This document shows positions 1 through 64,000 of a stretch of DNA of 64,000 bases, in pieces. Below the pieces are notes generated by a model. The model made no database searches. It saw nothing but the letters and a program-made list of their open reading frames with translations, and was not told the origin of the DNA. A program made the position numbers and the translations under genes. The DNA lies in contig NC_011365.1 in the NCBI RefSeq assembly GCF_000021325.1, positions 2,384,001 through 2,448,000 on the forward strand. The letters are read 5' to 3'. The stretch's first letter is position 1. The number at the start of each line of letters is the position of its first letter. This DNA is from Gluconacetobacter diazotrophicus PA1 5. Lineage in GTDB: Bacteria > Pseudomonadota > Alphaproteobacteria > Acetobacterales > Acetobacteraceae.

Positions 1-298
1 TGGTGACGCCGCCGGCCGCATGGGCGGCGTCCATGGCCTGGCGGACCAGCGCGTTGACCCGCCCCTGCGCCGCAGCCGCCGTCGCGGCCGCGCTCTCGGC
101 GAACAGCGTCGCGGTCAGCCGGTCGGGCGCGGCATGGACCGTGCCCGTCCCGGACAGGGTCAGTTCGGTGGCCGCCAGGCGTGTATCCGGCGCGCGTGCA
201 TCCGGGGCGGGCATGTCCTGGGCGGCGGCGGGACCGGGCAGGGCGGCGATGGCAAGCAGGGCGGACGCGGCGAGGGGGAGAACGAGACGACGGGTCAT
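1..298 (-). CDS. SIMPL-domain (DUF541) periplasmic protein, partial
   Basis: Only the first 99 codons lie in the window; the rest runs off the left edge. The visible N-terminus is an export signal (two Arg, a hydrophobic Leu/Ala core, cleavage probably after AAAQ near residue 27). It is followed by a segment of the SIMPL type (ELTLSGTGTVHAAPDRLTA, then an Ala-rich helix). SIMPL proteins are periplasmic or outer-membrane-associated proteins of poorly defined function. The start is fixed by an ATGA overlap with the stop of the small secreted protein at 295-624, so the two are translationally coupled and probably co-transcribed with the two-component system upstream. The family call rests on about 50 residues and is moderate. 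Confidence 0.65.
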   Translation of the reverse strand, partial: MTRRLVLPLAASALLAIAALPGPAAAQDMPAPDARAPDTRLAATELTLSGTGTVHAAPDRLTATLFAESAAATAAAAQGRVNALVRQAMDAAHAAGGVT

Positions 299-624
299 GA
301 ATGATTGTCTTCCTTCAGCACCATCAGGGCGCGGCGCAACTGGACGATGCCCGAACGGACCCTGCCCTCGCGGCAAAGATGCGCGCCCTGGATGCGCAGG
401 TCATGGACCTCGCGCGTCAGCGGGGGGCCATAGGCGTCGATGACGGTGACCAGCCGTTCGCAGAAGGCGCGGCTGTCGCTGGTGATGACGACCGGATGTC
501 CGCTGTCGGAAACCGCGTGGCTGCCGGCGGGCAGCGGCGTGCCCTCGTCCGGTGCCGGCGCGAAACCGCACAGGCAGAAGCCCATGGCCAGCAGGACTGG
601 AACCGGAGGAGGCTGCATGCTCAT
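295..624 (-). CDS. small exported protein of unknown function
   Basis: A 109-residue protein with a signal peptide (hydrophobic residues 8-21, cleavage probably near FAPA). The mature part is polar and mostly helical, with two cysteines (C55 and C84) that could form a disulfide, and a basic C-terminal helix containing LRRALMVLK. I do not recognise a family. It starts 21 bp after the sensor kinase stop, and its own stop overlaps the SIMPL protein start (ATGA), so kinase, small protein and SIMPL protein look like one transcript. A periplasmic accessory or output of the two-component system is possible but is inferred from position only. An ATG two codons downstream is an alternative start. Confidence 0.6.
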   Translation of the reverse strand: MSMQPPPVPVLLAMGFCLCGFAPAPDEGTPLPAGSHAVSDSGHPVVITSDSRAFCERLVTVIDAYGPPLTREVHDLRIQGAHLCREGRVRSGIVQLRRALMVLKEDNHS

Positions 625-644
625 GATTCGAAGCCTAGGGCGTG

Positions 645-2192
645 TCACGTGTCGCCCCCATGGGGTGAATGTGAAGTCTCCGTCACGCCGTCCGGCGGCG
701 GCGCGGGCGGGAGCGGAACGGGCGCGCGCGAGGCGAAGCGGGGGCGGGCGGCCTCGCGCGCCACGGGCAGCACCATGCGGACCGACAGCCCCGGCGCATT
801 GCTGCGCAGCCGCAGCACGCCGCCATGCAGTTGCACGATCGCCTGCACCAGCGACAGGCCCAGGCCCGCGCCGGGGGTGTTGCGGGCCGTCTCGGCACGG
901 AAGAAGCGTTCCGACGCACGCGCCATGTCGGCCTCGTTCATGCCGATCCCCTCGTCGGTGACGGCGATGGATACGGCATTGCGCCCCGGGGCGGACCCGC
1001 TCAGCCCCGGCAGCAGGGCCGGTCCCAGGGCGACGGCCAGCGTGACCGTTCCCCCGGCGGGTGAAAACTTGATGGCGTTGTCCAGCAGGTTGGCCACCGC
1101 CTGCTGCATCATCGCCTGGTCGCCGTAGAAGGGCAGGGTGGGCGGCAGGCGCAGCACCAGCCGGATCTGCCGTTCCTCGGCCACGGCCTCGTACAGGTCG
1201 CCGATATCGGCCAGCAGCGGCACCAGGTCGAACGGGGCGAAGGCCGATCGGCGGGACCCGGCCTCGATCTGCGCGATCCGCAGCAGGGCCTCGAACACCG
1301 CCGTCACATTGTCCAGGTGACCCACGGCACGGTCGATGGCCGCGCGCAGTTCGCCCTCGCCGCTTGCATGCTCGGCCGCGTCCTCCAACTGGGTGCGGGC
1401 GCGGGTGATGGGCGTGCGCAGGTCGTGGGCGATGGAATTGGACACCTGGCGCACGCCGTCCATCAGCCGCACGATGCGGTCCAGCATCTCGTTGATCGCC
1501 TCGGCCACCTGGTCCAGCTCGTCGCCATTGCCGACCAGCGGCATCCGGCGCGACAGGTCGCCATGCGCGATCGCCGACGTGGTCTGGGCGATCGACTTGA
1601 TCATGCGGCGGAACATGCCGTGCACCAGCACCGCGCCGCTGATCGCCAGCAGCGTCACCATCATCCACGCCCAAAGCAGGGAATCGGTCAGCAGGCGGCG
1701 CAGCACGGCGCGCGACCGGACATCCCGCCCGACCAGCAGCCGGAAGCCGCCCGGCAGGGCGAAGGCATGGACCTGCGCCATGTCGCGCATGCCCGCCCGC
1801 GTGACCTCCAGCGCGTACCACCGGTCGGTGCTGGTGATCATGGCCGGCCATTCCGACAGGTTGCCCGCCAGCCGGTGGCCGGTCGGGTCGACCATCAGGT
1901 AGATCGCGTCGTCATCCAGGTTCTGTTCCAGCCGGTCGTCGATCGTCAGCGCCAGGGTCGGCAGCCCGCCCTCGGCCCAGCGCTGGCTCAGCGCCCGGGC
2001 GTCGGCATTGATCGCGGTTTCCACCTGCCGTTCCAGGAAGCCGATCGTCCCCCACCAGATGAAGGACATGAACAGGATCGAGGACAGGGCGAACAGCACG
2101 CCATAGCCCAGCGAAAAGCGCAGGCTGGCCGAACGGGGCAGCCTGAACCGGCGCCGGCCCGTGCCCGAGGCGGTCTGCTGCCCGGATTGCAT
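645..2192 (-). CDS. sensor histidine kinase (HAMP-HisKA-HATPase)
   Basis: A 515-residue inner-membrane sensor kinase. TM1 is near residues 25-48, a periplasmic sensing loop of about 120 residues follows, and TM2 is near 172-194. A HAMP linker leads to the dimerisation domain with the phosphoacceptor H256 in NSIAHDLRTPITR. The catalytic domain shows an N box (NLLDNAIKFS, about 368-377), DEGIGM, an F box (ERFFR) and GAGLGLSLV. It starts 20 bp after the response regulator gene, the usual regulator-kinase pairing. The periplasmic loop has no motif I can tie to a ligand. Two small exported proteins follow in the same direction, which suggests an envelope-related signal. Confidence 0.93.
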   Translation of the reverse strand: MQSGQQTASGTGRRRFRLPRSASLRFSLGYGVLFALSSILFMSFIWWGTIGFLERQVETAINADARALSQRWAEGGLPTLALTIDDRLEQNLDDDAIYLMVDPTGHRLAGNLSEWPAMITSTDRWYALEVTRAGMRDMAQVHAFALPGGFRLLVGRDVRSRAVLRRLLTDSLLWAWMMVTLLAISGAVLVHGMFRRMIKSIAQTTSAIAHGDLSRRMPLVGNGDELDQVAEAINEMLDRIVRLMDGVRQVSNSIAHDLRTPITRARTQLEDAAEHASGEGELRAAIDRAVGHLDNVTAVFEALLRIAQIEAGSRRSAFAPFDLVPLLADIGDLYEAVAEERQIRLVLRLPPTLPFYGDQAMMQQAVANLLDNAIKFSPAGGTVTLAVALGPALLPGLSGSAPGRNAVSIAVTDEGIGMNEADMARASERFFRAETARNTPGAGLGLSLVQAIVQLHGGVLRLRSNAPGLSVRMVLPVAREAARPRFASRAPVPLPPAPPPDGVTETSHSPHGGDT

Positions 2193-2211
2193 GATGCGCG
2201 GTCCCGCGTTC

Positions 2212-2892
2212 CTATTCCGCCCGCAGCATGTAGCCGGCGTTGCGGATGGTATGGATCAGGGGGGTATCGAACGGCTTGTCCACCTTCTGGCGCAGGCGGG
2301 ACACATGGACGTCGATGACGTTGGTCTGCGGGTCGAAATGATAGTCCCACACGCCTTCCAGCAGCATGGTGCGCGTCACGACCTGGCCGGCATGGCGCAT
2401 CAGGTATTCCAGCAGCCGGAATTCGCGGGGCTGCAGGTCGATGCGCTGCCCGCCGCGGCGGACCGACCGCGACAGCAGGTCGATTTCCAGGTCCGCCACG
2501 TTCAGGCGCGTCAGCGGCGCGTTGTCGCTGCGCCCCCGGCGCGACAGGGCCTCGACCCGGGCCAGCAATTCGCTGAAGGCGAAGGGCTTGGTGACGTAAT
2601 CGTCGCCGCCGGCCTTCAGGCCCTGCACGCGGTCATCCACGTCCGCCAGCGCCGACAGCAGCAGGACCGGCGTGCTGTTGTTCTGCGCGCGGATGGTTTC
2701 CAGCAGCCGCAGCCCGTCGATCCCGCCCGGTAGCATGCGGTCCAGGATGATCAGGTCGAAATTCTCGCTGACCGCCAGGAACAGCCCGTCCTTGCCGTTG
2801 TCCACCGGCTCGACCAGGTGCCCGGCCTCGCGCAGGCCCTTGGCGACGAAATTGCGGACGGTCGGATCATCCTCGACGACCAGGATATGCAT
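2212..2892 (-). CDS. OmpR/PhoB-family response regulator
   Basis: A 226-residue two-domain regulator. The receiver domain has the acidic pair D8/D9, the phosphoacceptor D51 in LIILDRMLP, and the conserved K102 in VTKPF. The C-terminal winged-helix domain (about residues 130-225) carries the OmpR pattern LQPREFRLLEYLMRHAGQVVTR and ends in the usual VHVSRLRQKVD...IRNAGYML segment. It is transcribed ahead of its cognate kinase with a 19-bp gap. The target genes cannot be read from the sequence; the small exported genes downstream of the kinase are candidates. Confidence 0.94.
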   Translation of the reverse strand: MHILVVEDDPTVRNFVAKGLREAGHLVEPVDNGKDGLFLAVSENFDLIILDRMLPGGIDGLRLLETIRAQNNSTPVLLLSALADVDDRVQGLKAGGDDYVTKPFAFSELLARVEALSRRGRSDNAPLTRLNVADLEIDLLSRSVRRGGQRIDLQPREFRLLEYLMRHAGQVVTRTMLLEGVWDYHFDPQTNVIDVHVSRLRQKVDKPFDTPLIHTIRNAGYMLRAE

Positions 2893-2969
2893 GTCGGTCC
2901 GGCTCCCGTTTCAACCTTGGCCGATCATCTTACGCTGCATGCGGCCGCACTGGCCAGAGCGGGAGGTAC

Positions 2970-4076
2970 CTAGTCGTCCATATCCGCCGGCCGGCTTCCC
3001 ACCGCGACCGGCACCGTCAGCACGGCGCCGTGGCGGCGGATGCGGACCTGCACGGTCGAACCGGGATGTTCCGCCGCGATGGTGCGGATCAGGGTGCGGG
3101 AGGTATCCATCGGTTCGTCCCCCACGCTCAGCACGATGTCGCCGGTGCGCAGCCTGGCCCGCTGGGCGGGGCCGTCATGGTCGATGTCGGTGATGCGCAC
3201 CCCGTCATGGGTGTCGCCATCCGCCAGGGTCACGCCCAGCCAGCCGCGCGCGATGTGCCCGCTGCGGCGCAGTTCGGCCACGATGGGGGCCACGATTTCC
3301 GACGGAATGCCGAAGCCGATTCCCACCGACCCGCCGGTGGGCGACACGATGGCGGTGTTCAGCGCCACCACCTGGCCGCTGAGGTTGAACGACGGCCCCC
3401 CCGAATTGCCGGGATTGATCGGCGCGTCCAGTTGCAGGAAATCGTCGAACGGGCTGGCGCCGATATCGCGCCCGCGCGCGGACACGATCCCGGCGGTGAC
3501 GGACGAGCCCAGGCCGAACGGGTTGCCCGCCGCCATGATCCAGTCGCCGACATTGATCTGCCGGCTGTCGCCCCAGGTCACGAACGGCAGCGGATGCGGG
3601 GCCTGGATGCTGATGACCGCGATGTCGGTCAGGTCGTCGCTGCCCACCAGACGGGCGGGATATTCGGTTCCGTCGGACAGCGAGACCGTGATGTGGTCGG
3701 CCTCGCCCACCACATGGTTGTTGGTCACGATCACGCCGCTGGGGTCGATGATGAAGCCCGATCCGGCGCCCAGCATCTCCTCGCCGCGCGAGCGCATGCG
3801 CTCGCGGAACCGCTTCTCGAAGGGCGTGCCCTTGACGCCCGGGGGAACCGGCACGCGCTTCTGCGGGTCGTCGGCATCCTGCGTCACGGCGATATTGACC
3901 ACGGCCGGCACCACCTGACGCACCAGCGGCGCGAAGGTCAGCGGCCCGGAGGTGACCAGCGGCGGCGCGGGCGGCGCGAACAGGGGGGCGTCGGCCCGCG
4001 CGGTGGCGCAGGTGAAACCCAGGGCCAGGCCGGCCACGGCCGCCGCGCAACGCTTCGGCCGGCTTACCATCCGCAT
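2970..4076 (-). CDS. periplasmic trypsin-like serine protease with one PDZ domain (DegP/DegS family)
   Basis: A 368-residue S1C (HtrA-family) protease. An N-terminal signal peptide (about residues 1-31) exports it to the periplasm. The catalytic triad is visible as H121 (TNNHVV), D151 (DDLTDIAV) and S225 (NPGNSGGP). A single PDZ domain follows (about 277-360, GWLGVTL ... GDIVLSVGDEPM). One PDZ and short length are closer to DegS or short DegP-like enzymes than to two-PDZ DegP. The start is the ATG at 4076, with AGGA 10 bp upstream; an in-frame ATG lies nine codons further up. Likely role: cleavage of misfolded envelope proteins. It sits 78 bp before the response regulator gene in the same direction, so envelope stress is a shared theme. 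Confidence 0.92.
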   Translation of the reverse strand: MRMVSRPKRCAAAVAGLALGFTCATARADAPLFAPPAPPLVTSGPLTFAPLVRQVVPAVVNIAVTQDADDPQKRVPVPPGVKGTPFEKRFRERMRSRGEEMLGAGSGFIIDPSGVIVTNNHVVGEADHITVSLSDGTEYPARLVGSDDLTDIAVISIQAPHPLPFVTWGDSRQINVGDWIMAAGNPFGLGSSVTAGIVSARGRDIGASPFDDFLQLDAPINPGNSGGPSFNLSGQVVALNTAIVSPTGGSVGIGFGIPSEIVAPIVAELRRSGHIARGWLGVTLADGDTHDGVRITDIDHDGPAQRARLRTGDIVLSVGDEPMDTSRTLIRTIAAEHPGSTVQVRIRRHGAVLTVPVAVGSRPADMDD

Positions 4077-4168
4077 GGGTATGACATCCTGTTCATGGCG
4101 CATGGGTCGGCGCGTTACGGATATCGCGACGATAGCGCATGTTCGCGCCGCCGTCATGGCGGCGGCGG

Positions 4169-6730
4169 TCACGGCCGGCGGCCGGCATGACGCGCGGGGG
4201 GCGCGGCGGTCGCCGGGTTTTCCGGCCAGTCGTGGCGGGGGTAGCGCCCGCGCATGTCGCGGCGCATGTCCGCCCAGCTTCCGGCCCAGAATCCGGCCAG
4301 GTCGGCGGTGATGGCCTGCGGCCGCCCGGCGGGTGACAGCAGCGCGACCTGCAGCCCGACCTGCCCGTCGGCCAGGCGCGGCGTCTCGCGCACGCCGTAG
4401 AAGGTCTGGGCGCGGGCCGAGGCCGTGGGAACCGGCTGGGTATAATCCACCGGGACCCGCCCGCCCGGCAGGTCCAGGTGCGTGGGCAGCGCCCGGTCCA
4501 GCCACGCCAGCGTGGCATGGTCCAGCCGCCCGCGCAGCATTGCCAGCACGTCCAGCGCCGCGACCTCGGACAGGCGGCTCAGGCCCGTCAGCCAGGGGGC
4601 CAGCCATTCGGCGGCGTCGGCGGCCAGTGCGGCGTCCGACAGATCCGGCAGCGCGTCGCGCCCCGGCAGGCCGCGCGCCAGGGCCACGCGGGCCTGGAAC
4701 TGGCGGGATGCCGGGGTCCAGCCCAGGGTGGTGTCCAGCCGGTCCGCCACCTGGCGCAGCAACAGGTCCGCCACGTCGCCGGGCGCGGCCGCGACCGTGC
4801 GGTCCCGCAGTACCAGCGCCCCCAGCCTCAGCCGGCGCCGGGCCATCACCGATCCGGTCACCGGGTCCAGGGTGGTCTCCACCTGCTCGGTGGCGCGGCG
4901 GCGCACCGTCTCGGGCAGTGAATCCGGGTCCAGCGCCGCCGCCATGCGGATGTCGGCGGCGGTGCGGACATGCAGCGTCGCCACCGCCAGCAGGCCGGCA
5001 TCGGCCAGCCGGTCGGTCTTGCCCAGCCGCGCGCCGCCCCCGCCGGACAGGCGGAAGCTGCCCGGCTCCCCCCGGCGCTGTGCGATGCGGTCGGGGAAGG
5101 CGGCGGCCAGCAGCGACGCGGCATGGCCCTGGCCCGCCGTGCCGGCCCGCAGGCCCAGCCGGCGGCGATACTGGCCCGCCGCCTGCCGGATGCGCGCCAG
5201 TGCGCCGCGATCGGCGTCGGCATGGTCGCCGCCCGCGATCAGGTCCAGCCGCAGCGCGATGTCGGCGGGGGGCACGGCGGGCGCGCCCCGGCCGCCCGCC
5301 GGGCGGGGCCGCAGCGGGTCGCGTTCCTCCAGCAGGGCGGCGATGTCGGCGGCCAGCGCGGCCTCGCCGGCATCGCGGGCGGCCAGCATCATCGCCGCCA
5401 GGCGCGGATGCGCGCCCAGCGCCGCCATGCGCTCGCCCTCGGCGGTGATGCGCGCGTCGTCGTCCAGGGCCCCCAGCGCCAGCAGCAGGGCGCGCGCGGC
5501 CTCGAACGCGCCGTTGGGCGGGGCGTCGGGCAGGGGCAGTTCGTCCGGGGCGGTGCCCATCGCCGCCTGCCACGCGGCGGTGTCCAGCCGCAGGCCGGTC
5601 AGTTCGGCATCCAGGATTTCCGGGCGGTCGTGCGGGGCCATGCCGCGTTGCGTCGCCTCGCTCCACAGGCGCAGGGCGGCGCCGGGACCCTCGCGTCCGG
5701 CGCGGCCGGCGCGCTGGGCGGCGGCGGCGCGGGAAATCCGCACCGTCTCCAGCCGCGACAGGCCGGTGCCGGGGTCCAGGCGCGGGCTGCGCCGATAGCC
5801 GCCATCCACCACCACCCGGACCCCGGGCACGGTCAGCGATGTCTCGGCGATCGAGGTCGCCAGGATCACCCGCCGGCCATTCCCCTTTTGTCCGTCGCTG
5901 GGGCCGGGGCGCAGCACGCGGTCCTGCTCGGCGGGCGGCATGTCGCCATACAGCGGCAGGATCGCGGCGGGCGCGCCGGCCAGTGCCGCCTGCGTGCGGC
6001 GGATTTCCCCCACCCCGGGCAGGAAGGCCAGGATATCGCCCTCATGCTCGGCCAGGGCGGCGCGGATCGCGCGGGCCATCGCCTCGGGCAGGTCGCGCAC
6101 ATGCGGGATGTCGCGCGGGGCGTGATGGATCGCGACGGGGAACATCCGGCCGGCGCTTTCGATCAGCCGCGCCTCCATCAGCGCCGACAGCGCCGCGCCG
6201 TCCATGGTGGCCGACATCGCCACCAGACGCAGGTCCGGCCGCAGGCTGCGCTGCACGTCCAGGCAGAAGGCCAGCGCCGCGTCGGCGTCCAGCGAGCGCT
6301 CGTGGATCTCGTCCAGGATGACGCAGGCCACGCCCTCCAGCGTCGGGTCGGCCAGCAGGCGCCGCACCATCAGCCCTTCGGTCACCACCTCGATGCGCGT
6401 GCGCTCCGATATGGCGGAGTCCAGCCGGGTGCGGTAGCCGACCAGGCCGCCGGCGTCCTCGCCCAGCAGCGCCGCCATGCGCTGCGCCGCCGCGCGGGCG
6501 GCCAGCCGGCGCGGTTCCAGCATGACGATGCGCCCGTCCCCCCGCCAGGGCGCGTCCAGCAGCGCCAGCGGCACCGTCGTGGTCTTGCCCGCGCCCGGGG
6601 GCGCCACCAGCACGGCGGAGGGATGCTCCGCCAGGCTGGCGCGCAGGGCCGGCAGGATGGCCGCCACCGGCAGGTCGGCCGGAAGGGCGAGCGCCGGAAG
6701 GGGGCTTTGCAGGGCGTGGTCGGATTCCAT
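4169..6730 (-). CDS. hrpB: ATP-dependent RNA helicase HrpB
   Basis: An 853-residue DEAH-box helicase. Motif I is APPGAGKTT (G46-T50), motif II is DEIH (D140-H143), motif III is SATMD, and motif VI is QRAGRAGREGPG. Beyond the helicase core come a ratchet region and the HrpB-specific C-terminal domain, ending with the hallmark WADMRRDMRGRYPRHDWPE pattern. HrpB is widespread in proteobacteria and non-essential; its RNA substrate is not well defined. I chose the ATG at 6730, which gives the usual family length; upstream in-frame codons would add an unlikely Arg-rich tail. It is divergent from the thiol-disulfide interchange gene, with 89 bp between the two starts. Confidence 0.93.
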   Translation of the reverse strand: MESDHALQSPLPALALPADLPVAAILPALRASLAEHPSAVLVAPPGAGKTTTVPLALLDAPWRGDGRIVMLEPRRLAARAAAQRMAALLGEDAGGLVGYRTRLDSAISERTRIEVVTEGLMVRRLLADPTLEGVACVILDEIHERSLDADAALAFCLDVQRSLRPDLRLVAMSATMDGAALSALMEARLIESAGRMFPVAIHHAPRDIPHVRDLPEAMARAIRAALAEHEGDILAFLPGVGEIRRTQAALAGAPAAILPLYGDMPPAEQDRVLRPGPSDGQKGNGRRVILATSIAETSLTVPGVRVVVDGGYRRSPRLDPGTGLSRLETVRISRAAAAQRAGRAGREGPGAALRLWSEATQRGMAPHDRPEILDAELTGLRLDTAAWQAAMGTAPDELPLPDAPPNGAFEAARALLLALGALDDDARITAEGERMAALGAHPRLAAMMLAARDAGEAALAADIAALLEERDPLRPRPAGGRGAPAVPPADIALRLDLIAGGDHADADRGALARIRQAAGQYRRRLGLRAGTAGQGHAASLLAAAFPDRIAQRRGEPGSFRLSGGGGARLGKTDRLADAGLLAVATLHVRTAADIRMAAALDPDSLPETVRRRATEQVETTLDPVTGSVMARRRLRLGALVLRDRTVAAAPGDVADLLLRQVADRLDTTLGWTPASRQFQARVALARGLPGRDALPDLSDAALAADAAEWLAPWLTGLSRLSEVAALDVLAMLRGRLDHATLAWLDRALPTHLDLPGGRVPVDYTQPVPTASARAQTFYGVRETPRLADGQVGLQVALLSPAGRPQAITADLAGFWAGSWADMRRDMRGRYPRHDWPENPATAAPPARHAGRRP

Positions 6731-6819
6731 ATCCTGCTTTATGCGTCCGCGACCTGGAACCGGCAATCGCCGGCCGTCGCACGCCCATTCTTCCGCCCCC
6801 TCGTTCCGGAGCCCCCTTC

Positions 6820-8946
6820 GTGGTCCTATCCTGGCGCCTGCCCCCGTTCCTGCGTCTGTCATTGCTGTTTCTGGCGCCGCTTGTCTTCCTCCTGGCGCTG
6901 CCGTCCGGCCGCGCGGGGGCGGCTGAGAGTGCGGCGCTGACCACCACGCGCGACAGCGCGACGCTGGTGACGGACACCGACCGGTACCGGCCCGGCATGC
7001 CGCTGCATGTCGGGCTGCGCCTGCGGCTGCAGCCGGGGTGGCATACCTACTGGATCAATCCCGGCGACGCGGGCGAGGCCCCGACCCTGGCGGTGCAGGC
7101 CGGTGGCGGGGCCGCCGGCGCATCCGGCACCATTGCCTGGCCGGTGCCCCGGCGCCTGCCCGACGGGCCGCTGATGTCCTACGGCTATACCGGCGAGGTG
7201 CTGCTGCCGGCCGAACTGCGCCCGACCGGACCGGGGGACGGGCCGATGGTGTTGCAGGCCACGGCCGAATGGCTGGTCTGCGCCGCCGTCTGCGTGCCCG
7301 AACAGGGGCGGTTCACCCTGACGCTGCCGCCGGGCGACCCCGCGCCCTCGGACCAGGCGCCGCTGTTCGCGCGCGCCGCCGCCGCGCGGCCGGTTGCCTC
7401 GCCCTTCGCCGCGATGATCGCGTCCGATGGCGTGTTGGCGATCACGGGCGCGGGGCTGTCGTCCGATACGGTGCGTGATGCCTGGTTCATGCCCACGATC
7501 TCCGGCGCCATCGACCAGGATGCGGCGCAGGCCCTGTCGGTCCATGACGGCGGGCTGACCCTGGCGCTGAAGCCCGGCGACGCCTTCCACGCCGCCCCCA
7601 CGCTGGACGGCGTGCTGGTGCTGAAGGATGCGGCGGGGCAGGAACGCGGCCTGTCGGTTTCGGCCCGTCCCGGTGCGGTGCCGACCGTGACCCCTGGGGC
7701 GGTCCCCGGGCCGGCCCATAGCGGCGCGGCGCGCATGCTGCTGCTGGCTTTCGCCGGCGGGCTGATCCTGAATTTGATGCCGTGCGTGTTTCCGGTGCTG
7801 GTGATGAAGGCGATGGCCCTGACCCGCCTGGCCGGCGGGGGCGCGTCGGCGCGGCTGGCCGGCGCCGGGGCCTATGCGGGCGGCGTGATCGGCGCGTTTG
7901 TGATGCTGGGCGGCGTGATCCTGGCGCTGCGCGCGGCCGGGGCCGTCGCGGGCTGGGGCTTCCAGTTCCAGTCGGCGGCCTTTGTCGCCGCCATGTGCTG
8001 GCTGCTGTTCGCGGTGGCGCTGAACCTGCTGGGCGTGTTCGGCATGGGCAACGGCATCGCGGCGCTGGGCGGCGTGGGCGTGTCGCGCACCGGCTATCTG
8101 GGCGATGCGATGACCGGGGTGCTGGCGGTGCTGGTGGCCACCCCCTGCACCGCGCCGTTCATGGGGGCGGCGATCGCGGGCGCGCTGGCGGCCTCGCCGG
8201 TCGTGGCGATGGCGGTGTTCGTCGCGATGGGGGCGGGGCTGGCTGCGCCCTACCTGCTGCTGGCCGGCGTGCCGGGGCTGGCGCGCCACCTGCCGCGCCC
8301 CGGCGCGTGGATGGATATCCTGCGCCAGGGCCTGGCCTTTCCGGTGCTGGGCACCTGCGTATGGCTGATGTGGGTGCTGGCGTTGCAGGCCGGGGCCGGC
8401 GCGATCGCAGTGCTGGGCATCGGGCTGGTGCTGATCGGGCTGGCGGCGTGGCTGACCGGCCTGGCGCAGGGCATGGCCATGCGCGACGGCCCGGCGCGGC
8501 GCATTCGCCTGTGCCGGGCGGTGGCGCTGGCCGCGCTGGCGCTGGCCATGGCGCTGCTGCCCGGGCTGGGCGGCACCGTATCCGGGGGCGCGGCGCGTCT
8601 GGCCGCCGACGGGTCGGAACCGTTTTCGGCCAGCCGGCTGGCCACGTTGCGGGCGCAGGGCCGCCCGGTGTTCGTGGACATGACGGCGGCGTGGTGCATT
8701 TCCTGCCTGGTGAACGAACGGGTGGCCCTGTCCTCGGCCCCGGTACAGGCGGCGTTCCATGACCGGCACGTGGTCTACATGAAGGGCGACTGGACCAACC
8801 GGAACGCGGCGATCAGCGCCTTCCTGGACGCCCATGGGCGGGCGGGGGTGCCGTTCTACCTCTATTACCCGCCGGGCAGCGGCGATGGCCGGGCCCTGCC
8901 GCAGATCCTGACGACCGGACTGGTGCTGGACGCGCTGAAAGGATAG
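6820..8946 (+). CDS. ScsB/DsbD-type thiol:disulfide interchange protein
   Basis: A 708-residue membrane protein that moves electrons from cytoplasmic thioredoxin to periplasmic thiols. It has a signal peptide (residues 1-34), then a periplasmic immunoglobulin-like domain with the cysteine pair in VCAAVCVP. The DsbD transmembrane core follows, with its redox cysteines in LMPCVFPV and TPCTAPF across about eight membrane helices. The C-terminal thioredoxin-like domain carries WCISC (C626 and C629). The domain order matches the ScsB branch rather than classical E. coli DsbD. The start is GTG at 6820 with CGGA upstream. Partner reductases are not in the window; roles in cytochrome c maturation or in copper tolerance are known for the family. 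Confidence 0.9.
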   Translation: MVLSWRLPPFLRLSLLFLAPLVFLLALPSGRAGAAESAALTTTRDSATLVTDTDRYRPGMPLHVGLRLRLQPGWHTYWINPGDAGEAPTLAVQAGGGAAGASGTIAWPVPRRLPDGPLMSYGYTGEVLLPAELRPTGPGDGPMVLQATAEWLVCAAVCVPEQGRFTLTLPPGDPAPSDQAPLFARAAAARPVASPFAAMIASDGVLAITGAGLSSDTVRDAWFMPTISGAIDQDAAQALSVHDGGLTLALKPGDAFHAAPTLDGVLVLKDAAGQERGLSVSARPGAVPTVTPGAVPGPAHSGAARMLLLAFAGGLILNLMPCVFPVLVMKAMALTRLAGGGASARLAGAGAYAGGVIGAFVMLGGVILALRAAGAVAGWGFQFQSAAFVAAMCWLLFAVALNLLGVFGMGNGIAALGGVGVSRTGYLGDAMTGVLAVLVATPCTAPFMGAAIAGALAASPVVAMAVFVAMGAGLAAPYLLLAGVPGLARHLPRPGAWMDILRQGLAFPVLGTCVWLMWVLALQAGAGAIAVLGIGLVLIGLAAWLTGLAQGMAMRDGPARRIRLCRAVALAALALAMALLPGLGGTVSGGAARLAADGSEPFSASRLATLRAQGRPVFVDMTAAWCISCLVNERVALSSAPVQAAFHDRHVVYMKGDWTNRNAAISAFLDAHGRAGVPFYLYYPPGSGDGRALPQILTTGLVLDALKG

Positions 8947-8969
8947 CGCGTCCGTTCCCCTTCAGGCGA

Positions 8970-9986
8970 TCAGTAGCCGTTGCTGTTGTCGGCCGGACTG
9001 GCGGGGGTGCCGGTCGCGGGTGTGGTCGCGGGTGCGGCGGTGGCCGTGCCCGGCGGCAGGGTCAGGTAGCCGGGCTGCGGCGACAGGGTGCGCGGCGCCG
9101 CCGGGTCAGGGCTGGCGGCATCGCCGCCGGGGGCCCCGGTGGGGAAGATCGCATCGGGCCCGCTGCTGGCCGGCGGCGTTGCCGGGGGGGCGGACACAGC
9201 GGGAGCGGGGGCCGGCGCGGCCGGGGTTGCGTCGGGCGAGGCGGCAGGAGCGGCGGCGGGTGCCGGGGCCGGTGCGGGCGCTACCGCGGGGGCCGTCGAA
9301 TCCGGGGCCGGACCGGCCGGGACGGTGGCCGCCGCCGGGGTGGCGGTCATGTCCGGCGTCGTTCCGGGCAGGCCCAGCGTCTGCTGCTGGATCGCGCCGG
9401 CCGCGCTGGTGCCGGCGGTATCGACCAGCCAGTCCGCCAGATGATGCCGGATCTGGAATTCCAGCTCGATATTCATGTCCTTCATCATCTGCGACGTCAG
9501 CGTGTACAGATGGGCCGGGCTGTCCGCATTGCCGTCATCGTCGGACGCGCCCGGGCTGAAGCTGCGATGGACATGCGCCTCGGCGTAAGCCGAACGCTGG
9601 CCGTTGGCGGCGGTGACATCCAGATGCACGTCCATCTGTCCTTCCAGCGTGCCGCCGGGCATGTGCAGGATGGAAGCCCTGTCGATCGTGAAGACCGCGC
9701 TGCCGGCGCTGCCCGCCGCCATCAGCCGGTCGGCCGCCATGCGCAGCAGCGCCTGGTCGGGCGGCGTCGGCGCGCGGCCGGAAATATCGCCCGGCACCGA
9801 TCCCGGCTGCCCGTTATCGACGGTGGTGATCGTCCCGACATTCAGGTGCAGCACCGGCAGGTAGTCGTAATGCATCGGCGCGAAGGCGGTCTGCGGCGGC
9901 GTGTCGTCGCATGCCGCGAGCGGCAGAAGCGGGCAGGCGAGCAGCAGCAGCAGGGGCAACCGGACGGCCCGGCGGGACGAACGCAT
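8970..9986 (-). CDS. lipoprotein with a Pro/Ala-rich C-terminal tail, unknown function
   Basis: A 338-residue predicted lipoprotein. The signal ends in the lipobox LAAC with the acylated cysteine at C26; Asp follows directly, which in enterobacteria favours inner-membrane retention. The N-terminal half (about 40-200) is a compact domain with a hydrophobic LPVLHLNVG strand. The C-terminal ~130 residues are almost wholly Pro, Ala, Thr and Gly, like a flexible wall-spanning linker. I do not recognise the folded domain. The start at 9986 has GGAGA eight bases upstream; an ATG six codons earlier overlaps that RBS. It follows hslO by 54 bp in the same direction and could be read through from the arg run. 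Confidence 0.75.
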   Translation of the reverse strand: MRSSRRAVRLPLLLLLACPLLPLAACDDTPPQTAFAPMHYDYLPVLHLNVGTITTVDNGQPGSVPGDISGRAPTPPDQALLRMAADRLMAAGSAGSAVFTIDRASILHMPGGTLEGQMDVHLDVTAANGQRSAYAEAHVHRSFSPGASDDDGNADSPAHLYTLTSQMMKDMNIELEFQIRHHLADWLVDTAGTSAAGAIQQQTLGLPGTTPDMTATPAAATVPAGPAPDSTAPAVAPAPAPAPAAAPAASPDATPAAPAPAPAVSAPPATPPASSGPDAIFPTGAPGGDAASPDPAAPRTLSPQPGYLTLPPGTATAAPATTPATGTPASPADNSNGY

Positions 9987-10040
9987 GGACGGTATCTCCA
10001 ACAATTGGAACGGGAAAAGTGCCGCCCCGCGTTGCGCCGG

Positions 10041-11003
10041 TCAATCCGCGGCCGTCGCCCCGCCGATCTCGGTCCGGGGAAAGCGGAAGCTGATATTGCA
10101 GAACTCGCAGCTCATGCTGATCGTCCCGTCCTCGGCCATGTGGTCCAGGTCGTCGCCCGAAAACGTCTCCAGGATTCCGGACAGCCGGGCCCGGCTGCAC
10201 CGGCAGCCGAAGGCCAGCGCCCGGGGACGGTCGGCGCAGACATCCTCGGAATGGAACAGGCGGTACAGCAGCGTTTCGGGCGCCAGAGCGTCGTCGGTCA
10301 GTTCGGCCTCGGTCACCGTCTCGGCCAGGGTGACGGCGGTAGCCCAGTTTTCGTCCGCGTCGCCTTCAGGCGCCGTTTCCGCCGCGATCCCGCCCTCGGT
10401 CGCGATGCGCTCCAGGATCAGCGCGCTGGCTCGCCAGCCCGCATCGGTGTGCACGCAGGCCAAGCGAATCCAGCAGGCATGCTGCTCGCTGGTCTCGAAA
10501 TAATGGCCGGCCATGTCCGACAGCGACGGGCCGCGGATTTCGACGATGCCCTGATGGAGGTCGGTATCCGGTCCCTGGTCCACGGTGAACGCCAGATAGC
10601 CCGCGCCCAGCAGCCGGGCCGCGTCCGCATCGGGCTCGGACGCCGCCAGCGCCGCGACCTGCTCCGCGTCCGACCGCGCATGGAACCGCAGCGCGCCGGC
10701 ATGGGTGCAGTCCGCCACCAGGGAGGAAACCGGACCGTCGGTCCTGGCCTGCAGCGAGAACGATCCCTGGAATTTCAGGGCCGATGCCAGCCCGGCGACC
10801 AGCGCCAGCGCCTCGCCTGCCAGGCGCAGCACGATGTCCGGATGGTCGTGCCGGACCAGCAGGGCGTCGGTCAGCGCCCCCACCCGCACCAGCCGCCCGC
10901 GTACCGGCCGCCCGGCCAGGTAGAACGGCGTCACCCCCTGCGGGACGACCAGGTCGGGCACGTCGGGCCGGTGGGTGTCGAGGAAGGCGGGGGTGTCGAT
11001 CAT
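10041..11003 (-). CDS. hslO: redox-regulated chaperone Hsp33
   Basis: A 320-residue cytoplasmic holdase activated by oxidation. The C-terminal zinc/redox switch is complete: C267 and C269 (CRC) plus C299 and C302 (CEFC). The N-terminal domain has the expected core (VSSLVADCTHAGALRFHAR). The start is ATG 11003 with AGGAG nine bases upstream. It lies 17 bp after the small gene downstream of argF, so it is probably expressed with the arginine genes. Zn release and disulfide formation under oxidative plus unfolding stress switch the family on; nothing here departs from that. Confidence 0.95.
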   Translation of the reverse strand: MIDTPAFLDTHRPDVPDLVVPQGVTPFYLAGRPVRGRLVRVGALTDALLVRHDHPDIVLRLAGEALALVAGLASALKFQGSFSLQARTDGPVSSLVADCTHAGALRFHARSDAEQVAALAASEPDADAARLLGAGYLAFTVDQGPDTDLHQGIVEIRGPSLSDMAGHYFETSEQHACWIRLACVHTDAGWRASALILERIATEGGIAAETAPEGDADENWATAVTLAETVTEAELTDDALAPETLLYRLFHSEDVCADRPRALAFGCRCSRARLSGILETFSGDDLDHMAEDGTISMSCEFCNISFRFPRTEIGGATAAD

Positions 11004-11020
11004 GCCGGGGTTCTCCTGCA

Positions 11021-11341
11021 TCAGATGCGGGCGCTGATTTCGGCCTCCAGGGCCTCCAGCCGCGTCTCGAAGGCGCGCAGCAGGTCCGGGCGCACCTTTT
11101 CCTTGCTCGCCAGCGCCTTCAGCAGCACCTGGCGGCAGCGATCGTGCGCCGCGTCCAGGTCCTCGGTCCGCGTGGCGCCGGCCAGGCAGTCCAGATAGGC
11201 GTTGCGCAGGATCGTCACGCCGGGGCCGGAGCAGGGCAGGGTGGCGAACGCGGCTTCGACGACCCCTTCGACCCACCCGGGCGCGGCGGGAACGTCCTCG
11301 GTGGTGGTGGGGTGGGCGGGGGTTTCGGCCGGTCCTGTCAT
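11021..11341 (-). CDS. small conserved-looking protein between argF and hslO
   Basis: A 106-residue, mostly helical cytoplasmic protein with no signal or membrane segment. A disordered Pro/Thr-rich start (residues 1-22) is followed by a helical domain with three cysteines (C37, C52, C69) and an acidic coiled C-terminus ([16 protein letters not shown]). Its ATG overlaps the argF stop (ATGA) and hslO begins 17 bp after it, so it is translated as part of that transcript. I do not recognise the family. Codon use matches the neighbours, so I treat it as real. The cysteines next to a redox chaperone gene are suggestive only. Confidence 0.7.
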
Positions 11342-12333
11342 CGGGTCGGTTCCTCCTGTCCGTAATCCTGCCAGTGCTCGCCGCCCATTGCCCAGACCAG
11401 CAGCCCCTTCTGCGCGTGCAGCCGGTTCTCGGCCTCGTCGAACACCACCGAATGGGGGCCTTCGAACACGTCCTCGGTCACTTCGTCGCCGATATGGGCG
11501 GGCAGGCAGTGCATGAACAGGGCGTCGGGCGCCGCCAGCGCCATCAGCGCGGCATCGACCCGGTACGGGTCGAAGGCGATCAGGCGCTGCGCCGCGTCGG
11601 TGTCCGACATGCTGACCCAGGTGTCGGTGACGACGCAGTCCGCCCCGGCGACGGCGGCGCGCGGGTCGGTCGTCACGACGATGTCGGCACCCCCCTGCCG
11701 TGCCCATGCCAGGGCCTGGGTGGAGGGCATGTGCCCGGGCGGGGTGGCCAGGCGCAGGCGGAAGCCGAACAGTCGCGCCGCCTCGATGAACGAGGTCGCG
11801 ACATTGTTGCCGTCCCCCACCCACGCCACCGTGCGGCCGGCGATCGGGCCGCGATGTTCCTCGAACGTCATGATGTCGGCCAGGATCTGCACCGGGTGGG
11901 AGTCCGGCGTCAGCCCGTTGATGACCGGCACGCTGGCCCAGCGCGCCAGATCGTGCAGGGCCGCGGTATTGCCGGTGCGCAGCACGATGGCGTCGACGAA
12001 GCGCGACAGCACGCGCGCGGTGTCGGCCACGCTCTCGCCCCGTCCCAGTTGCATGTCGTTGGGCGACAGCAGGATGACGTCGCCGCCCAACTGGCGCATC
12101 CCGACCTCGAACGACACGCGGGTGCGGGTCGAGGGCTTGGACAGCATCAGGCCCAGCGCGCGGCCCAGCAGCGGCTGGCGGGGATGCAGCGGGCGGGTCC
12201 GTCCGTGCTGCATCCGCTTGATGCGGCTGCCCAGGTCCAGGATGGCGCGCAGCGTGGCGCCGTCGAAATCGCGCAGGTCCAGGAAGTGCCGGGGCGGGGC
12301 GGTGTTCCGGGCGGTGGTGGGCAGCGCGTTCAT
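11338..12333 (-). CDS. argF: ornithine carbamoyltransferase
   Basis: A 331-residue enzyme making citrulline from ornithine and carbamoyl phosphate, in arginine biosynthesis in the cytosol. The carbamoyl-phosphate loop is STRTR (S68-R72), the second substrate signature is [10 protein letters not shown], and the ornithine/catalytic motif is FMHCLPAH. The length is typical. The start at 12333 overlaps the argD stop (ATGA), and its own stop overlaps the next gene, so argD-argF-106aa are tightly coupled. No ARG-box-like site is obvious upstream of argD. Confidence 0.97.
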
Positions 12334-13535
12334 GCCACACTCTCCCTGGCCGTCGCCGCCAGGTGCGCCCGCACCCGCAGCGCCGCGTGGCGCAGCCGCC
12401 GGCCGGCTTCGGCGCAATCGGCCTCGGTGATCACCAGGGGGGGCACCAGGCGCAGCACGTTGTCCCCGGCGGTGACGCTCAGCACGCCCTCATGCATCGC
12501 CGCGTCCTGCACCAGCGCGACCGGAACCGTGCAGCGCAGGCCCAGCATCAGGCCGATGCCGCGCCGCCCGTCGAACAGGTCCGGGAATTCGGCCACCAGT
12601 TCGTCCAGCGCGCGGGCCAGTTGCGCGCCGCGCGCCTGCACCTGGTCCAGGAAGCCGGGGGCCAGCAGCACGTCCAGCACCACGTTCGCGGCCGCGCAGG
12701 CCAGCGGGTTGCCGCCGAACGTGGTCCCGTGCGACCCGGGCGTCAGGTGGCGGGCCACCGTTTCGGTCGCCAGGATGGCGCCCATCGGGAAGCCGCCGGC
12801 GATGCCCTTGGCGGTGGACAGCACGTCGGGCGTCACCCCCGACCATTCATGGGCGAACAGCCGCCCGGTCCGGCCCATGCCGCACTGGACCTCGTCCATG
12901 CCCAGATACAGGCCGAATTCGTCGCACGCCGCGCGCAGTTCCTGCAGGAAGCGCGGATCGGCGACGTTGATGCCGCTTTCGCCCTGCACCGGTTCGATCA
13001 TGATGCCCGCGGTTTCCGCCGTGATGGCGGCGCGCACGGCGTTCATGTTGTTCATCGGCACATGGTCGAATCCCGCGACCTCCGGGCCGAACCCGTCCAG
13101 GTATTTCGGGTTGCCGGTGGCGGCCAGCATGGCCAGCGTGCGGCCGTGGAACGCGCCGTCGAAGCAGATGATGCGGTTGCGTTCGGGATGGCCGCCGCGC
13201 GCCTGGGCGCGGCGGATCATCTTGACCATGCCTTCGTTCGCCTCGGCGCCCGAATTGCAGAAGAACACGCTGTCGGCGAAGCTGGCGGCGACCAGCCGCT
13301 CGGCCAGGCGCTCGGCCTGGGGAACGCGGTACAGGTTCGACACATGCATCACCCGCGCCGCCTGTTCGGCAATGGCCGACACCAGGCGCGGGTTGTTGTG
13401 CCCGAGGGACGAGGTCGCGATCCCCGCCCCCAGATCCAGGAATCGTCGCCCGTCCGCCGCGTACAGCCAGCAGCCTTCGCCCCGCTCGAAAGCAAGGTCG
13501 GCACGGTTGTAGGTGGGCATCAGGGCGGGGATCAT
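12330..13535 (-). CDS. argD: acetylornithine aminotransferase
   Basis: A 401-residue class III PLP aminotransferase. The PLP lysine is in [16 protein letters not shown], the cofactor-binding region shows [11 protein letters not shown] and FHGRTLA, and [12 protein letters not shown] carries the Asp that contacts the pyridine nitrogen. It converts N-acetylglutamate semialdehyde to N-acetylornithine, and in many bacteria also acts as succinyldiaminopimelate aminotransferase in lysine synthesis. It is first in the leftward argD-argF-106aa-hslO run; the promoter should lie in 13536-13760, shared with the divergent SPFH gene. Confidence 0.96.
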
Positions 13536-13760
13536 GGAAGGCGGGACCTTATCGTTCTGTCCGGGTCATGGGCCCGGGTTTCGGGGTGTCCAGGCGGAAA
13601 CGCGAAAGGGCCCACGCGCCGGGGCGGGTGGGCCATGTTTCCATATGCATGATGCGGGTCGGCGCGGGCACAAGTCAAATCCTGTCTCCGCCCCGCCGTC
13701 CTTGAACCCCGCCCCGTGCGTGCCAACGTAGCGGATCGGGTCTGCCCAAGGGGGCGTGTC

Positions 13761-14636
13761 ATGAATGCCATCACACTTGTCCTGTCGGCAGCGCTGCTTC
13801 TGGCCGGGCTGCTGTTCGGCGGCCTGTGGAGCGCCGAAGGGATGTTCAGCCCGGTGGTCGCCCTGCCGTTCCTGGTCCTGTCGGTGCTGGTGTTCCTGTC
13901 GCTGCGGATGGCCAATGTCTGGGAAAAATTCGTCGTGCTGCGGATGGGGCGCCTGCAGGCGGTACGGGGCCCCGGCCTGTTCATGATCGTCCCGGTCATC
14001 GACCGGATCGTCGCGATCATCGACGAGCGCATCCAGACCACCGGCTTCAACGCCGAACAGGCGCTGACCCGCGACACGGTGCCGGTGAATGTCGATGCCG
14101 TGATCTTCTGGCATGTCCGCGATGCCGAGGCGGCGGCCCTGCGGATTACAAACTACCGCGAGGCCATCGACCGGATCGCCCAGACCTCGCTGCGCGAGAT
14201 GATCGGCGCGTCCATGCTGGCGGCGCTGCTGTCCGACCGCCGGACGTCCAACGAGCAGTTGCGCGCGGAAATCGGTACCAAGACCGCCGCCTGGGGCATC
14301 GACGTGATGTCGGTCGAAATCCGCGACGTCGCCATTCCCGTCGCCCTGCAGGATGCGATGTCGCGCCAGGCCCAGGCCGAGCGCGAAAAGCAGGCGCGGA
14401 TCATCCTGGGGTCGGCCGAGGCCGAGGTGGCGGGCCGGTTCGTGGATGCGGCCGAGGCCTATGCCGGCCACCCCGCCGCCCTGCAGCTACGCGCCATGAA
14501 CATCATCTACGAGACGACCAAGGAACGCGGGGCGACGATCCTGATCCCCACCAGCATGATCGACAGCATGAATCCGGCGTCGGCGCTGGTGCTGTCGAAT
14601 ATGGCGCCGCCCGCCGTGCGAAGCGCCGCCGAGTGA
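13761..14636 (+). CDS. SPFH/stomatin-like (slipin) membrane protein
   Basis: A 291-residue membrane-scaffold protein. Two hydrophobic stretches at residues 5-25 and 30-50 anchor it. The SPFH domain follows (WEKFVVLRMGRLQAVRGPGLF ... TVPVNVDAVIFWHV), then a coiled Ala/Glu-rich segment (QAQAEREKQARIILGSAEAE) used for oligomerisation. Bacterial slipins normally sit beside an NfeD gene; here the neighbours are argD (divergent) and an aminopeptidase (convergent), so the partner is missing or elsewhere. The start is ATG 13761, after a GGGGG-containing stretch. Confidence 0.88.
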   Translation: MNAITLVLSAALLLAGLLFGGLWSAEGMFSPVVALPFLVLSVLVFLSLRMANVWEKFVVLRMGRLQAVRGPGLFMIVPVIDRIVAIIDERIQTTGFNAEQALTRDTVPVNVDAVIFWHVRDAEAAALRITNYREAIDRIAQTSLREMIGASMLAALLSDRRTSNEQLRAEIGTKTAAWGIDVMSVEIRDVAIPVALQDAMSRQAQAEREKQARIILGSAEAEVAGRFVDAAEAYAGHPAALQLRAMNIIYETTKERGATILIPTSMIDSMNPASALVLSNMAPPAVRSAAE

Positions 14637-14643
14637 ACCCGGA

Positions 14644-14661
14644 ACGGTCCTGAAGGACCGT
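14644..14661. terminator. short hairpin between convergent genes
   Basis: ACGGTCCT and AGGACCGT form an eight-base perfect inverted repeat with almost no loop, just after the SPFH stop and 30 bp from the aminopeptidase stop. There is no T tract on either side, so it would be a weak or Rho-assisted terminator. The downstream bases (14673-14705) carry a short tandem duplication of AGCGTCAGTGCGA that includes the end of the aminopeptidase gene. Confidence 0.35.
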
Positions 14662-14690
14662 CCCGGGGTGGTAGCGTCAGTGCGATAGCG

Positions 14691-17339
14691 TCAGTGCGAC
14701 AGCGTCGCCAGCCACGGCGTCAGGGCCGCCTGGGCCCGGGCCGCGATGTCCGCGTTGGCCGCGATCAGGTCCACGGCCTTCTTCGCTTCGATCGTGGCAC
14801 CGGTCGACTCCGTGACCGACGGATCGGCCATCAGCGCCTTGGCGACCGCCGGATTGACCGAGTGCCCGGCGATGGCCGGCAGCAGGGCCGACTGCGACCA
14901 GGGTGCGAGGTGCGAGCGGATCTGCTTCTGGGTCTCCGGCGCCTGCACCAGCTTGAAGACCAGGTCCGGATCGTCGCCGCGTGCCGCGATCACGGCCAGC
15001 GCCCGTGCCACGCGCCCGTTCGGGATCACGCCGCTATAGGCGATCTGCACCGTCTGGCGGATCAGCGCGGGGTCGCTGGACGCGGCCAGCGCATCGAAAT
15101 AGCGCAGCTTGTCCTCGGTGTTGCCCGCCGCGCGCAGCATCTGCGCCAGGGTGGCGTAGGTCGCGGCATCGGCATGGCGGCCGACGATCCAGGTGACGGG
15201 CGCCACCAGGCTGGGCGGCAGCGAGGCCGGGTCCTTGCGGTAGGCCGCGAAGCGGGACTGCGCTTCGGCGACCACGGCGGCATCGTCGAACTGGCCCAGG
15301 GTGGCGATCACGCTGGGGCGCAGCAGCGAATCCAGGAAGGATTCACCCGGACGCGGCGCCCAACCCAGGCGCGCCAACTGCGGGCCCAGCAGGGCGCGGG
15401 CGAAGGCGCGGAAGGCCGGGCGCGACGGGCTGCCGCGTTCCATGGCGTCCAGTTCCTTCAGGTGCGCGATCGTGTCCGACCAGACGGCGATGTTGTCCTC
15501 GTGCGTCGCCGGCAGGGCGGCCACCAGGTCCAGCCACGCCGAAAGCGGCGCCAGCCCGGCCTGGAACAGCGCGAACTGGTCACCCAGCAGGTTGGCCCGG
15601 TCGGCCGCGCCCAGCTTGGCGAATGCCGTCTTCAGGGCCGCCAGGGACGCCGTGTCATACTGGGTACGGTAATATCCGTTCTCGCCCAGATTGGCCTTCA
15701 GCGCCGCGTCGCACCCGTCGAAGGTCAGCGTCGCCGCATGGTCCGGCGTCAGGATCGTGCGCTGGGCGGCGATGCCGGGGCCCCCCACCGTGACGGGGAT
15801 GTTCCAGCGCGCGGGCAGCGGATGCGGGTCGCTGATGGCGAAGCGGCCTTCGGTCAGGCTCAGGGTCGTCTTGCCGGCCTGGCAGCGGCGCGCGACCGTG
15901 ACCAGCGGAATGCCCGGCTGTTCGGTGAAGCTGCGTGCGACGGTGGCCACGTCCTGGTGCGAGGTCTGCGCCAGCGCGGCCCACAGGTCGGCGCTGGTGG
16001 TGTTGCCGTAGGCATGGGTCTTCATGTAGGTGCGCATGCCGTCGCGGAAGGTATCGGGACCCAGCCAGTCCTCGATCATGCGGATGACCTGCTCGCCCTT
16101 CTGGTAGCTGATCCGGTCGAAGGCGGTATTGGCCTCGCTGACGTCATGGATCACCTGCTGGACCGGGTGGGTCGTCGGATGGGCGTCCTGCGCCATCGCC
16201 TGTTCACGGTCGGTATGCTGGCGCGGCCACATCTGCCAGGTCGGGTTGAAATGGTCGGTGGCCTTGGTCTCCATCCAGGTGGCGAAGCCCTCGTTCAGCC
16301 AGATATTGTCCCACCATCCCATGGTCACCAGGTCGCCGGACCATTGGTGCGCCATTTCATGCGCCACGACGATATAGACGATTTCCTGCGTGGTCGGCGC
16401 ACTGGTCTTGGGATCGAACAGCAGGTCGTCGTCGATGAAGGTGATGGCACCCCAGTTTTCCATCGCCCCGGCCTCGTAATTTCCGGGAATGGCGATCAGG
16501 TCCATCTTCGGCAGCGGATAGGCCACGCCGAAATACTCGTTGTAATAGGGCAGGATCTGCGACGCGGCGGTCAGGGCGTAGCTGCCGTTCTGCTGCTCGC
16601 CGGTGGGGGCGTAGACGTTGATCGGGGTGTCGCCGCCCTTGCCGCTGACGGCGGACACGTCTCCGGCCACCAGCGCCAGCAGATAGGTGGACATGCGCGG
16701 TGTGGTGCCGAACACGACCCGCTTGGACTGCCCCCCGGCCGGCGAGGTGGAGACGATGGGCATGTTGCTGATCGCCACCGACGCTTTCGGCAGCGTCGCC
16801 GTCAGCTGGAACGTCGCCTTGAAGGACGGCTCGTCCCAGCCCGGGAACATGCGCCGGGCGTCCGCGACCTCGAACTGCGTGACCAGCATGCGCTGCTGCT
16901 TGCCGTCGGGGGCACGGTAATCGTCGTAATAGATTCCGTTCGGGGTGGCGGGGATGGGACCGCGATACGTGATGACCAGCGTATGGTGGCCGGCTGCCAT
17001 CGGATGCTTCAGGGTCAGCGTCGCCGTCTGCGCGTGGTCGTCCTGGGTAATCTTGGCCGCTGCGCCGTCAAGCGTTGCCGATACCAGCGTCAGGCCGGCC
17101 TGGTTCAGTGTGATGCTGTCCGTGGGGGCGGTCGCGTCGACGTCGATGCTCTCGTGCCCACGCAGGGTCAGGCGCTTCATATCGGTGACGAGGTCGATCC
17201 GGTACGCGCTGGGTACCACGGTCTTGGGCAACTGGCCCGGCGCATGGACAAAATCGAACGGTGATTCGCCAAAGGCCGGCCCCGACAGCAGGGCCGTGCC
17301 CGCTAGCAGCAGGGTGGCGATGGCAGGTCTAAAATTCAT
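14691..17339 (-). CDS. exported M1-family zinc aminopeptidase
   Basis: An 882-residue aminopeptidase N-type enzyme. A signal peptide (residues 1-24, cleavage near AFGES) sends it to the periplasm or outside, unlike cytosolic PepN. The exopeptidase motif GAMEN is at about 291-295, the zinc site is H327-E-x-x-H331 with the third ligand E350 (WLNEGFATW), and the catalytic Tyr should lie near 410-415 (RISYQKG). A long helical ERAP1-like C-terminal domain follows. It trims N-terminal residues from peptides. It lies 225 bp downstream of the asparagine-synthetase-like gene in the same direction, but base composition changes sharply between them, so joint function is only a possibility. Confidence 0.92.
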   Translation of the reverse strand: MNFRPAIATLLLAGTALLSGPAFGESPFDFVHAPGQLPKTVVPSAYRIDLVTDMKRLTLRGHESIDVDATAPTDSITLNQAGLTLVSATLDGAAAKITQDDHAQTATLTLKHPMAAGHHTLVITYRGPIPATPNGIYYDDYRAPDGKQQRMLVTQFEVADARRMFPGWDEPSFKATFQLTATLPKASVAISNMPIVSTSPAGGQSKRVVFGTTPRMSTYLLALVAGDVSAVSGKGGDTPINVYAPTGEQQNGSYALTAASQILPYYNEYFGVAYPLPKMDLIAIPGNYEAGAMENWGAITFIDDDLLFDPKTSAPTTQEIVYIVVAHEMAHQWSGDLVTMGWWDNIWLNEGFATWMETKATDHFNPTWQMWPRQHTDREQAMAQDAHPTTHPVQQVIHDVSEANTAFDRISYQKGEQVIRMIEDWLGPDTFRDGMRTYMKTHAYGNTTSADLWAALAQTSHQDVATVARSFTEQPGIPLVTVARRCQAGKTTLSLTEGRFAISDPHPLPARWNIPVTVGGPGIAAQRTILTPDHAATLTFDGCDAALKANLGENGYYRTQYDTASLAALKTAFAKLGAADRANLLGDQFALFQAGLAPLSAWLDLVAALPATHEDNIAVWSDTIAHLKELDAMERGSPSRPAFRAFARALLGPQLARLGWAPRPGESFLDSLLRPSVIATLGQFDDAAVVAEAQSRFAAYRKDPASLPPSLVAPVTWIVGRHADAATYATLAQMLRAAGNTEDKLRYFDALAASSDPALIRQTVQIAYSGVIPNGRVARALAVIAARGDDPDLVFKLVQAPETQKQIRSHLAPWSQSALLPAIAGHSVNPAVAKALMADPSVTESTGATIEAKKAVDLIAANADIAARAQAALTPWLATLSH

Positions 17340-17564
17340 ACGGAAGCTCCGATTTCTGAGTCATAACAGGTGACTCTCCATCAGGCATTGTTCCTCTGTT
17401 GTCTGCTCAAGGCAAATTAAAGAGTGTAGAGTAAGTCGGTCGCATCCTGCACCCAACCGTCAAATATTCGAAAATTTCTCAAGTCAAGATCGTAATACAC
17501 CCACAAAATATAAATAAAATTATCTCGTCTCTATATATAAATTAAAAACAGTGCCATTCAATTT

Positions 17565-19106
17565 TTATTGGAAAAAACACAATACTTTCAGTGTCTGAAA
17601 CAGACAATTGTACGTGTGTCGGTCAATTTTGTCAAAATCACTTCGAATGGAAGATAATATTTTGTTATTTTTTAAGTATTTATGATTCGATATTCGTGAG
17701 GATCGAACCAGTTCACTAAGATATGATTCGTTTTCTTTTATTCCCCGTATTGCGACGGGGTCAAATGTTTCTTTTACGTAGGCCCTTTCGTACATATCGT
17801 TGTTGAGGAGAAGGGAAATGGATTTTCGCAGGATATTCCTGTTGCTTCTGTATTTATAAGGAAGTTTCGATATGAATTGCGAAAGTTGTATGTTCTGGTA
17901 CGGATAGACCGGCCAGATCCCGTGACGCAGCAACCGTTGAGATCTGCTGGCGGAAGAGTACCAGCAACTTTCCGCAAGCCATCCAGCGGGATACGATATG
18001 TGAACGGTGCGTGCATAATTCTGTCCCGCTTCGGTCAGAAACGGACAGTTGGCAGCGTGTTCCCGGTTTCTGCCGCCATCTTCGTCTTCATATATTACGT
18101 AGAGTTCATCTCCGCCCAATCCTGAAATCAGGGTGTCTATGCCTGCGGCTTGCGCGACGCCGAGGCTGGCTTCGAAAATTTCCGGATAGCTTTCATCTTC
18201 GGGCATGACGCCATATCGGACCCGGCGGAGGCTGGTCTCGCCGAACGGTGCCAGTCGCGCCGCGGGAAGGTTCAGATTGTCAAAGCCGCCGGCTTGTATC
18301 AGGGCGGTGCATCTTTCTTGTTGGGCCGCTCCCATCGTGCCATCGAATTGGGCGGTAATGCTGAACAGGCCGTCACCGAGAAGATTTTTTGCAATCATTG
18401 AACTGAGTGCGGAATCCATTCCGCCACTCAATTCCACGGCCGTTCGACGATTTTCCAGGGGGCGGGCGCCCAACAGGGCTTCGAGCGCGCTTATGAAGTG
18501 ACGTTCAATGTCGCCGTTATCAATTTGATCGAATGGCGCGGAGAAAGTAACAGGATAGGGCAGGCTGATTTCTATACCATTCTTGGAGGCTGCAAGAATA
18601 GCGCCCGCGGTCGTGCGAACGACGCCTTCAACGACTGTACGATGACCGTAGGGCATAATGCCCTGGATTTGGGTGATCACGACGTCCCATGCAACGTCGA
18701 TATCAGTATCTTTTAACAGACGCCGATAATCCCAGTCGATGGAAACTCCGCCTGGATCATGCTTGAGATAAAACGGAGCGTAAACGATCGATGAGGCATG
18801 ACAGGAAAAAGTCAGAGACTCTCGGTCGATTATGATCGCGGAAAAATCCAGAAGTCTCAGATGATACTGTTTGATTCGATCGTCTATTAATTCATCACGA
18901 ACAGATTTTTCGTCCAGAAAGCCGGATGATTCATCCGAAAATCGTTCGCTGTTGAAAATGGCGACTCGTTTCCGACTGATGAGTATTTCCGTAAAAAGAA
19001 GTCGATGTTGAAACGGATGGAGACCGGAGGAGCCAAAAAAGATCCCCTCGCCATCAATAACAAGGGGGGAATTGAGATCTGAAAAATTTATTCTTCCGGA
19101 AAACAT
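17565..19106 (-). CDS. asparagine-synthetase-like ATP-dependent amide-forming enzyme (lasso cyclase/beta-lactam synthetase type)
   Basis: A 513-residue protein of the asparagine synthase superfamily. The C-terminal PP-loop ATPase domain has S227-GGMDS and GLGGDE (G331-E334), with a basic LPYKYRSNRNILRKS segment where the family keeps its catalytic lysine. The N-terminal half resembles the class II glutaminase fold, but the protein starts MFSG, so the catalytic Cys2 is absent and ammonia cannot be drawn from glutamine. The same state is seen in lasso-peptide cyclases and beta-lactam synthetase, which adenylate a carboxylate and close an amide. It lies 29 bp downstream of a 50-codon gene, in a visibly AT-rich island, and no B protein, RRE or transporter gene is next to it. 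The role as a peptide-modifying enzyme is inferred. Confidence 0.8.
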   Translation of the reverse strand: MFSGRINFSDLNSPLVIDGEGIFFGSSGLHPFQHRLLFTEILISRKRVAIFNSERFSDESSGFLDEKSVRDELIDDRIKQYHLRLLDFSAIIIDRESLTFSCHASSIVYAPFYLKHDPGGVSIDWDYRRLLKDTDIDVAWDVVITQIQGIMPYGHRTVVEGVVRTTAGAILAASKNGIEISLPYPVTFSAPFDQIDNGDIERHFISALEALLGARPLENRRTAVELSGGMDSALSSMIAKNLLGDGLFSITAQFDGTMGAAQQERCTALIQAGGFDNLNLPAARLAPFGETSLRRVRYGVMPEDESYPEIFEASLGVAQAAGIDTLISGLGGDELYVIYEDEDGGRNREHAANCPFLTEAGQNYARTVHISYPAGWLAESCWYSSASRSQRLLRHGIWPVYPYQNIQLSQFISKLPYKYRSNRNILRKSISLLLNNDMYERAYVKETFDPVAIRGIKENESYLSELVRSSRISNHKYLKNNKILSSIRSDFDKIDRHTYNCLFQTLKVLCFFQ

Positions 19107-19135
19107 GATGACACGAAGTGCTTGTATCTATTTTA

Positions 19136-19288
19136 TCATTCGGGCGGGTAGCCACCGATGGAGTCCGATCCGTCCACCCTCTTGCGAACGATGGGACGAA
19201 CCCCGCGCTCGTTCACGCTTCCGACGAGCAGAGTGCGGAGAGCAGAAAACACGTCCTGCAATTGGGTATTTTTATTTGAAGAAGACAT
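19136..19288 (-). CDS. 50-residue peptide, candidate substrate of the adjacent asparagine-synthetase-like enzyme
   Basis: The ATG at 19288 has a good Shine-Dalgarno (AAGG nine bases upstream), and the stop is 29 bp before the enzyme gene. The peptide has a Ser/Asn-rich start, an amphipathic segment (QLQDVFSALRTLLVG), then a basic and Gly-rich tail ending GSDSIGGYPPE. Leader-like N-terminus, small size and position directly upstream of an amide-forming ATPase fit a RiPP precursor. It has no YxxP leader motif, no Thr two residues before a Gly, and no Asp/Glu 7-9 residues after a Gly, so it is not a normal lasso precursor. A GTG 23 codons upstream could give a 73-residue form but has no clear RBS. 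Confidence 0.5.
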   Translation of the reverse strand: MSSSNKNTQLQDVFSALRTLLVGSVNERGVRPIVRKRVDGSDSIGGYPPE

Positions 19289-19706
19289 AGCACAATCCCT
19301 TGTTATGGTTTCACGCAAGTCAATCCCCTTCTCCTTCAGGAAAGAAGAAGGTAGCACGATTTTCGCTGCTGTTTCGAAGTCCTGTCAAGGTAATTGAAGC
19401 GTGCTGCAGTTTTGTTTTGCAAAAATGTGACATGCAATCAGTGGTATGCAATAAAAATAAATAAACGCCCCGATATTTATCGAATATTATTTCACAATAT
19501 CCCGGCGTCTGCTGCGGAGGCACCGATTGGCGGCGGATGTCAGAGCCTGTGTGACAATGGGGACTGGTACGCGAAAGCGGTCCAAAACGCATCGGAGTCG
19601 TATCTGTAAATGGAAGGATACGACGGCAGATTTTCAATCAGTGTATCCGGATAAAAAAAAGGGGGTGGTCTGAAAGACCACCCCCTCTTGACGGTGCTGT
19701 GAACGA
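19289..19706. promoter_or_regulatory. AT-rich gene-free region upstream of the peptide gene
   Basis: About 420 bp without a credible gene. The right end holds the terminator of the TonB receptor gene (19652-19685), so the peptide and enzyme must have their own promoter in 19289-19650. That part is much AT-richer than the window average (runs such as AATAAAAATAAATAAA near 19450), as expected for a promoter region or for acquired DNA. I could not pick a convincing -35/-10 pair. Short open frames here on both strands have no RBS and no recognisable product. Confidence 0.4.
19652..19685 (-). terminator. strong Rho-independent terminator of the TonB receptor gene
   Basis: GGGGGTGGTCT (19661-19671) pairs perfectly with AGACCACCCCC (19675-19685) around a three-base loop. 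Read leftward, the hairpin is followed at once by eight T residues. It starts 21 bp after the TonB receptor stop. It makes read-through from the receptor into the peptide-enzyme pair unlikely, so they are separate transcripts. Confidence 0.9.
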
Positions 19707-22700
19707 TCAGAGACGGACGTTCACACCGAACTGGAAGGACCGCATGATGATGCCCTTCTGCGTCCAGGAAGAGTTGTACAGGTAGGAACCATAGGTCGCG
19801 TAATCGTACGGCGAGCGGAAGCCCAGCAGGTTATAGACGTTGGCATAGACCGACCAGCGCGGGTTGATCTGGTAGTTGACCGTCAGGTCAACGTCCCACC
19901 AGTTTTTGACATGGCACTGGGTGCTGGGGGCACCGGTCGCGCCGTAGCCCGACAGGGTGTATGCGCACGTGTTGGTGTTGGCGCCGTTCTGGTCTTCAGC
20001 GGTGGTCTTGTAGCCACTGGTGTAATAGACCGTCGGCGTGACGCCCAGACCCTTCCAGCTGAAGGTGTTCGACCAACTGGCCTTCCAACGCGGTGTGCCA
20101 GAGGCCGACACCTGCTCGTACGGACCAATCGTCCCGGCGTAGTGATAGACGCTGCCGTCCGGCAGCGTCAGGTTGGACGCATGCACATACGTGGCCGTGC
20201 CCTTACTGAACCACAGCACGTCATGCAGCGGACCGGGCAGATGACGGGTGGCGTCGATCGACAGATCCACACCATTGGTCATGTAGCTGCGGGCGTTCAT
20301 GTACTGGTCAGTGAAGATACCCGGAGATGCCTTCGCGCCAGGAGCCTGGATATCCGCAATGGACGGAGTGGCCGACAGGATGCCCGACGGTAGAGCTTCG
20401 CCCAGGATGTAGTCATTGGCCGCCGCGACGGGATTCACGTACGGGTTCGCCATGATGTAGTTGGTTTTTTTGATGTAGTAATAGTCGGCCGACAGGTGCA
20501 GCCAGTCCAGCGGGCTGATCACCGCCCCGCCGGTGAAGTTGGTCGAAATTTCCGGCTTCAGGTTGGGATTGCCCACCGTGTTGACGCCGATGGAATACGG
20601 ATTCGTTGCATAGCCGTCGTTGCCGTGCGTCGCCTGCCAGGCTGCGATGCCCGGAATGGAGCTGTTCGGCGTGTACCCCGTGAAGCCGAGGACGGAGCCG
20701 CTGGTTTCAGCAAAGCTGGGCACGCGGAAGCCGCGCGAGAACGTGCCGCGAAGCGCAAACTGCTTCACCGGCTTGAAGTTCACGCCAACCTTCGGCGAGA
20801 AGTGATGCATTCCGGTGGAGTAGTTGTCGTAGCGGCCGGAGATGTCCGCGTTCAGCATCTTGATGATCGGCAGACCCACTTCGAAGTAGCCCGATTCAAC
20901 CCAGCGGCTGCCCTTGGCGCTGAAGGGATTGATGCCGGCCCATTCGTTCGCAGGATTGGCCGTCTGCGGGTTGGCATTGGGGTCGTTGACCGATTCCCAG
21001 CGGATGTTGCCGCCGATAGCGACATTGACCATGCCGCCCGGAAGCTTGAACAGCCCCTTGCTGACATGCATGTCTTCCGAATATTCCTGCGTACGGGCAT
21101 TCAGCACGTTGCGGGGCGCGATGGAATTCAGTTCACTCTTGGAATTCGCGGACGGATTGGCGAAGTTATAGCTGCCGCTCGTGATCGAATTCTCGATGCC
21201 GCTGATCGTCGGGAAACCGGTATCCACCTGCTGCAGGACCGTGTTCATGCCGACGAAGTTGATGTCGTAGTTCCAGTTCGAACCCCATTTTGACGGGGCC
21301 CAGCCGGAATAGCGCATCGATCCGCGGAAGTTCTGGCTGAACTCCGTGGTGAACGGCTGCAGTCCGCCGTACGTGGCCAGGACCTGTGCCGCCTGCCCGT
21401 ACGGGTTGTAGGGGCTCGTGCTCGGCAGGTAGGTGTTCTGCGCCGTGGCGGTCAGATAGGGGGTCGATGCCAGGGTCGAATAGGGCGGATTCGCGTTGTA
21501 GCTCGACTGGACCTGCGAGTAGTTGAACATCGTCACGAACTGCGAACGCGGCGTCACGTTGGCGATGAAATGCGCCGTGGCGTTGATGCGACGGAGTTCG
21601 GGCTGGATTTGCTTGTAGGCACCGACCGCGTTCTGCGTGCAGGTCGTGCTGACGCCCGGCGCACCCGACACAGAGCCGCTGACCTTGCCGATGACGCCCG
21701 CGCCCGTGCACCCGGCGCTCGGGTTCAGCAGTTGCCAGGGGCCCGTGTTGCTCGGAATGCTGCCGCCGGTTGAAGTCGGCGTAAATCCGATGGGCGAGAC
21801 GACGGCCGTCGGCGTGGCGCCGAAGTTGTTGATCGTCGATCCGGGGGCGTTGGTGTTTCCGTTATACCCGCCGGCGAGCCCGCTGAGGTCGCCTGTATTG
21901 TACGGATAGCCGAGCTGACGGTTGTACAGCGCGTCATCCTGCTGGTATTCGGAGTTGAGGTAGAAGTTCCAGCCGTCGCGGTCCAGATCGCCCCAGCCAT
22001 AGGTGGCATACAGCTTCTGGTGACCGGCATCGCCACGCTGGCTCAGGCCGCCTTCGGCATTACCTTCGAAGCCCTTGATCTGCTTGCGCGTGATGTAGTT
22101 GACGACGCCAGCCACGGCATCGGCACCATAGGTGGCGGAGCCACCATCCTGCATCACGTCCACCCGATCCATGATCGAGGACGGCATCCAGTTGGTGTCG
22201 ACGAAGTTACGCTCGCCGTCATCGGCCAGCGGGTAGTAGGACAGACGCTGCCCGTCCATCAGAACCAGGGTCGAGTCCGTGCTCATGCCGCGCAGCGAGG
22301 GGGCGGAGGCACCGCCGGCAAATGCGCCGTAGGCGGAGAACGAGTTCGTCAGGTTGCCCGCGCCATTGGCGGACAGGACCTGCAGCGCGTCGGTCACGGT
22401 TTTCAGCCCGCGCGCGGCCATGTCCTTGCGCGTCACCTCGGTAATGGGCGAGGCGCTGGCCAGGTTCGGATCGCGGAACAGCGTGCCGGTCACGATCACG
22501 TTTTCAGCCGCCGGCGCGTTGTCCGGCGCAGACGTGGCATTGGCCGCGCCCGCGATGATCGACGCGTTGCGGGCGGAAGACGTGGTCGCGGGAACCCCTG
22601 CCGGCGGGATGGCTGCCGCCGGAGCCACGGCGGCGGGGGCCGCACGGGTCGGGGTGACCGTCTTCGCCTTGGCCGTCGTGTGACGGGTCGTGGTCTTGTG

Positions 22701-22901
22701 GTGGTGGGTCGGCGTCGCCGTCGTGGCGGGCGCAGCCGTCTGGGCCGAGGCCAGGGCGGGCGTCGCGGCGATCGCCGTGGCGCACAGCAGCATGCGCCCG
22801 CGGTTGCGCAGCGCGGGTTGGATTACGAGGAAGGGCGAAGGGCGTCGTCGCTTGCGTTCCGCGCCCGGTGCGCGGGGCGGCGTCTCACCGGTTGGTGCCA
22901 T
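19707..22901 (-). CDS. TonB-dependent outer-membrane receptor
   Basis: About 1064 residues. A long Arg-rich N-terminus leads to a signal core (MLLCATAIAATPALASA, cleavage near residue 54). A Thr/His/Ala/Pro-rich linker follows, then the plug domain (from about 145) with IVTGT, SLRGM, VLMDGQRLSYY, IDRVDV-like MDRVDVMQDGGSATYGADAVAGVVNYITRK pattern split over the plug, and a 22-strand barrel ending FQFGVNVRL. The ligand is unknown: no iron-specific features are visible. The start at 22901 is uncertain; an ATG at 22793 would begin directly at the hydrophobic core. The gene ends in a strong terminator. Proteobacterial lasso clusters often carry a TonB receptor, which is why its position beside the peptide/cyclase pair is noted. 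Confidence 0.9.
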   Translation of the reverse strand: MAPTGETPPRAPGAERKRRRPSPFLVIQPALRNRGRMLLCATAIAATPALASAQTAAPATTATPTHHHKTTTRHTTAKAKTVTPTRAAPAAVAPAAAIPPAGVPATTSSARNASIIAGAANATSAPDNAPAAENVIVTGTLFRDPNLASASPITEVTRKDMAARGLKTVTDALQVLSANGAGNLTNSFSAYGAFAGGASAPSLRGMSTDSTLVLMDGQRLSYYPLADDGERNFVDTNWMPSSIMDRVDVMQDGGSATYGADAVAGVVNYITRKQIKGFEGNAEGGLSQRGDAGHQKLYATYGWGDLDRDGWNFYLNSEYQQDDALYNRQLGYPYNTGDLSGLAGGYNGNTNAPGSTINNFGATPTAVVSPIGFTPTSTGGSIPSNTGPWQLLNPSAGCTGAGVIGKVSGSVSGAPGVSTTCTQNAVGAYKQIQPELRRINATAHFIANVTPRSQFVTMFNYSQVQSSYNANPPYSTLASTPYLTATAQNTYLPSTSPYNPYGQAAQVLATYGGLQPFTTEFSQNFRGSMRYSGWAPSKWGSNWNYDINFVGMNTVLQQVDTGFPTISGIENSITSGSYNFANPSANSKSELNSIAPRNVLNARTQEYSEDMHVSKGLFKLPGGMVNVAIGGNIRWESVNDPNANPQTANPANEWAGINPFSAKGSRWVESGYFEVGLPIIKMLNADISGRYDNYSTGMHHFSPKVGVNFKPVKQFALRGTFSRGFRVPSFAETSGSVLGFTGYTPNSSIPGIAAWQATHGNDGYATNPYSIGVNTVGNPNLKPEISTNFTGGAVISPLDWLHLSADYYYIKKTNYIMANPYVNPVAAANDYILGEALPSGILSATPSIADIQAPGAKASPGIFTDQYMNARSYMTNGVDLSIDATRHLPGPLHDVLWFSKGTATYVHASNLTLPDGSVYHYAGTIGPYEQVSASGTPRWKASWSNTFSWKGLGVTPTVYYTSGYKTTAEDQNGANTNTCAYTLSGYGATGAPSTQCHVKNWWDVDLTVNYQINPRWSVYANVYNLLGFRSPYDYATYGSYLYNSSWTQKGIIMRSFQFGVNVRL

Positions 22902-23496
22902 GAAATACCTGCATTCAAGTTGATTCGAAAAACCATCGAGCGGTGCTCCGGTACAATATGCCATCAAATCGTAACTTGTTGGCAACATGGCGGGGGGGGG
23001 ATGTGCTGAAACTGTCCTTCCGTGGCATCTATGCAACAGGAACGGATCCTGCACGTCGGATGTTTACAAAAGTCACGATAAAATCGGAATGATTCTCGAT
23101 ACGGGATGTGGCCGCGCTGACGGACCTGCCGTTCGGCAGGTTTGGTGCGGGCCTGTGAATAATCCGGAATGACAACGAAGTGATCCACCGATCGAAGATC
23201 AGGCGCATGAAACGACCAGCACTGATGCGATCGGGAAGGAAACGAATCGGATTCGATTCGGATTTTTCATAAAGTGCGAAAAATCTAGATTTTTGTAATA
23301 TTATTTCGATATTGCGCTATTTGAATCCAGATCATTGCGTTCTACATAAGAAATGACGCCCGACAGGCCTATTTTTTGAGATTGGGCGCTATTCGGGCTT
23401 TCTGTCGAGTCGTTGCGATGTCGCACTGTGGCCGCGGCGTGGTGCGGGGGTTGTATCCGTAAAGCCACAATGCGTCCGGGACCGCGCGCGCGGGTG
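22902..23496. promoter_or_regulatory. 595-bp gene-free region upstream of the TonB receptor
   Basis: No credible gene. The segment 23240-23345 is AT-rich and should contain the receptor promoter or regulatory sites. At 23243-23255 CGAATC-G-GATTCG is a perfect 6+1+6 palindrome, and the next bases repeat the ATTCG/GATTCGG pattern, giving a cluster of overlapping half-sites like an operator. The end near 23400-23496 is the 3' side of the hydroxyacid dehydrogenase gene; I see no clear terminator hairpin there. Confidence 0.4.
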
Positions 23497-24432
23497 TCAG
23501 TAGCCGCGTGCGACGTCCACCGCGTCCATGACCGGCAGGTCCGCGCGCAGGCGGCGGATGTTTTCCGCCACCTGCGGCGCGGCCGAGTCCGGCAGCGCGG
23601 CCGAGGCCACGTGCGGGGTGATCAGGACGTTCTCCATCCGCCAGAGCGGATGGTCCCCGGGCAGCGGTTCCTGCGCGAACACGTCCAGCGTCGCCTGGCC
23701 GATCTGTCCCGATTCCAGGGTCGCGACCAGCGCGTCCTGATCGACGATGGCGCCGCGCGCGACATTGACGAATGCCGCCCCGCGCGGAAGCATCGCCAGC
23801 CGTTCGGCGTCCAGCAGCCCGATGGTCTGCGGTGTCTTGGGCAGCAGGCAGACCAGGATGTCGCAGCCGCCCAGGAAGTCCGGCAGGCTGTCCATGCCGG
23901 AATAGCAGGTGATGGCGGGGTCGGATTTCGGGCTGCGCGACCAGCCGCGCACGGTGAAGCCCTGCCGCGCGCACTCACGTGCCGCCAGCAGGCCCAGTTC
24001 GCCCAGGCCCATCACGCCCACCCGCGTCAGGTTCAGCGGCCGGGGTTCGATGAAGTGCCATTGTCCCCGGCGCTGCGCGGCCTCGAACGCCGGAATGTCG
24101 CGCGCCAGGCGCAGGGTCGCGAACAGCACGTAGCTGGCCATCATCCGCGACATCAGCGGGTCGTGCAGCCGGGTGATCGCAACCCCCGGCGGCAGGTCGT
24201 CGCGTGTGACCAGCGCGTCCACCCCGGCCCCCAGGGCGACGATCATCCGCAGGTTGGGAAAGCGCGCGAAGAAGCCGCGCGGCGGGCTCCAGACCAGGGC
24301 ATAGCGGACGGCGGCGGGGTCGGTCACGTCGTCGGCCAGGACGAAATCCAGGTCCGGCAGCAGGCCGGCCAATGCGGCCCGCCACGGTTCGGGGTTGTCC
24401 ACCTGGCTGTAGAAGACCGCCGCATCCTTCAT
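23497..24432 (-). CDS. D-2-hydroxyacid dehydrogenase (glyoxylate/hydroxypyruvate reductase A type)
   Basis: A 311-residue NAD(P)-dependent dehydrogenase of the GhrA branch. The Rossmann motif is GVMGLGELG, the substrate arginine is in NVARGAIVD, the acid is in AQEPLPGDHPLW, and the catalytic histidine is in LITPHVAS. It likely reduces glyoxylate, hydroxypyruvate or another 2-oxoacid in the cytosol. The start at 24432 is preceded by GGGAG; an upstream in-frame start would add 25 unconserved residues. It stands alone, 88 bp downstream of the ABC-F gene in the same direction. Confidence 0.88.
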   Translation of the reverse strand: MKDAAVFYSQVDNPEPWRAALAGLLPDLDFVLADDVTDPAAVRYALVWSPPRGFFARFPNLRMIVALGAGVDALVTRDDLPPGVAITRLHDPLMSRMMASYVLFATLRLARDIPAFEAAQRRGQWHFIEPRPLNLTRVGVMGLGELGLLAARECARQGFTVRGWSRSPKSDPAITCYSGMDSLPDFLGGCDILVCLLPKTPQTIGLLDAERLAMLPRGAAFVNVARGAIVDQDALVATLESGQIGQATLDVFAQEPLPGDHPLWRMENVLITPHVASAALPDSAAPQVAENIRRLRADLPVMDAVDVARGY

Positions 24433-24520
24433 GTCCCGCTCCCGTCCGATCAGTTCGGGTCCGATCCTATCGGCATCGCAAGGCGGCTGGGAAGGGGGGC
24501 TTGTCACCGCGCCCCGTGGT

Positions 24521-26149
24521 TTAGCGCTTCGCCTTGCGCCGCTTTTCGCGCGACGCCGCCTGGGACGGCGCGGTGCTGCCGCCCCGGGCGCGGTCCAGGA
24601 CGAAGCGGGCGTAATCGTCCATGTCGCCGTCGAACGGCGCCACCGTATTGTCCGCCGCCAGCCACAGCCGGTCGGCCACCAGTTCCATCAGCGAGCGGTC
24701 ATGGGTGATCAGGATCACCGCGCCCTCGTATTCGTTCAGCGCGTCCAGCAGCGCGCGCCGGCTGTCGATGTCCAGATGGTTGGTCGGTTCGTCCAGGATC
24801 AGCAGGTGCGGGGCCGCCATCGCCACCAGGTTCAGCAGCAGCCGCGCCCGCTCGCCGCCCGACAGGGCCTCGACCGTCGTGCCCTGCTTTTCGAAATGGA
24901 TGCCGAACTGCGCCAGGCGCGAGCGGTGCGACTGGTCGCTGTCCTGCGGCCGCGCCGCGCGCATGATGTCCAGCGGCGTGTCGCTGGGGTTCAGGGCCTC
25001 GATCTGATGCTGGTGGAACCAGCCGACCTCCATCCGCGCCGACCGCGTCACCCGGCCCGACCGCGCGGCCAGCGCCCCGGCCGCCATCTTGGCGAAGGTC
25101 GACTTGCCCGCGCCGTTGACGCCCAGCAGCCCGATCCGGTCGTCGATATCCAGCCGCAGGTCCAGGCCGCGCAGCACCGGCGCGTCGTCGCCATAGCCGA
25201 TCTCGACATCTTCCAGCCGCATCAGCGGCGGTGCCAGCGGGCGCGGCGGCGAGGGCAGGATGAAGGGCGACACCCGGGCCTCGATCGTGGTGGCCACCGG
25301 CTCCAGCTTGGCCAGCCGCTTCATGCGGCTCTGCGCCTGGGCGGCCTTGCTGGCCTTGGCCTTGAACCGGTCGACGAAGGATTGCAGATGCGCGCGCTCG
25401 GCCTCCTGCTTGGCGCGGGTGGCGCTTTGCAGGCGGATCTTCTCGGCGCGCTGGTGCTCGAACGAATCGTAGCCGCCGGAATAGAGTTCCAGCTTGCCCT
25501 CGGTGACGTGCAGCGTGAAATCGACCGAATTGTTCAGCAATTCCCGGTCATGGCTGATGATCAGCGCCGAATGCGGATAGCGCGCCAGCCGGGCCTCCAG
25601 CCACAGCGCACCTTCCAGGTCCAGGTAGTTGGTCGGTTCGTCCAGCAGCAGCAGGTCGGGCTGGGAAAACAGGGCGGCCGCCAGGGCCACGCGCATGCGC
25701 CAGCCGCCGGAAAACTCGGCCATGGGCCGGTCGAGGTCGGCGGTGGAGAACCCCAGCCCGTTCAGGATTTCGGCGGCGCGGGCGGGGGCGCTGTCGGCGT
25801 CGATCTCGATCAGACGCGCCCAGATGTCGCCCATGCGCTCGGGCTCGGCGGTGTCCAGTTCGGCCATCAGGGCGGCGCGTTCGGTATCCGCCGCCAGGAT
25901 CGTCTCGATCAGGCTGACCGGCGTCGCGGGATGTTCCTGGTCCACGGCGGCGATCCGGGCCGCGCGGGGGATGGAAATCTCGCCCGAATCGGGTTGCAGC
26001 TCGCCCTTGATCAGCTTGAACAGCGTGGATTTGCCCACCCCGTTGCGGCCGACCAGGCTGACCTTGGACGGGTTGGGCAGCGTGACGCTGGCCCGGTCGA
26101 AGAACCGCCGCCCCCAGGCGTTGAAGACAAGCGAATCGATCTGGAGCAT
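24521..26149 (-). CDS. ABC-F family ATPase
   Basis: A 542-residue soluble protein with two ABC ATPase domains and no membrane segment. Walker A motifs are GRNGVGKST (34-42) and GVNGAGKST; signature motifs are SGGWRMR and SGGERAR; both Walker B strands end in LLLDEPTNYLD and LILDEPTNHLD. The interdomain linker is charged and coiled, as in translation-factor ABC-F proteins that act on the ribosome E site. The sequence suggests the YheS/Uup side of the family rather than EttA. The EamA exporter gene lies 37 bp upstream in the same direction. Confidence 0.92.
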   Translation of the reverse strand: MLQIDSLVFNAWGRRFFDRASVTLPNPSKVSLVGRNGVGKSTLFKLIKGELQPDSGEISIPRAARIAAVDQEHPATPVSLIETILAADTERAALMAELDTAEPERMGDIWARLIEIDADSAPARAAEILNGLGFSTADLDRPMAEFSGGWRMRVALAAALFSQPDLLLLDEPTNYLDLEGALWLEARLARYPHSALIISHDRELLNNSVDFTLHVTEGKLELYSGGYDSFEHQRAEKIRLQSATRAKQEAERAHLQSFVDRFKAKASKAAQAQSRMKRLAKLEPVATTIEARVSPFILPSPPRPLAPPLMRLEDVEIGYGDDAPVLRGLDLRLDIDDRIGLLGVNGAGKSTFAKMAAGALAARSGRVTRSARMEVGWFHQHQIEALNPSDTPLDIMRAARPQDSDQSHRSRLAQFGIHFEKQGTTVEALSGGERARLLLNLVAMAAPHLLILDEPTNHLDIDSRRALLDALNEYEGAVILITHDRSLMELVADRLWLAADNTVAPFDGDMDDYARFVLDRARGGSTAPSQAASREKRRKAKR

Positions 26150-26186
26150 GAGGCGGTCCGTGGGGTTTGGATTGGGAAGGGCGGAT

Positions 26187-27131
26187 TCAGAGGTCGGGGG
26201 CGGGCGGCGGGGCGGCCCGGCCGCCCGACTGCCGGATCACGATGCCGATGATCGACGACAGGACGATGCACAGGATTCCCGTCCATTGCGACGGGTCCGG
26301 ATGCTCGCCCAGCAGCACCAGGCCGATGACCACCGCCATGGCCGGGTCCAGGCTGCTGAGGATGCCGTACTGGCGCGGGTGCAGCCGCTTCATGGCCAGC
26401 ATTTCCAGCGTATAGGGCACGGCGGAGGACAGGATCGCCACCAGGCCGGCCAGGAGGCCGGCGTGGGGATGGGACACGATGCGCGGCAGGGTCGCCGCCG
26501 CCAGCGGCGTCAGCAGCAGCGCCCCCACCCCCAGCCCGATCGCGGTGGCCCGCGTGGCGTCGATCCGCCGGCTGACCCGTGCGCCGATCACGATATAGGC
26601 CGCCCATGACGCGGCGGCCAGCAGGCCGAAGCCCACGCCCAGCGGGTCCAGCCCCCGCCCGCGCAGCACCGCGCCCGGTTGCAGCAGCAGGTCCAGCCCC
26701 GCCGCCGCCAGCGCGACCAGCAGCAGGTCGACGGGCCGGCGCGATCCCAGCAGGGCCAGCGCCAGCGGGCCCAGGAATTCGATCGCCACCGCGATCCCCA
26801 GCGGCAGCCGCGCCAGGGACAGGTAGAACGTCATGTTCATCAGGCAGACCACCGTGCCGTATTGCACGATCAGCCACAGGGTGGCGCGGTCCGGCACCAT
26901 GCGCCATGGGCGCGCCAGCGCGCACAGCACGATCGCGGCGATCCACAGCCGCAGCCCGACCATGCCCAGCGGTCCGAACAGCGGGAACAGGTCTTTTGCG
27001 ATCGACGCGCCCATCTGGAACGAGGCGATCCCGCACAGCATCAGCAGCGCGCCGCCCACCGGCCCGCCGTCCGATTGCCCGTCGGCGGGCGCGCCGGGTG
27101 CAAGAGCGGCCTGGGATGTACTGGCGGTCAT
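26187..27131 (-). CDS. EamA/RhtA-family inner-membrane exporter
   Basis: A 314-residue polytopic protein with about ten membrane helices in two EamA repeats (about residues 27-155 and 165-290). The second repeat shows the RhtA-like pattern SSAVPYTLEMLAMKRLHPRQYGILSSLDPAMAVVIG, split over two helices, and VLLGEHP. RhtA exports threonine, homoserine and related amino acids; the exact substrate here is open. Start ATG 27131 has GGAG seven bases upstream. It lies between parE and the ABC-F gene, all leftward. Confidence 0.86.
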   Translation of the reverse strand: MTASTSQAALAPGAPADGQSDGGPVGGALLMLCGIASFQMGASIAKDLFPLFGPLGMVGLRLWIAAIVLCALARPWRMVPDRATLWLIVQYGTVVCLMNMTFYLSLARLPLGIAVAIEFLGPLALALLGSRRPVDLLLVALAAAGLDLLLQPGAVLRGRGLDPLGVGFGLLAAASWAAYIVIGARVSRRIDATRATAIGLGVGALLLTPLAAATLPRIVSHPHAGLLAGLVAILSSAVPYTLEMLAMKRLHPRQYGILSSLDPAMAVVIGLVLLGEHPDPSQWTGILCIVLSSIIGIVIRQSGGRAAPPPAPDL

Positions 27132-27169
27132 GGAACTCCTGCGGCCCGGGGCGCAGCCCGGACAGACAT

Positions 27170-29206
27170 TCAAACGTCCAGGTCTTCGACGGTCTGCGCG
27201 TGTTCCTGAATGAACTGGAAGCGCAGTTCCGGCCGCCGTCCCATCAGATGTTCGACCCGGTCGCTGGTCAGGGCGCGGTCCTCGGGACGGGTGACGACTT
27301 TCAGCAGCGTGCGGTGCCGTGGGTCCATCGTCGTCTGCTTCAGGTCGCCCGGCGGCATCTCGCCCAGGCCCTTGAAGCGCGAGACCTCGACCTTGGCATT
27401 CGGCTTGAAATTCGATTTCAGCTTCCGCTCGCGGTCGGTGTCGTCCATCGCATAGATCGTCTTGCCGCCCTGCGTCAGCCGGTACAGCGGCGGCTGCGCC
27501 AGGTACAGATGCCCCTGGCGGATCAGGTCGGGCAGTTCGCGATAGAAGAACGTCATCAGCAGCGACGCGATATGCGCGCCGTCCACGTCGGCGTCGGTCA
27601 TGATGACGATGCGGCCGTAGCGCAGGCGGGTCGCGTCGAACCGTTCGCCGATGCCGCAGCCCAGGGCCTCGACCAGGTCGCGCAGTTCCTGGTTGGCGCG
27701 CAGCTTCTCGGTCGAGGCGCTGGCGACGTTCAGGATCTTGCCGCGCAGCGGCAGCACGGCCTGGGTTTCGCGGTTTCGGGCCTGCTTGGCCGACCCGCCG
27801 GCCGAATCGCCCTCGACCAGGAAGATCTCGGTCTCGGCCGCGTTCTCGCGCGTGCAGTCGGTCAGCTTGCCGGGCAGGCGCAGCCGCCGGGTCGCGCTCT
27901 TGCGCGGCGTGTCTTTCAGGTCCTTGCGGCGCAGCCGTTCCTCGGCCCGCTCGATGATGAAGGCCAGCAGGTTGTCGGCCTGTGCCGGATGGCCGGCCAG
28001 CCATTGCTCGAACCGGTCGCGCAGCGCGGTCTCGATCAGGCGGCTGGCCTCGGACGAGGTCAGCTTTTCCTTGGTCTGGCCCTGGAATTGCGGGTCGCGG
28101 ATGAACACCGACAGCTTGGCGGCGATGGCGCCCAGCACGTCATCGGCGTTGACCGCCGCCGCGCGCTTGTTCGACCGCTGTTCGCCCCAGGCGCGGAAGC
28201 CCTTCAGCAGCGCGGCGCGAAACCCGGCTTCGTGCGTGCCGCCCTGCGGCGTCGGGATGGTGTTGCAGTACGAGGACAGGCTGGCCGACCCCGATTCCAG
28301 GAACGCCACCGCCCATTCCATCCGGCCGGTATCGGCGCCGTCTGGCCCCACCGGCAGGTCGGCCTCGCCGGACCACATCTCGGTCAGCAGGGCGGCGTTG
28401 CCCAGTTCGTCGCGCAGGCTGTCGGCCAGGCCGCCGGGGAAGTGCAGCACCGCCTCGGCCGGGATGTCCGCGTCGCGGACCAGCGCCGGGTCGCACGACC
28501 AGCGGATGGTGACGCCGCGGAACAGGTACGCCTTGGACCGGCACAGCCGGTACAGCCGCGCGGGCGAGAAATGGATCCGGCCGAAGATCTGCGGATCGGG
28601 GGTGAAGCGGATCTGCGTGCCGCGCCGGTTCTGGGTCGCGCCGACCTTTTCCAGCACCGTGACGGGATGGCCGCGTTCGTATACCTGGCGCCAGACGGCG
28701 CGGTCGCGGGCGACCTCGACCTCCATCCGCGCCGCCAGGGCGTTGACCACCGACGACCCGACGCCGTGCAGCCCGCCGGAGGTGGCATAGGCCTTGCCCG
28801 AGAACTTGCCGCCCGCGTGCAGCGTGGTCAGGATGACCTCCAGCGCCGAGCGATCCTTGAATTTCGGATGCGGGTCGACCGGAATGCCGCGCCCGTTGTC
28901 GCGGATCGTCAGCCAGTCGCCTGCTTCCAGCGTGACGTCGATGGTGGTGGCGTGACCGGCCACGGCCTCGTCCATCGCGTTGTCCAGGATCTCGGATGCC
29001 AGGTGGTGGTACGCGCCCTCGTCGGTGCCGCCGATATACATGCCGGGCCGGCGCCGGACGGGTTCCAGCCCCTCCAGCACCTCGATGGCGCTGGCGTCGT
29101 ACTCCCCGCCGGCATCGTCCCGCACCGGGGCCGGCGGGGCGGACGCGGCCGCGCGGCCCCGGGGCTCCCGCTTCGGTCGCGCCGCGGAAAAGAGATCATC
29201 GTTCAT
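27170..29206 (-). CDS. parE: DNA topoisomerase IV subunit B
   Basis: A 678-residue type IIA topoisomerase ATPase subunit. The GHKL site shows EILDNAMDEA, DNGRGIPVD and GGLHGVGSSVVNAL; the TOPRIM region shows EGDSAGGSAKQARNRETQAVLPLRGKILN as two adjacent motifs and DADVDGAHI for metal binding. YIGGTDEGAYHHLASE at the N-terminus and the short length favour ParE over GyrB. With ParC it unlinks daughter chromosomes. A disordered Arg/Pro/Ala-rich stretch (residues 8-38) precedes the conserved domain. parC is not in the window. Confidence 0.96.
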   Translation of the reverse strand: MNDDLFSAARPKREPRGRAAASAPPAPVRDDAGGEYDASAIEVLEGLEPVRRRPGMYIGGTDEGAYHHLASEILDNAMDEAVAGHATTIDVTLEAGDWLTIRDNGRGIPVDPHPKFKDRSALEVILTTLHAGGKFSGKAYATSGGLHGVGSSVVNALAARMEVEVARDRAVWRQVYERGHPVTVLEKVGATQNRRGTQIRFTPDPQIFGRIHFSPARLYRLCRSKAYLFRGVTIRWSCDPALVRDADIPAEAVLHFPGGLADSLRDELGNAALLTEMWSGEADLPVGPDGADTGRMEWAVAFLESGSASLSSYCNTIPTPQGGTHEAGFRAALLKGFRAWGEQRSNKRAAAVNADDVLGAIAAKLSVFIRDPQFQGQTKEKLTSSEASRLIETALRDRFEQWLAGHPAQADNLLAFIIERAEERLRRKDLKDTPRKSATRRLRLPGKLTDCTRENAAETEIFLVEGDSAGGSAKQARNRETQAVLPLRGKILNVASASTEKLRANQELRDLVEALGCGIGERFDATRLRYGRIVIMTDADVDGAHIASLLMTFFYRELPDLIRQGHLYLAQPPLYRLTQGGKTIYAMDDTDRERKLKSNFKPNAKVEVSRFKGLGEMPPGDLKQTTMDPRHRTLLKVVTRPEDRALTSDRVEHLMGRRPELRFQFIQEHAQTVEDLDV

Positions 29207-29266
29207 GGAGTGTTCTTTGTTCCGCCGGCCGGTCCGCTGTCAAGCGGACTCGGTCCGGGGGCGGCG

Positions 29267-29824
29267 TCAGCTCCGGGCCGTCGTATGGGCGGCGGAGGGC
29301 TTGCGGCCGCGATAGCGGGTCCGCACCTCGTTGCGCAGGGTGCGCTCCGGCGCGGCGCAGGTCTCGTAGGACGCGGGCTGGATGATGTCCTTGGCCTGGG
29401 CGTAGCTGGACAGGTCGGCGGAGGATTCCAGGACCGCGACCTCGTCGAACATCGCGGCGCGCTGGTCGCAGAAGGCGGTGCCGGATTTCAGCCCCCGCTC
29501 GGACTGCACGTTGGCCAGCTGGGTGATGTAGTCGTCGTGCTCGCGCTGCGCGCTGCGGCCGTAGGTGGTGTGGAAATAGGCGTTCAGCGTCCCTTCCTCG
29601 TCCAGCAGCTTGGTGCGGAACTTGGCGACGAAGCTGTTGTACCGGTCCTGCATGTTGCACGACAGCGCCGTGACCATCAGTTCGCTCTTCAGCCCCTGGA
29701 CGTCGAAGGCCTCGTGCGCCGGCGAGGACGTGCACTGGCTGACGGCGAAGGCCGCCTGCGCGTTGGTCACGATGCCGGCAAGGGCCAGGGCGGCAACCGT
29801 GGCGCGCCAAATCGGAAAGGACAT
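29267..29824 (-). CDS. exported protein of unknown function
   Basis: A 185-residue protein with a clear signal peptide (residues 1-24, ATVAALALAG core, cleavage at AQA). The mature protein is mostly helical, with four cysteines spaced for two disulfides (near residues 31, 56, 115 and 156) and a basic C-terminal tail (RYRGRKPSAAHTTARS). I do not recognise a domain. The start has GGAGA eight bases upstream. It is 60 bp upstream of parE in the same orientation but is probably independent. It looks like a lineage-restricted periplasmic protein. Confidence 0.7.
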   Translation of the reverse strand: MSFPIWRATVAALALAGIVTNAQAAFAVSQCTSSPAHEAFDVQGLKSELMVTALSCNMQDRYNSFVAKFRTKLLDEEGTLNAYFHTTYGRSAQREHDDYITQLANVQSERGLKSGTAFCDQRAAMFDEVAVLESSADLSSYAQAKDIIQPASYETCAAPERTLRNEVRTRYRGRKPSAAHTTARS

Positions 29825-30184
29825 GGTGTGGTTTCTCCAAGACCGACCAGGATGCTGCGCCGGGTTGGGGTCGGCAACATGAACCGGCATGTGAACTAGG
29901 CTTGCTAGAACTTTATAATAGCAGCATAACCTTCGCCATGGTGTTGGCAATCACATTTTGATGCCGCCGCCGGCTGGAATCGGCTTCTATCCCCCGGATC
30001 GCCGACTCGCAAGGATCGGGTCGGGCCTTTCGTAGGGGGCGCCATTGTTCTAGTGTCCTGCCTCCGAAATTCGCAGACGGATTTCGGAGAGCGGCATGCC
30101 GTCAAGGCATTGTTTTATCTGGTGTCCTGGACTATCGACCCCGCGCGCGTGCACGGGGGTCCATGAGCAAAGCGGAGCTGACGA
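29825..30184. promoter_or_regulatory. 360-bp intergenic region with an inverted repeat
   Basis: This separates two divergent exported proteins. At 30062-30070 CTCCGAAAT is repeated inverted at 30081-30089 (ATTTCGGAG), nine-base perfect arms around a 10-bp spacer, about 95 bp upstream of the rightward lipoprotein start. A TATAAT hexamer occurs at 29914-29919 on the plus strand, but without a convincing -35. The repeat could be an operator or a hairpin in the lipoprotein leader. Confidence 0.4.
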
Positions 30185-30745
30185 GTGCGAGTGCGACTGT
30201 CTTCTGCAATCCTGGTGGCGGCGTCCGCCCTGCTGGCCGGATGCCAAACCAAGCCTGTGCTGCAGGTGGCCAAGACCCCGAACCCGTTCGGCTACATGAA
30301 GCGTTCGGCGGTGTGCCAGGTCGGGCCGGTCAAATCCTCGCCTTCCGGCCAGATGGAGGCGACGATGGCCGTCCGCAGCGACGATGGGAATTGCGGCGTC
30401 GTGATCCAGCAGACGGGCGGCGGGTCCTATGCCTCGTTCGGGGTGTCGCCCGCGCCGGAACACGGCAAGGTCTTCCTCTATAATTACGATGATCACACCT
30501 ATGTGATGTATACGCCCAACACCGCCTATGCCGGGAACGATCATTTCACCGTGACCCTGATTCGCGGGGTCGGCCAGCCGCGCCAGTACCTGACGGTCAC
30601 GGCCAGCGTCGATGCGACCGGCGTCGTGGTGCCGACCCCGATCGTGGCGCCCCCCGCGCCCGCGACGCCGGCCCGGACATCGACCCGGCATCGCACGACC
30701 AGGACCCCGGCGAAGAGCCAGAAGACGACGCCGGCGGCTCATTAA
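30185..30745 (+). CDS. lipoprotein with an Ig/cadherin-like domain
   Basis: A 186-residue predicted lipoprotein: a signal with lipobox LAGC, acylated cysteine C20. A beta-rich domain (about 45-145) contains YTPNTAYAGNDHFTVTL, the pattern of bacterial Ig-like and cadherin-like repeats, and a further Cys pair. The tail is Pro/Thr/Arg-rich and likely disordered. The start is GTG 30185 with GGAG seven bases upstream; a second GTG two codons later is possible. Function is unknown. It converges with the Rrf2 regulator gene. Confidence 0.72.
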   Translation: MRVRLSSAILVAASALLAGCQTKPVLQVAKTPNPFGYMKRSAVCQVGPVKSSPSGQMEATMAVRSDDGNCGVVIQQTGGGSYASFGVSPAPEHGKVFLYNYDDHTYVMYTPNTAYAGNDHFTVTLIRGVGQPRQYLTVTASVDATGVVVPTPIVAPPAPATPARTSTRHRTTRTPAKSQKTTPAAH

Positions 30746-30797
30746 CGAGCCTTCGGGAGCCCATTGTCCGGCCCGAGCCCGGGCCGGGCGCGGCCCG

Positions 30798-31247
30798 TCA
30801 GATCGAGAAGGTGATGGGTTCCGCCATGGGCCGGCGCATGCCGCTGGATTCCGCGCGGCGGACCAGGTCGTCCAGGGTCAGCTTGCGGCACTGGGTGGAC
30901 AGCGTGTCGTCCAGCTTCTGCCAGCAGGGTTCGATCACCTTGGTGAACAGCGCGCCCACCGGCCCGTCATCGGACGACGAATCATCGGCGGTCGCGATTT
31001 CGACGATGTCGGCCAGGGTGATATCCCGCCGGGGCCGGCCCAGGCGGTAGCCGCCGCGCGGCCCGCGCACGCTTTCCAGCAGGCTGGACCGCGACAATGT
31101 CTGCAGCAGCGGCTCGATCCCGCGCCGGGCCAGGCCGGCGCGTTCGGCGATGTCGGCGGCGCTGACGGTACCGCTTCGCCCGGCATGGAATGCGACGTCG
31201 AGCATGATGAGCACCGCGATCATGGCCCTGTCACGCCGAAGAAGCAT
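30798..31247 (-). CDS. Rrf2-family transcriptional regulator
   Basis: A 149-residue winged-helix regulator. The HTH region (about 25-75) reads VSAADIAERAGL, LLQTLSRSSLLESVRGPRGGYRLGRP, the last part being the Rrf2 wing. IscR and NsrR carry three clustered cysteines for an Fe-S cluster; here only two cysteines occur, in EPCWQ and TQCRK, so a normal cluster is unlikely. It is divergent from a cysteine synthase gene, the arrangement expected for a local regulator and reminiscent of CymR, the cluster-free Rrf2 protein that works with CysK in Firmicutes. That link is inferred. Confidence 0.88.
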   Translation of the reverse strand: MLLRRDRAMIAVLIMLDVAFHAGRSGTVSAADIAERAGLARRGIEPLLQTLSRSSLLESVRGPRGGYRLGRPRRDITLADIVEIATADDSSSDDGPVGALFTKVIEPCWQKLDDTLSTQCRKLTLDDLVRRAESSGMRRPMAEPITFSI

Positions 31248-31433
31248 CCTGGGTCTCTCCTGTGCTGGATTCGCCGCGCCCATCGGGGGGCATGGCCCGT
31301 GTGATGGCGCGAAGCTAACAGGAATGGGGACGATGATCCACGCTTCTGTTTGGTATGAAGGTGGATTATGTCGAAGATTACGATTAAATCCGTGCCAGGG
31401 ACTGCGCATACGGATTGAAGGAAGGACCGACCC
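31248..31433. promoter_or_regulatory. divergent promoter region, Rrf2 regulator / cysteine synthase
   Basis: The 186 bp between the two divergent starts must hold both promoters. The part near 31330-31390 is AT-richer than its flanks and contains ATCCAC (31336-31341) repeated inverted as GTGGAT (31361-31366). The arms are short, so this is only a candidate regulator site. Confidence 0.4.
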
Positions 31434-32420
31434 ATGGACAACACGGCGGTGGACGACCGGCTGGGCCTGGCGCGCCCGCGGGGGCGGGTGTACGATTCGA
31501 TCGTCGATACGGTCGGCGGCACGCCGCTGGTGGCCCTGCCGCACCTGACGCGCGAGGACGAGATTGCCAGCCGCATCCTGCTGAAGCTGGAATTCTTCAA
31601 CCCGCTGGGATCGGTCAAGGACCGCATCGGCGCGGCCATGGTGCTGGCCGCCGAACAGCGGGGCGACATCACGCCCGGCCGGACGGTGCTGGTCGAGCCG
31701 ACATCGGGCAATACCGGCATTTCGCTGGCCTTCGTCGCCGCCGCGCGCGGCTATCGCCTGATCGTGACCATGCCCGAGGGCGCGTCGCTGGAGCGGCGCA
31801 AGATGCTGCGCCTGCTGGATGCGGAACTGGAACTGACGCCGGCCCGACTGGGCATGGCCGGGGCCATCGCCCGGGCCGAGGACATCCTGAAGAAGACGCC
31901 CGACGCCTGGATGCCGCGCCAGTTCGACAATCCCGACAACCCGGCCGTCCACGCCGCCACCACGGCCGAGGAAATCTGGACCGACACGGACGGCGCGGTG
32001 GATATCGTGGTGGCGGGCGTGGGCACCGGCGGCACCGCCAGCGGCATCGCCCATGCGCTGAAGCCGCGCAAGCCTGGCCTGGCGGTCTATGGGGTGGAAC
32101 CGGTCGAAAGCGCGATCCTGAACGGGGACGAGGCCGGGCCCCACGGCATCCAGGGCATCGGCCCCGGCTTCTGCCCCCGCACGCTGGACCTGCCGGCGCT
32201 GGACGGCGTGCTGACGGTGTCCGAGCGCGAGGCCATCGCCGCCGCCCGCCGCTGCGCGCGGCTGGACGGGGTGCCGATCGGCATTTCCTCGGGCGCCGCG
32301 CTGCATGCTGCCCTGAAGCTGGCCGAACGGCCGGAAAACGCGGGCAAGACGATCGTGGTCATCGCGCCCTCGTTCGCCGAACGCTACCTGTCCACGTCGC
32401 TGTTCACCGGCCTGGCCTGA
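31434..32420 (+). CDS. cysK: cysteine synthase (O-acetylserine sulfhydrylase)
   Basis: A 328-residue PLP enzyme of the beta-synthase family. The PLP lysine is K62 in GSVKDRIG, the phosphate and substrate loops are PTSGNTGIS and GTGGTASG, and GISSGAA contacts the pyridine ring. It makes cysteine from O-acetylserine and sulfide in the cytosol. The start at 31434 follows AAGGAAGGA. The C-terminus is shorter than E. coli CysK only by a few residues. Cystathionine beta-synthase is an alternative but would normally be longer. Likely controlled by the divergent Rrf2 protein. Confidence 0.9.
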   Translation: MDNTAVDDRLGLARPRGRVYDSIVDTVGGTPLVALPHLTREDEIASRILLKLEFFNPLGSVKDRIGAAMVLAAEQRGDITPGRTVLVEPTSGNTGISLAFVAAARGYRLIVTMPEGASLERRKMLRLLDAELELTPARLGMAGAIARAEDILKKTPDAWMPRQFDNPDNPAVHAATTAEEIWTDTDGAVDIVVAGVGTGGTASGIAHALKPRKPGLAVYGVEPVESAILNGDEAGPHGIQGIGPGFCPRTLDLPALDGVLTVSEREAIAAARRCARLDGVPIGISSGAALHAALKLAERPENAGKTIVVIAPSFAERYLSTSLFTGLA

Positions 32421-32449
32421 CGTTCCGGTGTCGGCCCCTGCGCTGTCTT

Positions 32450-33016
32450 CTATGAGGACTGCGCGGTCACGTCGATGTCGACACCGACGTCCAGCGCCAC
32501 CCACTGGCCGCTTGCCCATGGGCCCTGGCCGATGCCGAACGGCGAGCGGATCAGGGTGAGATGGCCCTTGGCGTGTGCGGTCGTGCCGGTGATATCCAGC
32601 GTGAACGGCAGCGTTTCCGGCTGGCCGACGCCGCGTATGCTCAACTCGCCCTGGGCCGTGTAGGCATTCCCGCCCCTGGACTGGAAATGCGTGGCCTCGA
32701 ACGTCGCCTTGGGGAACGCCGCGACATTGAACCAGTCGGCGCCCGGCAGGGCCTCGTCGCGCTGCCGGTCGCCGGTCACGGCGCTGGCGACGTCGATCGT
32801 GACCAGGGCGTGCCCGGCGTCCGGGTGGGCGGGATCGAAGGTGATCGTGCCGCCGAAGCGTTTGAAATGGCCGGTGAACGCGGCGCCGGTCTGCGTGCCG
32901 GTAAAGGTGATCGTGCTGTGGGCCGGATCGATCGTCCACTCGGCGGCCAGGGCCGGCGCGGTGGGGGCGAGCAGGGCCGTGCCGAGAAGCACGGCTCCCA
33001 GGGGGGAAAGACGCAT
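32450..33016 (-). CDS. YceI-family periplasmic protein
   Basis: A 188-residue exported protein (signal residues 1-24, cleavage at ALAAE). It is a YceI lipocalin-like beta barrel: WTIDPAHSTITFTG at the start, FKRFGGTITFDP, ADWFNVAAFPKATFEAT and a terminal DVGVDIDVTA. The family binds polyisoprenoids or amphiphiles. It is third in the leftward run YceI-cytochrome b561-YceI; the start is 15 bp after the cytochrome gene stop. The second copy in the run (33650-34267) differs clearly in sequence, so this is not a recent duplication. Confidence 0.9.
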   Translation of the reverse strand: MRLSPLGAVLLGTALLAPTAPALAAEWTIDPAHSTITFTGTQTGAAFTGHFKRFGGTITFDPAHPDAGHALVTIDVASAVTGDRQRDEALPGADWFNVAAFPKATFEATHFQSRGGNAYTAQGELSIRGVGQPETLPFTLDITGTTAHAKGHLTLIRSPFGIGQGPWASGQWVALDVGVDIDVTAQSS

Positions 33017-33030
33017 GGAGCGGGTTCCTG

Positions 33031-33642
33031 TCAGGCAGGTTGCGACGGTCTGGCGGCGTCGTGGCGGGTGGGCAGCATCTGCCGCAGGACGCCGTCCTTC
33101 AGGATGACATGATGGCGCAGCGCGGCGGCGACATGCAGGGCGATGACCGCCGTCAGGATCCATGCGCTCCAGTGATGCAGGGTCTTCAGCGCGGCTTCGA
33201 CCGGGGCCTTGTCGTGCAGGCTGGCCAGGACCGGCAGGTGCGGCCACGGCACGACGCCATACAGCACGGTCGGGATATTGAAGACCGAAGCCGAGACCAG
33301 CGCCCAGCCGCTGAGCGGAAGCAGGATCTGCAGCCCGTACAGCAGCCCGTGCGTGCCATGCGCGGCCTTGCGTTCGATTTCGGGCAGCGTGGCCGGCAGG
33401 GCGGGCGGCGTGTGGAACAGCCGCCAGAGGATGCGCAGTACGACCGCCAGCATGACGGTGACGCCGATCGATTTATGCAGTTGGTAAAGCTTGAAGACCT
33501 GCATGGGCGGCAGGGACAGATGGTCCATGGCCAGGCCCATGCCGATCAGGGCCAGGATGCCCGCCGCGATCACCCAATGGAGGATGATCGCGACCAGGCT
33601 GTAGCGGCCGGGGGCGCCGGCCGTGTCGGAGGCGGCCGGCAT
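33031..33642 (-). CDS. cytochrome b561-type membrane protein
   Basis: A 203-residue inner-membrane di-haem protein with four helices. Haem-ligand histidines are visible in ILHWVIAAG (helix 1), QLHKSIGV (helix 2), and LHHWSAW and ALHVAAALRHHVI (helices 3-4). In the family it passes electrons between quinol and an acceptor, including superoxide for CybB. The start at 33642 lies seven bp after the upstream YceI stop, so the three genes are one operon. YceI-b561 linkage is common in proteobacteria; a membrane redox role with an isoprenoid-binding YceI partner is inferred. Confidence 0.9.
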   Translation of the reverse strand: MPAASDTAGAPGRYSLVAIILHWVIAAGILALIGMGLAMDHLSLPPMQVFKLYQLHKSIGVTVMLAVVLRILWRLFHTPPALPATLPEIERKAAHGTHGLLYGLQILLPLSGWALVSASVFNIPTVLYGVVPWPHLPVLASLHDKAPVEAALKTLHHWSAWILTAVIALHVAAALRHHVILKDGVLRQMLPTRHDAARPSQPA

Positions 33643-33649
33643 GACCCGA

Positions 33650-34267
33650 TCAGCCCTGGCGTTCGAACGCGCCGGCGATATGCAGGTCCACCGCGTCGCC
33701 GACATAGGGGACATACTTCTTCACGCCGAAATCGCTGCGGTTGACCGTGCCGGTCGCCTCGAAGCCGACGGTGTATTTCTTGTCCATCGGGTTCACGCCC
33801 GCGCCGATGAAGCGCACCTTCAGCGTTTCAGGCTTCGTGATGCCGTGGATCGTCAGGTTGCCCGTGACGGTCGCGCGATCCTTGCCGGTGGGGATGACCT
33901 TCGTCGAGGTGAAGGTGGCGTTGGGGAATTGGGCGGCATCGAACCATTCCGCGCCCTTCAGTTCCTCGTCCAGCTTCCCGCTGGTCGTCTGCACGGACGC
34001 GACGGGAATGGTGACGTTCAGGGCCGAGCCGGACGGCGCCTTGGGATCGAGCGTCAGGGTGCCCGATACGTTCGAGAACAGGCCCGAATAATAGGTGAAG
34101 CCGAAATGCAGCAGCGAGAAGCCGACCTGCGTGTGGCTGGGTTCGACCTGGTAGGTGCCGCCCTGCACGTCGGCGGGCTTGGCCGGGGTCTGGGCCGAGA
34201 CGGCGCCGGCCGTGACGGCGAGCAGGACGGTTGCGGCGGCGGACGCCGAAAGAAGGGAACGAAACAT
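33650..34267 (-). CDS. YceI-family periplasmic protein
   Basis: A 205-residue exported protein, signal residues 1-26 (cleavage at VSAQ). YceI pattern: YQVEPSHTQVGFSLLHFGF, GTLTLDPKAPSGS, AEWFDAAQFPNATFTSTKV, LTIHGITKPETLKV, and a terminal VDLHIAGAFER. It is first in the YceI-b561-YceI run. The wrbA gene lies 26 bp upstream in the same direction, so a four-gene transcript beginning with wrbA is possible and would combine quinone and lipid redox functions. Confidence 0.92.
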   Translation of the reverse strand: MFRSLLSASAAATVLLAVTAGAVSAQTPAKPADVQGGTYQVEPSHTQVGFSLLHFGFTYYSGLFSNVSGTLTLDPKAPSGSALNVTIPVASVQTTSGKLDEELKGAEWFDAAQFPNATFTSTKVIPTGKDRATVTGNLTIHGITKPETLKVRFIGAGVNPMDKKYTVGFEATGTVNRSDFGVKKYVPYVGDAVDLHIAGAFERQG

Positions 34268-34293
34268 CGTATGATCCTGAATGTGTCGGGGAA

Positions 34294-34893
34294 TTAAGCG
34301 GAAAGCTTGGCGGCGATCTGCGCCACATGCTGGCCGAGGAAGCGGGCGCCATCGCGTTCGTTGTCGCTGACCGCGCGCGATCCGTCGCCGGCCGCGATCG
34401 TCGTGGCGCCGTAGGGCGCGCCGCCGGTGATCTCGTCCAGGCGCATCTGGCCCTGGAAATTATAGGGCAGGCCGCTGATGACCATGCCCTGGTGCAGCAG
34501 GTTGGTGATGACGGAGAACAGGGTGGTTTCCTGACCGCCATGCTGCGTCGCGGTGGAGGTGAAGGCCGCGCCCACCTTGCCGATCAGCGCGCCCTTCATC
34601 CACAGGCCGCCGGTCTGGTCCCAGAAGCTGGCCATCTGCGACGCCATGCGGCCGAAGCGCGTCGGCGTGCCGACGATGATCGCGTCATAGGCTTCCAGGT
34701 CGGCCGGTGTCGCGATCGGCGCGGCCTGGTCCAGCTTGAAATGGTGGGTGCGGGCAACGTCTTCCGGCACCGTTTCCGGCACGCGCTTGATGTCGGCCTG
34801 CGCCCCGGCGGCGCGCACGCCCTCGGCCACCGCTTCGGCCATCGTTTCGATGTGGCCGTAGGTGGAATAGTAAAGAACGAGAACCTTGGTCAT
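34294..34893 (-). CDS. wrbA: NAD(P)H:quinone oxidoreductase WrbA
   Basis: A 199-residue flavodoxin-like quinone reductase. FMN-binding segments are [15 protein letters not shown] and [21 protein letters not shown], split over two loops; the C-terminus has [16 protein letters not shown]. It catalyses two-electron quinone reduction, avoiding semiquinone radicals. It leads the leftward run ahead of YceI-b561-YceI. The start has AGGAGA upstream. Confidence 0.95.
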
Positions 34894-35038
34894 TGCTTCT
34901 CTCCTGCCCGGATGGCGTCGGGTGGTTCGCCGACGACACGTGCCGATGCAGAAGTGTTAGACCGATCAGGGTGACGAAAGAATGAAAATGAACGAAACTG
35001 TTCGTTTCCATAATTTTACCGACACGGGGCCGGCCCCA

Positions 35039-35070
35039 GGCCGGAGCGGGGCCCGACGCCCCGCCCGGCC
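35039..35070 (-). terminator. GC-rich hairpin downstream of the ABM monooxygenase gene
   Basis: GGCCGG-A-GCGGGGC (35039-35052) pairs with GCCCCGC-CCGGCC (35058-35070) around a five-base loop, 13 bp of stem with one bulge, starting six bp past the monooxygenase stop. A second small GGGGCCGGCCCC palindrome follows. No T tract comes next, so it may end transcription with Rho or only protect the 3' end. Confidence 0.5.
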
Positions 35071-35075
35071 CTCGC

Positions 35076-35387
35076 TTACCGGTCGTAATCGCTGACCATG
35101 TCGAAGAATTTCATCTCCGCCGGCTGGGCCAGCAGCTCGGGCTGGCGCTTGAACCAGTCCTGCTGGTAGGGCAGCGCCATGTGGCGGTCGAGGTCCGCCC
35201 GCTCGACCCAGTTTTCATAGAACATGAAGACCAGCGGGTCATCCTTGCTGACCTGGAGCTGGTATTCCAGGCACCCGGGCTCGCTGCGGGACTTGTCGAT
35301 GAAGGTGCTGAGCAGGGCCAGAAGCTCCTCGCGCCTCTCGGGCCGGGCGCGCAGGGTCGCGGTCAGGGTGCAGCCTGGAGCGGTCAT
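35076..35387 (-). CDS. antibiotic biosynthesis monooxygenase (ABM) domain protein
   Basis: A 103-residue single ABM (YgiN/LsrG-like ferredoxin-fold) protein: LTATLRARPERREELLALL, EPGCLEYQLQVSKDDP, FMFYENW, and LDRHMALPYQQDWF. Members include quinol monooxygenases and isomerases such as LsrG. It is last in the leftward arm of the sugar cluster, 49 bp after the binding-protein gene, so it may act on a pathway intermediate or be an unrelated passenger. The start has AAGGAA nine bases upstream. Confidence 0.85.
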   Translation of the reverse strand: MTAPGCTLTATLRARPERREELLALLSTFIDKSRSEPGCLEYQLQVSKDDPLVFMFYENWVERADLDRHMALPYQQDWFKRQPELLAQPAEMKFFDMVSDYDR

Positions 35388-35436
35388 GGTTGTTTTCCTT
35401 GTTCTTGTTGATGTTCTGGAAAAAAGACACGGCCGG

Positions 35437-36432
35437 TCAGCTATTGTGCGGCGCGTTCCAGCCCTTGTAGCCGCCGATCGTGTCATGGGTGATCAGGCTG
35501 GGGGCCAGCAGCCGGACGATGCCCGGCTTGATCCGTCCGGCCCGGATATCGAACCCGATGCGGGTGGCGGTGGTCGCGATGGCGAACGGGTCCTGCGACG
35601 CCGTGGCCGCGATCAGCGTGTTGCCGCCGCGCATTTCCTGTTCCACGTCGGGCGAGCCGTCGACCGAGGCCAGGAAGAAATCGTGCCGTCCCGCCTGGCG
35701 TGCTGCCAGTTCGACGCCCAGCGCGGTCGGGTCGTTGACCGCGAAGATCGCGTCCACCTTGTCGAAGCGCACCATCACGCTCTGCCCCACCGCCAGTCCG
35801 CCGTCGCGCGAGCCCTTGGCGTCGAGCGTGGAGGACAGCAGCCTGATCCCCGGCGCCTTGGCGAACACCGACTGGCAGCCCTTCACGCGGTCGCTCAGCG
35901 CGGTGACGGGCGGCCCGTTGACGATCACCACGTCACCGTGCCCATGCAGGCGATCGACGATATACTGGCACGAGATTTCGCCGGCCTTGACGTTGTTGGT
36001 GGTGATCGTCGCATCCGCGCCGGGCGCGCCGACATCGAAGGCGACCACGGTCGCGCCGCTGTCATGCAGGCGACGGACCAGCGGGGCGGCGGCCTGGTAG
36101 TCCACCGCGTTGAACATCACCAGGTCGTTGCCGGCGGCGATGAAGGAATCGACCTGCGACGCCTGCTTGCCGATATCGTAATCGGCCGAGACGCTCTGCA
36201 CCGGCGCGGTGGGACCCAGGGCCTTGGCCTGTTGCGTAATACCCCTGATGGCGGCGATGAAGAACGGATTGCCGAGCGAGCCGACGGTGACCCCGATCTT
36301 GTGAACCGAATCCTCCGCGCGCGCGGCGGCGGTGCTACCAAGGGCGAGCAGCCCCGCCAGCAGCAGGATCTTCCGGCGGGACGGGCGTGCCGATCCATGG
36401 CAGGTCGGCGGGACGTGCGCTGGGCGCATCAT
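35437..36432 (-). CDS. periplasmic sugar-binding protein of an ABC transporter (first of two)
   Basis: A 331-residue periplasmic binding protein of the LacI-like (peripla_BP_4) type. The N-terminus has a twin-Arg-like RRK then a hydrophobic signal (KILLLAGLLALGSTAAARA). The mature part reads IGVTVGSLGNPFF, DYDIGKQASQVDSFIAAGNDLVMFN and AVNDPTALG. The start (ATG-ATG at 36432) uses AAGGATAATC as RBS and lies inside the end of the kinase gene, a 98-bp overlap. There are no permease genes beside it; the only permeases are in the 42-46.6 kb operon, which has its own binding protein. Confidence 0.9.
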   Translation of the reverse strand: MMRPAHVPPTCHGSARPSRRKILLLAGLLALGSTAAARAEDSVHKIGVTVGSLGNPFFIAAIRGITQQAKALGPTAPVQSVSADYDIGKQASQVDSFIAAGNDLVMFNAVDYQAAAPLVRRLHDSGATVVAFDVGAPGADATITTNNVKAGEISCQYIVDRLHGHGDVVIVNGPPVTALSDRVKGCQSVFAKAPGIRLLSSTLDAKGSRDGGLAVGQSVMVRFDKVDAIFAVNDPTALGVELAARQAGRHDFFLASVDGSPDVEQEMRGGNTLIAATASQDPFAIATTATRIGFDIRAGRIKPGIVRLLAPSLITHDTIGGYKGWNAPHNS

Positions 36433-37882
36433 GATTATCCTTATTGGGCGCGTCTGGCGCCGGTGCGGCCGGTTCGGTCCGGCTCCTGGTGCGCTGGTCG
36501 GCCAGGTGCCGCCAGCGGGTGACGTACTCCCGCCATCCGGGCGGGTCGAACGGTGCCACGCGGGCCGCCCGTTCGTCGCGGAAGGGGTCCAGCCCCAGCG
36601 CGGCATAGGCCAGGCCCGCCGCGCCGCAAGCCGTGCCCTCGGGGTTGCGCCCGACCAGCACGGCCTGCGTCGGGCGCAAGGCGGCGACCAGGCGCGGAAT
36701 GGCGCCCACCTTCGCCAGCCCGCCATCGAAGACGACGGCATCCGTGCTGCGCAGCAGGTCGAGCGTCAGGTCCGTCATCGCGGCGACATACAGCGCCGCC
36801 AGCGCCGCGCGCTCGTCGGGCGCGGGAACGACGCTGCGCCCCGCATCGTCGACGAAGGCGCCGGCCTGCCCGGGATAGGGGCCGCCATCGGCGAAGGACG
36901 GCAGCGCGAAGATGCCGCGCGCCACCAGGGACGCGATGCGCGCCTCCGTCACGTCGGCGGGGCCGTCACCGCGAATCAGGTCGAATTCGCGGCCGCCCAT
37001 GAAGCGCGCGGTGGGAACCGGTTCATGCCGTACCGAGACATTGGCCAGCATGTCGCGTTCCGGTACCAGCGCGTCCAGCGGGCAGTCGGGGTTCATGACG
37101 ATGACCCACGTCCCGGTGGACACCATCGTCATGCCGCCCGGCACCACGCGCCGGTAGTGGCTGAGCGACGCGTTGCTGTCATGCACCCCGTTATGCACGT
37201 CCAGCGTCACCGCCCCGCGCCCGGGCACGTCCAGCGTCATCGTGCCGACGATGGCGCCGGCCTCGCGGAAGGGCGGCATCTTGCCGCGCCATCCGCGCCG
37301 GTCCACCAGGGACGAGAAATCGTCCCTGTACGGCGACCACAGATGGGTATGGCAGCCCAGGGACGAGATTTCCGACACGCGCGCGCCGCACAGCCGCCAC
37401 ACCCAGAATTGCGGCAGGGTCAGGATATGGCGCGTGCGCGCGGCCAGCGTGGGGTCGCGCATTTCCTGCCAGACGATGTGCTTGCCGAACGCGAAGCCGC
37501 GCTCCATCGCCGGGGTCGCGGTTTCGGAGAAGGGCGGGCGGATGTGCGCGAACGCGGCCTCGATCTCCGCCGGCACGATTTCCTCGTAATCCAGGATCGG
37601 CGTCGCCAGCGCGTCCTCGCCCAGCAGGGCGAAGGTGCAGCCATGGGTAGCGATCATGATACCGTTCACATCGAACGACGCGACGGCCTCGCGCAGCACC
37701 TCCCGCATCCAGTCCAGCAGGGCTGCGTCGTCCAGCACATGCACCCCGTCCACCACCGGCCAGGCGGCGCGCGTGCGCCGCTCGGCCAGGATCGATCCGT
37801 CCGCGCCGAACACCAGCAGCTTGGCGTTCGTCTTGCCGAAATCGAATACCGCCAGCGTCGGGCGCGCGATTTCCGGGGTCAC
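36335..37882 (-). CDS. FGGY-family carbohydrate kinase (RhaK/NaCK-like)
   Basis: A 515-residue sugar kinase. The N-terminal ATPase fold starts VFDFGKTNAKLLVFG; SSLGCHTHLW and VSTGTWVIVMN are typical of the RhaK/NaCK branch rather than xylulokinase; VFDGGLAKVGAIP carries the C-terminal adenosine motif. It would phosphorylate a ketose or related sugar. Its start overlaps the DeoR stop (ATGA). The last ~45 residues, Pro/Ala-rich and ending AAGGAARPW, overlap the next gene and look unlike a kinase, so the original stop may have been lost. Confidence 0.88.
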   Translation of the reverse strand: MTPEIARPTLAVFDFGKTNAKLLVFGADGSILAERRTRAAWPVVDGVHVLDDAALLDWMREVLREAVASFDVNGIMIATHGCTFALLGEDALATPILDYEEIVPAEIEAAFAHIRPPFSETATPAMERGFAFGKHIVWQEMRDPTLAARTRHILTLPQFWVWRLCGARVSEISSLGCHTHLWSPYRDDFSSLVDRRGWRGKMPPFREAGAIVGTMTLDVPGRGAVTLDVHNGVHDSNASLSHYRRVVPGGMTMVSTGTWVIVMNPDCPLDALVPERDMLANVSVRHEPVPTARFMGGREFDLIRGDGPADVTEARIASLVARGIFALPSFADGGPYPGQAGAFVDDAGRSVVPAPDERAALAALYVAAMTDLTLDLLRSTDAVVFDGGLAKVGAIPRLVAALRPTQAVLVGRNPEGTACGAAGLAYAALGLDPFRDERAARVAPFDPPGWREYVTRWRHLADQRTRSRTEPAAPAPDAPNKDNHDAPSARPADLPWIGTPVPPEDPAAGGAARPW

Positions 37883-38667
37883 GTCTTGTCGTCCGCGCGC
37901 CAGGCGGCCACGGGGGCGACCAGGACCGTCACGCCCGCATCTTCAAGGATACGCACATCATCCTCCTGCACGCCGTCATCGGTGATCAGGGTGGACACCC
38001 GGTCGATCGGACATGAAACAAAGCGTGCCCGCACCGACAGTTTGCGGCTGTCGGCCAGCACGATCACGTCGTCGGCGCGTTCCAGCATCGGGCGCGTGGC
38101 CACCGGCAGCAGCGGGTGCGATTCCATCACCCCCTCCAGCCCCAGCCCCTGCGCGCCCAGGAACAGGCGCGACGCGAAGAAATCCGGCGCCGCGGCCTGC
38201 GGGTCGTACAGGATGCCCGGTTCGCGATGCAGGGCGCCGCCGGCCACCGAAAGGTGACAGGCGCCGTGGGTGCCCAGGGCCGCCGCCAGCGGCATCGAAT
38301 TGGTGTAAAGCCCGATCGACCGCCCGGCCAGGCGCAGGCCCAGCTGGTGGCAGGTCGATCCGCCCGCGACCATGACCATGTCCCCGTCGCGGCACAGGTC
38401 CGCCGCCATCGCCGCGATCGCCCGCTTGGCATCGACGGCCAGGTCGCTGCTCTGGGCGAAGGGCAGGGCGTGGGTCCGCGACGCGGCGGTCAGGGACGCG
38501 ACGCCGCCAAAGACCTTGCGCGCCTCGCCGGCCTCGTGGAGCTTTTCGATATCGCGGCGCACCGTGGCCGGCGACACGCTCAGCATGTCGATCAGTTCCC
38601 GCACGGTCGCGAAGGGACGTGTTTCGAGCATGGTGATGATCTGGCGCTGGCGTTCGGTCTCGGTCAC
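37879..38667 (-). CDS. DeoR-family transcriptional regulator
   Basis: A 262-residue repressor-type regulator. The DeoR HTH is at the start (ERQRQIITMLETRP, VRELIDMLSVSPATVRRDIEKL), followed by a phosphosugar-binding DeoRC domain with MVMVAGGSTCHQLG, LYTNSMPLAAAL, and VLADSRKLSVRARF. DeoR proteins sense phosphorylated intermediates. I chose the GTG at 38667 with GGAAG upstream; a GTG 12 codons earlier is possible. It is first in the leftward arm and divergent from the aldolase, so it probably controls the whole sugar cluster. Confidence 0.9.
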   Translation of the reverse strand: MTETERQRQIITMLETRPFATVRELIDMLSVSPATVRRDIEKLHEAGEARKVFGGVASLTAASRTHALPFAQSSDLAVDAKRAIAAMAADLCRDGDMVMVAGGSTCHQLGLRLAGRSIGLYTNSMPLAAALGTHGACHLSVAGGALHREPGILYDPQAAAPDFFASRLFLGAQGLGLEGVMESHPLLPVATRPMLERADDVIVLADSRKLSVRARFVSCPIDRVSTLITDDGVQEDDVRILEDAGVTVLVAPVAAWRADDKT

Positions 38668-38830
38668 GGGTCCGTATCTTCCTTCATGGTGTCCGGGCCT
38701 CACGATTCTCCGTATTCCCGGCCGTGGTCAAGCGAAATTTGATTGACCTGCGTCAAATGATGATGGCATTCCATCTTTTGTGATTGAAATACGTCATGCC
38801 GTCGCAAAGCCCGTCGTAAAGGAACCCCGC
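38668..38830. promoter_or_regulatory. divergent control region of the sugar cluster
   Basis: The 163 bp between the DeoR regulator and the aldolase serve both arms. Its centre is AT-rich. TTGAC-CTGC-GTCAA is a perfect short dyad within the sequence near 38741-38755, and TGTGATTGAA at 38779-38788 resembles TGTGATCGAA in the inverted repeat at 46711-46748 upstream of the transporter operon. A shared operator recognised by the DeoR protein is plausible. Confidence 0.45.
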
Positions 38831-39967
38831 ATGGTGTCGCATGTTCGGCCGGACCCAGCGCTCGCCCCCGTTCCCGTCGCGGACGGGCTCGACGCGTTGC
38901 GCAGGCTGTCGGCGCGTCTGGGCGCGGACCCCCGGCGCACCCAGGGGGCGGGGGGCAATACCTCGATCAAGGACGGCGGCACGCTGTGGATCAAGGCGTC
39001 CGGCACATGGCTGGCCCATGCGCTGGACCGGCCGATCATGGTGCCGGTGGCGCTGGCCCCCCTGCTGGACGCCTGCCGGCAGGGCAAGCCGGAGGCCGAG
39101 AAGGCCGCCGGCTTCGTGGTGGCCCAGCCCGGCACGCCGGCGGCCGCCTTGCGGCCGTCGATCGAAACGACGGTCCATGCGGTGATCCCCTGGCGCGTGG
39201 TCATCCACCTGCATTGCGTGGAAACGCTCGCGCATGCCGTGCGCACCGATGCGCGCGCCCGGCTGGCGGAGCGGCTGGACGGGTTGCGGGGCGTGCACTG
39301 GACGCTGGTGCCCTATATCCGGCCGGGATTGCCGCTGGCGCGCGCGATCATGGCGGCGCGCCCGTTCGGGGAACGGGCGAATGTCCATATCCTGGCCAAT
39401 CACGGGCTGATCGTCTCGGCCGACACGGTGGCCAAGGCGGAAACGCTGCTGGAACGGGTGATCGCCGCCCTGGCCGTGACGCCGCGCGCCGCGCCGCAGG
39501 CGGACCTCGCGGACCTGGCCGCCCTGGCCGAAGGGTCGGCCTATCGCCTGCCGGACGACCCGGCCGCCCATGCCATCGCCATGGACCCCGCCACCCTGGC
39601 CGTGGCGCGGGGGGCGCCGCTCTACCCGGATCACGTCATCTTCCTGGGCGACCGGATCGACGTGGCCGATCGCGGGGCCGACCCCGATGGCGTCCCCGGG
39701 GACCGCCCGCCCCGGATCGCCGCGCCCGACGCGCCGCCGATGCGGGTCATGCCGGGCCGGGGCGTGCTGCTGCGGCGCGACGGCTGGACGGTAGGGATGG
39801 ACGCCATGGCGCGCTGCCTGGCCGACGTGGCGGCCCGCCTGTCCCCCACCGACCCGATCCGCCGCCTGACCGCCACGGACATCCACGCCCTGACCCATTG
39901 GGAGGCGGAGACCTACCGCCAGGCCCTGAACAAAGAGACCCAGAACAGGACCACCCGCAATGGCTGA
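38831..39967 (+). CDS. class II aldolase/adducin-type protein, RhaD N-terminal-like without dehydrogenase domain
   Basis: A 378-residue protein whose sequence follows the aldolase half of bifunctional rhamnulose-1-phosphate aldolase/dehydrogenases: GAGGNTSIKDGGTLWIKASG and VIHLHCVETLAHA are the phosphate- and metal-site regions (the second metal histidines in LANHGLIVSAD). The short-chain dehydrogenase half found in rhizobial and Bacteroidetes RhaD is absent. Expected reaction: retro-aldol cleavage of a phosphorylated ketose to dihydroxyacetone phosphate and an aldehyde, or a related decarboxylation. The start has AAAGGAA seven bases upstream. The stop overlaps the next kinase by eight bp. 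Confidence 0.82.
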   Translation: MVSHVRPDPALAPVPVADGLDALRRLSARLGADPRRTQGAGGNTSIKDGGTLWIKASGTWLAHALDRPIMVPVALAPLLDACRQGKPEAEKAAGFVVAQPGTPAAALRPSIETTVHAVIPWRVVIHLHCVETLAHAVRTDARARLAERLDGLRGVHWTLVPYIRPGLPLARAIMAARPFGERANVHILANHGLIVSADTVAKAETLLERVIAALAVTPRAAPQADLADLAALAEGSAYRLPDDPAAHAIAMDPATLAVARGAPLYPDHVIFLGDRIDVADRGADPDGVPGDRPPRIAAPDAPPMRVMPGRGVLLRRDGWTVGMDAMARCLADVAARLSPTDPIRRLTATDIHALTHWEAETYRQALNKETQNRTTRNG

Positions 39968-41234
39968 GGCCGCGGCGCTGGGGATCGACCTGGGCACGTC
40001 GGGCGTGCGCGCGGCGGTGCTGGATGCGCGGGGGAACGTGCTGGCCGTTGAGGGCGCGCGGTTCGCGGTCCTGGGGGCGGCCGATGCGCCGGCCGTCTGG
40101 TGGCGGGCGCTGGCCGATACGCTCGGCACGCTGCGGGCACGGCTGCCGCTGGACGGCGTGCGGTCGGTCACCGTGGACGGTACCTCCGGCACGCTGGTCG
40201 CCATCGACCAGGCCGGGTCCGTGATCGGCCCGGCCTCCATGTATCACGCGCGGGCCGCCGATGCCGCCGTGCTGGCGCGGATCGACGACCTGGCGCCCCC
40301 CGACAGCCCGGCGCGGGGCGCGGGCTCGCCGCTGGCGCGGGCGGTGGACATGGCGCGTCGTCCCGGCGTACGCGCCATCCTGCACCAGGCCGACTGGATT
40401 GCCGGCCGCCTGCGCGGGCGCTTCGACGCGACCGACGCCAACAACGCGCTCAAGACCGGCGCGGACCCGGACGCGCTGGCCTGGCCGGACTGGGTGGGCG
40501 GGGCCGGGCTGGCGCCGGGGCTGCTGCCCGCCATCCACCTGCCGGGCACGCCGCTGGGGCCGGTGGGGGCCGAGGCCGCGGCGCTGGGCCTGCCGCCCGG
40601 TGCCGTCGTCCATGCGGGCACGACGGACGGGTGCGCCTCGTTCCTGGCCACGGGGGCCGACCGGGCCGGGGACGCGGTGACGGCGCTGGGGTCCACCCTG
40701 GTGGTCAAGCTGCTGTCGGACGTGAAGGTCGACGCGGCCGCCTACGGCATCTACAGCCACCGGATCGGCGGCCGGTATCTGGTGGGCGGGGCGTCCAACA
40801 CCGGGGGGGCGGTCCTGCTGGCGCTGTTCGGCGCCGACCGGCTGGCCGCCCTGACGGCGGCGCTGCGGCCCGACAGGCCGACGGGGCTGGAGTATTATCC
40901 GCTGCTGCGCCCGGGCGAACGCTTCCCGGTCAGCGACCCGGCGTTCCCGCCCCGGCTGGAACCGCGCCCGGCCGATGACGGGGTGTTCTTCCAGGGCGTG
41001 CTGGAAGGCATGGCGATGATCGAGGCCACGGGGTACGCCCGGCTGGAACAGTTGGGCGCGACGACGCTGCGCTCGGTCCGCACGGTCGGCGGCGGTGCGG
41101 CGAACGCGGGCTGGACCGCCCTGCGCCAGGCCAGGATCGGGGTGCCGTTCTTGCCCAGCGTGTCCGAGGACGCATGCGTGGGCGCGGCGCGTCTGGGTCT
41201 GTTCGGGGGCCTGTCCGAGGGGAAGGCGGCATGA
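39960..41234 (+). CDS. FGGY-family kinase, D-ribulokinase-like (SePSK/AtXK1 type)
   Basis: A 424-residue, short FGGY kinase. ALGIDLGTSGVRAAVLD is the phosphate-1 loop, VTVDGTSGTLVAID carries the catalytic acid region, and GIYSHRIGGRYLVGGASNTGGA matches the cyanobacterial/plant SePSK-AtXK1 group that phosphorylates D-ribulose. The C-terminal adenosine motif is TVGGGAANAGW. It is a different subfamily from the other kinase of the cluster. It sits between the aldolase (8-bp overlap) and the HAD gene (ATGA overlap), so the three are one transcript. Confidence 0.87.
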   Translation: MAEAAALGIDLGTSGVRAAVLDARGNVLAVEGARFAVLGAADAPAVWWRALADTLGTLRARLPLDGVRSVTVDGTSGTLVAIDQAGSVIGPASMYHARAADAAVLARIDDLAPPDSPARGAGSPLARAVDMARRPGVRAILHQADWIAGRLRGRFDATDANNALKTGADPDALAWPDWVGGAGLAPGLLPAIHLPGTPLGPVGAEAAALGLPPGAVVHAGTTDGCASFLATGADRAGDAVTALGSTLVVKLLSDVKVDAAAYGIYSHRIGGRYLVGGASNTGGAVLLALFGADRLAALTAALRPDRPTGLEYYPLLRPGERFPVSDPAFPPRLEPRPADDGVFFQGVLEGMAMIEATGYARLEQLGATTLRSVRTVGGGAANAGWTALRQARIGVPFLPSVSEDACVGAARLGLFGGLSEGKAA

Positions 41235-42070
41235 ACCCGCGCGCGCTGGCCGGCATCGCGGCGCTGGTGGGGCACTACGATGTCCTGTTCGTGGATCAGT
41301 TCGGCGTCCTGCATGATGGCACGGCGCCTTATCCGGGGGTGCGCGATGCGCTGGCCCGCCTGCGCGATGCGGGGCAGCGCGTGGTGCTGCTCAGCAATTC
41401 GGGGCGGCCCGGCCCCTATAACGCGGGCCGGCTGGCGCGGCTGGGGCTGGGGCCCGAACTGTACGAGACGATCGTGACCTCGGGCGACACGGCCCTGGCG
41501 CTGGCACGGTCGGGTGAAATCCCGGTGCGGCCGGGCATGCGCTGCCTGCTGATCGATAGCGGCGGGCAGGACACGGCGTTCTGCGACGCGCTGGGCCTGG
41601 TGGTCGAGGCCGAACCGGCGCGGGCGGACCTGGTGCTGATCGCGGGCAGCCGGGGCGACGTGGTGACCGAGGCCGAATACCGCGCCATGCTGGCACCGCT
41701 GGCCCGGCGTGGCGCGCGCGCGGTCTGCACCAACCCCGACCGGCGGATGCTGGTGCCCGGCGGGACCGCCTTCGGCGCCGGGCGCATCGCCGAACTGTAC
41801 GAGGAGGAAGGCGGCACGGTGGACTGGATCGGCAAGCCCCATCCAGCCATCTACGCCCATGCCGCGCGGCTGTGCCGCGTGCGGGCCGAACGCGTGCTGT
41901 GCATCGGCGACAGCGTGGAACATGACATCGCCGGCGCACGCGGGTTCGGCGCCGACAGCGCGCTGGTCCGGACGGGCATCCTGGCCGATGCCGCCCCCGC
42001 CGCGCTGCGGGCCGCGTTCGTGCGGCATGGGGTGTGGCCGGATTACGTTCTGCCGGGGCTGGTCTGGTAA
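41231..42070 (+). CDS. HAD-superfamily class IIA phosphatase
   Basis: A 279-residue HAD hydrolase of the NagD/TIGR01459-like class. The nucleophile Asp is in FVDQFGVLHDG, motif II in VVLLSNSGRP, the class IIA cap lies between, motif III Lys in DWIGKPHPAIY and motif IV in VLCIGDSVEHDIAGA. Substrates are small phosphates, often sugar phosphates. Coupling by ATGA to a kinase suggests it removes or recycles a phosphorylated intermediate. Its 3' end overlaps the convergent permease gene by 28 bp. Confidence 0.88.
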   Translation: MNPRALAGIAALVGHYDVLFVDQFGVLHDGTAPYPGVRDALARLRDAGQRVVLLSNSGRPGPYNAGRLARLGLGPELYETIVTSGDTALALARSGEIPVRPGMRCLLIDSGGQDTAFCDALGLVVEAEPARADLVLIAGSRGDVVTEAEYRAMLAPLARRGARAVCTNPDRRMLVPGGTAFGAGRIAELYEEEGGTVDWIGKPHPAIYAHAARLCRVRAERVLCIGDSVEHDIAGARGFGADSALVRTGILADAAPAALRAAFVRHGVWPDYVLPGLVW

Positions 42071-43020
42071 CCGCGCACCGCCGCGACCACGACATTTTCC
42101 ACCAGCACGATCAGCACCAGGATCAGGCCCATCATGCCGGCCTGCAGGGTCGGGTTGAAATCGTTGTAGTTCAGCCCGTAATTGACCACCGCGATGGCGA
42201 TGGTGGCGATCGCGGTGCCGATGGGCGATCCGTCCCCGCCGAAGATGCTGGCGCCCCCCAGCACGACGATCGCGATGCTGATCAGGTTCGCTTCCGGCAC
42301 CCCGTCGGGTGTGGCCGTGCCCAGCCGCGCCGCCGCGATCACCCCGGCCAGCCCGGACAGCGCGCCCGACAGCACATAGGTCGCCGCCCGCAGCCGCTTG
42401 ACCGGTATGCCCGCCAGCCAGGCGGCGGTGGCGTTCGTGCCCACCAGGTACAGGGCGCGGCCGAACCGGCTGCGGTGCTGCACCACCACCAGGACGGCCA
42501 GCAGCGGCAGGTAGAGGCACAGGATCTGGAACGGCACCCCCAGGACGGTGCCCTGCCCCATGGCCAGGAAGGGCGCGGGGGCGGCGGTCAGGTCGATGGT
42601 GTTGCCGTCCGACGCGATCAGCGCCAGGCCGGAAAAGGCGAACATCGTGCCCAGCGTCGCGATGATGGGCGGAATCCTGAAGCGCGCGATCGCGGCGGCG
42701 TTGCAGCCCCCCATGGCGGCGCCGGAGGCGATGCCGATGCCGACCCCCACGGGCCAGGGCAGGCCGCGCGAGATGAACAGGGCGGTCAGGACCTGTGCCA
42801 GCCCGGACATCGCGCCGACGCTCAGGTCGATGGCCCCGTCGCCGCCCTGGATCACCAGCCCCTGGCCGAAGGCGATGATGCCCAGTTCCACGGCGAACAC
42901 CGCCATGCTGGATACGTTGTCGGCCGACAGGATGGTCGGGTTGCCGAAGGCGAATCCGCCCAGGACCAGCAGGGCGAACAGCCCCAGGATGACGATCCGT
43001 CCGGACCGGAAGCCGCTCAT
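42043..43020 (-). CDS. sugar ABC transporter permease (RbsC-like), second
   Basis: A 325-residue inner-membrane permease of the RbsC/BPD_transp_2 family with about ten helices. The family EAA-like cytoplasmic loop is seen as GTNATAAWLAGIPVKRLRAATYVLSGALSGLAGV over the fifth-sixth helices; GQGLVIQGGDGAIDLSVGAMSG is the typical N-terminal region. It pairs with the permease at 43017 (ATGA overlap) as a heterodimer. It ends the four-gene leftward operon. Confidence 0.9.
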   Translation of the reverse strand: MSGFRSGRIVILGLFALLVLGGFAFGNPTILSADNVSSMAVFAVELGIIAFGQGLVIQGGDGAIDLSVGAMSGLAQVLTALFISRGLPWPVGVGIGIASGAAMGGCNAAAIARFRIPPIIATLGTMFAFSGLALIASDGNTIDLTAAPAPFLAMGQGTVLGVPFQILCLYLPLLAVLVVVQHRSRFGRALYLVGTNATAAWLAGIPVKRLRAATYVLSGALSGLAGVIAAARLGTATPDGVPEANLISIAIVVLGGASIFGGDGSPIGTAIATIAIAVVNYGLNYNDFNPTLQAGMMGLILVLIVLVENVVVAAVRGYQTSPGRT

Positions 43021-44044
43021 GATACCACCTGCCGGGCCCGGCGGCCCTCGTTCAGTCCCACGGATGCGAGGATGATGAAGCCGAGCACGACGCCGCTCCA
43101 GAACGGCTGGATATGCATCAGCACGATGGCGTCGCCGACCAGGCCCACGACCAGCGTGCCCAGGAACGTGCCGAACATGCCGCCGCGCCCGCCCGACAGT
43201 TCGGTGCCGCCCAGCACCACCGCCGCGATCACGCCCAGTTCGAAGCCGCTGCCGGTCGTGGTCTGGACGATGGGGGACTGGCCCAGCCGCATCAGCGCGC
43301 CCAGCCCCACGCAGGCGCCCAGCAGCACGTAGGTCATCCAGCGCAGCCGTCGCACCGGAATGCCGACCAGGCGGGCCGCTTCCTCGTTATTGCCGATCGC
43401 GAACAGGCGGCGGCCGGTGCGGTGGACCCGCAGGAAGACCGCCAGCACCGCCATGACGGCCAGCGCGATGACGGCGGCGCCCGGCAGGGGGCCCAGATGG
43501 TCGGCCACGAAAAACCGCGTCAGCCCCGGCGGCAGGGCGGTGATCCAGTCGCTGCCCATCATCAGGAACACGCCCATGCGAAAGATGCTGAGCGTGCCCA
43601 GCGTACAGACGATCGGCGGCACGCGGCCGCACAGGATGACCAGGCCGTTGATCCAGCCCAGCGCGGCCCCGGCCAGCAGGAACACCGGCACCACCACCGC
43701 GACCGGCCACCCCGCGACGAACAGCAATCCCCCGATGGCCGAGACCAGCCCCAGCATCGAACCGATCGAGGCGTCGATCCCGCCGGTCAGGATGACCAGC
43801 GTCATGCCCGCCGCCGGCACGGCGGTGATGGCGCTGGTGACCATCAGCCCGTCCAGGTTGACGCGGGTCCAGAACCCGCCATGCGCACCCAGGCTGACCA
43901 CCGCCACCACCAGCGCGATCACGGCCAGCAGCGCGGTTTCGCGCCGCGCCAGCAGCGCGCGCCACGCGACGGGCGCGCGTTGCGGGCCGCCCAGGGTTGA
44001 GGTGGGGGCCGGCGCGGCACGCCCCATGTTCAGGGTGGAACTCT

Positions 44045-44048
<4 letters not shown>
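43017..44048 (-). CDS. sugar ABC transporter permease (RbsC-like), first
   Basis: A 343-residue inner-membrane permease of the same family. A cytoplasmic N-terminus (residues 1-30) leads to about ten helices; VILTGGIDASIGSMLGL and AIGNNEEAARLVGIPVRRLRWMTY are the conserved regions. It overlaps the ATPase gene upstream (ATGA) and the other permease downstream. Together they resemble the RhaP/RhaQ pair of rhizobial rhamnose transport, but RbsC-family permeases for ribose, xylose and AI-2 look alike. Confidence 0.9.
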
Positions 44049-45595
<1,547 letters not shown>

Positions 45596-45603
45596 GACGC
45601 ACC

Positions 45604-46587
45604 TCAGAAATCCAGGGAAATGTTCTCTTTGGTGAAGACCATCGGCTGGCCCAGCAGCAGCGTCTTCGTCTTCGGGTCGTACGTGATGGTGCCCAGGCCG
45701 GGCACGGGGTTCTGCACCTGCAGCGGCTTGTGCTGCAGAAGCTGCGTCAGGCCCCAGACCGTCAGGTATCCCAGGTCGACCGGGTTCCACAGCACCGCGC
45801 TCTTGACGGTGCCGTTCAGCACGTAGGGGCGGATGGTGTTCGGGTCGTCGATGCCGGTAATGGCGATCTTTCCGGCCAGACCGGCCTGCAGCACCGCCTG
45901 GGCCGCGCCCGGCGTCGCGGTGGTGTTGACGCCGATGATCCCCTTCAGGCCGGGATAGGCCGACAGGATCTGCGACGTGATCTCGGTCGCCTTGCTGATA
46001 TCCTCGCCGGCATACTGGACGCTGACCAGCTGGAACTTGGGAAATTTGGCGGCCAGATAGGATTTCATCAGGGAAATCCACATGTTCAGGTTCGTCGCGG
46101 TCGGCCCGCCGGAGACGAAGGCGATCTGCCCCCCGTCGGGGATCTGCGCGGCAAGCTGGTCGACCAGCGTGTGGGCCAGGGCCTCGTCCGTGGCCTGCAT
46201 GACCCGCAGGTCCACCGCGTCGCCATCCACCTGGCTGTCGGTCGAGGCGAAGATGACGCCGCGTTCGCGCGCATGCACGGCCTGGGCTTCGAGGGCGGTG
46301 GGGCTGTTGGCGGCGACGGCGACGGCATCCAGCTTGCGGTTGATCAGGCTCTGGACGATCTGCGCCTGCGCCGCGACCGAGGATGTCGTCGGTCCCTGGT
46401 AGACGATCCTGGCGTCGAACGCCCGGCCCCCCTTCAGGAAGCCCTGCTGCATGGCGCTGAAATAGGGAATGCCGATAACCTTGGGCACGAAGCCGATCTG
46501 GAATGTTTCCGCGCGGCCTTGTGCCGGGGCCATGCAGGACAGGCCTGCCGCCACCAGCGCCGCGATCACCGCCGAATGCTTCTTCAC
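45604..46587 (-). CDS. periplasmic sugar-binding protein of an ABC transporter (second, operon-linked)
   Basis: A 327-residue peripla_BP_4 protein with a signal (KKHSAVIAALVAAGLSCMA, cleavage near GRAE). The mature part reads IGFVPKVIGIPYFSAMQQGF, QSLINRKLDAVAVAAN and VNTTATPGAAQAV, closest in feel to RhaS/LsrB-type proteins. The start is GTG 46587 with GGAG eight bases upstream; no ATG is suitable. It is first in the binding protein-ATPase-permease-permease operon, and the 46711-46748 inverted repeat lies 124 bp upstream. Confidence 0.9.
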   Translation of the reverse strand: MKKHSAVIAALVAAGLSCMAPAQGRAETFQIGFVPKVIGIPYFSAMQQGFLKGGRAFDARIVYQGPTTSSVAAQAQIVQSLINRKLDAVAVAANSPTALEAQAVHARERGVIFASTDSQVDGDAVDLRVMQATDEALAHTLVDQLAAQIPDGGQIAFVSGGPTATNLNMWISLMKSYLAAKFPKFQLVSVQYAGEDISKATEITSQILSAYPGLKGIIGVNTTATPGAAQAVLQAGLAGKIAITGIDDPNTIRPYVLNGTVKSAVLWNPVDLGYLTVWGLTQLLQHKPLQVQNPVPGLGTITYDPKTKTLLLGQPMVFTKENISLDF

Positions 46588-46961
46588 GATGTTGTCTCCT
46601 CGTGGCCCATGTCTGCGCATGGTTCCCACAGCGTTGAGACGGCGCCCGCCGGCCGGAAGGGCGCCGATGACGGACGCTAACGAGGATTTATGATCATAGT
46701 CAATCATCATCGATCACATTATGGAGCAAATGCGCCATAATGTGATCGAATCAGATCAGAAAGGTGCCTTCACTAAAAAGGTGAAGATATCGTGCCAGAC
46801 GTCGCCCCGATGTCATTGCGCTCCGGCACTATATTTGCAATTTTCACGGCGTTCCCATTCCGTGGAACACCCTGTAAGAACTGCATCGATCAATACATCA
46901 CGGCCTTAACCCATTCACCGACACTCCGACGGTGAGCCGGCGCGGAAAGAACCGACGCTTC
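46588..46961. promoter_or_regulatory. 374-bp divergent intergenic region, transporter operon / membrane protein
   Basis: No gene. The leftward promoter should lie between the inverted repeat and the GTG start; reading leftward, TATGAT follows the repeat by about 10 bp and could be a -10 without a good -35, as for a regulated promoter. The part near 46760-46960 belongs to the rightward membrane protein; nothing recognisable stands out there. Confidence 0.4.
46711..46748. promoter_or_regulatory. perfect 14-10-14 inverted repeat, likely operator of the sugar transporter operon
   Basis: CGATCACATTATGG (46711-46724) is repeated exactly inverted as CCATAATGTGATCG (46735-46748) around a 10-bp spacer. 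This 38-bp dyad has the size and symmetry of a dimeric or tetrameric regulator site and lies 124 bp upstream of the transporter operon. The DeoR protein of the cluster is the natural candidate; TGTGAT also resembles a CRP half-site, so a CRP/FNR-type protein is an alternative. Confidence 0.7.
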
Positions 46962-47447
46962 ATGACCAACTATATTCTCGCCTTTACGATCGCTTCGATG
47001 TTCTACCTGATCTGGATCTTTACCTTTACGATCCGCCCCTCGGCGACGATCTGCGCGCATCGGGAGGTCGTCTCGGCCACCCTTATTCCCGCTTTCGTCT
47101 TCATCATCGCCGGGATCATCGTTCTGCGCAGTGAGTGGTATTTTGTCCTGGTCGCGTATGTCTTCGTCCTGTTCGGCCTGTATATGTGGCATTACAGGAC
47201 ACGCTATCGTGCGATGAACAAACATTTGGAGACATATCAGGAAGAAAAATCCAGGGTCATCATGTCCGTGTTCAAGCACAAGGGCGACCCGGCGACCATG
47301 TGGGCCAAGCTTGGACCCGATCCGTCAAAGGACCCGGGCTGGAAGAAATCGTATATCGAGACGTTGGGCATGATGAATGCCATCAGCGCGTCCGTCGCCT
47401 TCGTCGCGATCGCATCGATCCTGCTGACCTATATCACCATGTCGTGA
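46962..47447 (+). CDS. small polytopic membrane protein, unknown function
   Basis: A 161-residue protein with four predicted membrane helices (about 3-25, 36-55, 60-80 and 138-158) and a charged cytoplasmic-type loop of ~55 residues between helices 3 and 4 (YRTRYRAMNKHLETYQEEK). I do not recognise it. The ATG at 46962 starts at the hydrophobic segment; an upstream GTG (46932) would add ten basic residues without an RBS. Base composition is a little below the neighbours. It converges with sdaA. Confidence 0.65.
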   Translation: MTNYILAFTIASMFYLIWIFTFTIRPSATICAHREVVSATLIPAFVFIIAGIIVLRSEWYFVLVAYVFVLFGLYMWHYRTRYRAMNKHLETYQEEKSRVIMSVFKHKGDPATMWAKLGPDPSKDPGWKKSYIETLGMMNAISASVAFVAIASILLTYITMS

Positions 47448-47483
47448 AGGGGTCGTGAAGCGGGCCGCGACCTATCCGCGCGG

Positions 47484-48842
47484 TCAGCATTCCGGGAAAT
47501 TGACCGCCAGGCCGCCCAGCGCGGTTTCCTTGTAGCGATGGTTCATGTCCCGCCCCGTTTCCGCCATGGTGCGGATCACCTGGTCCAGCGAGACCTGGTG
47601 CGCCCCGTCGCCATGCATGGCCAGCGAGGCGGCATTGACCGCCTTCACCGCGCCGAAGGCGTTGCGCTCGATGCACGGGATCTGAACCAGGCCGGCGACC
47701 GGGTCGCACGTCATGCCCAGATGGTGTTCCATGCCGATCTCGGCGGCGTTCTCGATCTGCAGCGGGGTCGCGCCCAGTGCCGCCGCCAGGCCCGCCGCCG
47801 CCATCGAGGACGCCACCCCGACCTCGCCCTGGCACCCGACCTCGGCCCCCGAGATCGAGGCGTTGAGCTTGAACAGGCCGCCGACCGCCGCCGCCGTCAG
47901 CAGGAAATCGTGCATCCCGGCGCGTGAGGCCCCGGGGCAGAAATCGCGGTAATAGCGCAGCACGGCGGGGATGACCCCGGCCGCGCCGTTGGTGGGCGCG
48001 GTCACGACGCGGCCGCCGGCAGCGTTTTCCTCGTTCACCGCGATGGCGAACAGGCTGATCCAGTCCATCGCCTCGTGCGGTGGCCGCTGGTTGAGGCGCG
48101 TGCGCTCCAGCAGCCGTTCGTGCAGCGCCGCCGCGCGGCGCGGGACCTTGATCCGCCCGGGCAGCGTGCCGCGCTGGACCAGACCGCGTTCGACGCAGGT
48201 CATCATGGTGTCGATGATCCGGTCCAGGTACGCCGTGATTTCGGCGGGCGGGCGCAGCGCGGTCTCGTTGGCCAGGACGACGCCCGCGATGCCCAGGCCG
48301 CTCTGGCGCGTGCGGTCCAGCAGTTCCACGCCGCTGGCGAAGTCCAGCGGCATGGCCGGCTGGGCATAGCCCGCATGCTTCGTGGCGTCTTCCGGCACGA
48401 TGAAGCCGCCGCCGACCGAACAGAATCGCCCGGTTTCCAGCGGCGTGCCGTCGGCGGCCAGGGCCTGGAACTGCAGCGTGTTGGGGTGGACGGGCGGGAT
48501 CGTGTCGCGGTCCAGCACGATGTCGCGGGCGGGATCGAAGGCGACGGCGCGCCCATGCAGCAGGACCGTGCGCGCGGCGCCGATCCGGCGGACGATGTCT
48601 CCGGCGGCGTCGGGGTCAATGCCCTCGGGCGTCTCGCCCGCCAGGCCCAGGATGACGGCCTTGTCGGTGGCGTGACCGCTGGCGGTCCAGGCCAGCGAGC
48701 CATAGAGCGTGACGCGCAGCCGCGCGACGGGCATCGCGGGGGGCAGGTGCGTGGCGAAGCGCCGGGCCGCGCGCATCGGCCCGACCGTGTGGGACGAGGA
48801 CGGGCCGATGCCGATCCTGAAAAGGTCGAAAAGGCTGATCAT
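47484..48842 (-). CDS. sdaA: L-serine ammonia-lyase (iron-sulfur type)
   Basis: A 452-residue single-chain L-serine dehydratase. [21 protein letters not shown] starts the beta domain; the catalytic alpha domain has [12 protein letters not shown], and the cysteines for the [4Fe-4S] cluster are in [14 protein letters not shown] and [14 protein letters not shown]. It converts L-serine to pyruvate and ammonia in the cytosol. The start at 48842 has only a weak RBS. It lies 10 bp after a chemoreceptor gene in the same direction, which suggests co-transcription. Confidence 0.94.
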
Positions 48843-48852
48843 CCGTGAGAGT

Positions 48853-50586
48853 TTACGCGGACAGCCGCCGATAGGCGACCTGTGTGGGCGCCTGCGGCCG
48901 GGCGGATTGCGGCAGGGCCCGCGGGCGCGGTTCTCCACCCCGGGTCTGGAACCGGCCGATCAGCCGCGTCAGTTCCCGGGATTCCTGGTTCAGGCTGGCC
49001 GTGGCGGCGGTCGTTTCCTCGACCATGGCGGCGTTCTGCTGGGTCATCTGGTCCAGTTGGGTGACCGCGACATTGACCTGGGCCAGCCCCATGGCCTGCT
49101 GCTGGGACGACGCCGCGATGTCCGATACCAGCGTGTCGATCTGGGCCACCCTGGCCACGATCGCGGCCAGGGCGTCCCCGGTTTCGCCCACCAGTTTCAC
49201 GCCGCGCTCGACATGGGCGCCGGACCTGTCGATCAGGGCCCTGATCTCGCGCGCCGCCTGCGCCGATTGCTGGGCCAGGGCGCGGACCTCGGACGCCACC
49301 ACGGCGAAACCGCGGCCGGCGTCCCCGGCACGTGCGGCCTCGACCCCGGCATTGAGCGCCAGCAGGTTGGTCTGGAAGGCGATCTGGTCGATCACGCTGA
49401 CGATCTGCGTGATCTCGCGCGACGAATCCCGGATTTCGCCCATGGCGGAAACCGTTTCCCGCACGACCTTGCCGGACTTCCCGGCATCGCCGCGCGCCGC
49501 CGAGGCGGCCGTTGACGCCTCTTGCGCGCCCTGGGCGCTACGGGTCACCGTGGCCGTGATCTCGTTCAGGGCGGCGGCGGTTTCTTCCAGGCTGGCGGCC
49601 TGCGTTTCAGTCCGGCGCGACAGGTCGCCCGAGGCCGAGGCGATTTCGTGCGCGCCGTTGCCCACGCCGCCGGCCGAGGCGGCAATGGCCACCATCGTCT
49701 CTTCCAGCATGTCCAGGGCCGCGTTGAAATCGTCCCGCACCTTCTCGTAAGCGGAATCGATCGGGCCTTCGAGCCGGTAGGCGAGGTTGTTGCAGGCCAG
49801 TTCCTCCAGCGCGCCGACGATCCCGTCCACGGCGTTCACGCGGCTGGTGACGTCGGTCGCGAACTTCACGACCTTGATGACCCGTCCCTTCCGGTCGAAA
49901 ATCGGATTGTACGAGGCCTGGATCCAGACCACCTTGCCATGCTTGCCGATCCGCCTGAATTCGGCGGCGACGAATTCGCCGTTCCGCAGCTTTTTCCAGA
50001 ATGCGTCATAGGCACCGGAACGTGCGAATTCCGGCTCGACCAACATGCGGTGATGACGGCCCTGGATTTCGTCCAGCCGGTAGTCCAGGGCGTTGAGGAA
50101 ATTGTCGTTGGCGGTCAGGACGTGCCCGTCCGGCGTGAATTCGATCACGGCCTGGGAGCGGGAAATCGCTTCGATCTTGCCCGCGAAATCGGCATTCCGA
50201 AGCGTTTCGTCGGTGATGACCGTCGCCACCTTCACGATCCTGGTCACCGCGCCGCGCCAGTTGCGCACCGGGTTGTAGGACGCCTGAACCCAGATCTCCT
50301 CGCCGCCCTTGCCGATACGCATATAGTCCCGTGCCTCGAACTCGCCACGGGCCAGCCTGGCCCAGAATGCCGTGTATTCGGGGCTTCGGGCCTCGTCGGG
50401 ATCGACGAACATGCTGTGGGACCGGCCCTGGATCTCGTCCAGCCGGTAGCCCATTGCCGTGCAGAAATTCGCGTTGGCCGTCAGGATCTTTCCCGTGGGG
50501 TCGAACTCGATGATCGCGAGGGAACGGTCGAGCGCCGCCAGCGTCGCCCGTGCGTCCGTCCGGTCGCGGTGCCGAAATCCGAACAT
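48853..50586 (-). CDS. soluble PAS-PAS chemoreceptor (methyl-accepting chemotaxis protein)
   Basis: About 577 residues, no membrane helix. Two similar PAS domains (about 15-125 and 135-245), each with the pattern IEFxPxGxxLTANxNF and YRLDEIQGR, are followed by a HAMP-like junction and a long MCP signalling domain with the hairpin tip EVRALAQQSAQAAREIR. The layout resembles BdlA or Aer-like cytoplasmic receptors that sense redox or energy through PAS cofactors. No CheR pentapeptide is seen. The start is ATG 50586; TTG 50607 or GTG 50595 are alternatives. The gene is directly upstream of sdaA. Confidence 0.9.
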   Translation of the reverse strand: MFGFRHRDRTDARATLAALDRSLAIIEFDPTGKILTANANFCTAMGYRLDEIQGRSHSMFVDPDEARSPEYTAFWARLARGEFEARDYMRIGKGGEEIWVQASYNPVRNWRGAVTRIVKVATVITDETLRNADFAGKIEAISRSQAVIEFTPDGHVLTANDNFLNALDYRLDEIQGRHHRMLVEPEFARSGAYDAFWKKLRNGEFVAAEFRRIGKHGKVVWIQASYNPIFDRKGRVIKVVKFATDVTSRVNAVDGIVGALEELACNNLAYRLEGPIDSAYEKVRDDFNAALDMLEETMVAIAASAGGVGNGAHEIASASGDLSRRTETQAASLEETAAALNEITATVTRSAQGAQEASTAASAARGDAGKSGKVVRETVSAMGEIRDSSREITQIVSVIDQIAFQTNLLALNAGVEAARAGDAGRGFAVVASEVRALAQQSAQAAREIRALIDRSGAHVERGVKLVGETGDALAAIVARVAQIDTLVSDIAASSQQQAMGLAQVNVAVTQLDQMTQQNAAMVEETTAATASLNQESRELTRLIGRFQTRGGEPRPRALPQSARPQAPTQVAYRRLSA

Positions 50587-50852
50587 TTTCTTCACTTTCC
50601 TGGACAAAATTTTTTGTCGATTGAGGTATATGAATTTTTTATTAATAATGTTTTTAATTTATGTCAATGCAGCAAGGCTGAAACCCTATTTCCCGCGACT
50701 CGATTCCGGACGATTGTGGCAATGTGCCACTCTTGGAAATCTTCGGTTACAGTACGTATCTTTATAAGGAAGGCGTGTGCGCCCGCGCCCCCAGGCGGCG
50801 TACATTCGTTTGTTGTCGGTAACGCAATGTCCAGATCGGCCAGGTGCCCAGG

Positions 50853-52799
50853 ATGCCCCATACAGACCCACGCTCGGCCGTGGCGCCGCCTTTCCCTCCG
50901 GCGGTGGAAGAAGGCGGGCAGATCGACGCCATCGCCCGCCAGTGCGAACACATCCTGGACCAGGAGCCCGATCACCCCGGCGCGTCCTGTCTTCTGGGAA
51001 CGATCCACGCCCGGCAGGGAAAATTCGAAAGCGCCATACCGCTGTTGCGGCGCGCCCTGGCGCGGATGCCGGCGAATGCCGAAGGATACAACGTTCTCGG
51101 CATGGCGTTGCGCGATGCCGGACAGGCCGAAGACGCGATCGCCTGCTTTCGCAGGGCGGTCGCCATCCGGCCGGACCATCAGGGCGCGCGCACCAACCTG
51201 GGCAATGCCCTGGTGGCCGGCGGCGACCGCGCGGGCGCCATCGCGCAGTTTCGCGCGCTCCTGACGCTCGACACCCAACTGGCCGCCATCGCGGACTATC
51301 GCACGGCCCTGGCGGCCGATCCGGCGGACGTCGAAACCCTCATCAGGCTGGGCGCGGCGCTTCGGACCATCGGACGGTGCGAGGAGGCGGCCGCGCACTT
51401 CCAGGCGGCATCGAGCCATGCCCCCGACCGCGTCGCGGCCCGGCTGCACCGCGCCGGCGCCCTGGCCGAACTCGGCCGCATCGATGACGCGATGGCCTGC
51501 TACCAGTCGGTCCTGGACCGGGACGCGAACAATTATACCGTGCTGCTCATGATGGGGGAGCTGCTCCAGAAAAACGAACGCTATGCCGAAGCGATCCGGT
51601 ATCTGGAGCAGGCCCGCGCATTGCAGCCCGATGCGGCGTCGGTCCATGCCGGCCTGGGCGTGTCGTTGCAGGTCATCGGACAGATCGCCGCCGCCGCCGC
51701 GTGTTTTCGCCGCGCGATCGCCCTGGCGCCCGACCGCCTGGCGGTTTACCTGGCCCTGACCCGGATCGAGAAACTGACCGCCGACGATCCCATCCTGACC
51801 GCCCTGCAGGAGCGTGCCGGAAACGAGGCCGCGCTGACCGACGGCGAAAGGATCGACATTCATTTCGCCCTCGGCAAGGCGCTGTCCGACATCGGCCGGC
51901 ATCGGGAATCGTTCGATCATTTCCTGAAGGGAAACGCCCTGCGGCGACGCGAGATCGTCTATGACGAGAACAGGATGGTCGCGGCGCTGCGCCGGACGCG
52001 CGAGGAATTCTCGGCCGGGGCGATCGCGGACCTGGCCCGGACGGGGCACCCTTCGGCCCGCCCCATCTTCATCGTCGGCATGCCGCGATCGGGATCGACG
52101 CTGGTCGAACAGATCCTGGCCAGCCATCCCGATGTCCACGGCGCGGGCGAAGTCACCACGCTGGCCGATACGTTCAAGGACGCCATGGAACGCTTCCCCG
52201 CATGGCGGACGATCGCGCCGCTGGCCGCCCTGACGGAGGCCGAGCGCCTGTCGGTCGCCGAGGACTATCTGCGGCGGCTGGACGCGCTGGTCCCGGACGG
52301 GGCGGGGGCGACGGCGCGTGTTACGAACAAGACATTGGGCAATTATTTCTTTATCGGACTGATTCGCCAGCTCTGGCCCCATGCGTCGATCATCCACACA
52401 GTCCGCGACCCGATCGATACCTGCCTGTCGTGCTTTTCGATTCCGTTCGCGGCACAGGATTTTTCCTTCGACCTGGGGGAGCTTGGCCGCCGCTATCGGT
52501 GCTATCGGGACATGATGGACCACTGGCGGCAGGTCCTGCCGGCCGGGGCGATGCTGGATGTGCGCTACGAGGACGTGGTCGCCGACCTTGAAGGCAGCGC
52601 GCGCCGGATCGTCGCCTATTGCGGCCTGCCCTGGGACGATGCCTGCCTGCGGTTCCACGAGACCCGGCGGCCGGTGAAGACGTCGAGCATGGAACAGGTC
52701 AGGAAACCGATCTATCGCAGCGCCGTCGGCCGCTGGCGGCCCGACGATGCGACGTTGCGGCCCCTGCTGGATGGGCTTGGCGCCCATTTTGCCCCATAA
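50853..52799 (+). CDS. TPR-repeat sulfotransferase-like protein
   Basis: A 648-residue protein. The first ~330 residues are TPR repeats (for example AEGYNVLGMALRDAGQAED and ARTNLGNALVAGGDRAGAI). The C-terminal sulfotransferase domain begins FIVGMPRSGSTLVEQIL (about 405-421, the 5'-phosphosulfate loop), with the 3'-phosphate region near HTVRDPIDTCLS and the adenine end RKPIYRSAVGRW. TPR-sulfotransferases are common in alphaproteobacteria; substrates are mostly unknown. The start at 50853 has AGGT seven bases upstream. A LysR gene follows after 9 bp but probably belongs to the next unit. Confidence 0.87.
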   Translation: MPHTDPRSAVAPPFPPAVEEGGQIDAIARQCEHILDQEPDHPGASCLLGTIHARQGKFESAIPLLRRALARMPANAEGYNVLGMALRDAGQAEDAIACFRRAVAIRPDHQGARTNLGNALVAGGDRAGAIAQFRALLTLDTQLAAIADYRTALAADPADVETLIRLGAALRTIGRCEEAAAHFQAASSHAPDRVAARLHRAGALAELGRIDDAMACYQSVLDRDANNYTVLLMMGELLQKNERYAEAIRYLEQARALQPDAASVHAGLGVSLQVIGQIAAAAACFRRAIALAPDRLAVYLALTRIEKLTADDPILTALQERAGNEAALTDGERIDIHFALGKALSDIGRHRESFDHFLKGNALRRREIVYDENRMVAALRRTREEFSAGAIADLARTGHPSARPIFIVGMPRSGSTLVEQILASHPDVHGAGEVTTLADTFKDAMERFPAWRTIAPLAALTEAERLSVAEDYLRRLDALVPDGAGATARVTNKTLGNYFFIGLIRQLWPHASIIHTVRDPIDTCLSCFSIPFAAQDFSFDLGELGRRYRCYRDMMDHWRQVLPAGAMLDVRYEDVVADLEGSARRIVAYCGLPWDDACLRFHETRRPVKTSSMEQVRKPIYRSAVGRWRPDDATLRPLLDGLGAHFAP

Positions 52800-52808
52800 T
52801 GACCACCG

Positions 52809-53738
52809 ATGAACAGGAACCGTCGCCCGCCGGGCTTCAACGGCCAGCTTGCCGAAGTGGACCTGCGCCTGCTGCGCGTCTTTCGCACCGTGGCGCGCAA
52901 GGGCGGCTTCGCGGCCGCGGAACTGGCGCTGGGCAAGAGCAAATCATCCATCAGCATCGATATCGCGGCGCTGGAAAGCCGTCTCAGGACCACCCTGTGC
53001 ACACGCGGGCGGGGCGGGTTTTCCCTGACGCCGGAAGGCGAGCAGGTGCTGGATGCGACCGAGGACCTGCTGCGCGATATCGAACGGTTCCGCGACCGGG
53101 TCAATTCCGCCAGCGGCATCCTGTCGGGCCGCATGACGCTGTATGTGACCGACGCCATGTTCGTCTATGGCGAAACCGGGATCGTCCGCGCGCTGGAACT
53201 CTTCACGGCCCAGCATCCCGACGTCGTCATCGACCTGCGGTCCGCATCGTCGGATGAAATCGAATACGCCGTGCTCGACGGGCGGGCGACCGCCGGAATT
53301 ACGCTGCGCCCGCACGCTCAGTCCGCCCTCATGGCGACCCCGCTGTTCGAGGAACGGCTGCGCCTCTATTGCAGCCGCAAGCATGCGCTGTTCGCCTGCG
53401 CGGACGCGGACCTGACCCCGGACCTGCTGGCCGCCCAGCGGCTGATCGCGGTGTCCGATTCCGCCACCGGGCCCGGCTGGGCGGACCTGCGCGCGCACCT
53501 GTCCTTTTCCGCGTCGGCGGAAAATATCGACGCGCGCGCCCTGCTGATCCTGACGGGCCAGTTCATCGGCTTCCTGCCGGAACTCTTCGCGGACCCGTTC
53601 GTCGCACGCGGCCAGTTCCGGCACCTGCCGTTCGGCGGCCTGGCGCTGGCCACGCGGTTCCACTTCCTTACGAAACGCAACGCCCAGTCCAGCCTGATGG
53701 CGGAGCGGTTCCGCGCGGTGCTGCAATCGACCTGCTGA
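52809..53738 (+). CDS. LysR-family transcriptional regulator
   Basis: A 309-residue regulator. The HTH (about residues 15-75) reads DLRLLRVFRTVARKGGFAAAELALGKSKSSISIDIAALESRL over recognition helices, an unusual Lys/Ser-rich version. The effector domain follows (RMTLYVTDAMFVYGE). It lies upstream of and in the same direction as preT-preA, not divergent as most LysR genes are. A role in pyrimidine use is likely from position. Confidence 0.9.
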   Translation: MNRNRRPPGFNGQLAEVDLRLLRVFRTVARKGGFAAAELALGKSKSSISIDIAALESRLRTTLCTRGRGGFSLTPEGEQVLDATEDLLRDIERFRDRVNSASGILSGRMTLYVTDAMFVYGETGIVRALELFTAQHPDVVIDLRSASSDEIEYAVLDGRATAGITLRPHAQSALMATPLFEERLRLYCSRKHALFACADADLTPDLLAAQRLIAVSDSATGPGWADLRAHLSFSASAENIDARALLILTGQFIGFLPELFADPFVARGQFRHLPFGGLALATRFHFLTKRNAQSSLMAERFRAVLQSTC

Positions 53739-53770
53739 CCGCCACGGGGCGGACCGGATCGAAGTTTTTT

Positions 53771-53794
53771 GGTTCTTTTTTTCGAAAAAGACCC
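53771..53794. terminator. T/A-rich hairpin between the LysR gene and preT
   Basis: GGTTCTTTTT and AAAAAGACCC pair with one mismatch around a TTCG loop; T and A runs are on both sides, preceded by a further T6. It lies 32 bp after the LysR stop and 35 bp before the preT start. It may terminate the LysR transcript or attenuate read-through. Similar T-rich palindromes look like dispersed elements of acetic acid bacteria, which I recall but cannot verify here. Confidence 0.5.
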
Positions 53795-53829
53795 AAGACT
53801 GTCGTCCCGTATGGTGGAGAGTTCTCGTC

Positions 53830-55152
53830 ATGGCCCCGGACATCGCCGCAAACCGCCTTTCACCGGACGTGCTGGCCCGCAATTTCGCCGACGCGCACCC
53901 GCCGCTGGGCGACCGGCAGGCGGTCATCGAGGCGGAACGGTGCTACGCGTGCTATGACGCGCCCTGTATCGAGGCCTGCCCGACTGGCATCGACATTCCC
54001 GGCTTCATCAGGAAGATCGCGACGGGCAACCTCGCCGGGTCGGCCCGCACCATCCTGGAATCGAACATTCTCGGCGGGTCCTGCGCGCGGGTCTGCCCCA
54101 CCGAAATCCTGTGCGAACAGGCATGCGTGCGCAATACGCTGGACCAGAAGCCCCTTTCCATCGGTGCCTTGCAGCGCCACGCGACCGACTGGCAGATGCG
54201 CCAGGGAAGGCAGCCCTTCGTCCGCGCGGCCGCGACCGGCCGGCGCATCGCCGTGGTGGGGGCGGGGCCGGCCGGACTGGCCTGCGCGCACCGCCTGGCC
54301 CTGCATGGAAACGACGTCACGGTGTTCGATGCCCGGCCCCGGGCGGGCGGGCTGAACGAATACGGCATCGCGGCCTACAAGCTGCCCGACGATTTCGCGC
54401 AGCGGGAAATCGACTTCCTGATCGCCATCGGCGGAATCACCATCGAGACAGGCCGCGCGCTGGGGCGCGATTTTACCCTGGCGTCGCTGGGGGCGACGTA
54501 TGACGCCATCTTCCTCGGCATCGGGCTGGCGGGGGTGCGCGCGCTGGGAATCGAGGGCGAACAGCTCGGCGGCGTGCTGAACGCGGTGGATTTCATCGAA
54601 ACCCTGCGCGCGTCTTCCGGCAAGGACGACGTGCCGGTCGGGCGCCGGGTGGTGGTGATCGGTGGCGGGAATACCGCCGTCGATGCCGCCGTGCAGGCCA
54701 GGCGCCTGGGTGCGGAAGAGGTCACGCTGGTCTATCGTCGCGGTGTCGCGCAGATGTCGGCGACAGATGTCGAACGGGAATGGGCGCAGACGAACGGCGT
54801 TTCCATCCGCTGCCGGGCCGCGCCCGCGCGGTTTCACGGCGTGGACGGCGCCGTCACCGCGATCACGTTCGTCCAGGACACGCCGGACCACGACCGGGGC
54901 GAATTCACCCTGGCCGCCGACATGGTCCTGAAGGCCGTGGGCCAGCTTTTCCCGCCGGACCCGCTGGACGGCGCGCTGGCGGTCGAGGACGGGCGGATCC
55001 GGGTGGACGCCCACGGCCGCACATCGCGCGCGGGGGTCTATGCCGGGGGCGACTGCACGAAGGGCGAGGATCTGACGGTCGCCGCCGTCCGTGACGGGCG
55101 GGACGCCGCCGAAACCATTCATGCCGACCTGGCCAGCGCGACGGGGATCTGA
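53830..55152 (+). CDS. preT: NAD-dependent dihydropyrimidine dehydrogenase subunit PreT
   Basis: A 440-residue GltD-like flavoprotein. The N-terminus has cysteines for two Fe-S clusters (CYACYDAPCIEACPTGID and GSCARVCPTEILCEQACV, in two segments), then FAD binding (VVGAGPAGLACAH) and NAD(P)H binding (VVVIGGGNTAVDAAVQA). It takes electrons from NADH and passes them to PreA for reduction of uracil and thymine to dihydropyrimidines. The start ATG follows GGTGGAGAGTTCTC. preA begins three bp after its stop. Confidence 0.93.
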   Translation: MAPDIAANRLSPDVLARNFADAHPPLGDRQAVIEAERCYACYDAPCIEACPTGIDIPGFIRKIATGNLAGSARTILESNILGGSCARVCPTEILCEQACVRNTLDQKPLSIGALQRHATDWQMRQGRQPFVRAAATGRRIAVVGAGPAGLACAHRLALHGNDVTVFDARPRAGGLNEYGIAAYKLPDDFAQREIDFLIAIGGITIETGRALGRDFTLASLGATYDAIFLGIGLAGVRALGIEGEQLGGVLNAVDFIETLRASSGKDDVPVGRRVVVIGGGNTAVDAAVQARRLGAEEVTLVYRRGVAQMSATDVEREWAQTNGVSIRCRAAPARFHGVDGAVTAITFVQDTPDHDRGEFTLAADMVLKAVGQLFPPDPLDGALAVEDGRIRVDAHGRTSRAGVYAGGDCTKGEDLTVAAVRDGRDAAETIHADLASATGI

Positions 55153-55155
55153 GAC

Positions 55156-56436
55156 ATGGCCGACCTGCGCAGCACGCTGGCGGGCATCCGCTCGCCCAAC
55201 CCGTTCTGGCTGGCCTCGGCGCCTCCGACCGACAAGGAATACAATGTCCGCCGGGGGCTGGAGGCCGGCTGGGGCGGCGTGGTGTGGAAGACGTTGGGCG
55301 AGGACCCGCCGGTGGTCAATGTCAGCAGCCGCTACGGCGCCTTCAATTATAACGGTAACCGTCTGGTCGGGCTGAACAATATCGAACTGATCACCGACCG
55401 TCCGCTGGCCGTCAACCTGGCCGAGATCAAGTCGGTGAAGCGCGATTATCCCGACCGCGCCATCGTCGTCAGCCTGATGGTGCCGTGCGTCGAGGAAAGC
55501 TGGCGGCGCATCCTGCCGCTGGTCGAGGACACCGGTGCCGACGGGATCGAACTGAATTTCGGCTGCCCGCACGGCATGTCGGAACGCAACATGGGGTCCG
55601 CCGTGGGGCAGGTGCCCGACTATGTCGAAATGGTCACGCGCTGGGTGAAGCAGAACACCCGCATGCCGACCATCGTGAAACTGACGCCCAATATCACCAA
55701 CATCCTGGTGCCCGCGCGCGCGGCCCTGCGCGGTGGGGCGGACGCGGTGTCGCTGATCAACACCATCCAGTCGGTCGTCGCCGTCGACCTGGACGCCATG
55801 GCGCCGATGCCCGTGGTGGACGGGCTGGGGACGCATGGCGGCTATTGCGGGCCGGCGGTCAAGCCGATCGCGCTGCGCATGGTGGGGGAAATCGCGCGCA
55901 GCCCGGACATGTCGGGCCTGCCCATCTCGGGCATCGGCGGCATTTCAACGTGGCGCGACGCCGCCGAATTCCTGGTGATGGGGGCAACCAACGTGCAGGT
56001 CTGCACGGCGGCGATGCATTACGGATTTCGCATTGTCGAAGACATGATCGACGGCCTGTCGAACTGGATGGACCAGAAGGGCTTCGCCGCGCTGTCCGAC
56101 GTCATCGGGCGCGCGGTGCCGAATTTCGTCAACTGGAACCAGTTGAACCTGAATTTCCGGACGATCGCGAAGATCGACCAGGAATCCTGCATCCAGTGCG
56201 GCCTGTGCCATATCGCGTGCGAGGACACGTCGCATCAGGCCATCGCCAGGACGCGCGTGGAGGGCCGGCGTCATTACGCGGTGATCGACGAGGCCTGCGT
56301 CGGGTGCAATCTCTGCGCCCATGTCTGCCCCGTCGATGACTGCATCACCATGGTGCCGCAGCCGGCGGAGGGCACGCTGACATGGTCCGACCACCCCAGC
56401 AACCCGCTTCGTCATCCGACCTCCGGCACCGGCTGA
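55156..56436 (+). CDS. preA: NAD-dependent dihydropyrimidine dehydrogenase subunit PreA
   Basis: A 426-residue subunit. The FMN-binding dihydroorotate-dehydrogenase-like barrel (1-310) has NPFWLASAPPTDKEYN, MVPCVEESWRR, NFGCPHGMSERNMG and KLTPNITN. A C-terminal ferredoxin domain follows with CIQCGLCHIAC and CVGCNLCAHVCP for two [4Fe-4S] clusters. It works with PreT. The next enzyme of the reductive pathway, dihydropyrimidinase, is not in the window, so the product may be handled elsewhere or the enzyme may run in the biosynthetic direction. Confidence 0.95.
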   Translation: MADLRSTLAGIRSPNPFWLASAPPTDKEYNVRRGLEAGWGGVVWKTLGEDPPVVNVSSRYGAFNYNGNRLVGLNNIELITDRPLAVNLAEIKSVKRDYPDRAIVVSLMVPCVEESWRRILPLVEDTGADGIELNFGCPHGMSERNMGSAVGQVPDYVEMVTRWVKQNTRMPTIVKLTPNITNILVPARAALRGGADAVSLINTIQSVVAVDLDAMAPMPVVDGLGTHGGYCGPAVKPIALRMVGEIARSPDMSGLPISGIGGISTWRDAAEFLVMGATNVQVCTAAMHYGFRIVEDMIDGLSNWMDQKGFAALSDVIGRAVPNFVNWNQLNLNFRTIAKIDQESCIQCGLCHIACEDTSHQAIARTRVEGRRHYAVIDEACVGCNLCAHVCPVDDCITMVPQPAEGTLTWSDHPSNPLRHPTSGTG

Positions 56437-56464
56437 CGAAGCGCCCCCGATCGGGAATGCCGGT

Positions 56465-56662
56465 TCAGGAATGCCGGTCGGGGCTTTCCTCCAGCAGATA
56501 TTGGGACGTTTCCAGAATCGCGTTCCAATAGGCCACCAGAACCTCGTCGTCGTCGTCCTGCGCGTCGTCCCGGTAGCGGCGGGCGATAACCAGGGCGTCG
56601 TCCCCGTGACGGGCGACCAGGTCCATCGCCGCCGCCGGAACCGGTTGCAGATTCGCTTGCAT
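56465..56662 (-). CDS. small acidic protein of unknown function
   Basis: A 65-residue cytoplasmic protein, helical and strongly acidic in the middle (RRYRDDAQDDDDE), ending TSQYLLEESPDRHS. The ATG at 56662 has GGAGAGG upstream. No family is recognised. An upstream in-frame start would add 19 residues lacking an RBS. It lies beside a host-attachment-family gene and a CBS-BON gene, all leftward, which together look like a stress or stationary-phase group. Confidence 0.55.
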   Translation of the reverse strand: MQANLQPVPAAAMDLVARHGDDALVIARRYRDDAQDDDDEVLVAYWNAILETSQYLLEESPDRHS

Positions 56663-56839
56663 GATCCCTCTCCTTCGGCAGACCCCGCCTGGATCTGGGG
56701 ATGCGGGACGGCGCTTCAATCGCCGGCGCGGGAACGTGACTGTCTTTCCACAGATTCTGACTGGCTTTCTTATCGATGGATCATGCCCGCGCCCGTCTGC
56801 GTGGCGGTCCCGGAATTCGAAACCGGTCGTCCCTGACGG

Positions 56840-57286
56840 CTACAGTCCCAACTTCAGCCGGAAAGGCGCCATATGCGGCATCAGCGCGCTGTCGGGAACC
56901 TTGACCAGGTCCTTGTGGTCCGTGCCGACGACGCGGTCCCGGATTCCCGGCGCCAGGTGGCCGAGAATGGACGCGAGGGTATGCGACGGCGCGAAGACCA
57001 CCATGCCGTCGCACCCCCGGTACTGTTCGTTGATATGGTTCGCCACCAGGCGGGAGAATTTTTCCATTTCCACATGGTGCCGGTCATGGCGCGGATTCAG
57101 GGCGTGATGCACGCTGGACCCGCTATGGAAGCTCGCCCCCGGGGCATCGTCGCCCAGATCCGAATTCTGCAGGTGCGCCATGGTGGAATCGAATGCGTCC
57201 ACGGTGTGCAGCGCATGATTTTCGGCCGGCCGTACGAAGCGGGCATGTTCGCCGTCGGCGATGACGATCAGGATATTTCGGGTCAT
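56840..57286 (-). CDS. host-attachment family protein (AtsA-like)
   Basis: A 148-residue protein matching the family named for attachment to host cells: ILIVIADGEHARFVRPAEN at the start, HHVEMEKFSRLVANHINEQY, and DGMVVFAPSHTLASIL. The fold resembles the eRF1/baeRF domain 2, so an RNA- or ribosome-related role is as likely as the literal name. It has no signal peptide. It lies 62 bp downstream of the CBS-BON gene in the same direction. Confidence 0.8.
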   Translation of the reverse strand: MTRNILIVIADGEHARFVRPAENHALHTVDAFDSTMAHLQNSDLGDDAPGASFHSGSSVHHALNPRHDRHHVEMEKFSRLVANHINEQYRGCDGMVVFAPSHTLASILGHLAPGIRDRVVGTDHKDLVKVPDSALMPHMAPFRLKLGL

Positions 57287-57348
57287 CTTTTCATACGCCT
57301 CATCGGGGACGGGTTTCCCTGTTCTTCGGGAAGGAAAAAGAAGAAGGC

Positions 57349-58059
57349 CTATAACGGAGGCGGAGGAATCGTCACCCCTTCGAACGGCTCCACGCAGGTG
57401 ATATGATCGGCCACCGACACGACACCGCGAACGTTTTCCGCCGCCACGCGGGCCGCGGCGTGCATCCGTTCGTCCGTGACGGTGCCGTTCAGTTCCACCT
57501 TTCCGTCATGGACCTCCACGCTGATGATGTTCCGCACCCCCAGACGCAGTTCATCCTGGTATTCCTTCAGGATGGATGCCCTGATGGTCTGGTCGTCGGA
57601 CGGCGCCGTCTTGTCCGCGATCAGGGGCAGCAGCGCCCGCAGCACATCGGTGCGCGACACCATGCCCACGACCCTGTTGTTTTCCACCACCGGCAGGTGC
57701 CTGATATTGCGCAGCAGCAGGACCTCGACCGCGTCACGCAATACGGTCCCCGGCTCCACCGACACCGGCTGGTCCGACATGATGTCGAACACCTTGCGGC
57801 CGTGACTGTGCACGTATTCCGACGCCTGTCGTCCGGACGACCGGAACAGGTCCCCCAGCCACCCATGGCCGGACCGCGTCTCCAGCTCGCTCCGCCGCAT
57901 CAGGTCGCCCTCGGTCACGACGCCGACCAGAAGCCCGTTCTCGGTCACGACCGGCAGGGCGCTGACCCTGTTCGTCAGCATCAGCCCGATGGCGTCGGCG
58001 AGGGAGCGCGTCGATTCGACGCAGACGGCCGGCGAGGTCATGATGTCCCTGACGTGCAT
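57349..58059 (-). CDS. CBS-CBS-BON domain protein
   Basis: A 236-residue protein. Two CBS domains (about 7-60, VRDIMTSPAVCVES ... LPVVTENGLLVGVVTEGDL; and 91-150, IMSDQPVSVEPG ... LPVVENNRVVGMVSRTDV) form an adenosyl-ligand module; a BON domain follows (about 160-225). These proteins sense ATP/AMP or similar and are often stress-induced. The ATG 58059 has GGGGG seven bases upstream. A 13-bp tandem repeat (TGAATCTCTTCGG, 58086-58111) lies just upstream in the leader. Confidence 0.9.
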   Translation of the reverse strand: MHVRDIMTSPAVCVESTRSLADAIGLMLTNRVSALPVVTENGLLVGVVTEGDLMRRSELETRSGHGWLGDLFRSSGRQASEYVHSHGRKVFDIMSDQPVSVEPGTVLRDAVEVLLLRNIRHLPVVENNRVVGMVSRTDVLRALLPLIADKTAPSDDQTIRASILKEYQDELRLGVRNIISVEVHDGKVELNGTVTDERMHAAARVAAENVRGVVSVADHITCVEPFEGVTIPPPPL

Positions 58060-58294
58060 GACAACCCCCGTTGAATAGGCGCCCCTGAATCTCTTCGGTG
58101 AATCTCTTCGGTGAATCCCTCCCGGGGCAGGCCTCGTAGATGCGTGCGCGGCGACGTCCGGGCAATCGCACTCCGGGATTCGTGATGACGGGGCGGGCGC
58201 CATAAAAGGGTGGACGATCGGGGTCATTCCGTGGATGGTCGCGATCGGAAACAGGTGTCGCAGGACCAACGGGATCGGCGTGTACAGGATCAGC

Positions 58295-58639
58295 ATGACG
58301 CAATGGGGACGGTTGCTGGCCTGCCTGCTGCTGCAGGTCGGGCTGATGCTGTCATTCACCGCGCCCGGGCGTGCCGAGACGGGCGCGCACGCCATGCCGG
58401 ACATGACCGTCATGGCATCGCACTGCTGTCATGGCGTCCATCCCGGCCATGCCTCCCGTCACCATCCGGGTGGTGCATGCTGTCTTCAGGGGGATTGTGT
58501 CGCCACATGGCTGGTGCCCCCGGCGGTGGGGGCGTCGGTGCCGCGCCGGGTGGCGGCGGCGTTCGCCGTTCCGCCCGCCGAACGCGTTTCGGGCGTCCTG
58601 TCCGCCCCCGCCTTGCCCCCGCCCAGACGGATGGCCTGA
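58295..58639 (+). CDS. small exported Cys/His-rich protein of a copper resistance operon
   Basis: A 114-residue protein with a signal peptide (residues 1-27, cleavage at GRAE). The mature N-terminus is rich in Met, His and Cys: MPDMTVMASHCCHG, then a His-rich stretch and ACCLQGDC (C44, C45, C62, C63, C68). Such proteins upstream of copA are thought to bind copper in the periplasm. The start has AGGA six bases upstream. It lies 79 bp ahead of the multicopper oxidase gene and is probably in the same operon. Base assignment is good; function is inferred. Confidence 0.7.
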   Translation: MTQWGRLLACLLLQVGLMLSFTAPGRAETGAHAMPDMTVMASHCCHGVHPGHASRHHPGGACCLQGDCVATWLVPPAVGASVPRRVAAAFAVPPAERVSGVLSAPALPPPRRMA

Positions 58640-58718
58640 CTCCAGGTCTGACCGTTTCGGGATTCGGCCGTATGCATGCGGCGGGGCCCGTCTTTCTTCT
58701 TTGGCGGATGACAGAGCC

Positions 58719-60491
58719 ATGATTTTTCCATCCTCGACGGGGCGGGGCGCGATGACGCGCCGCCGCTTCGTGGTCGGGGCCGGCGTGTGGGGTGCGGCGG
58801 CCGCGACCGGCGCCGGTGCGCGGGCGTTCGCGCCGCCTTCCGGCATCCCCGCCCCCCGGCCCGGCACCCGTTTCGACCTTGCGATCGGTCACGTCCCGGT
58901 CAACGTCACGGGCGCGCGCGTCCGCGCGGTCGGCGTCAACGGATCGACCCCGGCGCCGATCCTGCGCTGGCGACAGGGCGATACGGTCGAACTGACCGTC
59001 ACCAACCGGCTGCACGAACCCAGTTCGATCCACTGGCACGGTATCCGGCTGCCGGCCGGCATGGACGGTGTCCCGGGCCTCAGCTTCGGTGGCATCGCGC
59101 CGGGCGAAAGCTTCACCTACCGTTTCCCCGTACGGCAGAGCGGCACCTACTGGTACCACAGCCATTCCGGCTTCCAGGAGCAGACCGGCCTGTACGGCGC
59201 CATCGTCATCGACCCGGGCAGCGGCGACACCCGGCGGTGCGACCGCGATTATGTGCTGGTGCTGTCGGACTGGACCGACGTGGACCCGGCGGACATCGTC
59301 TCCAACCTGAAATTCCAGAGCGACTATTACAATTTCCGCCAGCGCACGGTCGGCACCTTCTTCCGCGACGCGCACCGCCAGGGGCTGGGCGCCGCGGTGC
59401 GGGACCGCCTGGCCTGGGGGGGCATGAACATGGCGCCGACCGACATCCTGGACGTGTCGGGCATCATCTACACCTACCTGGTCAACGGGCAGTCCCCCCG
59501 CGCCAACTGGACCGGCCTGTTCCGCCCCGGCGAACGCATCCGTCTGCGCATCATCAATGCCGCGTCGATGACCCTGTTCGACGTGCGGATTCCTGGACTG
59601 GCGATGACCGTCGTGCAGGCCGACGGGAACGACGTGGACCCGGTGACGGTGGACGAATTCCGCATCGGGCCCGCCGAAACCTACGACGTGATCGTGACGC
59701 CCGCCGCCGCCGGCCCCTATACGATCTTCGCGCAGGCCGAGGATCGCACGGGCTACGCGCGCGGCACGCTGGCCACCGCCCCGGGCCTCGCCGGCCCCGT
59801 GCCGCCCATGGACCCCCGCCCGCTGCGCACCATGGCGGACATGGGCATGGGCGGCATGGCCCCGCCTACGAAAACCGGCAACGCGCCCGCCATGGACGGT
59901 ATGGACATGTCCGGAATGTCCGGAATGGACATGGACCCCAGGGAGATGGAACCCCCGGCCGCGCCGCATCAGGCGCTGCCCGCGCCGAAGCTGAAGCCGG
60001 GGGTCGAGGTGCAGAATGTCGCCGCCATGCCCATGGACCGGCTGGCGGAACCGGGGGACGGGCTGTACCATAACGGCCGCCGCGTCCTGACCTATGCCGA
60101 TCTGCGGGCGACCGTCCCCGGCATCGATCCCCGCCCGCCGTCGCGCGAGATCACCCTGCACCTGACCGGCAACATGGAACGCTTCATCTGGGGCTTCGAC
60201 GGCAGGAAGTTCTCGGAAGCCGCGCCGATCCGGCTCGCGCGGGGGGAGCGGGTCCGCTTCGTCCTGATCAACGACACGATGATGGAACACCCGATCCACC
60301 TGCACGGGTTGTGGAGCGAGCTGGAAAACGGGCAGGGGGACCGCCGCCCCTACAAGCACACGATTACCGTCAAGCCGGGCGAGCGGCTGAGCTATCTGGT
60401 CACGGCCGACGAACCCGGATTATGGGCCTATCACTGCCATCTGCTCTACCATATGGCAGTCGGCATGTTCCGCACGGTGGTGGTGTCGTGA
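58719..60491 (+). CDS. copA: copper resistance multicopper oxidase CopA
   Basis: A 590-residue periplasmic oxidase exported through Tat (twin-arginine TRRRFVVGAG at residues 13-22). Three cupredoxin domains carry all copper ligands: H105-W-H107 and H147-S-H149 (domain 1), H524-P-I-H527-L-H529 and H572-C573-H574...H578 with axial M583 (domain 3). A Met-rich segment at about 370-411 (MADMGMGGM, MDGMDMSGM) is typical of CopA and binds Cu(I). It oxidises Cu(I) in copper defence. The start could be ATG 58752 instead. copB overlaps its stop. Confidence 0.93.
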   Translation: MIFPSSTGRGAMTRRRFVVGAGVWGAAAATGAGARAFAPPSGIPAPRPGTRFDLAIGHVPVNVTGARVRAVGVNGSTPAPILRWRQGDTVELTVTNRLHEPSSIHWHGIRLPAGMDGVPGLSFGGIAPGESFTYRFPVRQSGTYWYHSHSGFQEQTGLYGAIVIDPGSGDTRRCDRDYVLVLSDWTDVDPADIVSNLKFQSDYYNFRQRTVGTFFRDAHRQGLGAAVRDRLAWGGMNMAPTDILDVSGIIYTYLVNGQSPRANWTGLFRPGERIRLRIINAASMTLFDVRIPGLAMTVVQADGNDVDPVTVDEFRIGPAETYDVIVTPAAAGPYTIFAQAEDRTGYARGTLATAPGLAGPVPPMDPRPLRTMADMGMGGMAPPTKTGNAPAMDGMDMSGMSGMDMDPREMEPPAAPHQALPAPKLKPGVEVQNVAAMPMDRLAEPGDGLYHNGRRVLTYADLRATVPGIDPRPPSREITLHLTGNMERFIWGFDGRKFSEAAPIRLARGERVRFVLINDTMMEHPIHLHGLWSELENGQGDRRPYKHTITVKPGERLSYLVTADEPGLWAYHCHLLYHMAVGMFRTVVVS

Positions 60492-61276
60492 CCCGGCGGC
60501 CCATCCTCGGTATCGCCGTCGCCCTGCTGGCGGCGGGCGCGCTGCCCGGCCAGGTCCGGGCGCAGGCCATGCCGATGGCGCCGGCGGCCGGCACGGGGCA
60601 GGGGGCGCCGGTCGCCTATGTCAACGGCATCCCCCCGGTCATGGACCACATGACCTACATGCACGCGCTGCTGGATCAGTTCGAAGCCCGGTACGGCGCC
60701 GATGGCGGCCAGTTCCGATACGACGGGCAGGCCTGGTACGGCACCGACTACGACAAGCTGTGGCTGAAATCCGAAGGCACGGTCGGCACGAACGGACAAT
60801 TCGGCGATGGCGACCACGAGGCCCTGTACGATCGCGCCATCTCGCGCTATTTCGACGTCCAGACCGGGGTGCGCCTGGATATCGACAACGGCCCGACGCG
60901 TGCCTGGGGCGCGGTGGGCGTGGAAGGGCTCGCCCTCTATTTCTTCAATCTGGAAGCCACGTCCTATTTCAGCGACCGGGGTGCGGCGGGCCGCCTGCAA
61001 GGGTCGTACGACCTGCTGCTGACCAACCGCCTGATCCTGCAGCCGCAGGTCGAAATGAATGTCTATTCCACCAACGACCGGGCCCGCGGCGCCGGGCGCG
61101 GCCTGTCCGACATCGATACCGGGCTGCGGTTGCGCTACGAATGGCACCGCAAATTCGCGCCCTATCTGGGCGTGACGTACCACAGCACGTTCGACCAGGC
61201 CGCCAGCATGGCCCGCACGCGGGGGCAGCGCGTGCATGACCTGACTTTTGTCTTCGGAATCAGGGCCTGGTTCTGA
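60488..61276 (+). CDS. copB: copper resistance protein B (outer membrane)
   Basis: A 262-residue outer-membrane protein. A signal (residues 1-24) is followed by MPMAP and the CopB beta-barrel family pattern: DQFEARYGADGGQFRYDGQAWYGTDYDKLWLKSEG in short segments, RLDIDNGPTRAWGAVGVEG, and a terminal VFGIRAWF. The Met/His-rich N-terminal extension of Pseudomonas CopB is short here. The start is GTG 60488, overlapping the copA stop (GTGA). It works with CopA in copper sequestration or export. Confidence 0.92.
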   Translation: MTRRPILGIAVALLAAGALPGQVRAQAMPMAPAAGTGQGAPVAYVNGIPPVMDHMTYMHALLDQFEARYGADGGQFRYDGQAWYGTDYDKLWLKSEGTVGTNGQFGDGDHEALYDRAISRYFDVQTGVRLDIDNGPTRAWGAVGVEGLALYFFNLEATSYFSDRGAAGRLQGSYDLLLTNRLILQPQVEMNVYSTNDRARGAGRGLSDIDTGLRLRYEWHRKFAPYLGVTYHSTFDQAASMARTRGQRVHDLTFVFGIRAWF

Positions 61277-61493
61277 ACCACGCGGCCGATCATCCGCCAC
61301 GATGGGCGGCCATCACGCCAGCCGAGGCAGAGTAGCGATGTTGCGAGTCCATGGACCAGATCCCCAGGGCCGCGTAATTGATCAGACAGGTCTCCGCCAA
61401 TCCCGGGGCGGTTCAGTCAGCGATCACTGCCCGGCACAGGGCCCGCGGACTGCCTGGCCTCCAAATGAATCCGAACAAGGAGAAGAGGTCGTT

Positions 61494-62669
61494 TTGTCGA
61501 AAGCCGAATATTCGTCCGGTCCTGCACTGTTGTCCCTGGCGTGCGGGGCATTCGCGATCGGGGTGACCGAGTTTACACCCATGGGGTTGCTGCCCGTCCT
61601 GGCTGACGGGGTCCATGTCAGCGTGCCCAAGGCAGGCAGCCTGATCAGTGCCTATGCCTTCGGCGTGATGGGGGGCGCGCCTTTCGTCACCCTGCTGCTG
61701 GCGCGCTATCCGCGCAAATATGCGCTGATCGGGCTGATGATCCTGTATGTAATCGGAAATCTGACGTCGGCGGCCAGTGCCGACTATGCGCAGTTGCTGT
61801 TGTCGCGGATCCTGACCAGCATGGCGCACGGGGCGTTCTTCGGGTTGGGGGCCGTGGAGGCGGCAAGCCTGGTCGCGGCCAATCGCCGGGCCAGTGCGGT
61901 GGCCAGCATGTTCATGGGGCTGACCGTCGCCAATATCTTCGGCGTGCCGGCGGCGACGTGGCTGGGCGATACGTTGGGCTGGCGCAGCGCGTTCGCCGCC
62001 ATTTCGGTGCTGGGGGCGATCGCGGTGGCGGCCCTGTCCCTCGCCCTTCCATTGGCCGAGGCCGGCCCCAGGCCGGACGCAGCGGCCGAGATGAAGGCCA
62101 TCATGCGCCCGAATGTGTTGATGGCACTGGGCGTCACGGTGATTGGCGCCGGGGCGATGTTCGAACTCTACACCTATATCGTGCCGATGCTGGAGCATAT
62201 CACCCGGGCGGGGCCGGTCCTGACGACCCTGGCGCTGATGCTGATCGGCGTCGGCTTCAGCATCGGAAACGTCATCGGCGGCCGTGCGGCGGACCGGTCG
62301 CTGGCCGGGACATTGCTGACGTGCTTCCCGATCCTCGGCGTGATCATGCTGGTCTTTCCCTTCGCGGCCCAGACGCCAGCCGGTGCGCTGATCGGGGTGC
62401 TGCTATGGGGGACCGCCAGTTTTTCCCTGATGCCGGCCTTGCAGATGCGGACCATGCAGGCGGCGCACGATGCGCCGGGCCTGGCGTCGTCGGTCAATAT
62501 CGGCGCGTTCAATCTGGGCAATGCCCTGGGGGCGGCCTTGGGCGGAACGGTTCTGTCCCTGGGGTTCGGATATCCGATGGTTTCGGCTGCGGGACTGGGA
62601 ATCAGCCTGCTTGGTGTGGTGCTGGTTCTGCTGTCCCGTGCGGGGCGTCTGTCGCCGCAGGCCGGATAA
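61494..62669 (+). CDS. MFS transporter (AraJ/sugar-efflux-like)
   Basis: A 391-residue inner-membrane transporter with 12 predicted helices. The pattern FAIGVTEFTPMGLLPVLA and the MFS loop RYPRKYALIG between helices 2 and 3 match the AraJ-like drug/arabinose efflux group. The start is TTG 61494 with GAGG five bases upstream; no ATG in frame fits. It lies 217 bp after copB and need not belong to the copper operon. Substrate unknown. Confidence 0.85.
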   Translation: MSKAEYSSGPALLSLACGAFAIGVTEFTPMGLLPVLADGVHVSVPKAGSLISAYAFGVMGGAPFVTLLLARYPRKYALIGLMILYVIGNLTSAASADYAQLLLSRILTSMAHGAFFGLGAVEAASLVAANRRASAVASMFMGLTVANIFGVPAATWLGDTLGWRSAFAAISVLGAIAVAALSLALPLAEAGPRPDAAAEMKAIMRPNVLMALGVTVIGAGAMFELYTYIVPMLEHITRAGPVLTTLALMLIGVGFSIGNVIGGRAADRSLAGTLLTCFPILGVIMLVFPFAAQTPAGALIGVLLWGTASFSLMPALQMRTMQAAHDAPGLASSVNIGAFNLGNALGAALGGTVLSLGFGYPMVSAAGLGISLLGVVLVLLSRAGRLSPQAG

Positions 62670-62681
62670 GGCGTCCGGAGG

Positions 62682-64000
62682 TCAGCAAGTGGCTTCTTCT
62701 TCTTCAGAAAAAGAGGCCACGTCCTTCACCGCCACACGCACCCGAAATTCCCCCGGAACGGGTGATGCAATGTCCAGCCGCGCGCCCATCTGGCCCGCGA
62801 TGCTGGCCACGATGGCCAGGCCCAGCCCGCTGCCGTCCGCCCCGCTGCCGCCGCGCACGAACGGTTCCGTCAGGTGCCCCAGGATATCGGGCGGCAGGGG
62901 CGCGCAGTCGTTGATAATCTCGACCACGCCCCCACGGGTCAGCATGACGGTGATGGGGGTGCCGGGCGTGCCGTGATGGGCGGCGTTTTCGATCAGGTTG
63001 CGGAACAGGATGCCCGCCGCGTCCATGTCGCCGCGCACGAACAGCGCCTCTATCCCGTCGCAGGTCACGATGACCTCGCGAAAGGCGGGGGGCATGTCCT
63101 GGAATTCCTCGGCCAGGATCTGCAACACCGCGACAAGGTCGAACCGGTCGTCGGCCATCGCCGCGCCCGACGAGGCGCGCGAGAGCTGCAGCAGCTTTTC
63201 CGTCATCCGGCCCAGCCGGCGGATCTGCGCGATCATGGCGGCGGCGCGGGCGGGGGCCTCGGGTTCGTGCAACTGCTCGCGCAGCATCTGCGCCTGCCCC
63301 AGCAGGGCGCCGATCGGGTTGCGCAGTTCGTGCGCCGCGTTGGCCGCGAACGCGCGTTCCGACGACAGCGCCTTCTTCAGCCGGTCCAGCAGCGAATTGA
63401 CCGCCGCATGGATGGCCGACAGTTCGCCGGGCAGGTCAAGCGCTGGAATGGGCGCCAGGTTGCCGCCGCCGCGCACGCGGATTTCGGCCTGCAGGTCGGT
63501 CAGCGGGCGCAGGGCGCGACGCACCACCCAGCGCACCAGCAGCCACACGCAGGGCAGGAACACCACCATCGGCAGGACCGAAATCAGCGTCGCCCGCCGC
63601 ACGGCCTCGCGCCGGTGGAAGGTCGGCTCGCCCACCAGGATGGTATGCCCGCCATCCGACGATTTCACGACATAGACGCGAAAGCGCGGCCGGTCATAGA
63701 AACCGGGCCGCAGCGACGGCACGAACACCGAAGCCGGCGCGTTCTGCGACCGCAGCACCAGATGCCCGTCCGCGGCCGCGATCTGGTAGGCCAGGGTGCG
63801 CGGCCCGACCTGGGGCAGCAGGGCCACGTCGCCGGCTGTGCCGCCATGCGGGCGGGGGGCCACGGCGGCAATGACGAATTCCAGCCGCTCGGCCACTTCC
63901 TGAAGGGAATTGTCCAGCCGTTCCGTGACCTCGTAGCGCGTGAAGCCGGCGACCAGCACGCTCAGCAGCATCAGGCAGCCCAGAACGACCACCAGCACCC
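62682..64000 (-). CDS. sensor histidine kinase, partial (QseC/TctE-like)
   Basis: At least 438 residues; the first codons run off the right edge. Visible are a hydrophobic start (TM1), a periplasmic domain of about 130 residues, TM2 (about TLISVLPMVVFLPCVWLLV), HAMP, the HisKA box AHELRNPIGALLGQ with the phosphoacceptor His, and a HATPase domain with NLIENAAHHG and GSGLGLAIVASI. The cognate regulator should be upstream, beyond the window. Proximity to copA-copB hints at metal sensing, but nothing in the sensor domain confirms it. Confidence 0.9.
   Translation of the reverse strand, partial: VLVVVLGCLMLLSVLVAGFTRYEVTERLDNSLQEVAERLEFVIAAVAPRPHGGTAGDVALLPQVGPRTLAYQIAAADGHLVLRSQNAPASVFVPSLRPGFYDRPRFRVYVVKSSDGGHTILVGEPTFHRREAVRRATLISVLPMVVFLPCVWLLVRWVVRRALRPLTDLQAEIRVRGGGNLAPIPALDLPGELSAIHAAVNSLLDRLKKALSSERAFAANAAHELRNPIGALLGQAQMLREQLHEPEAPARAAAMIAQIRRLGRMTEKLLQLSRASSGAAMADDRFDLVAVLQILAEEFQDMPPAFREVIVTCDGIEALFVRGDMDAAGILFRNLIENAAHHGTPGTPITVMLTRGGVVEIINDCAPLPPDILGHLTEPFVRGGSGADGSGLGLAIVASIAGQMGARLDIASPVPGEFRVRVAVKDVASFSEEEEATC
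62689..62720. terminator. hairpin shared by the MFS and kinase gene ends
   Basis: GTGGCTTCTTCTT (62689-62701) and AAAGAGGCCAC (62710-62720) form a stem of about ten pairs with a wobble. It lies 20 bp past the MFS stop and inside the last codons of the convergent kinase gene (the EEEEATC end). It could terminate the MFS transcript; the absence of a clear T run keeps confidence low. Confidence 0.35.

Follow-up and report, generated by a model that had tools for sequence, protein, structure and literature searches.

A gene of only 50 codons and, immediately downstream of it, a gene for an asparagine-synthetase-like enzyme devoid of the catalytic cysteine at position 2 (Cys2) constitute a real gene pair in Gluconacetobacter diazotrophicus, and the pair probably makes a ribosomal peptide in which the enzyme closes a ring between the side chains of a lysine and an aspartate or glutamate. 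This bears out in part, and makes more specific, the original prediction, namely that a small precursor and an asparagine-synthetase-like ATPase with a dead glutaminase form a RiPP-like pair. The pair occupies the minus strand of the window, i.e. the whole stretch of 64,000 nucleotides analysed here, in the order TonB-dependent receptor, hairpin, 50-codon gene, gap of 29 bp, 513-residue enzyme and M1 aminopeptidase, with the following features:

19707..23054, minus strand: TonB-dependent receptor (Pfam Plug and barrel), candidate partner
19657..19689, minus strand: putative terminator-like hairpin separating the TonB receptor from the pair (stem of 15 pairs followed by a T-run)
19359..19388, minus strand: putative promoter-like site 5' of the peptide gene (TTGACA-18-GAAAAT, 10/12)
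19136..19288, minus strand: precursor peptide gene of 50 codons (MSSSNKNTQLQDVFSALRTLLVGSVNERGVRPIVRKRVDGSDSIGGYPPE), an ORF that opens with the ATG at 19288 and whose stop codon ends at 19136
19181..19183, minus strand: codon of Lys36, proposed nucleophile, the lysine of a K-x5-[D/E] motif found in 17/17 listed peptides
19163..19165, minus strand: codon of Asp42, proposed adenylated carboxylate, the acid of the same motif (17/17 listed peptides)
17565..19106, minus strand: asparagine-synthetase-like enzyme of 513 amino acids without Cys2, proposed Lys-Asp/Glu isopeptide synthetase
14691..17339, minus strand: M1 aminopeptidase, a neighbour present in 14/14 genomes of the genus and probably outside the system

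Both reading frames and the gap between them are exactly as first described, as are the enzyme's MFSG, SGGMDS and GGDE. The AT-rich island is likewise there: GC content is 48-52% in the three 1-kb blocks of 17001-20000, as against 59.5-79.4% in the other 61 blocks of the window. The ribosome-binding site of the peptide gene, by contrast, had been called good and is a modest one (AAGGG, 8 bases 5' of the ATG). As to the pair forming a transcription unit of its own, the scans that gave the hairpin and the promoter-like site exceed shuffled sequences only slightly (5 vs 2.9 and 3 vs 2.6). The pair is not a lone unit, as it belongs to a block whose divergence includes the TonB receptor. Three alleles (the window and two others) share the CTTGACAG box and the bases preceding the ATG. 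In line with the statement that no B protease, recognition element or exporter stands beside the pair, none of these was found among the three profiled neighbours (receptor, M1 peptidase and hydroxyacid dehydrogenase), and no lasso B2 protein was found genome-wide; an ATP-grasp domain is absent from the four other window proteins scanned.

The N-terminus of the window enzyme (MFSG) lacks Cys2, in contrast to glutamine-dependent asparagine synthetases, while SGGMDS and GLGGDE are retained. Its sole Pfam match above the cut-off is Asn_synthase (25.2 bits vs 21), and its best NCBIfam match, a macrolactam cyclase model, scores 17.5 bits, far under the cut-off of 300 bits; NF033535 was hit by four of six relatives scanned with 16.5-25.9 bits (cut-off 525), the remaining two giving no match at E 0.01. 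A phmmer search of the PDB with the enzyme alone returned 0 matches at 0.001, and profile A3 retrieved beta-lactam synthetase at 2e-9. The predicted fold is that of the beta-lactam synthetase family, being similar to carbapenam and beta-lactam synthetases, and the top structural matches include enzymes closing an amide within one substrate; the best Foldseek match is TsnB9, a hydroxyamidotransferase. An alignment of 16 enzymes contains 15 invariant columns, with all of SGGxDS and GxGG among them. Members from outside Gluconacetobacter are 18-25% identical to the window enzyme, which shares 73% identity with its counterpart in G. sacchari and 76% with that in G100, a genome marked as belonging to the same species as the window. 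Cys is absent from position 2 in 15 of the 16 aligned members. The exception (L003, from the alphaproteobacterial genome G091) starts with MCG when read from the first ATG but has no such Cys when read from a GTG four codons on, and may thus keep Cys2, depending on the start. Neither window protein matched PADLOC at E 0.1, leaving a defence-system reading unsupported.

The small frame has a counterpart in G. sacchari (L006:8096-8248) that again comprises exactly 50 codons, encodes a peptide with 78% identity and stands in the same gene order, separated from the enzyme by 25 bp. The two peptide genes differ at 40 of 153 bases, with 9, 8 and 23 differences at codon positions 1, 2 and 3, respectively, and dN/dS is ~0.14 (NG86: dN 0.168, dS 1.18; YN00: 0.185/0.825). 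The matching length, the bias of substitutions towards third positions and the low dN/dS make the 50-codon frame more than a product of chance; judged from this comparison, it is under purifying selection. Decay of the frame in close relatives had been named as grounds for abandoning the prediction, and this comparison gave no such grounds. In G100 (L029, G100:C3:1472000-1481000), the peptide gene is broken near its start by an insertion, with the enzyme frame staying open; the insertion holds a 278-aa ORF that, by reading alone, looks like a transposase, and receptor and peptide are separated by a degenerate M1-like fragment (38-51% identity).

Comparison of the peptide homologues, likewise proposed at the outset, revealed a Lys followed after five residues by Asp or Glu near the C-terminus (K-x5-[D/E]), first noticed on 16 peptides. 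Its forms include:

K-RVDGS-D: window peptide
K-SVEGS-D: G100 piece
K-INGPL-E: G091
K-GPFPS-D: Bradyrhizobium
K-PYLGD-D: X. sacchari
K-VRLPG-D: Mesorhizobium
K-GGKPG-D: Rhizobium
K-FQLSG-D: R. leguminosarum Vaf-108
K-PAGTE-D, K-AAETS-D, K-MPGGG-D: Streptomyces

In the first count, the motif occurred in 16/16 peptides and 10/10 group representatives, the ten groups being our own choice and not fully independent (the Mesorhizobium and R. leguminosarum Vaf-108 types share GDS). Among the spacings 0-15, only five is universal (16/16), the runner-up reaching 9/16. When ~1,180 residue-class patterns were scanned and those present in at least 8 of the 10 representatives were scored by shuffles, K-x5-[DE] ranked first (7e-7, no position rule), the next three patterns were its variants, and the best other pattern scored 0.007. 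With 17 peptides the count is 17/17 and the shuffle product 6.6e-9 if the motif is required beyond 35% of the length, a position rule set after looking at the peptides; all these p-values are post hoc, as the motif was noticed on the peptides and then tested. The seventeenth peptide, that of B. japonicum, was obtained after the motif had been noted (its enzyme shares 63% identity with one of those included before). Two further Rhizobium variants (L057 and L063) also carry the motif, which brings the total to 19 of 20 distinct peptides. The sole peptide without the motif, outside the 17, is the frame-shifted one of L064, where the end of the enzyme is shifted too. Excluding G091 leaves 16/16 peptides and 9/9 groups. 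As for the background, 93 of 1669 ATG-started ORFs of 30-65 aa from the same DNA carry the motif, 3.3% have it beyond 35% of their length, and the frequency is 19% among the 309 ORFs with at least two Lys and at least two acids.

At the level of loci, a motif-bearing small ORF precedes the enzyme in 24/25 family loci, which are not independent since near-identical plasmids and three genomes repeating known peptides are included, vs 2/16 ordinary amidotransferase loci. The rule was a same-strand ORF of 28-70 aa that ends no more than 300 bp ahead of the enzyme gene and bears the motif past the first 35% of its length, and the controls are 16 of 21 listed loci, from which L004, L005, L069, L070 and L078 were dropped for their unclear starts. 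The single miss is L064, and G100 was left out of the count because the insertion interrupts its peptide, the piece after the insertion keeping the motif. Co-occurrence with a small upstream ORF had been set beforehand as a test able to refute the pair, and the same 24 of 25 loci speak in the pair's favour. Several start codons were chosen by us where the ORF extends upstream (e.g. L052, L054, L063 and L086). In Streptomyces NBC_00334 and B. japonicum, the annotated small gene lies further upstream and is devoid of the motif, and the unlisted ORF nearest the enzyme was used; the small ORFs of the Bradyrhizobium quebecense type are missing from the gene tables of the records, which are incomplete by design. 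The residue preceding the acid is mostly small, the tail that follows has 6-8 residues in 14/17 peptides and an aromatic residue in 14/17, and a K-x5-D ring would have 26 atoms, equal to an 8-residue Glu lasso ring.

The conservation of the pair, the loss of Cys2, the predicted fold and the K-x5-[D/E] motif lead us to infer the following reaction and order of steps. The enzyme, an asparagine-synthetase relative unable to take ammonia from glutamine, would bind the precursor and use ATP to adenylate the side-chain carboxylate of Asp42, which would then be attacked by the side-chain amine of Lys36, so that a 7-residue isopeptide lactam closes, followed by a free 8-residue C-terminal tail. The amine being internal, the leader would need no prior removal, so that a leader protease would be dispensable and the lack of a B protein accounted for; the co-varying TonB receptor would finally take up or sense the product. 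The Lys could alternatively serve as a recognition residue. Because a 26-atom ring resembles that of an 8-residue Glu lasso and the tail is short and usually aromatic, the tail could be threaded. A bolder proposal, which we put forward only tentatively and consider less than likely, is that of a separate class, a lysine-tethered lariat with a tail that is perhaps threaded, the leader attached, no protease and a product read by a matched TonB receptor; under it, the receptor barrel in Gluconacetobacter would be swapped together with the peptide core between strains.

The known systems closest to such a pair are the lasso peptides, whose cyclases (C proteins of the McjC type) belong to the same superfamily, have lost Cys2, are paired with a small precursor and, like the window enzyme, are expected to adenylate an Asp/Glu side chain. 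An ordinary lasso peptide would mean that a protease encoded elsewhere frees the N-terminus and the enzyme joins the alpha-amine to an Asp/Glu at ring position 7-9 (in the window, for example, Leu21-Glu27, or a ring that starts with Lys36 and has Asp42 at position 7), and we regard it as unlikely despite several points in its favour. The best NCBIfam match, sub-cut-off as it is, is a macrolactam cyclase, and TLLVGSVNE, shared by all three Gluconacetobacter peptides, could be a 7- or 8-residue ring. In G091, the peptide reads ST-A-FAKINGPLE, that is Thr, Ala and a 9-residue ring ending at the conserved Glu, and a B2-like gene exists elsewhere in the genome (L087, G091:C29, ~7029-7415; 73.5 bits), on a contig other than that of the enzyme; by eye, there is no cyclase gene among the ORFs of at least 100 aa in the 14.5 kb around it. 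Lasso cyclases, however, need a freed N-terminus and therefore a protease, and B2 (NF033537) was found in 0/4 Gluconacetobacter genomes (G000, G006, G100 and G003) and 0/7 plasmid records (the plasmids only, not the chromosomes of those strains), and PF13471 in 0/1 genome (G000). By the lasso leader rules, applied here from the accessible part of PMC10368454, YxxPxL occurs in 0/17 peptides (YxxP alone in 2/17) and a Thr at -2 of a 7-9 ring ending at the conserved acid in 2/17, with no fixed Thr(-2) as a consequence; T-x7-9-[DE] is about as common as in shuffled sequences (7/10 representatives vs 5.6 expected). An ordinary lasso peptide also leaves unexplained why all listed peptides retain a Lys at a distance of six residues from the acid, a point in which the window family differs from lasso systems.

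Still less probable, in our judgement, is that the enzyme uses ammonia or another small amine to amidate, or to modify in some other way, a side chain or the C-terminus, the Lys serving for recognition only. Peptide amidation has precedents among asparagine-synthetase-like enzymes, free ammonia can be used by PesC according to the accessible part of a 2026 preprint (PMC13060819), and a hydroxyamidotransferase, TsnB9, tops the Foldseek matches; yet PesC takes nitrogen from glutamine when supplied (same part of PMC13060819), whereas the window enzyme has no Cys2, and amidation does not require a fixed spacing between Lys and acid. The C-terminal residue, moreover, is not conserved, the 17 listed peptides ending in E, E, A, Y, L, L, G, N, D, K, C, L, V, V, Y, Y and Y, and for this reason the earlier speculation that the C-terminal Glu is activated fails as well, an internal K-x5-[D/E] being kept instead. 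The nearest folds act on small molecules, which would suit a peptide that is a regulator or partner rather than the substrate of an enzyme acting on a small molecule; we deem this highly improbable, since the pair aside, no gene is common to all loci examined, and since the peptide varies outside the motif, a behaviour common in substrates.

The predicted Lys to Asp/Glu side-chain amide would resemble the products of graspetide (omega-ester/amide peptide) systems. Graspetides are made by ATP-grasp ligases, unlike the window enzyme with its asparagine-synthetase fold (by Pfam and predicted fold), and beta-lactam and carbapenam synthetases differ in acting on small amino acid derivatives, not on a ribosomal peptide. 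Members of the superfamily that do act on RiPP precursors are TsrC and ScdTA, which amidate C-termini, and PesC, which makes a nitrile and can draw nitrogen from glutamine; all three modify the C-terminal carboxylate, unlike the proposed window enzyme (PMC13060819, accessible part). The same part of this preprint, a survey of PF00733, counts ~3,800 RiPP-associated members, ~3,500 of them lasso-related, and leaves ~300 uncharacterised, for which its authors name lactam formation among the possibilities. No such system as the present one is described in the accessible parts of a graspetide paper (PMC13097080), a study of recognition elements (PMC13381572) and a review from 2026 on interlocked peptides (PMC13352647), and the literature, mostly open-access and at abstract level, yielded no recognisable asparagine-synthetase-like Lys-Asp/Glu joiner, which is weak evidence of absence. 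If the ring closure by the enzyme is true, an asparagine-synthetase relative joining two side chains would be new chemistry for the superfamily and would explain part of the ~300 uncharacterised members (PMC13060819, accessible part). Transfer of the two-gene system into E. coli would be straightforward, and further pairs can be sought by a sequence rule, namely a small ORF with K-x5-[D/E] immediately ahead of an Asn_synthase gene that lacks Cys2.

In Gluconacetobacter, the enzyme is encoded by 3/14 genomes, namely G000 and G006 (two of the 13 genus members first searched) and G100. The M1 aminopeptidase, occurring in all 14, was rejected as a part of the system. A comparison of 12 regions 5' of the M1 gene, one of which (G100) has the pair, showed that in 6 of the 11 pair-less regions (L030-L034 and L036) a receptor with 56-80% identity directly precedes M1 with no pair between; the pair has thus been added between receptor and peptidase and is no constant component of the M1 locus. 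Of the other pair-less regions, L035 has receptor pieces only, the receptors of L038 and L040 show an identity of ~25%, the contig of L037 is short, and the M1 strand of L039 bears no receptor. In L032 (G004:C18), two receptors of the window type stand in tandem before M1, without peptide and enzyme.

Searches at broader taxonomic levels matched 4/397 genomes of the family at 1e-8, 2/385 of the class (the window genome and G091, the same with profiles A1 and A2) and 19/398 of the phylum at 1e-15, own genome included. The fourth family match (G151), a partial one of 35 bits to an MCG amidotransferase, was not counted, and neither were the 18 other phylum matches, partial and of 57-72 bits, the starts of which, by reading, are MC[GA] in 11/18, MS[GA] in four and unclear in three. 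The genus of G817 gave 3/146 matches and its family 0/151, the latter without a positive control; the viral contigs scanned contained no relative. A tblastn search of 72,556 plasmid records with the window enzyme hit 47 records, each less than 60% identical, and five relatives used as queries hit 53, 50, 26, 46 and 54 records. The plasmid relatives sit in Rhizobium, Bradyrhizobium, Mesorhizobium, Aminobacter, Xanthomonas sacchari and Streptomyces, the pair spanning distant plant-associated and soil bacteria. Ring closure through two side chains by such an enzyme would be a new natural-product route. In seven Rhizobium plasmid records, mostly from clover, the match covers the first 181 enzyme residues only (95% identity), which suggests loss of the enzyme.

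Comparison of the window with G100 in 200-base blocks delimits a divergent stretch of ~6 kb (17.4-23.4 kb, against L029/L089) that holds receptor, peptide and enzyme: identity is 99-100% at 23.6-24.4 kb, 52-84% from 23.4 down to 17.4 kb save two blocks (90 and 92%) in the first part of the receptor, graded from 87 to 95% over 16.8-17.2 kb and back at 99% by 16.6 kb. With the boundary between leader and core set by us after residue 28 and three alleles compared, the window and G. sacchari share 19/22 core positions and 80.8% of the receptor barrel, the window and G100 10/21 and 58.8%, and G. sacchari and G100 10/21 and 59.2%, the last two alleles agreeing at 23/24 leader positions. The barrel thus appears to track the peptide core, not the leader, a pattern in three alleles that is suggestive only, and enzyme identity does not track the core (73% window-sacchari vs 76% window-G100). 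Uptake or sensing of the product by the TonB receptor would fit this covariation, which provides a handle on the product's role. G003 has no pair but a receptor that shares 91.3% identity with the G. sacchari one.

The neighbours of relatives elsewhere were examined in 19 plasmid loci. An ABC transporter gene is often nearby, and in G091 one follows the enzyme copy, which lies on a 152-kb contig. An acyl-homoserine-lactone synthase gene is found near 5/19 plasmid loci, and an annotated phosphotransferase gene follows the enzyme in 6/19, four of the six also having a GNAT gene; Pfam confirmed APH and GNAT in L050, the one locus checked. With such neighbours, the peptide might be under quorum control and be accompanied by genes for tailoring or self-protection. 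The phosphotransferase and GNAT genes after the enzyme in some rhizobia and the acyl-homoserine-lactone synthase gene in others can be seen in L050 (7563-8986), L051 (4793-5320) and L086 (11235-11882).
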